A stretch of DNA of 35,195 nucleotides, taken from NCBI GenBank assembly GCA_020725425.1, contig DYFA01000023.1, positions 1-35,195 of the forward strand, given 5' to 3'. The position numbers were made by a program, and so were the translations under genes. Position 1 is the first letter of the stretch; every line of letters starts with the position of its first letter. Positions 1 through 35,195 of this stretch are shown piece after piece. The notes beneath the pieces are model-generated. The model searched no databases, was not told where the DNA came from, and worked only from the letters and a program-made list of their open reading frames with translations. Source of the stretch: Aneurinibacillus sp. Its GTDB lineage: Bacteria > Bacillota > UBA5301 > DYFA01.

Positions 1-2
1 CA

Positions 3-923
3 TTCGACCGGGCGAAGGTGGATTACTGGATGCCGGTGGACCAGTACATCGGCGGGGTGGAGCACGCCATCCTGCACCTTTTGTACGCCCGCTTCTTCCA
101 GATGGTCCTCTCCGACCTGGGCCTGGTCTCGGCCTCTGAGCCCTTCACCAACCTCCTCACCCAGGGGATGGTGCGGCTCGAAGGAGCCAAGATGTCCAAG
201 TCGAAGGGGAACGTGGTGGACCCCGACATCATCGTGAAGAAGTACGGCGCCGACACGGCCCGGTTGTTCCTGCTCTTCGCCGCTCCGCCCGAGCGGGACA
301 TGGACTGGAGCGACGCCGGGGTGGAGGGGGCCTTCCGCTTCCTGACCCGGGTCTGGCGGCTGATGGCCGAGGTCCAGCCCCAGCTCGGCCAGGGCCCCTC
401 GGTCCAGGGGGAGAGTGTCGAGGCCGCCCGTGAACTGCGCCGAGTTCTGCACACCACTCTCAAGCGGGTGACCGGCGACATCCGCCGCTTCAGCTTCAAC
501 ACGGCCGTTGCCGCTCTGATGGAGTTGGTCAACGCCGCCTACCAGTACAAAGACCGGGTCCCGGCGGGCGAACAGGACGGAGCGCTCTGGCGGGAGGTGG
601 GTGAGAACCTGGTGAGAATGCTCTCGCCCTTCGTCCCGCATCTCGCGGAGGAACTCTGGGAGGCGCTCGGACATACCACCAGCGTCCACCTGGAGGCCTG
701 GCCGGCGTACGACCCGGAGGCCCTGAAGGCGGACGAGGTCGAGGTGGTCGTCCAGGTCAACGGGAAGGTGCGCGACCGGATCATGGTGCCGGCCGGAGCG
801 GACCAGGAAGCGCTCCGGGCCGCGGCCCTGGCGGCGCCCCGAATCCGGGAGCATACCGCCGGCAGGATGGTGGCCAACGTGGTGGTCGTCCCAGGAAAGC
901 TCGTAAACGTGGTGGTTCGGTGA
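3..923 (+). CDS. leuS: Leucyl-tRNA synthetase, C-terminal part (5' truncated by window edge)
   Basis: This is the C-terminal 306 codons of a class I aminoacyl-tRNA synthetase that charges tRNA-Leu in the cytoplasm. The frame is already open at base 3 and reads FDRAKVDYWMPVDQYIGG, a typical LeuRS catalytic-domain stretch, so the gene begins before the window. The class I signature KMSKS is present in GAKMSKSKGNVVDPD near base 190. It is followed by the helical anticodon-binding domain (FLTRVWRL through PFVPHLAEELWEALG) and the small C-terminal domain beginning VVQVNGKVRD. KMSKS plus the VNGKVRD tail is diagnostic for LeuRS rather than IleRS or ValRS. The stop codon lies one base before the next ATG, so the downstream DUF362 gene is probably co-transcribed. 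Confidence 0.96.
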   Translation, partial: FDRAKVDYWMPVDQYIGGVEHAILHLLYARFFQMVLSDLGLVSASEPFTNLLTQGMVRLEGAKMSKSKGNVVDPDIIVKKYGADTARLFLLFAAPPERDMDWSDAGVEGAFRFLTRVWRLMAEVQPQLGQGPSVQGESVEAARELRRVLHTTLKRVTGDIRRFSFNTAVAALMELVNAAYQYKDRVPAGEQDGALWREVGENLVRMLSPFVPHLAEELWEALGHTTSVHLEAWPAYDPEALKADEVEVVVQVNGKVRDRIMVPAGADQEALRAAALAAPRIREHTAGRMVANVVVVPGKLVNVVVR

Positions 924-924
924 G

Positions 925-2037
925 ATGAAGAGCAAGGTCTACTTCACCAGTCTCCGGGCGCGCCAGGAGGCGGACAGCCTGCTCCAAAAGGTTGGCCGCC
1001 TCTTCGACCGGGCGGGGCTGGCTCAGAGCATCTCCCCGGGGGACCTGGTCGGGATCAAGCTCCACTTCGGTGAACGGGGCAACACGGCCTTCCTCCGCCC
1101 CATCTACGTGAGGCAGGTGGTGGAACGGGTCAAGGCCGCCGGCGGCAAGCCGTACCTCGTCGATTCCAACACACTGTACCTCGGCTCCCGGCACAACGCC
1201 GTCGATCATCTGAACACCGCCATCCTCAACGGGTTCGCCTACGCCGTGGTCGACGCCCCGCTGATTATCGGCGACGGGCTGCGCGGGAAGGATTACCGGG
1301 AGGTCGAGGTAAACCTGAAGCACTGCCGGACGGTGAGGCTGGCCGCGAACGTCATCGGCGCCGACGCCCTGGTGGTGGTCTCCCACGTCAAGGGCCACCT
1401 GGTGACCGGGTTAGGCGGGGCGATCAAGAACCTGGCGATGGGCGGGGCGAGCCGCGGCGGCAAACAGCTCATGCACTCTTCCCTCCGCCCGGAGGTGGAG
1501 GACGGAAAGTGCCGGGGCTGCGGGAACTGCGCCAAGTGGTGCCCGGCCGGAGCGATCGCCATCGCCGGAGGACGGGCGGTGCTTGACCGGGAGAAGTGTG
1601 AGGGATGCGGGGAGTGCCCGGTCAACTGCGCCTTTGGGGCGATCAAAATCCAGTGGGACGAGAAGACGTGGATCGTTCAGGAGCGGATGGCGGAGTTCGT
1701 CTACGGCTTTCACCAGGAAATGCCGGGGAAGATCGGATATATGAACTTCGTCATGGACGTCTCCCCAGACTGCGACTGCTACTCCTGGTCAGACGCGCCG
1801 GTCGTGCCGGACGTGGGGATTCTCGCCTCCACCGATCCCGTGGCGATCGACCAGGCTTCCCTGGACCTGGTATCAGCCCAGGCCGGCTTCGCCAATTCGG
1901 CCCTGAAAGAGAACCATGCTCCGGGGAAGGATAAATTCGCGGGAATCCATCCCGGGGTGGACCCTACCGTCCAGCTGGCCTACGGTGAGCGGCTCGGGCT
2001 GGGGAGCCGGGAATACGACCTGATCGAGGTGAAGTAA
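925..2037 (+). CDS. DUF362 protein with a 2x[4Fe-4S] ferredoxin domain
   Basis: The product is a 370-residue cytoplasmic iron-sulfur protein. Residues 1-185 and about 250-350 form a DUF362 domain (GIKLHFGERGN, HVKGHLVTGLGGAIKNLAMG, STDPVAIDQASLDL). An inserted bacterial-type ferredoxin domain carries two CxxCxxCxxxC motifs: CRGCGNCAKWCP starting at residue 196 and CEGCGECPVNCA starting at residue 225. DUF362-ferredoxin proteins are frequent in anaerobes and are presumed redox or electron-transfer proteins, but their reaction is not established. The ATG at 925 is one base after the leuS stop. The protein is full length and shows no sign of decay. A precise substrate cannot be given. Confidence 0.9.
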   Translation: MKSKVYFTSLRARQEADSLLQKVGRLFDRAGLAQSISPGDLVGIKLHFGERGNTAFLRPIYVRQVVERVKAAGGKPYLVDSNTLYLGSRHNAVDHLNTAILNGFAYAVVDAPLIIGDGLRGKDYREVEVNLKHCRTVRLAANVIGADALVVVSHVKGHLVTGLGGAIKNLAMGGASRGGKQLMHSSLRPEVEDGKCRGCGNCAKWCPAGAIAIAGGRAVLDREKCEGCGECPVNCAFGAIKIQWDEKTWIVQERMAEFVYGFHQEMPGKIGYMNFVMDVSPDCDCYSWSDAPVVPDVGILASTDPVAIDQASLDLVSAQAGFANSALKENHAPGKDKFAGIHPGVDPTVQLAYGERLGLGSREYDLIEVK

Positions 2038-2041
2038 GCCC

Positions 2042-2446
2042 ATGCTGCACAGGGCGGCGGAGCGCCCGACGCGTCTCCATCACGTCGGCGTGGTGGTGGA
2101 AAATCTGGAGCAGGCGGTGCGGTTCTATGTGGAGACGCTGGGGCTCTCGCTGGAGAGCCAGACGGACTTGCCCGAACGGAATCTCAGGTTGGCGTTTCTG
2201 AACGGCATCGGCGGACGGGTCGAACTGCTGGAGTACCGAGGGCCGCGCCCCGCCACCGCCCATACGGGGACAGTGGACCACGTTGCCCTGGCCGTCCGGG
2301 ATCTGGGTCCGGCCATCGCCTCGCTCGAGCAGGCCGGGATCGCTGAGCGGGACGAGGCGCCCCGTCCTGGCCCGGGCGGGAAGCGGATATATTTCTTTCG
2401 GGGACCCTCGGGCGAGCGGATCGAACTGGTGGAAGTCGGAGCCTGA
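2042..2446 (+). CDS. VOC (glyoxalase/methylmalonyl-CoA epimerase-like) family protein
   Basis: This 134-residue protein has the paired beta-alpha-beta-beta-beta modules of the vicinal oxygen chelate fold. Module 1 starts [18 protein letters not shown] and ends RVELLEY. Module 2 starts [19 protein letters not shown] and ends GERIELVEV. The four expected metal ligands fit the first His of each module (LHHVGV, VDHVAL) and a Glu at each module end (RVELLEY, ERIELVE). Length and layout resemble methylmalonyl-CoA epimerase, but no mutase genes lie nearby and lactoylglutathione-lyase-like or other VOC activities cannot be excluded. It starts 4 bases after the DUF362 stop, so the two genes are probably in one operon. 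Confidence 0.85.
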
Positions 2447-2486
2447 GACTCCCAGGAATACGGGAATACGGGTAGGAGGAGATGCG

Positions 2487-3134
2487 ATGAGAATCTTTCT
2501 GGACACGGCCAACCTCGAGGAAATCCGGGAGGCGGCCGCGTTGGGAGTGATTTCGGGGGTGACGACCAACCCCTCGCTGGTCGCCAAGGAAGGGCGGGAC
2601 TTCCGCCAGGTGGTGGAGGAGATCTGCCAGGTGGTGGATGGACCCATCAGCGCCGAGGCGGTCTCGCTGGAGGCAGCCGGGATAATCCGGGAGGCCGAGG
2701 AGCTGGCGGGCTGGCACCCGAACATCGTGGTGAAGATCCCGATCACCTGGGAGGGGCTTAAGGCGACGAGCCAGCTGGCGAAGAAGGGGATCAAGACCAA
2801 CCTGACGCTGTGCTTCACTGCCAACCAGGCTCTGCTGGCGGCCCGGGCGGGGGCGACCTACGTCAGCCCGTTCCTGGGGCGGGTGGACGACGTGAGCTGG
2901 GACGGGATGCAGCTCATCCGGGACATCGTGGAGATCTACGAGGTGCACGGCCTGGAGACGGAGGTCATCGCCGCCAGCATCCGGCATCCGCTCCACGTCA
3001 TCGAGGCGGCTCGGGCCGGCGCACACATCGCCACCGTCCCGTACAAGGTATTGCAGCAGATGGTGAAGCATCCTCTGACTGATCAGGGGATCGAGAAGTT
3101 CCTGGCTGACTGGGCGAAAGTGCCGCAGAAGTAG
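2487..3134 (+). CDS. tal: Transaldolase of the small TalC/fructose-6-phosphate aldolase family
   Basis: This 215-residue class I aldolase is predicted to act in the non-oxidative pentose phosphate pathway, or as a fructose-6-phosphate aldolase. The family start [13 protein letters not shown] is clear, as are [13 protein letters not shown] and the Schiff-base lysine at residue 83 in NIVVKIPIT. Further family motifs are [17 protein letters not shown] and SPFLGRVDD. The ATG at 2487 was chosen because TAGGAGGA lies just upstream and because homologues start with this exact sequence; the open frame continues upstream only as the shadow of the VOC gene. Length is normal for the family (about 215). 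Activity as transaldolase rather than F6P aldolase is inferred from the usual assignment in Firmicutes. Confidence 0.93.
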
Positions 3135-3161
3135 CCGACCCGGGGCGCGCCGGCCGGCCCT

Positions 3162-4598
3162 TTACGGTGACGAGCTCTCTCCCGTGGTCAGTCCGGAGAT
3201 GACGAGCAACTGACTCACCGTGACGAAACGGAACCCCTCCGTCTTCAGCCGCTTGATGATGTAGGGAAGCGCCTGGAGCATGTGCTTCCGGTTGCCGCCT
3301 TGAGCCGAGAGGATGGCGCCGCTGTCGTGGAAGAGCAGAATGTCCCCGCCCCGCACCGCGCCGAGGACATTGCGGGCGATTAAGCGGGGACTCACCTCCA
3401 CCCAGTCCCGGGAACTCACCGACCAGAGCACCACGGCGTACCGCCGTTCCGCCAGCACCCGGGAGAGGTTGGCGTCGTACAGACCCCGAGGCGGGCGGAA
3501 GAGGCGGGGGCGCTCCCCGGTGATCCGGCGCAGGACTTCTTCGGCCCGGGCCACCTCCCGCTCGATGGCAGGAGGCTGGAGGAGGAAGAGGTTGCGGTGC
3601 GAGTAGGTGTGGTTCCCGATCTCGTGCCCCTCCTGCTGGATGCGGCGCACCAGCTCGGGATAGCGGCTGGCGTGCGCTCCGACCAGGAAGAAGGTGGCCG
3701 GAACCTCCTCCTGGCGGAGAATTCGCAGCACCTCCGGCGTGTAGCGGGGGTCCGGCCCGTCATCGAAGGTGAGAGCCACATAGGGCAGGTGGGGGTTGCC
3801 GTGACGGAAGACGCCGGCCTGGGTGCCAAATCCCTGGTAAACGTACCGGTTGAGCAGCACCAGCGCCGCGACCACCGCCGCCAGCCCGAGAAAGACGACC
3901 CGGGCCGTCAGCGTCATCCGGCGGCTCTGCCGGTGGGGAACAGAAAGGCGGGGCGGTTGGAGGTCCGAGGGGAGGAGGCTCGGCTCCTGACCGCGCCGGG
4001 TCCGCAGAAGGTAAGGGATCTCCTGGTAGACGGCGATCGTAGCTACCGCCAAGCCGAAGAGCACCCAGAGGTCGTAGCCGGTGACGCGCCAGAGGACGGC
4101 TGGGAGGGCGAGGGCGGTCAGGACGGCGCTGATCGGCGAGTAGCGGGTCAAAACGAGGGCGGCCGCCCAGAAGACGGCCAGGGCGGCCGCCGCCGCCGGG
4201 GCGGTGATTGCCAGCACCCCCACGGCCACGACCAGGGAGCGGTCAAGTTTCACCGTAACTCGGCCGAGGCGCAGGTAGTGGAAGGGGACCCGTTGCAGAC
4301 GCCCAAAGGCCGGCCATTGGCTCCCGACCACGGCAGCCAGCCCGCCGAGCGCCACGCCGACAGCTGAGCCGGTGATCACCAGCGCCAGCAGGCCCACCGC
4401 CGCGCCCTGGAGCAATTCGCCCATAAGCAGGATCAGCGCCACCTGACGGTCGCTGAAGGGCCGGGTGGGGCGGGCTCGCCAGAAGCCCGGCGGGCGCAGA
4501 CGGCTCCGGAGGGTCCGGGCCACGTCCAGCCAGGGCAGCGAGCCGAGCAGGAAACCGGCGATCACGATGAAGGCAAAAGCCTGGTAGAAGCCGGTCAC
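3162..4598 (-). CDS. Membrane polysaccharide deacetylase with an N-terminal degenerate PlsY-like domain
   Basis: This 478-residue membrane protein has two parts. Residues about 260-470 are a NodB deacetylase domain with every catalytic motif: TFDDGPD near residue 275, HTYSH near 329, RPPRG near 367 and LLFHDS near 422. It should remove N- or O-acetyl groups from peptidoglycan or another extracytoplasmic glycan. Residues 1-215 are a multi-helix region that follows the plan of PlsY, the acyl-phosphate:glycerol-3-phosphate acyltransferase: GFLLGSLPW at the start, GGLAAVVGSQWPAF in the middle, LTRYSPISAVLTALALP, then VYQEIPYLLRTRRGQE. The PlsY active-site loops (SGNxGATN and GGKGVAT) are missing, so acyltransferase activity is unlikely. 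A further hydrophobic helix near residues 230-250 leads to the deacetylase. The start is GTG at 4598, preceded by TGAGGAGG. It is divergent from comEA. Confidence 0.9.
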   Translation of the reverse strand: MTGFYQAFAFIVIAGFLLGSLPWLDVARTLRSRLRPPGFWRARPTRPFSDRQVALILLMGELLQGAAVGLLALVITGSAVGVALGGLAAVVGSQWPAFGRLQRVPFHYLRLGRVTVKLDRSLVVAVGVLAITAPAAAAALAVFWAAALVLTRYSPISAVLTALALPAVLWRVTGYDLWVLFGLAVATIAVYQEIPYLLRTRRGQEPSLLPSDLQPPRLSVPHRQSRRMTLTARVVFLGLAAVVAALVLLNRYVYQGFGTQAGVFRHGNPHLPYVALTFDDGPDPRYTPEVLRILRQEEVPATFFLVGAHASRYPELVRRIQQEGHEIGNHTYSHRNLFLLQPPAIEREVARAEEVLRRITGERPRLFRPPRGLYDANLSRVLAERRYAVVLWSVSSRDWVEVSPRLIARNVLGAVRGGDILLFHDSGAILSAQGGNRKHMLQALPYIIKRLKTEGFRFVTVSQLLVISGLTTGESSSP

Positions 4599-4659
4599 GT
4601 GGGCAGTTCGCCTCCTCAGACCAATAATTTGTTCTCCGGCGAGGGTTTCCTCCTGTCTT

Positions 4660-4725
4660 TGCCTGGGTCAGCAGGGCGGCAGGCAGAGGCGAAAAACACT
4701 CCTCGGGGAGGGGAGTCCTTCGCCT
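4660..4725. other. Two adjacent hairpins in the deacetylase/comEA divergent intergenic region
   Basis: The gap between the divergent starts (about 250 bases) contains no gene. It holds two neighbouring inverted repeats. In the first, TGCCTG at 4660-4665 pairs with CAGGCA at 4680-4685. In the second, AGGCGAA at 4687-4693 pairs with TTCGCCT at 4719-4725, and inside it ACTCC at 4698-4702 pairs with GGAGT at 4712-4716. These could be a structured leader for either gene or an intergenic terminator. No known riboswitch consensus was recognised on either strand. Confidence 0.35.
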
Positions 4726-4849
4726 GGGCCGTGTTTGCCCCGTCCGGCCGGCGGTGATAGTCTGAGATCGGGAGCCAGTCCGGTGTCACCAGGTGTGGCT
4801 GTCGAGCGAGGGGGCGCCGGGTGGCATGCGTTGGCCGGAGCTTGAAGAG

Positions 4850-5377
4850 ATGAGTCCAGGGAGGGGGAGGCGGATCGACCGCAAACTGGCCGGGCTGCTT
4901 CTCCTTCTGGTGGTGGGGTGCCTCAGCCTGGCGGTGGAAAGGCGCCGGGCCCGGCTGGTCTGGTCGGAGTTGCCCGGTGCAGCGGTGGCTGCTCAGACCG
5001 CTGGTGTCCCGTCGCAAGGCGCCGGGAAGCGCCAGGCTGGGGAGGGGGCGTGTCTGGAGCCGGAAAGCGGGGGCAGTCCCGCCGGAGGGCGGCCAAGCGC
5101 CGCACCGGGAGGGGAGGGGGCGGAGGCGGCGGAAGGCCGGAAAGGCAGCGCTGTCGGTGGAGAGGTACTTGATCTGAACCGGGCGACCGCCCGGGAGTTG
5201 GAGGCGCTTCCCGGCATCGGGCCGGCGCTGGCCCGCCGGATACTGGCCTACCGGGAAAGCCACGGGCCCTTCCGGAGGGTGGAAGACCTCCAGAAGGTCT
5301 CCGGCATCGGCCCGGCCCGGCTGGCCCGGCTGGCGGGGTTGGTCGGCGTGAGGGAGGAGACGGGTGTCGCTCCCTAG
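4850..5377 (+). CDS. comEA: ComEA-like DNA-binding competence protein (helix-hairpin-helix)
   Basis: ComEA is the membrane-anchored receptor that binds incoming double-stranded DNA and hands it to the ComEC channel. The protein has a short positively charged N-terminus and one membrane helix ([17 protein letters not shown]). A Gly/Ala/Pro/Glu-rich linker of about 70 residues follows. The C-terminal pair of helix-hairpin-helix motifs reads [25 protein letters not shown] and then [18 protein letters not shown] (described in segments). The linker replaces the more ordered SLBB-type region seen in some ComEA proteins. The ATG at 4850 has GGAG 9 bases upstream. In-frame ATG 4826 and GTG 4793 are possible but have poorer ribosome binding sites. 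The 3' end overlaps comEC by 14 bases, so the two are translationally coupled. Confidence 0.88.
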
Positions 5378-7829
5378 CCCGGTCGAACTGGCGCTGCCTT
5401 ACCTCGGCGGGCTGGCCCTCGGAGCGGTGCTGCGCAAGGGGTATCCGGCGGACTCCGGGGCCGGGCTTGCGGTGGCGGGGAGCCTGGCGCTCGGCTCTGT
5501 CCTGGTGACCTGGGCGCCGCGGAGGCCGGGAAGCCGGCGGCGAGGCGGCACTGAGCGCTCGTGGTACATGACCCAGCCGGGGCGGCACGCGGGGGAGTCG
5601 TTTTGGCGACCCTCGCCCGTCCGCCGACGCTTCACCCGGGGGGCGCTCCTTTTGGCCTTGTGGCTTGCCGGTGCCGGACGGATGTGGTTGTCGCTCGGAC
5701 CACCGCCTCCACCTCTGGAGGAATTGGCCCGGCAGTTCCCGGAGGTGCCCGGGCGCCGGGAGGTGGTGGTGTGCGGCACCGTGGTCGCCGCGCCGGAGCC
5801 GGGGAGCCGCGGTTGGCAAGTGCTTCTGCGGCCGGAGGGGAGCGCTGGCCGGAGCGGCCTGATCCGGCTTACGGTGGGAGGAAGCCGGTCGGCAACGGAT
5901 TACTCCCGGCTGTTCCAGGTGGGCCCCGGCGCCCGGCTGACCGCCCCGGTCAAGCTTTACCGGCCGGTTCCTGCCAACCCGGGAGAGCTGCCTTTCGGGG
6001 GAACGTGCACCTACGGCCGCCTGGTGGCGCTAGGGTGGGTCCCCGTGTACCGCGTACAACTTGAGGCGGGCTCCCGCGGGGCAGGGGCGATTGCAGACGG
6101 GCTGCGGCAGCGGCTGGTGGCATTTCTGGGGCGGGGGGCGCACCCGCCGGGACGGGGAATACTGCGGGCGCTCCTGCTCGGTGACGGATCGGAGCTGCCG
6201 GACGATGTCGCAGAGGATTTCGCCCGGGCCGGGGCGATGCATCTCCTGGTCGTCTCCGGGCTGCACCTTTCAGTGGCGGCCGCTTTCCTGGGTGAGGCCG
6301 CCAGCCGGCTGGGCTTTGGCCGGCGAGGCCGGGCCGCCCTCGCGGCCGCCGGCGCTCTGGGTTATGCCTCGCTGACCGGCTGGGACCCGCCGGTCACCCG
6401 GGCGGCGCTGATGGCCGTGGTGGCCCAGGGGGCAGCCTGGTGCGGGCGGCAGCCGGACACCGGGCGGGCGCTCTGGCTGACGGTTCTGGCCATGCTGGTT
6501 CACCGGCCCCTGCTCTTCTTCGACGCCGGTTTCCGTCTGACAGTGGCGGCCACCTGGGGCGTGGCGGCGTTAGGGCCTCTGCTTGTCGAACGGCTCGGGG
6601 CCACCGGCGCCGTGGCCCGGGGGTGGTGCACCGCCTTGGGCGCCCAGGTCACGACCCTCCCGCTGGTCCTCCAGTATTTTGGGCGGGCGCCGCTTGTGGC
6701 GACAGCCGCAAGTCCCGTGCTGGTGGAGGCGGGAGCGGTCGTCGTGGAGGCCGGTTGTGCGGCCGGGGCGCTCGGCTTGGCTCTCCCTCCTCTGGCCGCG
6801 CCGCTCTCGGCGGGCCTGGGCGTCGCAGCCAGTGTCCTGTGGTGGATGGCGAGGCTGGTCGGGAGGATTCCCTGGGCGACAGTCAACCTGCCTGGCCCGC
6901 CGGAGTGGGTGGCGGTGCTGTACTATGCCGCTCTGGGGGCGGGGTGGCGAGCCTTGAGGGCGGGCGATCTTTCTTGGCCCTTCGCCGCCTCCCCCGCCCG
7001 TCTCCTCGTAGCGGCGGCCGCGGGGGTCGTCTGGGCCGCCTGCGCCGGTGGCCTTTCGCCCTGGCTCCAGTGCACCTTCCTCTCTGTCGGAGAGGGGGAT
7101 GCCCTGCACCTGCGCCTTCCCGGCGGTCCGCTCGGCCCCCACCTGGTAGTCGACACCGGGTCTTCGCCCGGCCGTCTCCTGGCTTACCTCAGGCGGTCCG
7201 CTGTCCAGTCGCTGGAGACAGTGGTGGTGACCCATGCCCACCGGGATCACTCCGGCGGGCTGGCGGGAGTGCGGCGCTCTCTGCCCGTGGGGCGGGTCAT
7301 CGCACCAGGAGCGGGCGGGGGCCGGGCGGAGACAGCCGCCGGCGCGCGGGTGCTGGTCACGCCGGCCGTGGGGCGGGGGGACGAGAACGAGAACTCACGG
7401 CGGGTAGTGGTGCGGTATGGCCGGTTCTGCCTGCTTATAACGGGGGACGCTCCGCTCACCGCGGACGATCCGGCCCTCGCCGGCTTGCCTCCACGGGGCA
7501 CGCCCGACGGAAGCCGCCTCTTCCTGGTGGTGAAGATCCCTCACCATGGAGCCCGCCGCGCCGTGGCCCCGGAGTTTCTGGACGCCTACCAGCCTGATCT
7601 GGCGGTGGTGTCGGTGGGGCCCAACGGCTACGGTCATCCGGACCCGGACCTGCTGGCGCTGTTGGGGCGGAAGAGGATTCCCGTCTGGCGCACCGATGAG
7701 AAGGGGGCGATCCGGGTGGAATCGGACGGGGAGCGGGTCAGGCTCCGCGCCTTCGGGTCGGGGGCGGCGCCTACTGCAGGTACCGCATCACGTCGGAGAG
7801 TTCGATGTTCGGGTGCAGGGCGGCGTTGA
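5364..7829 (+). CDS. comEC: ComEC/Rec2 DNA-uptake channel protein
   Basis: ComEC is the polytopic membrane channel that moves single-stranded DNA into the cytoplasm during natural transformation. The 821-residue product has the three expected parts: an N-terminal DUF4131-type region with membrane helices (to about residue 220), the competence core ([38 protein letters not shown]) with many helices, and a C-terminal metallo-beta-lactamase-like domain. That domain carries [14 protein letters not shown] and a later KIPHHGARR motif. The GTG start at 5364 lies inside comEA with AGGGAGGA just upstream. The last 20 or so residues after LRAFGSG are read antisense to the gpr 3' end and do not look like ComEC, so the native stop appears to have been lost. 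Confidence 0.93.
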
Positions 7830-8961
7830 GTCCTCCGGCCAGAACCTTAGCGACGTCGTCAATGAACAGGTCGATCTGGCGGGGAGTGATGATCAGGCTG
7901 CCCGTCTCGGGCCCCAAGAGCTCCGCCAGTTCTTCCGGGCGGTGGGGCGGGGCGGAGAGCCCCGGGCTGGAGTGGGCGGCGGCCTGAGCTTCCTGAGTGC
8001 CGGCGCCGGCTTCTGCGCTCTCTCCGGCTGAGACTCCGAGGAACCGGCCGATAGTGGCAAAGGGTTGCTGGCCTTGCTGCCCCTCGCCAGCCCCGGCTTC
8101 AGCCGACGGCGAAGGAGCCGCCGGGGCGGGGGCCGTCCGTGTCCGGAGCGCCTCGAGAGCATCGGCGATCAGCGTCACGGCGTGGACCACTGTCGGCACG
8201 CCGACTGCCAGCACGGGAACTCCCAGTGAATCAGGGGTGATGCCCATGCGCCGGTTGCCTACGCCTGACCCCGGGTGCACCCCCGAGTCGGAGATCTGGA
8301 TGGTGGTGCAGAGCCGGTCGGTGGACCGGGAAGCCAGAGCGTCGATGGCGATGACCATCGCCGGGCGAACCTGCTTGACCAGGGAGAAGACGATTTCGGC
8401 CGTCTCGATCCCGGTGATCCCGAGCACCCCCGGAGCGATGGCGGCCACCGGGCGGAGACCCTGCCGCAACTCGGGCGGCGACATGGCGAAGAGGTGGCGG
8501 GTGACCAGGAGTTGGTCGACCACCTTGGGGCCGAGGGCATCCGGCGTGGCGTTCCAGTTGCCCAGCCCCACCACCATCACCAGCGCCTCGGGGGCGACCC
8601 GGGTGAGGAAGCGGCTGACCTCCTTGGCGAAGATCTGGCTCACTTCTTCCTGGAGCACGCGGTCCCGGTTGCGCAGGCCCGGCGATTCGATAGTGCAGTA
8701 GTGCCCCGGCAGTTTGCCGAGCGTACGGGCAGCCTGGGCGGAGTAGATCGACATCCGGGTCACCCTGGCGTATTCCGTCTCCTCCTCCCCGATCTGGGCT
8801 CCCGGCACATCCCGACCGGTCCGGGCCCGCACGACTTCGGTCGCCTCCAACGCCAGGTCGGTCCGCACGTTGTACTGGTCGAACAGCGGGTCGTCGATCC
8901 TGGCCTCCTCCAGCTCGCGGCGGCGGATCTCCTGGGAGAGGGCGTTGAACTGATTCTCCAT
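7771..8961 (-). CDS. gpr: GPR germination protease (spore endopeptidase)
   Basis: GPR is made as a zymogen in the forespore and degrades small acid-soluble spore proteins at germination. The 396-residue product shows a propeptide-like N-terminus followed by YNVRTDLALEATEV, which matches the family's conserved TDLA(x)EA processing region. Other family blocks are VGLGNWNATPDALGP, VIAIDALASRSTDRLCTTIQISDSG, HPGSGVGNRR and GVPTVVHAVTLIADAL. Residues from about 290 to 355 are an Ala/Pro/Gly/Glu-rich insertion before the conserved C-terminal segment ([26 protein letters not shown]). The ATG at 8961 has GGAGGA seven bases upstream. The gene runs convergently into comEC and overlaps it by 59 bases. 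In B. subtilis gpr lies next to spoIIP in the opposite relative orientation. Confidence 0.95.
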   Translation of the reverse strand: MENQFNALSQEIRRRELEEARIDDPLFDQYNVRTDLALEATEVVRARTGRDVPGAQIGEEETEYARVTRMSIYSAQAARTLGKLPGHYCTIESPGLRNRDRVLQEEVSQIFAKEVSRFLTRVAPEALVMVVGLGNWNATPDALGPKVVDQLLVTRHLFAMSPPELRQGLRPVAAIAPGVLGITGIETAEIVFSLVKQVRPAMVIAIDALASRSTDRLCTTIQISDSGVHPGSGVGNRRMGITPDSLGVPVLAVGVPTVVHAVTLIADALEALRTRTAPAPAAPSPSAEAGAGEGQQGQQPFATIGRFLGVSAGESAEAGAGTQEAQAAAHSSPGLSAPPHRPEELAELLGPETGSLIITPRQIDLFIDDVAKVLAGGLNAALHPNIELSDVMRYLQ

Positions 8962-9073
8962 GCTTCTTCCTCCATCGTTCGTGCTGGAGGTAATGTACCC
9001 TGACTGCGCGGTCCTCACACGTCTGCGGGACTCTTGCATAGAGTGAGGGGAGAATGCAGAAAGGGTGGGGAAG

Positions 9074-9652
9074 ATGGTGCACAGGGAGATGGATTACCGG
9101 GAGGTGGATCGCCGGGAGACCGGTCCGCGGTGCCACGTTGGCGGCGAGGAGCTCGGGGAGGCGGCGCTCACCGCTGATCCGGACCTTCTGGCGTTGCGCA
9201 GCGCTGCCATGCGGGAGAAGGAAGCCTTCCTGACGTACCGGCACTACGGCCTGACCATCGCCGACCGCCGGCTGTCCGAGTTCTTCCACCACGAAGCGAT
9301 GGACGAGGCCGGCCACTTCATCGAGCTCAACCGGATGCTGGCGCGCCTCGACCCGGTCCAGGCCGAGGAGTTCCGCCACCACGACCTGGACTTCCTGGTC
9401 GACGGGGCGATGGGTGACCCGCGGTTGAGCCGGTGGTCCAGCGAGGCCAAGGTCAGGGATCCGGAGAAGTGGCTGGACGCCCTGAAGGAGTCCATCGACC
9501 TGGAGTACTACGCACTCAACATCTACCAGGAAGATGCCGCCCGGGCGGTGCACCCCGAGGTGAAGGAACTGCTAACCCGGATCATGAACCACGAGAAGGA
9601 CGATCTCGCCGCCTTTATTCACGAACTGTACCGGTTGCTCCACCGGCGCTAG
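9074..9652 (+). CDS. Ferritin-like diiron protein
   Basis: This protein of about 192 residues is built as a four-helix bundle of the ferritin/rubrerythrin superfamily. Candidate metal-ligand helices are REKEAFLTYRHYG, FFHHEAMDEAGHFIEL, ESIDLEYYALNIYQED and NHEKDDLAAFIHELY, which together give the repeated Glu and ExxH pattern. No rubredoxin domain is present. It may store iron or act in oxygen or peroxide defence, but a specific reaction cannot be assigned. The ATG at 9074 was chosen because a GGGTGGGGA purine run precedes it; an in-frame GTG at 9065 is an alternative. It is divergent from gpr, and its stop codon overlaps that of the convergent ABC permease remnant. Confidence 0.7.
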   Translation: MVHREMDYREVDRRETGPRCHVGGEELGEAALTADPDLLALRSAAMREKEAFLTYRHYGLTIADRRLSEFFHHEAMDEAGHFIELNRMLARLDPVQAEEFRHHDLDFLVDGAMGDPRLSRWSSEAKVRDPEKWLDALKESIDLEYYALNIYQEDAARAVHPEVKELLTRIMNHEKDDLAAFIHELYRLLHRR

Positions 9653-10189
9653 CGGTTCAGGGCGCGCCGCAACAGCGGGACCGGGAGTGCCAGGGCGGCC
9701 AGAGTCAGGAGGAGCAGCCACCCCAGGTGGATGAGATCGCCGGCGGAGGCTCCGCCCAGCACCAGGGAACGGGCCAGCTCCACCACATGGTAGAGCGGCA
9801 GGGCTTTGACGACCCGCGGCAGCGGCCCGGGCATCCGCTCGACCGGGAAGAAGACCCCGGAGAACATGAACATCGGCGTGATAGCCAGGGTGAAGTAGAA
9901 GAAGAGGTGTTCGTGGAGGGCTAAGACCCAGGCGGAGCGCACCAGACCGAAGAGCGCCAGGACGCTGAGGAAGATAAGGCCGTAGAGGACACTGCGGGTA
10001 GCCTCCCAGAGCAGCTCTCCTCCGACGATCTCCCCGACCGAGAGGGGCGAGGTGGCCATGGCGTCGTAGACCCCCGTGGTGCGCAGGGAAGCATTCCCCC
10101 GGCTGAACTTCAAAGTCGGTGCCCTTGACTGCCAGGAAGGTTCCGTAAGCCCGTGTCAAACCCTTCCCGATGACCACCGGCGAGTTCAC
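9649..10189 (-). pseudogene. Deletion-fused ABC-2 exporter remnant (NodI-like ATPase start joined to NodJ-like permease end)
   Basis: Two gene ends are joined here. From the GTG at 10189 the frame reads VNSPVVIGKGLTRAYGTFLAVKG (in two parts) to GECF, which is the first 33 or so residues of an ABC ATPase. The Walker A sequence that should follow is absent. At about 10088 the homology switches, in another frame, to YDAMATSPLSVGEIVGGELLW and then TPMFMFSGVFFPVERMPG, the C-terminal half of a NodJ/DrrB-type permease, ending with a TAG at 9649. A deletion of roughly 1 kb that removed the ATPase body, its stop and the permease N-terminus explains this. Neither product can function. The permease part can be read as a 154-residue frame but has no sensible start. 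An assembly collapse is the other explanation. Confidence 0.75.
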
Positions 10190-10739
10190 GCGTTTCTCTT
10201 TCCTTGCATACGGGACAATTCTTCGGCGGACCCGCCCAAAATCCTTTGTCGTCCTGGCGGGGCCAGTCGGCCGGACTGGTGAGGTAGCGAGCGACATTCT
10301 CCAGAGTGACCAGATGGGCGCGCTCTTCGTCCCGGAGGACGGTGAAGAAGGCCCTCTCCCCGTCGTCCCGGCTGTGCGCGATGAGCGCCTCGTACCTGGC
10401 CAATCCCTGCTCTTCGCTCTCCATGGCCACTTCGAGGGCTCGGGCGTCGTCCGCCCCCAGGGGGGTCTCTTTCAGGCAGGCGGGGTCCAGGTCGGAGAAG
10501 AAGTCGCGGAAAACCTTCCCCAGGCTTGAATCCCCCCTGGTCCCCGGTTCCCACCACCACCGGTTGACCAGCCCCTCGAGCGCGACTTCCAGCCGCAGCC
10601 GGTGCTCGATCTCCTCGATTGCCAGAGAGGCGAAGACCTTGGCCGCGAGAGGGTGGGTGGCCTTGGCGGCCGCGGCCGTATAGAACTTCCGCCCCTCTTC
10701 TTCGAGGGCGATGGCTTGTCGAAACCCTTCGTAGGCCAT
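10110..10739 (-). CDS. Rubrerythrin-like ferritin-family protein with an aberrant C-terminal tail
   Basis: The product is a ferritin-like protein. Helices carry the usual ligands: FRQAIALEEEGRKFYTAAA, FASLAIEEIEHRLRLE, ALEVAMESEEQGLARYE and FFTVLRDEERAHLVTLEN. The spacing is that of the rubrerythrin/YciE-like clostridial proteins linked to oxidative-stress defence. The ATG at 10739 has GGAGGGG six bases upstream. After the bundle comes WAGPPKNCPVCKE, a single CxxC knuckle like half of a rubredoxin. The frame then continues through the ATPase-remnant start to a stop at 10110. That last overlap of about 80 bases is probably not native, so the original C-terminus, possibly with a full rubredoxin domain, may have been lost. 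Confidence 0.72.
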   Translation of the reverse strand: MAYEGFRQAIALEEEGRKFYTAAAAKATHPLAAKVFASLAIEEIEHRLRLEVALEGLVNRWWWEPGTRGDSSLGKVFRDFFSDLDPACLKETPLGADDARALEVAMESEEQGLARYEALIAHSRDDGERAFFTVLRDEERAHLVTLENVARYLTSPADWPRQDDKGFWAGPPKNCPVCKERETRELAGGHREGFDTGLRNLPGSQGHRL

Positions 10740-10754
10740 CGGCCGCCCCTCCGC

Positions 10755-11345
10755 TCGCACCCTTTCCGATCTAGGGTGTCCGGGCGGCCGCCCGAGTAGT
10801 AGGCGGTGGGCGAGTAGATCACCGGACCCACGGCCAGAAGGTCGACTTTGCCGTATCCGGGGTCGGGGATCCGCTTCTCGTCCACCTGGATGTTGCGAAC
10901 CTCACCGAAAAACACCGTCCCGTTGCCGACCTCCATGGTCCGAATGACTTGGCACTCGAAGACCCACGGCGATTCTACCAACACCGGCACCTCCAGAGCC
11001 GCTCCGCGTTGCCAGGCCAGCCCGGTCTCGCCGGGCTTGTGCACCTGGTACCCCGAGGTGTTGCCGCAGTAGTCGGCCTGCTGCAGCAGGGGTACGGTGA
11101 CCAGGTTGGCCGAGAAGACGCCGGTCTCCTTGAGCCGCGTGGCAGTCCGCTTGCGCCCGGCGTTCCCCGCGGCGAAGAGCAGAACGGGGGGGCGCGGTGG
11201 AACAGAAGGTGACCCAGGTCACCAGGGTGAAGTTGGGCCGGCCGTTCTCCAAGAAGCACCCAACGAGGTAGGCAGGCTGGGGGAAGAAGCCGCGCTGGGG
11301 CGGGATGGAGCGCTTGGCCTCGGCCGCAGATCGGTCTGGCCGTCA
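10755..11345 (-). pseudogene. Frameshifted flavin reductase-like (FMN-binding split barrel) gene
   Basis: The homologous protein can be read in two frames on the minus strand. The N-terminal part reads KRSIPPQRGFFPQPAYLVG and then CFLENGRPNFTLVTWVTFCSTAPP. A run of seven G on the + strand at 11186-11192 shifts the frame. Dropping one base restores VLLFAAGNAGRKRTATRLKE, SANLVTVPLLQQADYCGN and then HKPGETGLAWQRGA through VEVGNGTVFFGEVRNIQVDE to GPVIYSPTAYYSGG. This is the flavin reductase family that gives FMN-dependent reductases in anaerobes. No ATG precedes KRSIPPQ. At the 3' end the frame runs on into the next gene with no stop, so both ends look damaged. A homopolymer sequencing error could explain the frameshift but not the ends. 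Confidence 0.75.
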
Positions 11346-11485
11346 CACCGGTGGGTGTGGAGCGCCAGGAAGAGACGCGCCTCTGCGCCGGTCTCCACGG
11401 TGTAGAGGTGGAAGTGGCCGTGGTCTGCGTCGTCCGGCCACTCAGCCCGTGGGGTAGACTCGCGATACAGGCCCTTGTAGCGCAC
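11331..11485 (-). pseudogene. Orphan coding fragment joined to the flavin reductase remnant
   Basis: From a GTG at 11485 the minus strand reads about 50 residues that do not look like a GC-rich shadow frame: MRYKGLYRE, then DDADHGHFHLYTVETG and RLFLALHTHRCDGQ. The residue mix (H, Y, F, T, D) suggests genuine coding sequence. After DGQTDLRPR the composition turns into low-complexity R/P/S, exactly where the flavin reductase homology begins in a different frame. I do not recognise the family. It could be the 5' end of a lost gene or a short protein whose end was removed. The ribosome binding site is weak. Confidence 0.35.
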
Positions 11486-11507
11486 GTCTCAGGGGGCGGG
11501 CAGTCCA

Positions 11508-12173
11508 CTAGAAGTCCCCGTGTTCGATCCGCTGCAGCGAGGCGTCGGGTCCGACTGCGATCAGGATATCTCCAGGCTGGATGACGTCAGCGGCCCCGGG
11601 GGCTGCTTTGACTTGGTCCCCCCGGCGTATGGCCACCACATTCACGCCGAAGCGGGCCCCCCAGTTCAGCTCCTTGAGGCTCTTGCCGTGGCTTTCCTCG
11701 GGAGCCGCGATTTCCACCGCGCTGTAACCGGGCGCGAAGGCGATGTAATCCATGAGGTTGGCGTTGGTCAACGAGAGGGCGACTCGCTGCCCCATCTCCG
11801 CCTCGGGAAGGACTACGCGGTCGGCTCCGACCTTTTCGAGGACGCGGGCATGAAGGTCGGTCGCCGCTTTGGCAACGATGAAGGGGACGCCCAGGTCTTT
11901 CAGTATGAGGGTAGTCAAGATGCTGGCCTGGAGATCAGAGCCGATAGCGACGATCACCACCTCGCAGTTGCGCAAGCCAAGCTCAGCCAGGGCCGCCTCG
12001 TCCGTTATGTCAGCCTGCACGGCGTGGGTGACCTCTCCGGCGATGGCCTGCACCCGGTGTCCCTCCTTGTCCACCGCCAGCACTTCCGCTCCGGCTGCAG
12101 CCAGGCTGCGGGCCACGCTCGTTCCGAACCGACCCAAGCCGAGGACGGCAAAGGTCTTACTCCGTAAAGGCAT
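11508..12173 (-). CDS. TrkA/KtrA-type potassium uptake regulatory protein (RCK domain)
   Basis: This 221-residue cytoplasmic protein gates a K+ transporter. Residues 1-125 form a Rossmann RCK-N domain: FAVLGLGRFGTSVARSLAAAG is the GxGxxG nucleotide-binding loop, AVDKE ends beta-2, and VIVAIGSDLQASI follows. Residues about 135-221 form the RCK-C domain (VEIAAPEESHGKSLKELNW through QPGDILIAVGP). Length matches KtrA (about 220) rather than the duplicated TrkA of about 450. The ATG at 12173 is preceded by GGGGGTGAG. The membrane partner KtrB/TrkH is not in the window and would have to lie elsewhere. The gene is intact although its neighbours on both sides are decayed. Confidence 0.93.
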   Translation of the reverse strand: MPLRSKTFAVLGLGRFGTSVARSLAAAGAEVLAVDKEGHRVQAIAGEVTHAVQADITDEAALAELGLRNCEVVIVAIGSDLQASILTTLILKDLGVPFIVAKAATDLHARVLEKVGADRVVLPEAEMGQRVALSLTNANLMDYIAFAPGYSAVEIAAPEESHGKSLKELNWGARFGVNVVAIRRGDQVKAAPGAADVIQPGDILIAVGPDASLQRIEHGDF

Positions 12174-12336
12174 TCTTCTCACCCCCGCATCCCCTGAATC
12201 ACGGCGCCTCCGGAAAGCTGCAGGTAGCCCCGGTGTTGAACAGACTACCACGACCGGAGGGACGAATCCTCCTGCGCAAGAAAAGGCTGAAGCGCCCAAG
12301 CCGTCGAACGCCGGCGGGTGGGGGGAAGGGGGACCC

Positions 12337-12492
12337 CTCCTACGCCTGGCGGTCGCCGCTGCGGTCGTGCTCCGCGACGGCTTGGTGCTGTTGTCCCGAC
12401 GCCTGCCGGCCGGCGACCGCGCCGGGTTGTGGGAGTTCCCGGGAGGTAAGGTGGAAGCAGGGGTCGCCCGCCTCTTCGGTTTACAGCCGTAA
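12337..12492 (+). pseudogene. Truncated Nudix (MutT-like) hydrolase fragment
   Basis: The frame reads LRLAVAAAVVLRDGLVLLSR followed by RLPAGDRAGLWEFPGGKVEAG, which is the N-terminal third of a MutT-type Nudix hydrolase up to the first GG of the Nudix box. The rest of the box (REUxEExGU) is absent. After KVEAG the sequence becomes VARLFGLQP and stops at 12490-12492, inside the rpsT promoter region. No convincing start codon was found. The gene was evidently cut by a deletion or rearrangement whose other end is the rpsT upstream region. No function is possible. Confidence 0.7.
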
Positions 12493-12508
12493 GAGAATGT
12501 GTTACAAT
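12480..12508 (+). promoter_or_regulatory. Sigma-A-type promoter for rpsT
   Basis: TTTACA at 12480-12485 and TACAAT at 12503-12508 are separated by 17 bases, a near-consensus housekeeping promoter. It lies 36 bases before the rpsT ATG. It overlaps the end of the Nudix fragment. Confidence 0.75.
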
Positions 12509-12516
12509 ACGGCTGT
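12483..12516. repeat. Perfect 8-bp inverted repeat spanning the rpsT promoter
   Basis: ACAGCCGT at 12483-12490 and its exact reverse complement ACGGCTGT at 12509-12516 flank the spacer and -10 hexamer with 18 bases between them. The right arm covers the expected transcription start, so the repeat would act as DNA (an operator) rather than as an RNA hairpin. No regulator is suggested by the sequence, and chance is possible. Confidence 0.4.
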
Positions 12517-12543
12517 CTTTGTGGGCGAGGAGGTGAAGGAAGG

Positions 12544-12807
12544 ATGCCAAACATCAAGTCGGCGGAGAAGCGGGTCCGCACCTCGGAGAAGCGTCGGGTC
12601 CGGAATCAGAGCGTGAAGTCCTCCTTGCGCACGGCGGTCAAGAAGGTGAAGGCCGCGGCCGAGGCCAAGGCCCCGGCAGCGGTGGAGACGTACCAGGCGG
12701 CGACGAGCGCCCTGGACAAGGCGGCGGCCAAGGGGGTCATCCACCCCAACAAGGCGGCCCGCTTGAAGTCGCGCTTGGCCAAACGGGTGGCGGCCGCCCA
12801 GCAATAG
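12544..12807 (+). CDS. rpsT: 30S ribosomal protein S20
   Basis: This 87-residue, Lys/Arg/Ala-rich protein binds 16S rRNA early in 30S assembly. The family opening [18 protein letters not shown] is clear, as are [13 protein letters not shown] and the C-terminal [19 protein letters not shown]. The ATG at 12544 follows an AGGAGGTGAAGGA ribosome binding site. It has its own promoter and is followed by a hairpin terminator, so it is transcribed alone. It faces holA convergently. In B. subtilis rpsT lies between holA and gpr, as it does here, but here the order and orientation of the three genes are reversed. Confidence 0.98.
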
Positions 12808-12846
12808 ACAGGGCCGGAGGATGTCCGGCGGGAAGAGTTGACACGC

Positions 12847-12869
12847 AGGCGCCCAGACGGGCGCCTTTG
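12847..12869 (+). terminator. Intrinsic terminator of rpsT
   Basis: AGGCGCCC (12847-12854), a four-base loop and GGGCGCCT (12859-12866) form a perfect 8-bp GC-rich hairpin whose 3' arm runs directly into TTT. The T-run is short. The position, 40 bases after the rpsT stop and before the convergent holA end, fits a terminator that could serve both directions. Confidence 0.7.
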
Positions 12870-12908
12870 CCATCGTTCGACCCCGGCGTCAGAGCTCGGC
12901 TTGCAGCG

Positions 12909-13925
12909 TCAGGCCCGGCAGAGCTCGGCCGCCAGCACCTCCAGCTCCACCTCGGGGATCAGGCCCCGGCGGCGCTTGAGCCGGTAGTCGGTCCGGAGGA
13001 TGAGAGCCAGGGCCTGTTCCGCCTGGTCCAGAGACATTGCCCGGGCCTGGTCCCGCACCTTCTCGGCCGCCCAGGCCGACCCCAGCTCCAGCGGTTTCAG
13101 CAGTTTAACCCCGGGCCACCCTTCCGCCTGCAACGCCTTGACCAGCACAACCCGCCGGAACTGCGCCGCCAGCTGGGCCAGGATCGCCTGGGGGGTCTCT
13201 CCGGCGGAGAAAAGATCCTGGAGCACTGCCAGCGCCCCGCTGGTGTTCCTGGCCAGGACGGCGTCGACGAAGGCGAAGGAGTTCTCCAGGGCAGTCCGCC
13301 CCACGACGGCTGCCACGTCCGCCGCCTCGATCCGCGCCGCCCCCGGCCCCAGGTACACGGCGATCTTCTCCAGCTCGTTCACGAGCAGCGTCAGATCAGT
13401 CCCCACCTTGGCCTGCAGCGCGTCCAGCGCTCCGGGGGACACCGCCAGGCCCAGCCGCTTCGCCGCCGCCTGGAGGTGGGGCGCCACTTGCCGCTTGCGC
13501 AGGGCAGGAAAGTCGTACCGGCGGCCCTCCGGCCCTGCCGCCTGGAGCACCGCGGCCGGCGCCTCGCCTCCCGGACTGCTGACCAGGATCAGGGTGGTCG
13601 ACTCCGGGAGGTCCGGCAGGTAGCGGGGGAGGAGCGGAAGCCAGGGCGCCTCCTCGCACCGGCGCACGACCACCACCCGGCGCCCGGCAAAGAGCGGCGG
13701 GGCGAAGGCGGCGGCGAAGAACGCCTCCTGGTCGGCCGCGGCGCCGTCGAACTGGCTGAGGTTGAAGTCGTCCGCCTTCTCACCGAGCAGGTGCCGGACC
13801 AGGCTCTCCAGCGCCTGCTCCTTCAGGTGAGTCTCCTCGCCGGTGAGCGCCACCACCCGCGGCAGCCGGTTCGCCTCCAGATCCCGCCGGAATTCCTCCC
13901 AACCAACTGTCTCCTGCTTCGCCAT
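12909..13925 (-). CDS. holA: DNA polymerase III delta subunit
   Basis: HolA (YqeN type) is the clamp-loader subunit that opens the beta sliding clamp. The 338-residue product shows the expected features: PRVVALTGEETHLKEQALESL at the N-terminal Rossmann-like domain, FAGRRVVVVRRCEE, LPESTTLILVSSPG, then GTDLTLLVNELEKIAVYLG and ALENSFAFVDAVLARNTSGA of the middle helical domain. The C-terminal collar helices end DYRLKRRRGLIPEVELEVL. The ATG at 13925 is preceded by GGGGGAGGAAG. It lies convergent to rpsT and divergent from spoIIP. In B. subtilis holA follows comEC in the same direction, so its inverted position is unusual. Confidence 0.95.
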   Translation of the reverse strand: MAKQETVGWEEFRRDLEANRLPRVVALTGEETHLKEQALESLVRHLLGEKADDFNLSQFDGAAADQEAFFAAAFAPPLFAGRRVVVVRRCEEAPWLPLLPRYLPDLPESTTLILVSSPGGEAPAAVLQAAGPEGRRYDFPALRKRQVAPHLQAAAKRLGLAVSPGALDALQAKVGTDLTLLVNELEKIAVYLGPGAARIEAADVAAVVGRTALENSFAFVDAVLARNTSGALAVLQDLFSAGETPQAILAQLAAQFRRVVLVKALQAEGWPGVKLLKPLELGSAWAAEKVRDQARAMSLDQAEQALALILRTDYRLKRRRGLIPEVELEVLAAELCRA

Positions 13926-13985
13926 GTCTTCCTCCCCCGGGCCGGTTCTCCGTCCGCCCTTCTCTCAGCTAATTCGCCGGTGGGC

Positions 13986-14015
13986 GGCATATTCCCCCTG
14001 ACCAGGACATAGCCA
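13986..14015 (+). promoter_or_regulatory. Candidate sigma-E promoter for spoIIP
   Basis: GGCATATT (13986-13993) and CATAGCCA (14008-14015) are separated by 14 bases. This closely resembles the sigma-E pattern of B. subtilis (ATATT at -35 and CATA followed by A/C-rich bases at -10, spacing about 14). SpoIIP is a known sigma-E-dependent gene, so the assignment is consistent, but it rests on consensus matching only. Confidence 0.5.
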
Positions 14016-14077
14016 TAGGGAGAACACCCGGAACCCATGGACAAGGGCCGGGTCGCAGGGGCAGGGGAGAAACGATC

Positions 14078-15409
14078 ATGCGCTGGACAAGACGGTGGCG
14101 GCGGGTCTGGCGGGCCTGGCAGGGGAGGTGGCGGCGCCCGACACAGCCGGCCGCGGCGTTTCCAACCCAGCCGGCGCCGGCGCGCTGGCGCGGGTGGCGG
14201 CGGCTTCTGGCTTTGTACGTTCTTTTAGGCCTCTTGACCGGCGGGATGATCGCCTTCGTCTCGACTCCCGGCCCCGCCCTGCGCTCGGCCGCCCAGCGCC
14301 TGGGGACGTGGACCTTGCGGGCAGTGGCTGAGGTGGTGCCGGCAGCCCGGTTCCTCTTTGCCACCGACCAGGAGCTGGCCCGCACCATCGTGCGGAGCAG
14401 CCTACCCCTGCCGCCGCCCCCCGGCGGCCCCGGCCGCCGGGGGTGGCTGGACCGGCTGGTGGAGGGGGTCACCGGGCTGGATCCCGGTTCGCCAGAGAGT
14501 TTCCTGCACCAGACGATGATCGCCCGGGGCGGCGGGCGGGACCAGGGCGGGCGGATGAACCAGCTCGAACCGGAACCCGAGCCGATGCTTGATCCGTCCC
14601 TGCGGGCCGATGGCGCCGCTCCGGGTCCGCCACTCCCCCCTACCGGCCCGGCGGAGCGGGGTCCCGCGGTGGCGGTGCCGCCCATCCCCCGGCGGGCCGA
14701 ACCGGAGCTGCGCCGGTTCCCCTGGGGGACGGCGCCGCTCATCGGCATCTACCATACTCACTCCTCGGAAACCTACCACGGACCCAAGGGCCATACCAAG
14801 GGCCGCTCGTACTCTGCCGACGATTACGCCTGGGGAAAGACTACCGGGATGATCTCGATCGGCGACGAACTGGCCCGCGTCCTGACGGAGGATTACCGGA
14901 TTCCGGTGGTGCACTCGCGCAACATCCACGACTACCCGGTCTACCGGGACGCCTACACCAACTCGGCCGTCACCGTCCGCGAGATGCTCCGCCGGTACCC
15001 CACGCTCCGGCTGCTTTTGGATGTGCACCGGGACGGGCTGGCCGAGGTGGACCGGGACTTCATCACGACGGTCATGGGCGGCGAGCGCCTGGCCCGCGTC
15101 TTGCTCATCGTCGGGCGGGGCCAACCCGGACTGCCCAATCCCCACTGGGAGCAGAACCTGGTCCTGGCCGAGCGGTTGCATGCCAAGATGGAGGAGATGT
15201 ACCCGGGGTTGTCCCGGGGGGTCACTGTGCGCAACTGGCCTTACAACCAGGAGCTGAGCGACCGGGTGCTCCTTCTGGAACTCGGCGACCATTACAACAC
15301 CAAGGAGGAGGCGATGAAGTCGGCGGTGCTTTTGGCTGACTGCCTGGCGGCGCTGCTGGCGGACCAGTCGGCCGGCGCGCATCAGCCGGGCCAGGAGGGG
15401 GGACGGTAG
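14078..15409 (+). CDS. spoIIP: Stage II sporulation protein P (peptidoglycan hydrolase)
   Basis: SpoIIP is the amidase/endopeptidase of the SpoIIDMP complex that thins septal peptidoglycan and drives engulfment. The 443-residue product has a basic N-terminus, one membrane helix (LLALYVLLGLLTGGMIAF) and a Pro/Gly/Arg-rich linker to about residue 210. The catalytic domain then shows LIGIYHTHSSETY near residue 225, SIGDELARVLTEDY, LLLDVHRDGL near 313, VRNWPYNQELSDRVLLLELG and the C-terminal helix. Both His motifs needed for zinc binding are present. The ATG at 14078 has a GGGGAGA purine run upstream. It is divergent from holA. In most Firmicutes lepA follows closely; here about 6.5 kb intervene. 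Confidence 0.95.
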   Translation: MRWTRRWRRVWRAWQGRWRRPTQPAAAFPTQPAPARWRGWRRLLALYVLLGLLTGGMIAFVSTPGPALRSAAQRLGTWTLRAVAEVVPAARFLFATDQELARTIVRSSLPLPPPPGGPGRRGWLDRLVEGVTGLDPGSPESFLHQTMIARGGGRDQGGRMNQLEPEPEPMLDPSLRADGAAPGPPLPPTGPAERGPAVAVPPIPRRAEPELRRFPWGTAPLIGIYHTHSSETYHGPKGHTKGRSYSADDYAWGKTTGMISIGDELARVLTEDYRIPVVHSRNIHDYPVYRDAYTNSAVTVREMLRRYPTLRLLLDVHRDGLAEVDRDFITTVMGGERLARVLLIVGRGQPGLPNPHWEQNLVLAERLHAKMEEMYPGLSRGVTVRNWPYNQELSDRVLLLELGDHYNTKEEAMKSAVLLADCLAALLADQSAGAHQPGQEGGR

Positions 15410-15509
15410 GAGGGAGACTGTTCCCTCGCGGGCAGGAGCTACGGCTGAAGCCCCGAATTGATGCTCTTAGTCCTGCGCCGTGAAGGGCGAGGATTCAAGG
15501 AGAGGGCGC

Positions 15510-17090
15510 ATGGAGCGGGCTTCAGCAGCCAACCGCAACCCCAACCCGGCCTGGTCGGCCACCCTGGTCATGGCCGGCATCCTCGTCAGCCGGATTCTCG
15601 GGTTCGTGCGGGAGCGAGCCGTGGCCGACCTCTTCGGCCGGACCCCCGCCACCGACGCCTACTGGGCCGCGTTCGCCATCCCCGACCTGATGTACTACCT
15701 GCTCATCGGGGGAGCGCTGGGGTCCGCCTTCATTCCCGTCTTCACCGAGTATCTGGCCAAGGAGAAGGAGCAGGAAGCCTGGTACGTCGCCTCCAGCTTC
15801 ATCAACGGGGTCGTGGTGATCATGCTCGGCTTCGTGGCGCTGGGCATGGTCTTCGCCCCCCTGCTCGCACCGCTCGTGGCGTACGAGTTCAAGGGCGAGC
15901 AGTTCAGGCTCCTCGTCTTCCTGATGCGGATGATGTTCCCCGCCGTCTTCTTCACCGCCCTGTCGGGCGTCGGCGCAGCCATCCTCAACTCCTACCGCCG
16001 CTTCGGCATTCCCGCCTTCGGCCCGATCGCCTATAACCTGTGCATCATCGCGGCGGCCTACCTCCTAGGGCCGAAGTACGACATCCCCGGCATGGCCGTC
16101 GGGGTGGTCATCGGCGCCCTCGTCAATTTCAGCCTCGAAGCCTGGTTCGCCGGGCGCCACAATGCCGGCTACCGGCTGGTCATCGACCTGCACCACCCCG
16201 GCCCCCGGAAGATGCTCCGCCTTTTTCTCCCGACGCTGCTTGGCCTCTCCATCGCCCAGATCAACCTGCTGGTCAACCAGAACCTGGCTTCCGGGCTCTC
16301 CGGCGGCATCACGGCGCTCAGGCTGGCCAACCGGCTGATGCAACTGCCGCTGGGGCTGTTCGCCACGGCGATCTCCACGGTCATCTTCCCGACCATGACC
16401 CGCCAGGCCGCCCTGAACCAAATGGATGACTTCCGGCGCTCGGTCGCCACCGGACTCCAGGTGATCTACTTCATCACGGTTCCGGCCAGCGTAGGGCTGA
16501 TCGTTCTGGCTGAGCCGATCGTCCGGCTGCTGTACCAGACCGGGCGGTTCACCGCCGCCGACACCGCCGCCACAGCGATCGCCCTTGTCTATTACTCGCT
16601 GGGTCTTTTCACCCAGTCCGCCGTGCAGCACCTCACCCGCGTCTACTACTCGCTCCAGGACACCACCACGCCGGTCCGCGTCGGCCTCCTGACGGTCGCC
16701 GCCAACATCGCCATGAGCGCCTGGTTCGTCAAGGTGGCGCGCCTCGGTCACGGCGGGGTGGCCCTGGCCTTCGCCCTGACGAGTCTTTTGGACATGGTCT
16801 TCCTCCTCTGGCTGCTCCGGTCGAAGCTGCATCATCTTCACGGGCGGGCAGTGCTCACCTCCTTCCTCAAGAGTGCGGTGGCCTCGCTGATCATGGGGGC
16901 GGTGGTCTGGGAAGCGGTGCGCCTGGTAGACGGGCGGGTGAACCTGGCGACCAACCTGGGCCGGTTGATCGAGGTGGGGACGGGTGTGGCCACAGGGGCG
17001 GTGGTGTACCTGCTGGCGGCACTGCTCCTGCGCATGGAGGAGGTCCCGCTGATCCTGCGCCTCTTCCGCCGCCGGGCAGCGACTGCCTGA
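15510..17090 (+). CDS. murJ: Lipid II flippase MurJ (MviN family)
   Basis: MurJ moves the peptidoglycan precursor lipid II across the cytoplasmic membrane. The 526-residue product has the MviN start SATLVMAGILVSRILGFVRE, LFGRTPATDAYWAAFAIPDL, GGALGSAFIPVFTEY and the later RLANRLMQLPLGLFATAIS, with about 14 predicted membrane helices and a length normal for MurJ. The ATG at 15510 was chosen because AAGGAGAGGG lies just upstream; an in-frame GTG at 15480 is less well placed. The product could instead export another polyisoprenoid-linked sugar, since spore formers often have several MurJ paralogues. The 100 bases before it contain no recognised element. The next gene starts 27 bases after the stop. 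Confidence 0.93.
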   Translation: MERASAANRNPNPAWSATLVMAGILVSRILGFVRERAVADLFGRTPATDAYWAAFAIPDLMYYLLIGGALGSAFIPVFTEYLAKEKEQEAWYVASSFINGVVVIMLGFVALGMVFAPLLAPLVAYEFKGEQFRLLVFLMRMMFPAVFFTALSGVGAAILNSYRRFGIPAFGPIAYNLCIIAAAYLLGPKYDIPGMAVGVVIGALVNFSLEAWFAGRHNAGYRLVIDLHHPGPRKMLRLFLPTLLGLSIAQINLLVNQNLASGLSGGITALRLANRLMQLPLGLFATAISTVIFPTMTRQAALNQMDDFRRSVATGLQVIYFITVPASVGLIVLAEPIVRLLYQTGRFTAADTAATAIALVYYSLGLFTQSAVQHLTRVYYSLQDTTTPVRVGLLTVAANIAMSAWFVKVARLGHGGVALAFALTSLLDMVFLLWLLRSKLHHLHGRAVLTSFLKSAVASLIMGAVVWEAVRLVDGRVNLATNLGRLIEVGTGVATGAVVYLLAALLLRMEEVPLILRLFRRRAATA

Positions 17091-17117
17091 GAGAGGCAAA
17101 GAGAGAGGGGAAAACCC

Positions 17118-17540
17118 ATGTACTTCACGACGCATCTTTTGGCCGGCACCGCTCTGGGGGAGGCGGCCGCTGCAGCCGGAGCACCCCCCTGGACGGCCTT
17201 CCTGGCTGGGCTGGCCAGTCACGCCGCCCTGGATATGGTGCCTCACCACGACTACCACAAGGCGCGCCACGCCCTGCTCGACATCGCCATCGGACTGGCG
17301 CTGGCGGCGCTGTTCTTCCGGGGGCCCTTCGCCGCGGAGCGGTTCTGGGGCGGGCTGGGGGGCTCGCTGCCCGACCTGGAGGTGGCGATCGGGCACCTCA
17401 TCCTCAGTTCGGGCCGGCCGTGGCGGGACTTCTTCCCGTCCCACACCGGCGCCCTGCCGCATCCCCACTGGCCGCTGCTGCAGGGCCTCTTGACCCAGCT
17501 CGTCCCGGCGGTCCTGGCAGTCTGCCTGCTGGCCTCCTAG
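17118..17540 (+). CDS. Small His-rich integral membrane protein (YdjM/metal-dependent hydrolase-like)
   Basis: This 140-residue membrane protein begins MYFTTHLLAGTALGEAAAAAG and continues with LAGLASHAALDMVPHHDYH, LALAALFFRG, GGSLPDLEVAIGHLIL and a C-terminal helix LVPAVLAVCLLAS. Conserved-looking His and Asp residues near membrane helices (THLLAG, SHAALDMVPHHDY, SLPDLEVAIGH) resemble the membrane-bound metal-dependent hydrolase (YdjM) superfamily, whose substrates are mostly unknown. The ATG follows GAGAGAGGGGA. It is probably co-transcribed with murJ, and it converges on the DUF1540 gene 22 bases away. The function is not known. Confidence 0.65.
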   Translation: MYFTTHLLAGTALGEAAAAAGAPPWTAFLAGLASHAALDMVPHHDYHKARHALLDIAIGLALAALFFRGPFAAERFWGGLGGSLPDLEVAIGHLILSSGRPWRDFFPSHTGALPHPHWPLLQGLLTQLVPAVLAVCLLAS

Positions 17541-17562
17541 CCGGCTCCCAGTCTCCCCCGGA

Positions 17563-17991
17563 CTACTCGCCCACCGGGAGAAAGGTTCCGCAGTTGGTGT
17601 CCTGGCACTCGTCGGCGTTCTCCCCGGTCACCCGGATCTCCCCGGCCTGGCAGAGGTTGCCCTCCTCCCAGTACTTGCAGGTGTCCACCACGCAGGTCAC
17701 GCTGGGCGTCACCTGCTGGCCGGGGGTGAGGACCTCGGAGACCAGGCCGCCCCAGTTGACGTTGTCCATCGATCCCAGGTAGCTCGTGACCCCGCTCTTC
17801 TTGTAGAAGGTCTTGCACTCGGTCTGCTCGGAGTTCTCCGACATGCGCCCTTCCTCTTCGTTCAAGATGTCGATGTTGGCGGCGCCGCACCGCTCGCCGG
17901 GGAGCCAGTGGGTGCAGGTGTTCACCTCACAGCGGACAAACGGCCCTTCCACGACTTTACCCCCTTCGTACTCGGCCATATTATCGCTCAC
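17563..17991 (-). CDS. Protein with two DUF1540 Cys-rich domains
   Basis: This protein of about 140 residues consists of two copies of the DUF1540 module. Copy 1 is VRCEVNTCTHWLPGERCGA with later Cys in TECKTF. Copy 2 is VTCVVDTCKYWEEGNLCQA with ECQDTNCGTF. Between them lies a Tyr/Asn/Gly/Ser linker (SGVTSYLGSMDNVNWGG). Each copy has four or five Cys in a Cx4-5CxnC arrangement that could bind a metal. The family is widespread in spore-forming Firmicutes and its role is unknown. The product is strongly acidic, unlike its neighbours. The start is uncertain: GTG at 17991 or ATG at 17979, neither with a good ribosome binding site. Confidence 0.8.
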   Translation of the reverse strand: MSDNMAEYEGGKVVEGPFVRCEVNTCTHWLPGERCGAANIDILNEEEGRMSENSEQTECKTFYKKSGVTSYLGSMDNVNWGGLVSEVLTPGQQVTPSVTCVVDTCKYWEEGNLCQAGEIRVTGENADECQDTNCGTFLPVGE

Positions 17992-18039
17992 ATCGGCTTA
18001 GTCTCTCTCAGTCCGACGGCAGGGATGCGGGGGAGCGGT

Positions 18040-18792
18040 TCAGAGCGGGACGACCAGCGGCACGTCGTTAAGCCTGGTGATGGTCACCGGGACACCGTAG
18101 ACCTGCGCCACGTTGGCCGGGGTGACGACCTCCGGGCCGCCGCAGGCAAAGACCGTCCCGCCCGTGAGGAACAGGAACTTATTGGCGAAGCGCAGGGCAA
18201 GGTTGAGGTCGTGCATGACTGCCACCACGGCGACACCCTCTTCGGCGGCGGCGCGCTTGACCGTCTGCAGGACATCCAACTGGTTCTTCAGGTCAAGGTT
18301 GCTGGTGGGCTCATCCAACAGCAACACTCTGGGTTCCTGGGCCAGAGCCCGGGCGAGCATTGCTTTCTGGAGTTCACCCCCGCTCAACTCGTCCAGATAG
18401 CGCAGGGCGAAGTCTTCGAGGCCCAGGCGGATGAGGACCCGGTGGACGATCGCCAGGTCCGTCGGTGAGGGTTCCCACTTGATGTACGGCTTCCGGCCCA
18501 GGAGGACGGCATCGAAGACCGTCATTCGGCCGCCTTCGGGTCGCTGGGCCAAGTACCCCAGCCGCCGGGCCACCTGCGGCCGGGTGAGGCGGCGGAGGTC
18601 GACCGCTTCCATCAGAATGGTTCCCCGCTGGGGGCTGAGGATCCGGTTCAGGCACTTCAACAGGGTTGACTTGCCGGCGCCGTTGTTTCCCAGGATGGCA
18701 AGGAACTGGCCTCGCTGCACTTCGAACCTCACCTTTTTCAATACGGCGTGACTGCGGTAGCTGAAGTCCACGCCGTCCACCGACAGGATCAT
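18040..18792 (-). CDS. FecE/BtuD-type ABC transporter ATPase
   Basis: This 250-residue ATPase powers the FecCD-type importer encoded just upstream. It has Walker A GNNGAGKST, a Q-loop YLAQRPEGG, the ABC signature LSGGELQKAMLARALAQ, Walker B VLLLDEPTSNLD and the H-loop VMHDLNLAL. The ATG at 18792 overlaps the permease stop as ATGA, so the two are translationally coupled. Family membership is that of iron-siderophore, haem, cobalamin and molybdate importers. It is the last gene of the minus-strand operon that starts with fmdE. Confidence 0.93.
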   Translation of the reverse strand: MILSVDGVDFSYRSHAVLKKVRFEVQRGQFLAILGNNGAGKSTLLKCLNRILSPQRGTILMEAVDLRRLTRPQVARRLGYLAQRPEGGRMTVFDAVLLGRKPYIKWEPSPTDLAIVHRVLIRLGLEDFALRYLDELSGGELQKAMLARALAQEPRVLLLDEPTSNLDLKNQLDVLQTVKRAAAEEGVAVVAVMHDLNLALRFANKFLFLTGGTVFACGGPEVVTPANVAQVYGVPVTITRLNDVPLVVPL

Positions 18793-19871
18793 CTCCGGTG
18801 ATTCCCCCCGACCAAAAGATAGAGAAAGAGGGGCGCCCCCAGGAAGGACGTGATGACCCCCACCGGCAGCACGACCGGGGCGATGACCGTCCGCGCCAGG
18901 GTGTCGGCGGCGAGCAGCAGGAGCGCTCCGGCTGCGCCCGAGGCGGGCAAAAGGAACCGGTAGTCGCCGCCCAGCACCCTTCGCGTCAGGTGGGGCCCCA
19001 CCAGACCGATGAAACCGATGATGCCCAGGAAAGCCACGATCGTCGCCGTGACGAGGGAGGCGAGGAACATGCCGGTCAGCCTCACCCGCTCCACCTCCAC
19101 TCCCAGTCCCCGGGCCGTCTCCTCCCCGCTCTCCAGAGCGTTGTAATCCCACCGGCGGGCGAGGAAGTAGAGCGAAGCGGCGCCGGTCACCGCCGCCATC
19201 ATCCCCAGATCCCGCCAAGAGGCCCGGCCGAGGTTGCCGAAGGTCCAGAAAACTATGGACGCCACCTGGACCTCGTTGGCGAAGTACTGCAGCACCACGG
19301 TGGCCGCCGAAAACAGGGAGCCCAGGGCAACGCCGGCCAGCACCATCGCCTCCGGTGAGACCTCCCGGTACTTGGCGAGCAGGAACACGACCAGGGTGGC
19401 CGCCATCGCCCCCAGGAAGGCGCAGCCCGTCACGGACCAGGGGTGGCTGACGATCACCGCGTCCACGCTGGCGCTGTGGGTGCTGCCGGCGTCCAGGGCG
19501 ACGATGGCCAGCGCCGCCCCAAACGCCGCCCCTTGCGAAACACCGAGGGTGAAGGGGGAGGCCAGGGGGTTCCGCAGGATGTTCTGCATCACGCAACCTG
19601 CCAGAGACAGCCCCACTCCGGCCATCACCGCCGCCAGGACCCTGGGCAGCCTGATATTCCAGATGATGACGCCGGAATTGCCTTCAGCCTTCCCGAGCAG
19701 CGTTTGGAGAACCTGGGCCGCTGACAGGTCGGCCGACCCGGCCTGCACTGCGTACACGCCCACGAGGCCCGTCGCCAGGAGCAGGAGGACGACGAGCGCA
19801 GCCTTGCGCCGCGTGTAGGCGAGGTACCTGCCCGGCGTTCCTTCCAGTGTCACGGCTTTCACGACCCTCAC
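18789..19871 (-). CDS. FecCD-family ABC transporter permease
   Basis: This 360-residue permease has about ten membrane helices. Family motifs are IIWNIRLPRVLAAVMAGVGL, SLAGCVMQNILRNPLASPFTLG, GVSQGAAFGAAL and LGIIGFIGLVGPHLTRRVLGG followed by PVVLPVGVITSFLGAPLFLYLL. The sequence GFIGLVGPHLTRR is the cytoplasmic coupling helix for the ATPase. The GTG at 19871 starts one base after the stop of the substrate-binding protein gene; an in-frame GTG at 19862 is possible. The transported substrate cannot be read from the permease; see the fmdE and binding-protein entries. Confidence 0.93.
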   Translation of the reverse strand: MRVVKAVTLEGTPGRYLAYTRRKAALVVLLLLATGLVGVYAVQAGSADLSAAQVLQTLLGKAEGNSGVIIWNIRLPRVLAAVMAGVGLSLAGCVMQNILRNPLASPFTLGVSQGAAFGAALAIVALDAGSTHSASVDAVIVSHPWSVTGCAFLGAMAATLVVFLLAKYREVSPEAMVLAGVALGSLFSAATVVLQYFANEVQVASIVFWTFGNLGRASWRDLGMMAAVTGAASLYFLARRWDYNALESGEETARGLGVEVERVRLTGMFLASLVTATIVAFLGIIGFIGLVGPHLTRRVLGGDYRFLLPASGAAGALLLLAADTLARTVIAPVVLPVGVITSFLGAPLFLYLLVGGNHRR

Positions 19872-19872
19872 T

Positions 19873-20994
19873 TCAGGGTTCGTCGAGCTTCAGCGGCCCG
19901 AAACCTCCGCCGTAGGCCTTCGTCACAGCCGCGTACAACGGCCGGCCCAAGAAGAAGCAGTAGAGCTCATCGGCTTTGGCGGCCGGGTCGACGTCGGCAA
20001 AGCGCTCCGGGAAAATTGCTTTTCCAGCGAAGTAGCTGTCGGCCAGGGCGGTTTCGATGTTGGTGGTGTAGTTGTTGTAGGGGATCTGAGCGTAGACCCG
20101 CCCTTCCCGTACGGCCCGGAGCGATCGGTAGAACTGGGGGTTACGCCGGTAGTCCTCCCGCACGATGGCATAGCCTCCCCGATCGAGGAAGATGAGATCG
20201 GGGTCCCATTCCAGAAGTTTCTCCCGCTCGATCATCATGCTTCCCGGTCGGCCGGTCTCGTCGGCCACGTTCCTGGCCCCGATGGCGACGAAGGGCGGGT
20301 AGTGGGCCTGGGTGCTCTCGATGCCGTGGACCCCCTTCATCCCCAGAGCTCCCACGTAGACCCTGGGCTTTGCTTCCCGAGGCAGACCTGCGGTCCGAGC
20401 GGCCAGATCTTTCTGGACCCCTTGCAGGTACGCCACCACCTCCCGAGCCCGCCGCTCCTCGCCGATAACCCGGCCGATCAACTCCAGCGACCGGTAGACG
20501 TCGGCGTCGAAGGGGCCGAGCCGTCCGTAACTCAGCACCATCACCGGGACGCCGGTCTTGGCCTGGAGCTCATCGGCTTGGGCCCGGTCTACCAGGTAGG
20601 CAGCGAAGATGACGTCCGGCCGGACGCCCAGAAGCCGCTCCGCGTCGGGGGTGGAATCCGGCCCTCCGGGACCGATGACTGGCAGTTCCGCCAGGCCGGG
20701 GTTGGCCATTAGGTACGGCCGGAGGCGAGGCAGGCGCCGTTCGAGGTCCTCCACGCCCACCACCCGGTCGGCACCGCCGACGTAACAGACCAGTCGCAGG
20801 GCGCCCGGGCCGATGGCCACCACCCGACGGGCGGGGACGGTCACCGTCACCTGCCGACCAGCCAGGTCGATCAGCTTCACCCGGGAGGACGAACCGGCTC
20901 CCGACCGGCCTTCGGCCTGGACGAGGCCGGCCGGCGCCAGGACCAGCAGCATGAGAGCCAGAAGGAGGATCGTTCCTTTCCTTGACACGCTCAT
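19873..20994 (-). CDS. Periplasmic-type ABC substrate-binding protein (BtuF/FecB/TroA-like fold)
   Basis: This 373-residue secreted protein has a Sec signal peptide (basic SRKG, then TILLLALMLLVLAPAGLVQA) with an AxA-like cleavage site and no lipobox cysteine. The mature part shows the FecB pattern: IDLAGRQVTVTVPARRVVAIGPGALRL (in segments), then GVRPDVIFAAYLVDR and KTGVPVMVLSYG. The second lobe includes WDPDLIFLDRGGY and NIETALADSYFAGKAIFPERF. The GPGALRLVCYVGGADRVVGVE region occurs in binding proteins annotated as iron-complex or molybdate/tungstate transporters. I cannot decide the ligand. The ATG at 20994 is only two bases after AGGAGAG; GTG 20988 has better spacing. It lies between fmdE and the permease in one operon. 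Confidence 0.88.
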   Translation of the reverse strand: MSVSRKGTILLLALMLLVLAPAGLVQAEGRSGAGSSSRVKLIDLAGRQVTVTVPARRVVAIGPGALRLVCYVGGADRVVGVEDLERRLPRLRPYLMANPGLAELPVIGPGGPDSTPDAERLLGVRPDVIFAAYLVDRAQADELQAKTGVPVMVLSYGRLGPFDADVYRSLELIGRVIGEERRAREVVAYLQGVQKDLAARTAGLPREAKPRVYVGALGMKGVHGIESTQAHYPPFVAIGARNVADETGRPGSMMIEREKLLEWDPDLIFLDRGGYAIVREDYRRNPQFYRSLRAVREGRVYAQIPYNNYTTNIETALADSYFAGKAIFPERFADVDPAAKADELYCFFLGRPLYAAVTKAYGGGFGPLKLDEP

Positions 20995-21025
20995 CTCTCC
21001 TTTCGCGGTGCGCCCCGGCGGTGCA

Positions 21026-21715
21026 CTAGACGTTGATCTCCCAACCTCTTCCATGCTTGACGGCACACGGGATGCAGGTCGGTTTGCCATCCCGCAGCCG
21101 GGCCCGGGGCTCCATGACCGCCTCGCCGCAAAAGGCGCACTGCACGGACGGCAAGATGCGGGCCTTGGGCGGCGGCTCCACCTCCACCTGCCGCACCGTG
21201 GCGAACTGCTCCTCAGGCAAGTCGAGGAGTTGCAGGGCCTGCTCCAGATGGAGCCGGCGGAACTCTTCCCGTTCCTCCGGCGTGGCCAACCCGGCCATGA
21301 CCCGCTGCCGGAGTTCGGCATAGGCCGGGTTCGGCGGGAGGGCGCCGTACTTCATGGCCACCCGGATCCCCCGGCCGTCGGCCCGTCGGACCAAGGTGAA
21401 GACCTGCTTGCCGTAATCCTTGAAAACGAGGTTGCCCCGGCCGATGGTGCAGCCGGTGATCACCTGAAAGGCGTCGCTCCCGCAGGCGTCGGTTTCCACG
21501 AGGCCAAACAACTCCTCGTCTGTGCCCCGGGCCACCCTCAACCGCTCCATGGCGATCTTGGAGGCCCGGTAGCCGATGGTCAGCCCGGGGCAGAGATGCC
21601 CGTGGAAGTCGACGGCCTTCTGGAAGTCGGGGGGCAGCCGCTGCAACACCGCCGGATCCAGCCGCGCCGAGGCCGTTTCGTCCCGACGTTCCTCCGCGTC
21701 ATGGCGCTCACTCAC
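21026..21715 (-). CDS. FmdE-family protein with C-terminal zinc-ribbon
   Basis: This 229-residue protein has an FmdE domain (named after the operon of molybdenum formylmethanofuran dehydrogenase). The core motif is VDFHGHLCPGLTIGYRAS with ligands H, H and C, followed by VETDACGSDAFQVITGCTIGRGNL. The C-terminal 45 residues form a TraR/DksA-like zinc ribbon: CAFCGEAVMEPRARLRDG then CIPC. Bacterial FmdE proteins have no proven reaction; a role in metal or molybdopterin-enzyme handling is only inferred from genomic context. The GTG at 21715 is chosen because GGGGAGG lies 9 bases upstream. It leads an operon with the FecBCD-type importer and sits behind a perfect palindrome. Confidence 0.88.
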   Translation of the reverse strand: MSERHDAEERRDETASARLDPAVLQRLPPDFQKAVDFHGHLCPGLTIGYRASKIAMERLRVARGTDEELFGLVETDACGSDAFQVITGCTIGRGNLVFKDYGKQVFTLVRRADGRGIRVAMKYGALPPNPAYAELRQRVMAGLATPEEREEFRRLHLEQALQLLDLPEEQFATVRQVEVEPPPKARILPSVQCAFCGEAVMEPRARLRDGKPTCIPCAVKHGRGWEINV

Positions 21716-21747
21716 CGTGTCATTCCTCCCCTTCCCACTCTCTTCTA

Positions 21748-21774
21748 GTAACACGAATTAGACATTCGTGTTAC
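21748..21774. promoter_or_regulatory. 27-bp operator-like palindrome upstream of fmdE
   Basis: GTAACACGAAT at 21748-21758 and its exact reverse complement ATTCGTGTTAC at 21764-21774 are separated by five bases. The centre lies about 45 bases upstream of the fmdE start. On the minus strand TCTAAT, one mismatch from TATAAT, sits across the spacer, so a dimeric repressor bound here would cover a likely -10 element. The A/T-rich arms stand out in this GC-rich region. The regulator is unknown; the site does not match CIRCE, Fur, NikR or ModE consensus as I know them. Confidence 0.65.
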
Positions 21775-21868
21775 ACAATTCTCCGGGAAGGTCCCGTTTC
21801 CTGCTTATGGTGCGATTTTTTAAAGCGGGGGCGGCCCGGCAAACTGACCCCATGTCAGACTGCTGTCG

Positions 21869-21898
21869 TTGCGTCTGCTCCGCTCCTTCTGCTATAAT
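21869..21898 (+). promoter_or_regulatory. Sigma-A-type promoter for lepA
   Basis: TTGCGT at 21869-21874 and a perfect TATAAT at 21893-21898 are 18 bases apart. The predicted start lies about 50 bases before the lepA GTG. The short leader contains a small GCCGGG/CCCGGC hairpin of unknown relevance. Confidence 0.7.
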
Positions 21899-21954
21899 AC
21901 AGGCGTCAGCCGGGTGCCGGAGAGGTTCCCGGCCTGTTTTGAACCTGGAAGGGG

Positions 21955-23763
21955 GTGGACGCCACGCCGGAGCAGGAGCGGATCCGCAACTTCAGCATCA
22001 TCGCCCACATCGACCACGGCAAGTCCACCCTGGCCGATCGGCTGCTCGAGTTCACCCACGCCGTCTCCGAGCGGGAGATGGTCGACCAGGTGCTCGACCA
22101 GATGGAGCTGGAGCGGGAGCGCGGCATCACCATCAAGGCTCAGGCGGTCCGCCTGGCCTACCAGGCCAAGGACGGCGAGGAGTACGAACTGAACCTGATC
22201 GACACCCCGGGCCACGTGGACTTCAACTACGAGGTGAGCCGGGCCCTGGCGGCCTGCGAGGGAGCATTACTCGTCGTCGACGCCTCCCAGGGGGTGGAGG
22301 CGCAGACGCTGGCCAACCTCTACCTGGCTCTGGACCACGACCTGACGATCATTCCGGTGATCAACAAGATCGACCTGCCCTCGGCCGACCCGGAGCGAGT
22401 CAAGCACGAGCTGGCCGAGATCGGGCTGGACCCGGCCGAAGCCATTCTGGCCTCGGCCAAGACCGGGTTCGGGACGGAGGAAATCCTGGAGGCGATCGTC
22501 CGGCGCATCCCACCGCCGAAGGGAGACCGGCAGGCGCCTTTACGGGCTCTCATCTTCGACTCGCACTACGACTCTTACCGGGGGGTCATCGCCTACGTGC
22601 GGGTGATGGAGGGGGCCATCCGGGTCGGCGACCGCTTCCGCATGATGTCCACCGGCCACGACTTCGACGCCCTGGAGCTGGCCTGTTTCCGGCCAGCGGT
22701 GGAGCCGGTGGAGGAGCTGGCGGCGGGCGAGGTGGGATGCGTGATCTCCAACATCAAGGAGGTCAAGGAGAGCCGGGTGGGCGACACGATCACTAGCGCC
22801 GAGCGGCCGGCGAAGGAACCCCTGCCCGGGTTCCGGAAAGCCACGCCGATGGTCTTCTGCGGCCTCTACCCGACGGACAACGACGACTACGACGACCTGC
22901 GGGACGCCCTGGAGAAACTCCAGCTCAACGACGCCGCCCTGTCGTACGAGCCGGAGACCTCGGCGGCCCTCGGCTTCGGCTTCCGCTGCGGTTTCCTCGG
23001 GCTGCTGCACATGGAGATCATTCAGGAGCGGCTGGAGCGGGAGTACAAGCTGAACCTGATCACCACCGCCCCGAGCGTGCGGTTCAAGGTCACGAAGACC
23101 GGCGGAACGGTGGTCGAGGTGGACAACCCGGCGAAGCTGCCGCCTCCGACGGAGATCGAGTCCATCGCCGAACCGTTCGTGCGGGGGACGATCATCGTGC
23201 CGACCGAGTTCGTGGGGCCGGTGATGGAGCTCTGCCGGGAGAAGCGGGGGGTCTACCGGGCCATGGAGTACCTGGACGCCGCCCGGGTGATGCTGACCTA
23301 CTCTCTGCCCCTGGTCGAGATCCTTTTGGACTTCTTCGACAAGCTGAAGTCGCGGACGAAAGGGTACGCCTCTTTCGACTACGACTACGAGGGACACGTC
23401 GAGGGGGACTTGGTCAAGCTCGACATCCTGGTGAGCGAAAAGCCGGTGGACGCCCTCTCCTGCATCGTGCACCGGGAGAAGGCCTACAACCGGGGGCGGC
23501 AGCTCGCCGAGAAGCTGCGGCAGATCATCCCCCGGCAGCTCTTCGAGATCCCCATCCAGGCGGCGATCGGCGGCCGGGTCATCGCCCGGGAGACGATCAA
23601 GGCCATGCGGAAGGACGTGCTGGCCAAGTGCTACGGGGGCGACGTCACCCGCAAGCGCAAACTCCTGGAGAAGCAGAAGGAGGGCAAGAAGCGCATGAAG
23701 GCGCTGGGGAACGTGGAGATCCCCCAGGAGGCCTTCATGGCGGTGCTCCAGGTGGAGGATTGA
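21955..23763 (+). CDS. lepA: Elongation factor 4 (LepA), ribosome-associated GTPase
   Basis: LepA is a translational GTPase that acts on the ribosome in initiation or back-translocation. The 602-residue product is full length. The G domain shows [17 protein letters not shown] (G1), RERGITIK (G2), [15 protein letters not shown] (G3), [10 protein letters not shown] (G4) and SAKTGFG (G5). Domains II-III follow, and the LepA-specific C-terminal domain ends [20 protein letters not shown] then [12 protein letters not shown]. The GTG at 21955 directly follows GGAAGGGG. The 3' end overlaps the hemW start. In B. subtilis lepA follows spoIIP closely; here an accessory block lies between. Confidence 0.98.
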
Positions 23764-24986
23764 CCGGCGCTCCAGACCGGCGGGCGGGGCGGCCGCCCCA
23801 CCTCTACGTCCACGTCCCGTTTTGTGCGCGCAAGTGCGCCTACTGCGACTTCGTCTCCTACCCCCGGGCGGCGGCGGGGGGCGGGCCGGCCGTCCGCCGC
23901 TACCTGGAAACTCTGGCCCGAGAAGCCGGGTGGTACGCCGGGCGTCTCGCTCCAACCCCCATAAGCACGGTCTACGTCGGGGGAGGCACCCCCAGCGTCC
24001 TCACCTCCTCTGAGCTGCGGGCGCTGTTGGCTGTCCTCTCCGATACCTGCGGGCCTTGGGCGGAGGGGGCGGAGGTCACGGCCGAGGTCAACCCCGGGAC
24101 AGCCGACGCCGGGAAGCTGGCGGTCCTGCGGGAAGCGGGGGTGAACCGCCTCTCCGTCGGGGTCCAGTCGTTCGATGAGGCGCTGCTGCGCCGGGTCGGG
24201 CGCTTCGTCAAACCCGACGAGGTTTACACTACGGTGCAAGCCGCCCGAGAGGCCGGTTTCGCCAACCTCTCCCTGGACCTCATCTTCGGTCTTCCCGGGC
24301 AGACGCTGGAGGGGCTGGAGGAGGACCTGCGCCGGGCGGTCGACCTGGAGCCGGAGCACCTCTCCGTCTACGCCCTGACGCTGGAGGAGGGGACGCCGCT
24401 GGCGGAGGAGGTGGCCGCAGGGCGGGCGGTTCTGCCCGGTGAGGCGGTGGAGGCGGAGATGTTCGCCCTCGCGAGCGCCGTCCTGCGACAGGCCGGGTAC
24501 CGCCACTACGAGCTCTCGAATTTCGCCCAGCCAGGGCGGGAGGCCCGGCACAACCTGGCCTACTGGCACAACGAAGACTACCTGGCCCTGGGGCCAGCGG
24601 CCAGCGGCCACGCCGGGCTGCTCCGCTACCGCAACGCCCCGGGGCTCGGCGAGTACGAGCGGCTCCTGGCGGAGGGCAGGAGAAAGCCTGGTCAGGCCGG
24701 AGCCGGCGGGGAGGGGTTCCCTCTCTCCCCGGCGGCGGTGGAGGTCGAACGGCTCTCCCTCCGGCAGGCGATGGGGGAGACGGCCTTCCTGGCCCTGCGC
24801 CTGGTGGAGGAAGGGCTCGACCGGGAGGCGTTCCGCCGACGCTTCGGCCGTGATCCGCTGGATGTCTGGGGCGGGGAGCTCGCCCGCCTGGAGCGGGAGG
24901 GGTTGGTCGAGGTGGCGCCGACGGCAGTGCGGTTGACCGCAAAGGCCCTTCCCGTGGCCAATCTGGTCTTTTCCGCCTTTGTCTGA
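23760..24986 (+). CDS. hemW: Radical SAM protein HemW (haem chaperone; formerly HemN-like)
   Basis: HemW is a radical SAM protein thought to insert haem into membrane enzymes; it was long annotated as oxygen-independent coproporphyrinogen oxidase. The 408-residue product has [17 protein letters not shown] with the CxxxCxxC cluster motif near residue 25. It is followed by [51 protein letters not shown] and [13 protein letters not shown]. The HemW C-terminal region includes [17 protein letters not shown] and [16 protein letters not shown]. The likely start is TTG 23760, overlapping the lepA stop; a GGAGG lies almost against it, so translation may depend on coupling. It is the lepA-hemW pair typical of Firmicutes. 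Confidence 0.93.
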
Positions 24987-24992
24987 CGTTTC

Positions 24993-25021
24993 TTGACAAG
25001 GCAGAGGCTGCGTGCTATGGT
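24993..25021 (+). promoter_or_regulatory. Sigma-A-type promoter of the hrcA-dnaK operon
   Basis: A perfect TTGACA at 24993-24998 and TATGGT at 25016-25021 are 17 bases apart. The CIRCE begins 12 bases after the -10 hexamer, so HrcA bound there would cover the transcription start. Confidence 0.85.
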
Positions 25022-25033
25022 GGTGATAGCGGC

Positions 25034-25060
25034 TTAGCACTCTCGGCACGAGAGTGCTAA
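25034..25060. promoter_or_regulatory. CIRCE operator (HrcA binding site)
   Basis: TTAGCACTC at 25034-25042, nine bases, then GAGTGCTAA at 25052-25060 match the CIRCE consensus exactly. It is the operator of the repressor HrcA, whose gene starts 20 bases downstream. The operon is therefore autoregulated and heat-inducible. The repeat also forms a hairpin in the mRNA just before the hrcA ribosome binding site. Confidence 0.97.
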
Positions 25061-25079
25061 GGAGAGGGAGGGGGGCCGA

Positions 25080-26111
25080 GTGACGCTCGATCCGCGGAAG
25101 CAGAAGGTGCTGCGGGCGGTGACGGTCGACTACATCTACTCGGCCGAGCCCGTGGCTTCCCAGACTATCGCCCGCAAGTACAACCTCGGCGTAAGCCCGG
25201 CGACCATCCGCAACGACATGGCTGACCTGGAGACCGAGGGCTACCTGCGGCAGCCTCACACCTCCGCGGGGCGCATCCCCTCGGACAAGGGCTACCGGTT
25301 CTACGTCGACGTGCTGATGGAGCCGGAAGAGGTGCCGGAGGCGACGGCGCGCCAGGTCCGGACGGCGCTGCAGAGCCAGACTGGCGGTCTGGAAGTGGCC
25401 TTCCGCCAGGCCTTGCGCTTTCTTTCTCTGCTCACCGAATACACGGCGATCGTCTTCGCTCCCCACCTGAAGGGGCGGCAGGTCAAAAACCTCCACCTGG
25501 TCCCGCTGGACTCGCGGAACGTCGTGGTCATGCTGGTGACGGATCCGGGCTTCGTGCAGAGCCGGGTGGTCGAGCTCGCCAGCCCGCTGGTGGAGGGTGC
25601 GGCGGAAGCGCTGTCCCGCGCCTTGACGCAGCTTTTGCGCGGCACCACCGTCGGCTGCGCCGGGCGGAGCCTCCGGGAGGACCTGGAGGAGGTGGTCAGC
25701 GACCCCGCCCTCCGGCGCCAGCTCCTGGAGATGCTGGGGGCAGGGGAGGAAGGAGCGGCCGGCGGTGGTATGCAGGCCGAAGGCGCCACCAACCTGTTCA
25801 AGCATCCGGAATTCCGCGACGTGGAGCGGATCCGCGAGTTTCTCTCCCTCCTGGAAGGGAAGGCTACCTTGGTGGAACTGCTGGCCAAAATCGCCAACGC
25901 CGGCGGCGTGACGGTGCGCATCGGCGGGGAGAACCACTCGGCGGACCTCTATCCGTACTCGCTCGTCCTGGCGCCGCTCGCTTGCCAGGGGAGGCCGGTG
26001 GGGACGGTCGGGGTGATCGGGCCGACGCGGATGGTGTACAGCCGGTCGATCAGCACTGTCCAGTTGGTGGCGGAGTGCCTGGCGGACCTGCTCGAACGCT
26101 TCGGAAGATAA
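25080..26111 (+). CDS. hrcA: Heat-inducible transcription repressor HrcA
   Basis: HrcA binds CIRCE and represses chaperone genes until heat stress; in B. subtilis its activity depends on GroEL. The 343-residue product has the N-terminal winged helix (LRAVTVDYIYSAEPVASQTI, then LGVSPATIRNDMADLETEGY) and the family motif PHTSAGRIPSDKGYRFYVD. The GAF-like dimerisation core follows, ending GENHSADLYPYSLVLAPL and GVIGPTRMVYSRSISTVQL. The GTG at 25080 is preceded by a GGAGAGGGAGGGGGG purine run. Its own CIRCE lies directly upstream. The chaperonin gene follows after 17 bases. Confidence 0.97.
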   Translation: MTLDPRKQKVLRAVTVDYIYSAEPVASQTIARKYNLGVSPATIRNDMADLETEGYLRQPHTSAGRIPSDKGYRFYVDVLMEPEEVPEATARQVRTALQSQTGGLEVAFRQALRFLSLLTEYTAIVFAPHLKGRQVKNLHLVPLDSRNVVVMLVTDPGFVQSRVVELASPLVEGAAEALSRALTQLLRGTTVGCAGRSLREDLEEVVSDPALRRQLLEMLGAGEEGAAGGGMQAEGATNLFKHPEFRDVERIREFLSLLEGKATLVELLAKIANAGGVTVRIGGENHSADLYPYSLVLAPLACQGRPVGTVGVIGPTRMVYSRSISTVQLVAECLADLLERFGR

Positions 26112-26128
26112 CGAAGGAGGAACCCTGG

Positions 26129-27721
26129 GTGCCAGTCAAGGATGTGACCCGCGGGAGCGAGGTGGACGAACGCCTCGCTGCCTTGCTTAACAACGCTCAG
26201 GCGCTGAAGGCGGTCCAGTCGGCGGTCGAGGGGACGATCGGGCCGAAGGGGCTCGACGTGATGCTGGTGGACCGCTTCGGAGGGGTCACGGTGACCAACG
26301 ACGGGGTCTCCATCCTCTCGCTGATGGAAGTGAACCACCCGGCCGCCCGCATGCTGGTCAACGCGGCGCGGGCCCAGGAGGAGGAGGTCGGCGACGGCAC
26401 CACCACCGCGGCCATCATGGCCGGCACGATCGTGGAGGAAGCGGTGGGACTGATCGGGCGGGGGGTGCCGGTGGCCCGGATCCTCGCCGGACTGCGGGCC
26501 GGCCGGGAACGTGCGCTCGCGGAGTTGCAGCGCCTGAGCCGGCCGGTGAGTGGGAGCGACGACCAGCAGCTACTGGCGGTCGCGCTGGTAGCGGGGCGGG
26601 GCCAGGCCGACGTCGCCCGGGCGGTGATCGCCGCGGTGCGTCTGGTGGGGGCTGAGGAACTGGTAAAGCCCGGCCGGAAGCTGGCCGACGCCGTGACGAG
26701 TTGCCAGGGGACCGAGTGCGAGGCCGTGGCGGGGGTCCTCCTGGAGCAGGAGCGGCTCAACCGGCTGATGCCAGAAGAGGTGCAGAAGCCGCGGATCCTC
26801 TGTCTGGACGATGCCCTCGAGCCGGAGGAGGTGGAACCCGAGGCGCTGCGCACTGAGGCCGGATTCGCCCGGCAGGCCCAGTTGCTCGAGGAATTTGAGG
26901 CCAGCCTCCGGCGGCTGGTTCAGCTCGGGGTCGGCGCGATCTTTGCCCACCGCGGGGTGGATGGCCGGGCCGAGGAGTATCTGACCGAGGCCGGGGTGCT
27001 GGTCATCCCGCGTCTCCCCTTCCGCCGGCTGGAGCGGGTGGCGGAGGCGGTCGGAGCGAGGCTGGTGAAGCGGGGCAGCCTGCGCAAGCCCCCGGAGGAG
27101 CTGAGCGCGGCGCTGGGGCGGGCGGAGGCGGTCGTGGTCCAGCCCGACCGGAAGCTGGTGCGAATTGTCGGCGGTGGTGGCCGGCCGGCGGCTTCCATCC
27201 TGGTCGGAGCAACCACCGAAGAGGTGGCGGCCGAGCGGGAACGGGAGGCGAAGGATGCGGCCGCGGCGGCTCAGGCAGCGCTCCGGGAGGGGGTCGTCCC
27301 CGGCGGCGGCGCCACCGAGCTGGCGCTGGCCCGGGTGCTGGAGGCGGAACGGGCGAAGGTCGCCGGGATGGAAGGCTACGGGCTGGACTGCCTGATCGCC
27401 GCCCTGCGCAAGCCGCTCGCCCAGATTGTGCAGAACGCGGGGTTCAACCCCCTGGAGAAGATGGCTCTGGCTGCCTCCGCCCAGGCCGAGCAGGGTTCGG
27501 CGGAGTGGGGGATCGACTGCGACTCCGGCGAGGTGGTAAACCTCGTCGAGCGGGGGATTCTCGACCCGGCGGCAGTCAAGCGCCAGGCCATCTCGACCGC
27601 GGTGGAGCTCGCCGAGGCGATCCTGCGGGTCAATCTCATCATCCGCAAGCGCGACGGGGCGGGTTCCGCTGACGGCAGCGATCAGGCGGGCGGAGGCGGC
27701 AAGAAGGAGGGGCAGCTGTGA
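26129..27721 (+). CDS. Group III (archaeal-like, thermosome-related) chaperonin
   Basis: This 530-residue ATP-dependent chaperonin belongs to the TCP-1/thermosome side of the family, not to GroEL. Diagnostic blocks are VEGTIGPKGLDVMLVDRFGG and TNDGVSILSLM near residues 35-65, and the nucleotide loop GDGTTTAAIMAG at 88-99. Later blocks are GGGATELALARVL near 391 and the end motif GILDPAAVKRQAISTAVELA, ILRVNLIIRKRD. A GroEL-type Gly-Gly-Met tail is absent. Group III chaperonins are known from a few Firmicutes such as Carboxydothermus, where they lie in the dnaK operon and fold proteins without a GroES. The GTG at 26129 has AAGGAGG eight bases upstream. The stop overlaps the grpE start. CIRCE control is inferred from operon position. 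Confidence 0.93.
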   Translation: MPVKDVTRGSEVDERLAALLNNAQALKAVQSAVEGTIGPKGLDVMLVDRFGGVTVTNDGVSILSLMEVNHPAARMLVNAARAQEEEVGDGTTTAAIMAGTIVEEAVGLIGRGVPVARILAGLRAGRERALAELQRLSRPVSGSDDQQLLAVALVAGRGQADVARAVIAAVRLVGAEELVKPGRKLADAVTSCQGTECEAVAGVLLEQERLNRLMPEEVQKPRILCLDDALEPEEVEPEALRTEAGFARQAQLLEEFEASLRRLVQLGVGAIFAHRGVDGRAEEYLTEAGVLVIPRLPFRRLERVAEAVGARLVKRGSLRKPPEELSAALGRAEAVVVQPDRKLVRIVGGGGRPAASILVGATTEEVAAEREREAKDAAAAAQAALREGVVPGGGATELALARVLEAERAKVAGMEGYGLDCLIAALRKPLAQIVQNAGFNPLEKMALAASAQAEQGSAEWGIDCDSGEVVNLVERGILDPAAVKRQAISTAVELAEAILRVNLIIRKRDGAGSADGSDQAGGGGKKEGQL

Positions 27722-28389
27722 CGGAACACCCGAAGAAGCAGGAAAGGCGGCCGGCCGGCCCCGAGGAGCCAGCTGGCGCCGGGGCGGCCGAGGCGACGAT
27801 CCCCGGACCACCGGAGGCCGCCGGACCGGCGGAGGTGGGTGACCTGAGCCAGGAGGTGGCACGGCTCGAGGCGGAAGTGGCCAGCCTCCGGGAGGAGGTG
27901 GCCCGGCTCTCCCACGAGCGGGAGGAGCTGGCCGACCTGGCCCGGCGCCTCCAGACCGATTTCGACAACTTCCGGCGGCGGACACGGGAAGAGGCGCTCG
28001 AGCTGCGCCGCACCGCCGCGGCCGACCTGATCCGCGAGCTCCTGCCGGCCCTGGACAACCTGGAGCGGGCGCTGGCCGCAGCGGAGGCTGGCGGGGAGGG
28101 CGAGGCGCTCCGCCAGGGGGTGGCCCTCACCCGGGACCAACTGTTCGCCGCTCTGGCCGGGGCGGGGCTGGAGCCGATCCGGGCGGTGGGGCAGCGGTTC
28201 GATCCGGAACTCCACGAGGCGCTGGAGCGGGTGGAGGTCCAGCCGGAAGAAGCGGCAGCCGCCGGAGGCGAGCCCGGAACCGATAGCGACTTGGAGGTCG
28301 TCGCCGAGTTCCGCCGCGGGTATCTGGTGCGCGGCAAGTTATTGCGCCCCAGTCTGGTCAAAGTTGCGTCAAGGGTACGGAGGGATTAG
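27718..28389 (+). CDS. grpE: Nucleotide exchange factor GrpE
   Basis: GrpE releases ADP from DnaK. The 223-residue product starts with a disordered Pro/Ala/Glu-rich segment (to about residue 45). A long coiled coil (VARLEAEVASLREEVARLSH) leads into LQTDFDNFRRRTREEALELR, the signature of the family. The core continues LIRELLPALDNLERALAAAE and the C-terminal beta domain has GQRFDPELHEALERVEVQ and EFRRGYLVRGKLLRPSLVKV. The GTG at 27718 overlaps the chaperonin TGA as GTGA with AAGGAGGGG upstream, so translation is coupled to the chaperonin. Confidence 0.97.
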   Translation: MTEHPKKQERRPAGPEEPAGAGAAEATIPGPPEAAGPAEVGDLSQEVARLEAEVASLREEVARLSHEREELADLARRLQTDFDNFRRRTREEALELRRTAAADLIRELLPALDNLERALAAAEAGGEGEALRQGVALTRDQLFAALAGAGLEPIRAVGQRFDPELHEALERVEVQPEEAAAAGGEPGTDSDLEVVAEFRRGYLVRGKLLRPSLVKVASRVRRD

Positions 28390-28392
28390 AGG

Positions 28393-30264
28393 ATGGGTAA
28401 GATTATCGGCATCGACCTCGGAACGACCAACTCGTGCGTGGCGGTGATGGAGGGCGGCGAGCCGGTCGTCATCCCCAACGCCGAAGGGGGGCGGACCACC
28501 CCCTCGGTGGTCACGATCATGCCCAACGGCGAGCGGGTGGTCGGCCAGGTGGCGAAGCGCCAGGCCGTCTCCAACGCCGACCGGACGATCCGCTCGATCA
28601 AGCGTCACATGGGCACCGACCACAAGGTGACCATCGACGGCAAGAGCTACACCCCGCAGGAGATCTCGGCGATGATTCTCGCCAAGCTGAAGGTGGACGC
28701 CGAGGCTTATCTGGGGGAGAAGGTGACGCAGGCCGTCATCACCGTACCCGCCTACTTCCGCGACTCCCAGCGCCAGGCGACGAAGGACGCCGGGACCATC
28801 GCGGGGCTCGAGGTCCTGCGGATCATCAACGAGCCGACCGCCGCAGCCCTCGCCTACGGCCTGGATAAGCAGGCGGAGCAGACGGTGCTCGTCTTCGACC
28901 TGGGCGGCGGGACGTTCGACGTCTCCATCCTCGAGATCGGGGAGGGCGTCTTTGAGGTCAAAGCGACCAGCGGCAACAACCGCCTGGGCGGGGACGACTT
29001 CGACGACCGGATCATCAAGTGGCTGGTCGACAACTTCAAGAGGGAGAACGGGATCGACCTTTCCCTCGACAAGATGGCGATGCAGCGGCTGAAGGAGGAA
29101 GCGGAGCGGGTCAAAATCGAGCTGTCACAGCTCCAGACGGCTGCGGTCAACCTGCCGTTCATCACCGCCGACGCCACCGGGCCGAAGCACCTGAACGCCA
29201 CCCTCACCCGGGCCAAGTTCAACGAGTTGACGGCGGACCTGGTAGAGGCTACGATGGGCCCGACCCGGCAGGCGCTGGCCGACGCCGGCCTGAAGCCGTC
29301 CGACATCGATAAGGTCATCCTGGTCGGCGGTTCGACCCGCATCCCGGCGGTGCAGGAGGCTATCCGCAACTTCATCGGGAAAGAGCCGCACAAGGGCGTC
29401 AACCCGGATGAGGTCGTGGCCGTCGGGGCGGCGATCCAGGCGGGGGTCCTGGGCGGCGAGGTCAAGGACATCGTCCTGGTCGACGTCACCCCGCTCACGC
29501 TGGGCCTGGAGACACTGGGCGGCGTGATGACCCCGCTCATCCAGCGGAACACGCGCATCCCGACCAGCGCCAAGCAGATCTTCACCACGGCGGCCGACTT
29601 CCAGACCGGCGTGGATATCCACGTCCTGCAGGGCGAGCGGACTATGGCCAAGGACAACGTCACCTTGGGCCGGTTCCACCTCGACGGCATCCCGCCGGCG
29701 CCGCGCGGAGTGCCGCAGATCGAGGTCACCTTCGACATCGACGTGAACGGAATAGTCCAGGTCAAGGCGAAAGACCTGGCGACCGGGAAGGAGAACTCGA
29801 TCACCATCACCGCCCGGAGCGGCGGCCTGACCAAGCAGGACATCGAGCGGATGGTCAAGGACGCCGAGGCTCACGCCGAGGAGGACCGGAAGCGCCGGGA
29901 GGAGGCCGAGACCCGCAACGAGGCGGACACCCTGGTCTACCAGACGAACAAGGTGCTGAAGGACTTGGAGGGCAAGTACTCGCCCGAGCTCAAGGCGAAG
30001 GTCGAGAAGGCCCGGGACGATCTCTCGCAGGCCTTGTCCTCCGGGGACCTCGAACGCATCAAGGCAGCGGTCAGTCCGCTGCGCGAGGCCCTCGGCGAGC
30101 TCTCGGCCGAGGCCTACAAGCAGGCCGGGGCTCAGGCTGGAGCTCCCGGCGGCCAGACAGGAACGGGCGGGTTCAATCCGGGCGGTTCGGCGCCGGGCGG
30201 GCCGGGCCAGCCGGGTGACGGCGGAGACGTGACCGACGCCGACTTCAAGGTCAAGGAAGGGTAA
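28393..30264 (+). CDS. dnaK: Hsp70 chaperone DnaK
   Basis: DnaK is the central ATP-driven holdase/foldase, working with DnaJ and GrpE. The 623-residue product is full length. ATPase motifs are [18 protein letters not shown] (phosphate 1), [36 protein letters not shown] (phosphate 2) and [18 protein letters not shown] (adenosine). The interdomain linker [18 protein letters not shown] is conserved. The substrate-binding domain follows, then the helical lid and a Gly/Pro-rich tail ending [12 protein letters not shown]. The ATG at 28393 lies three bases after the grpE stop with GGAGGG upstream. Confidence 0.99.
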
Positions 30265-30267
30265 CGC

Positions 30268-31431
30268 TTGGCCAAGCGCGACTACTACGAGGTGCTTGGG
30301 GTCCCCCGGAACGCCTCGGAGGAAGAGATCAAGAAGGCCTACCGCCGGTTGACGCGCAAGCTCCATCCGGACGTGAACAAGGACGACCCGCAGGCTGAAG
30401 CGAAGTTCAAGGAGTTGAACGAGGCCTACGGGGTCCTGTCCAACCCGGAGCTGCGAGCCCGCTACGACCAGCTGGGTCACGCCGGCTTCGAGCCGGGGCC
30501 CAATGGTGAGGGGGGCTTCGACTTCGGGGGCTTCGGCGGCTTCGACTTCGGCGACCTGGGGAGCATCTTCGAGGCCTTCTTCGGCGGCTCCCCCCGGGCA
30601 CGCCGCAAGGGCCCCGAGCGCGGGGCCGACCTGCGGGTGGAGCTCACGTTGACCCTGAAGGAGGTGGCGACGGGGGTCGTCCGGGAGGTGGAGGTGCAGC
30701 GCCACGAGGCCTGCGTCCGCTGCCACGGCACTGGCGCCGAGCCGGGGACCGAGGTCCGGACCTGCCCCAAGTGCGGCGGGACCGGCCAGGTGCAGCAGGT
30801 GAGGGGTGGCGGCTTCGCCCGCCTGGTGACGGTGGTCACCTGCGACCAGTGCCGCGGCGAGGGACGGGTGGTCGACCGCCCCTGCGCCGAGTGCCGGGGA
30901 AGCGGGTCGGTGGCCCGCCGGCGCCGGATCGAGGTGCGCATCCCGCCGGGGGTGGAGTCGGGCGACGGGCTGCGCCTGGCCGGGCAGGGCGAGGCGGGGC
31001 GGCGCGGCGGCCCCCCCGGCGACCTTCTGGTATTTCTCCACGTCCAGCCCCATCCCATCTTCGAGCGGCGCGGGACTGAGCTCTTCTGCGAGGTGCCGAT
31101 CAGTATCGTCGAGGCGGCCCTGGGGGCGGAAATCGAAGTGCCGACGCTGGAGGGCCAGGAGAAAGTCAGCGTGGCGCCGGGGACCCAGACCGGCACGGCC
31201 AAGGTCCTCTCCGGACGAGGCTTGCCGCACAAGCGGGGCTACGGACGGGGCGACCTGCACCTCGCCTTCCGGGTGGTGACCCCGACCCGCCTCACCGCCA
31301 AGCAGAAGGAGCTGCTCAAGGCCTTCGCCGCGGCCGGCGAGGGGAGCGAGGGCGAACAGGAGCGCTCCAGCCTCTTCGACCGCGTCCGGGACGCCTTCCG
31401 GGGCCGCTCCCCGAAGGCGGACTCCCGGTAA
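30268..31431 (+). CDS. dnaJ: Hsp40 co-chaperone DnaJ
   Basis: DnaJ delivers substrates to DnaK and stimulates its ATPase. The 387-residue product has a J domain with the essential HPD ([11 protein letters not shown], near residue 33) and a Gly/Phe-rich segment ([14 protein letters not shown]). Four CxxCxGxG zinc-binding repeats follow: [24 protein letters not shown] and CAECRGSG. The C-terminal substrate-binding domains begin [17 protein letters not shown] and end with [17 protein letters not shown]. The start is TTG at 30268, four bases after the dnaK stop, with AAGGAAGGG upstream. It is a type I (full-domain) DnaJ. Confidence 0.98.
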
Positions 31432-31434
31432 GCC

Positions 31435-32301
31435 ATGGAGTGGCTGGAGGTGGCCGTGACGACGACGGCCGAGGCGGTCGAGGCGGTGGCGGCGGAATTG
31501 GAAGCACTGGGCAGTGCGGGGGTCGTCCTCGAGGACCCGGCCCGGGTCATCGCCTACTGGCCGGCCGGGGCCGAAGCCGACGAGCGTCTCCGGCGCCTCC
31601 GCCGGTTCCTCGCTGGGCTGCCGGTGTGCGGCCTGGATCCGGGGCCAGCCCGGGTCGAGGCGGTGCGCCGGGACGACGCCGAGTGGGCGGAGAGCTGGAA
31701 GCGCTTCTATCACACGCGGAGGATCGGGCGGCTGGTCGTCCGACCGAGCTGGGAGGAGTACCAGCCGGGGCCGGAGGAGGTCGTCGTAACCCTGGACCCG
31801 GGGATGGCCTTCGGCACCGGCACCCACCCGACCACCGCCCTCTGCCTGGAGGCCTTGGAGGAGGAGCTCTCCGGCGGGGAATCCGTGGTCGACGCCGGGA
31901 CGGGCTCGGGGATCCTGGCGATCGCCGCGGCGAAGCTCGGCGCGGCGCGGGTGGTGGCCTGCGACGCGGACCCGGTGGCCTGCCAGGTGGCGGAGGAGAA
32001 CCTCGCCCGCAATGGGGTGACGGACCGGGTGGTCGTGCGCTGCGCGGACGCCGGCGAGGCGCTGCGCTCCCTCGACTGGCCTGCCGACCTCATCCTGGCG
32101 AACCTCACGGCGGAGGCCATCGTCTCCCTCGCACCGGTTTTTGCCGGGGCTGCCGCGCCGGGCGGGCGCCTCCTGGCCTCGGGGATCGTCGCCGAGCGCC
32201 GGGCGGAGGTCGTCGGGGCGCTGGCCGCAGCGGGACTTGAGGTGGATACCGTGCGGGAGCGGGAGGGCTGGGCATTGCTGAGGGCGGCGAGAGCGGAGTG
32301 A
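31435..32301 (+). CDS. prmA: Ribosomal protein L11 methyltransferase
   Basis: PrmA methylates ribosomal protein L11 using S-adenosylmethionine. The 288-residue product has an N-terminal recognition domain (to about residue 95), then RRIGRLVVRPSWEEYQPGPE, LDPGMAFGTGTHPTTALCLE (the PrmA signature) and the SAM site VVDAGTGSGILAIAAAKLGA. DADPVACQVAEENLARNGV and ADLILANLTAEAIVSLAP follow. The start is ATG 31435, four bases after the dnaJ stop. The stop overlaps the rsmE start. This is the conserved Firmicute order dnaJ-prmA-rsmE. Confidence 0.97.
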   Translation: MEWLEVAVTTTAEAVEAVAAELEALGSAGVVLEDPARVIAYWPAGAEADERLRRLRRFLAGLPVCGLDPGPARVEAVRRDDAEWAESWKRFYHTRRIGRLVVRPSWEEYQPGPEEVVVTLDPGMAFGTGTHPTTALCLEALEEELSGGESVVDAGTGSGILAIAAAKLGAARVVACDADPVACQVAEENLARNGVTDRVVVRCADAGEALRSLDWPADLILANLTAEAIVSLAPVFAGAAAPGGRLLASGIVAERRAEVVGALAAAGLEVDTVREREGWALLRAARAE

Positions 32302-33056
32302 GAGTGCCGCGCTTTTTTTGTGCCCCTGAGGATCGTTCCGGCGACTGGGTGACGCTTCCCGCCGCTGAAGCCCGCCACGCCCTGAAGGTGCTGCGCCTCG
32401 GACGGGGCGACCGGATCGCCGTCCTCGACGGCTCCGGCACGGAGTACGAGGCCGTCATTGAACAGGCCGGCATGGCAGCCGGGGGGGAGGAGACCCTCCG
32501 GGCCCGCATCGTGACGGCCCGGTCCCGGGCGACGGAGCCCTCCCTCGATCTCATCCTGCTCCAGGGCTTGCCCAAAGGGGACAGGATGGACCTGATCGTA
32601 CAGAAGGCGACCGAGCTGGGGGTCAGCCGCATCATCCCCGTCTTGACGGAGCGGAGCGTCGCGCGGCCGGCGGTGGGGAAGGGCGAGGCAAAGGCGGCCC
32701 GGTGGCAACGCGTCGCCCAGGAAGCGGCGAAGCAGGCCGGGCGGGCGGTTGTTCCCCGGGTCGAACCTCCCCAGAGCCTGGGCGCAGCCCTCCGCTCCCT
32801 GCCTGCCGGCTGCGCGCTGATCGTGCCCTGGGAGGGAGAGCGCCGCCGGACTCTGGCCGAGGCGGTGAGGCGGCTGGCCGGCGGACCGGTGGCAGTGCTC
32901 ATCGGCCCCGAAGGCGGGCTGTCGGAGGCGGAACAGGCGCAAGCCGCAGAAGCCGGGGGCCTTGCGGTCACCCTCGGTCCCCGCATCCTGCGCACTGAGA
33001 CGGCCGGCCTGGTCACACTGACCTGCCTGCTCTACGCCACCGGCAACCTGGAGTAG
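32298..33056 (+). CDS. rsmE: 16S rRNA m3U1498 methyltransferase
   Basis: RsmE is a SPOUT-family methyltransferase that modifies U1498 of 16S rRNA. The 252-residue product has an N-terminal PUA-like domain (RFFCAPEDRSGDWVTLPAAE, then ARHALKVLRLGRGDRIAVLD) and the catalytic knot with QGLPKGDRMDLIVQKATELG, RIIPVLTERSV, LIGPEGGLSEAEQAQA and LGPRILRTETAGLVTL. The GTG at 32298 overlaps the prmA stop as GTGA. It is the last gene of the heat-shock operon; it ends 14 bases before the convergent HD-GYP gene, and no clear terminator was seen. Confidence 0.96.
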   Translation: MRVPRFFCAPEDRSGDWVTLPAAEARHALKVLRLGRGDRIAVLDGSGTEYEAVIEQAGMAAGGEETLRARIVTARSRATEPSLDLILLQGLPKGDRMDLIVQKATELGVSRIIPVLTERSVARPAVGKGEAKAARWQRVAQEAAKQAGRAVVPRVEPPQSLGAALRSLPAGCALIVPWEGERRRTLAEAVRRLAGGPVAVLIGPEGGLSEAEQAQAAEAGGLAVTLGPRILRTETAGLVTLTCLLYATGNLE

Positions 33057-33070
33057 GAGGAACCGCGGAG

Positions 33071-34117
33071 TCAGCCGACGAGGGACAGGTCCCGGTGCTG
33101 GCGAAGGTCGATGAGGCTATTGCCCACCGCGACGATCGGCCTTCCCGGTTCCTGCGCGTTGACCAGAACCACGCGGCCGAGCTGGCCGTTGCTCAGCCGG
33201 ACGAGGCGCCCGAGCGTCCGATAGACCAGGCGCTCGACGAACGCCCGCGTCACCCGCGGGTCGAGCTGGGAGAAGCCGCTCTCCCGCAGGTGGGCCAGAA
33301 CCGCATACTCCGGCTGGCCGCGTTGATAAACCCGGTCGGAGGTCATGGCGTCGTAGACGTCGGCCACCGCTACGATACGGGAGGCGAGAAGAGCCTCCCG
33401 CCCCTGCAGGCCCCGGGGATAGCCCCGGCCGTCCATCCGTTCGTGGTGCTCCAGGGCGACCCGGGGCGGAAGGGCGTCCGGTCCGTATTCGGCGGCCAGA
33501 AGGTCGTAGCCGGCGGTGGAGTGAGCCTTGGCGGCCTCGAATTCCTCCGGGGTCAGGCGGCCCGGCTTGCTCAGGATCTCCGGCGGCACCAGGGCTTTGC
33601 CCGCGTCGTGCAGCACCGCGGCCACCGCCACCTCCACCTGGTCGGTGAAGGCCAGGCCCAGCCACTTCGCCAGGAGTGCGGCCAGGACCCCCACTTTGAC
33701 GGAGTGCTCGAAGGTGTAATCCTCTCCGCAGTGCAGCCGGTGCAGGTACTCCAGTATGCCCGGTTCGAAGGCGACTGTCATCGCCAGCTCGCCGGACTCC
33801 TCGCCGAGTCTCCGCCAGGACACCGGCCGGCCCTGGCGCAGCTCCCCCATGCCCTTGGCGACCAGGGACACCGCCCGGCTGTAAGCGAGGCGCACGGGCT
33901 CCGGCCCGGCGGTCCCCTTCGGAACAGCCGCGGCCTTCGTGTGCCCACTCCGCTCGTCCTCGACGCAGATTTCCGTGACCCCCCACTCGGTCAGAACCGG
34001 CCGGAGGCGTTCGGTCAGCCTGGTTCCCTCGGGGAGAAGCAGTTCCCCTGACGGGGTGTAGACCGAACGCGCCAGCACTTTGCCGGGGGAAAAGTCAGAC
34101 GTCGGGATCCGGTGCAT
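33071..34117 (-). CDS. HD-GYP domain cyclic di-GMP phosphodiesterase
   Basis: This 348-residue cytoplasmic protein carries a C-terminal HD-GYP domain that hydrolyses c-di-GMP or a related dinucleotide. Motifs are HSVKVGVLAALLAKWLG, AAVLHDAGKALVPPEIL (HD), LEHHERMDGRGYPRGLQGRE (HHE and GYP) and IVAVADVYDAMTSDRVY. All metal ligands are present. The N-terminal about 110 residues have no recognised sensor domain: VYTPSGELLLPEGTRLTERL is the opening often found in Clostridia/Bacillus-type HD-GYP proteins. The ATG at 34117 is preferred because GGAGG lies eight bases upstream; an ATG at 34132 has no good site. No membrane helix is visible. Convergent with rsmE and divergent from the T-box operon. 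Confidence 0.92.
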   Translation of the reverse strand: MHRIPTSDFSPGKVLARSVYTPSGELLLPEGTRLTERLRPVLTEWGVTEICVEDERSGHTKAAAVPKGTAGPEPVRLAYSRAVSLVAKGMGELRQGRPVSWRRLGEESGELAMTVAFEPGILEYLHRLHCGEDYTFEHSVKVGVLAALLAKWLGLAFTDQVEVAVAAVLHDAGKALVPPEILSKPGRLTPEEFEAAKAHSTAGYDLLAAEYGPDALPPRVALEHHERMDGRGYPRGLQGREALLASRIVAVADVYDAMTSDRVYQRGQPEYAVLAHLRESGFSQLDPRVTRAFVERLVYRTLGRLVRLSNGQLGRVVLVNAQEPGRPIVAVGNSLIDLRQHRDLSLVG

Positions 34118-34225
34118 CAGGGCGTCCTCCATATCCTGGAAAGGGTTTTTCGTGGTAGTTTCGGTGTCGGTTGCGCCTTTCCTTCCGCGGGCGGGCGATT
34201 CGAGGGGGGTGGCGACTCTTCCCTC

Positions 34226-34254
34226 TTGCGCGAATGCCCGGCGCCTGGTACAAT
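34226..34254 (+). promoter_or_regulatory. Sigma-A-type promoter of the T-box/DAHP synthase operon
   Basis: TTGCGC at 34226-34231 and TACAAT at 34249-34254 are 17 bases apart. The predicted start near 34261 gives a leader of about 330 bases, which fits the T-box that follows. Confidence 0.7.
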
Positions 34255-34260
34255 CATGGC

Positions 34261-34569
34261 CAAATCAGGCAAAGGCGTCGAACGGGAAAAGTAGCGCAGC
34301 GGGGCCGAACAGAGAGCCGGCGGGTGGTGCGAGCCGGACGGCGGACGGTGCGGCGAAGTTCTCCCGGGAGCTGTGCGGCGGAAAGCGCGAGCGAGTAGGC
34401 CGCACCGGAGACCTCCACCGTTAGGCGGAGGAGGGTATCGGAGGCGCTGTCCGCCCTCAGGCGGCGACTCTCCCGTACCCGGACGAGCGGGCCGGGCAGC
34501 CGGCCAAGAAGGGTGGTACCGCGGAAGGTTTACCTCTCGCCCCTTACCAGGGCGGGAGGTTTTGTTTTT
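34261..34569 (+). ncRNA. T-box leader upstream of DAHP synthase (specifier probably TTC, Phe)
   Basis: This leader senses uncharged tRNA and lets transcription continue when the amino acid is scarce. The Stem I base pairs GCGCAG with CTGTGC. AGAGAGCCGG and the distal loop GGTGGTGCGAGCCGG follow the Stem I consensus. The 3' side of the specifier loop reads GAAG-TTC-TCC-CGGGAGC, so TTC (34359-34361) is the likely specifier, for tRNA-Phe; the base after it is T rather than the usual purine. A GAGTAGG linker follows. The T-box AAGGGTGGTACCGCGG lies near 34508-34523 and would pair in the antiterminator. A terminator closes the leader. Phe control fits a DAHP synthase; the specifier call is an inference from alignment by eye. 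Confidence 0.9.
34532..34569 (+). terminator. T-box terminator hairpin
   Basis: ACCTCTCGCCC (from 34532) pairs with GGGCGGGAGGT (34550-34560) as an 11-bp stem with one G-T pair, followed by TTTGTTTTT. It is the attenuating terminator that competes with the antiterminator formed by the T-box sequence just upstream. Confidence 0.9.
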
Positions 34570-34591
34570 CGGCTGACGAGGAGGGAGAGAG

Positions 34592-35195
34592 ATGCTGGTC
34601 ACGATGGAACAGGGGTGTCCGGGAGAGGCGGTGCAGGAGGTCGAACGGTGGGCGGAGGAGCTGGGGTTCCGCCCGCGGGTGCTCCGCGGAGAGCAGGCGA
34701 CCGCGATCGTCCTGATCGGAGAGGGGGACGCCGAGGGAGCTCGCTCCCTGGAGTTTCTCCCCGGCGTGGTCAAGGTAAGCCAGCTCTTCTCCCCGTTCAA
34801 GCTGGCGGGGCGCGAGTCGAAGCCGGAGACGACGCGCTTCCGGGTGGGGGCGGTCGACCTGGGGGGGGCGGAGATCGTGCTGATTTCCGGTCCTTGCGCG
34901 GTGGAGGGGCGGGAGGCGATTCTCGAGGCGGCACAGGCAGTGAAGGAGGCAGGAGCCCACCTTCTCCGCGGGGGCGCCTACAAGCCGCGCACCTCGCCCT
35001 ATTCCTTTCAGGGCTTGGCCGAGGAGGGGCTGGAGATGCTGGCCGAGGCTGGGCGGAGAGTGGGGCTGCCGGTGGTCACGGAGGTCGTGGCGCCGGAGGA
35101 CGTTCCCCTGGTGGCCCGCTACGCCGACATGCTCCAGATCGGGGCGCGGAACATGCAGAACTTCGCCCTGCTCACGGCGGCGGGCGAGGCGGGGC
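34592..35195 (+). CDS. aroF: DAHP synthase, 5' part (3' truncated by window edge)
   Basis: This is the first 201 codons of 3-deoxy-D-arabino-heptulosonate 7-phosphate synthase, which joins phosphoenolpyruvate and erythrose 4-phosphate in the first step of the shikimate pathway. The N-terminal about 65 residues ([20 protein letters not shown] onward) are the ferredoxin-like regulatory domain of the type I-beta enzymes. The barrel begins [19 protein letters not shown] and continues [31 protein letters not shown] and [13 protein letters not shown]. The ATG at 34592 follows GAGGAGGGAGAG. The frame is open to the last base of the window. Control by the upstream T-box is expected. Confidence 0.95.

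Follow-up and report, generated by a model that had tools for sequence, protein, structure and literature searches.

The gene lying between hrcA and grpE in the window (the whole 35,195-nucleotide stretch of DNA analysed here) almost certainly encodes a standard Group III, i.e., bacterial thermosome-like, chaperonin and forms the second gene of a CIRCE-controlled hrcA-cpn-grpE-dnaK-dnaJ heat-shock operon. The features on which this assignment draws, namely the family, the ATPase residues, the lid, the missing nucleotide-sensing loop, the operon layout, the CIRCE and a separate CIRCE-groES-groEL locus, are all evident from the sequence. The earlier note on this DNA had stated that the class is not new, and rightly so: the chaperonin type, its operon position and its HrcA control have already been published. 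As many as 195 Group III chaperonins, of which only a single one is not encoded in a DnaK operon, were known in 2017, and both their operon position and their structure have been described (PMC5635000); HrcA regulation of chaperonin genes of both types, I and III, in Firmicutes is mentioned in a passage of PMC5904260 that cites Techtmann and Robb (2010). Given these precedents, the window gene is a rather divergent addition to the known Group III, and divergent sequence is what the window adds to this group.

The chaperonin gene within the DnaK operon

The gene order in the window is hemW-CIRCE-hrcA-cpn-grpE-dnaK-dnaJ-prmA-rsmE (Table 1), the chaperonin thus being encoded within the DnaK operon, hrcA-cpn-grpE-dnaK-dnaJ. 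A 530-residue chaperonin between hrcA and grpE had been claimed from the first reading of the DNA, and exactly such a frame was found. It is separated from hrcA by 17 bases, its ribosome-binding site, AAGGAGGAA, is located at 26114-26122, and its stop codon shares the GTGA at 27718-27721 with the start codon of grpE, so that the overlap amounts to precisely the four bases reported before. The dnaK, dnaJ, prmA and rsmE genes follow downstream of grpE with gaps of a few bases at most. The HrcA score of 296.7 bits against the TIGR00331 cut-off of 197.2 makes the identity of the repressor secure, and matches in Pfam and NCBIfam do the same for GrpE, DnaK and DnaJ.

Table 1 Features of the chaperonin operon and its control region in the window
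Feature	Position	Strand	Evidence and remarks
Predicted sigma-A-type promoter ahead of the operon, TTGACA-N17-TATGGT	24993..25021	+	Consensus scan, 10/12 matches
CIRCE operator (predicted HrcA binding site)	25034..25060	.	0 mismatches; just 3' of the promoter
hrcA, heat-inducible repressor	25080..26111	+	TIGR00331, 296.7 bits (cut-off 197.2); PF01628
Group III chaperonin gene (cpn)	26129..27721	+	GTG start, TGA stop, 530 aa; PF00118, 363 bits; Group III clade
grpE	27718..28389	+	GTG start, 4-base overlap with the chaperonin stop; PF01025, sequence reading
dnaK (Hsp70)	28393..30264	+	TIGR02350, 914.5 bits
dnaJ	30268..31431	+	TIGR02349, 427 bits
prmA (ribosomal protein L11 methyltransferase), conserved operon tail	31435..32301	+	PF06325; order kept in most relatives
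rsmE-type 16S rRNA methyltransferase, conserved operon tail	32298..33056	+	PF04452 and PF20260; order kept in most relatives

The CIRCE ahead of the operon, TTAGCACTC-N9-GAGTGCTAA at 25034-25060, is perfect, as had been claimed, and with up to three mismatches allowed about 0.01 such sites would be expected in the window by chance. The promoter consensus scan returned two sites in 8.4 kb against 0.2 expected; the second match, at 29227, is internal to dnaK and was rejected. No good promoter candidate was found between hrcA and dnaK, the hrcA-chaperonin gap included, and an Rfam search of the operon returned no RNA element. Both marks of an HrcA/CIRCE regulon are present, i.e., a CIRCE near the promoter and an HrcA encoded in the genome and scoring above its cut-off, and the CIRCE precedes hrcA in nearly all relatives. 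The predicted co-expression of Hsp70 and the chaperonin is supported, as is the operon position.

Family placement, catalytic residues and lid

A tree was built from the window protein together with 65 rows of Group III, 19 of archaeal Group II and 5 of GroEL. The window protein was placed inside Group III with a support of 96, and Group II and Group I were each separate from its clade with a support of 100 apiece. Placement within GroEL had been named as the outcome that would speak against the proposed Group III family; the tree put the protein outside the GroEL clade, and the structure match, the residues and the presence of a lid agree with the proposal. A second tree with an archaeal outgroup, constructed by a quick method, again grouped the protein with Group III (support 100). 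Within Group III, L043 is nearest to it by path. The thermosome-type blocks noticed earlier, GPKGLDVMLVDRFGG, GDGTTTAAIMAG and GILDPAAVKRQA, are all found in the protein. The scores against the NCBIfam thermosome models (285-288 bits) and the GroEL model TIGR02348 (142.8 bits, cut-off 582) are all under the cut-offs, which is expected of a third group.

The best natural PDB chain by sequence was 5x9u (414 bits), with natural Group II chains scoring 224 bits or less. This chain was outscored by 9rwq, a resurrected ancestor which the PDB labels ACII and which appears to behave like ACIII. The AlphaFold2 monomer model (pLDDT 86.5) had 5x9v and 5x9u as its top fold matches, with TM scores of 0.86/0.92. 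Both structures belong to Ch-CPN of Carboxydothermus hydrogenoformans (UniProt Q3AF10), which resembles the window protein in fold, catalytic residues, the R155 equivalent, the lid helices and the absence of a nucleotide-sensing loop, and which was likewise published as encoded in a DnaK operon. Mean identities of the window protein are 49% to Group III, 29% to Group II and 26% to GroEL proteins. Its identity to Ch-CPN is 44%, and it differs from Ch-CPN by Gln249 in place of Tyr246, by Asn211 in place of Trp208 (Asn being the usual Group III residue at this position) and by its C-terminal tail. The archaeal Group II thermosome, the nearest other group in the tree, shares the built-in lid and the independence of GroES, but its nucleotide-sensing loop is extended, its lid insert is longer and it is not encoded in a dnaK operon. 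GroEL, including that of the same genome, shares a common ancestor, the ATPase residues and the CIRCE/HrcA control, but lacks a lid, depends on GroES and is encoded elsewhere. The description of the window chaperonin as unrelated to GroEL was therefore wrong, since it is a distant GroEL homologue.

The ATPase residues N57, D58, D89, T91-T93, R157 and D376 correspond to N55, D56, D87, T89-T91, R155 and D373 of Ch-CPN, i.e., every catalytic residue of Ch-CPN named in PMC5635000 is kept, including the GDGTTT P-loop and the catalytic D58 and D376. Arg155, which contacts the gamma-phosphate in Ch-CPN, is aligned to R157; the position is Arg in 65/65 Group III rows, and Arg is not among the residues listed there for the Group II and GroEL rows. 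The window protein has no nucleotide-sensing loop insert, and the built-in lid is present, with its helices. In five other Group III chaperonins (L008, L018, L021, L031 and L083) the Asp56 position is occupied by Ala (TNAG) and Asp373 is kept.

Of the hydrophobic residues at the lid tip, L240, F246 and F256 are kept (Leu237, Phe243 and Phe253 in Ch-CPN), and Tyr246 is replaced by Q249. This tyrosine was called strictly conserved in Group III (PMC5635000); it is not strictly invariant, since 15 of the 65 other Group III rows carry another residue at the position (11 Phe, 3 Ser and 1 Gln). Gln is common only to the window protein and L034, another long-branch member. Among Group III members the window protein has the longest terminal branch, 1.33 compared with a median of 0.21, and its identity to any relative does not exceed 54% over the full alignment. 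HrcA and DnaK from the window likewise have branches about four times as long as their medians, and the acceleration is partly lineage-wide. With the longest branch and the replaced lid tyrosine, the handling of clients could differ, and the unusual divergence of the protein together with its lid Gln may be new.

The second chaperonin of the genome and the distribution of Group III genes

The window genome, 2.38 Mb in 72 contigs and with a completeness of 97%, was searched for groEL and groES, as had been recommended, and both were found on contig C50 (G000). They lie behind two overlapping CIRCE sites, one perfect and one with two mismatches, which are the only two other CIRCE-like sites in the genome. 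With groES-groEL present behind its own CIRCE, the Group III protein is an addition to GroEL and no substitute for it. On the opposite strand beside this locus, a multihaem cytochrome-like open reading frame with many CxxCH motifs was noticed (L002:3134-4468).

Among 150 sampled genomes of the phylum, the PF00118 bit scores were bimodal, and 52 genomes carried a Group III gene (341-428 bits, all the rest scoring 290 bits or less). By coordinates, 51 of these 52 genes lie directly 3' of hrcA on the same strand; the lone exception, in G146, is cut by the contig end. At least one further chaperonin gene was present in 52/52 of these genomes, Group III being the sole chaperonin in 0/52. The measured distribution is thus about one-third of the sampled phylum genomes, essentially always behind hrcA and always beside another chaperonin, and the occurrence "in a handful of Firmicutes" assumed earlier was too narrow, also in view of the count of 195 from 2017. 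A weak chaperonin match in G107 covers model positions 1-210 only and belongs to an otherwise normal CIRCE-groES-groEL locus; it is probably cut by the contig end. In G147, listed as 99% complete, HrcA is present and no chaperonin gene of any group was found, which may reflect an assembly gap.

HrcA occurs without a Group III gene in 98 of the 150 genomes. These include three class mates of the window genome with the order lepA-hemW-CIRCE-hrcA-grpE-dnaK-dnaJ (covered to dnaK only in G003), which keep HrcA and a perfect CIRCE. The HrcA proteins of these three, the window and L043 form one clade (support 100), in which the window and L043 have the Group III gene. Loss in the class mates and gain elsewhere both fit this pattern, and the conserved position would favour loss.

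It could be supposed that the window gene is itself decaying under relaxed constraint, in a lineage whose class mates have already lost it, and the longest Group III branch and the lid replacement otherwise seen only in the long-branched L034 are in line with this, as is the absence of the gene from all three class mates. We consider such decay very improbable, since the 530-codon frame is intact, the ATPase residues are all kept, the fold is confidently predicted, the ribosome-binding site and translational coupling are retained, and the HrcA and DnaK of this genome likewise sit on long branches.

In L043, the nearest HrcA relative of the window, the Group III gene is split at the conserved GPKG motif by a 1087-base insert (L043:2571-3657) with hallmarks of a group I intron: the 5' exon ends in U, the insert ends in G, and blocks resembling group I core elements are present. 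Rfam gave no intron match for the insert at E<=1. The joined exons are in frame, and with the intron hallmarks this led us to reject gene decay as the reading of L043. The insert contains a 306-aa open reading frame without a Pfam or PADLOC match. A frameshift further on, in this contig of about 0.9x coverage, may be a sequencing error.

Proposed heat-shock control and possible partners of the chaperonin

The mechanism proposed for the standard Group III chaperonin would, from transcription onward, follow that of its relatives. Heat would inactivate HrcA, as expected from what is known of this repressor, and free the CIRCE; with HrcA off the operator, hrcA-cpn-grpE-dnaK-dnaJ and groES-groEL would both be derepressed and, this happening together, all three foldases would be made together. 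As in Ch-CPN, the chaperonin subunits would form two stacked rings of eight; once ATP is bound, the 16-mer would close without the help of GroES, and it would fold clients alongside DnaK and GroEL. HrcA would then be reactivated by GroE, the feedback most likely coming from GroEL, as in B. subtilis, for which reactivation of HrcA by GroE is attributed to Mogk (1997) in the citing text of PMC8533110; modulation of HrcA by GroE was shown directly for C. jejuni (PMC8533110).

The Group III chaperonin could alternatively be a dedicated partner of DnaK, with client transfer between the two in place of prefoldin, and reside in the dnaK operon for this reason, as put forward for Ch-CPN (PMC5635000). 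Linkage to grpE-dnaK-dnaJ at most loci is consistent with this idea, which we nevertheless regard as rather unlikely: the operons L007, L009 and L010 are without grpE and dnaK and still keep the Group III gene, and the three class mates have dnaK and no Group III gene. Neither finding would be expected of an obligate pair.

In L007, L009 and L010, CIRCE-hrcA is followed by the Group III gene, with no intact grpE or dnaK before dnaJ, and dnaK is located elsewhere in the genome. In the genomes of L007 and L009, dnaK adjoins grpE, a dnaJ-like gene and an HspR-like regulator (L165 and L166), the HspR matches being to partial sequences and under the curated cut-off; no CIRCE was found at these two dnaK clusters. 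The relatives whose operon no longer contains grpE and dnaK bear on the question of whether the chaperonin works with DnaK or is an HrcA-controlled second chaperonin, and they suggest that the most stable link of the Group III gene is to CIRCE-hrcA control. The arrangement itself, in which dnaK and grpE belong to an HspR-type cluster of their own that lacks a CIRCE and the Group III gene lies behind CIRCE-hrcA, may be new.

The claim that HrcA is tuned by the chaperonin of its own operon gained no positive evidence; groES-groEL lies behind CIRCE, every sampled Group III genome has a further chaperonin, and HrcA and a perfect CIRCE persist in class mates lacking the gene. In its full form, this reading would have the Group III chaperonin take over or share the feedback, folding or reactivating HrcA and reporting the folding load. 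It could appeal to the almost constant position of the gene next to hrcA, to the three operons that keep it behind CIRCE-hrcA after grpE and dnaK are gone (two of these genomes having the latter beside an HspR-like gene without CIRCE), and to the modulation of HrcA by GroE cited above. It is nonetheless improbable, because the genome has GroES-GroEL, likewise encoded behind CIRCE, Group III is never the only chaperonin in the 52 sampled genomes, HrcA persists without the gene in 98/150, including the three class mates with a perfect CIRCE, and co-regulation fully explains the adjacency. We hold it to be equally doubtful that the chaperonin acts as an HrcA sensor alongside GroEL, with the HrcA/CIRCE unit and not DnaK as its conserved partner; such a role would explain why the gene stays behind CIRCE-hrcA where dnaK and grpE are in an HspR-type cluster.

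Downstream of the chaperonin gene, a dnaK remnant and an IS605-type TnpB gene were seen at L007:7628-9210, and a dnaK remnant is also present in L010.
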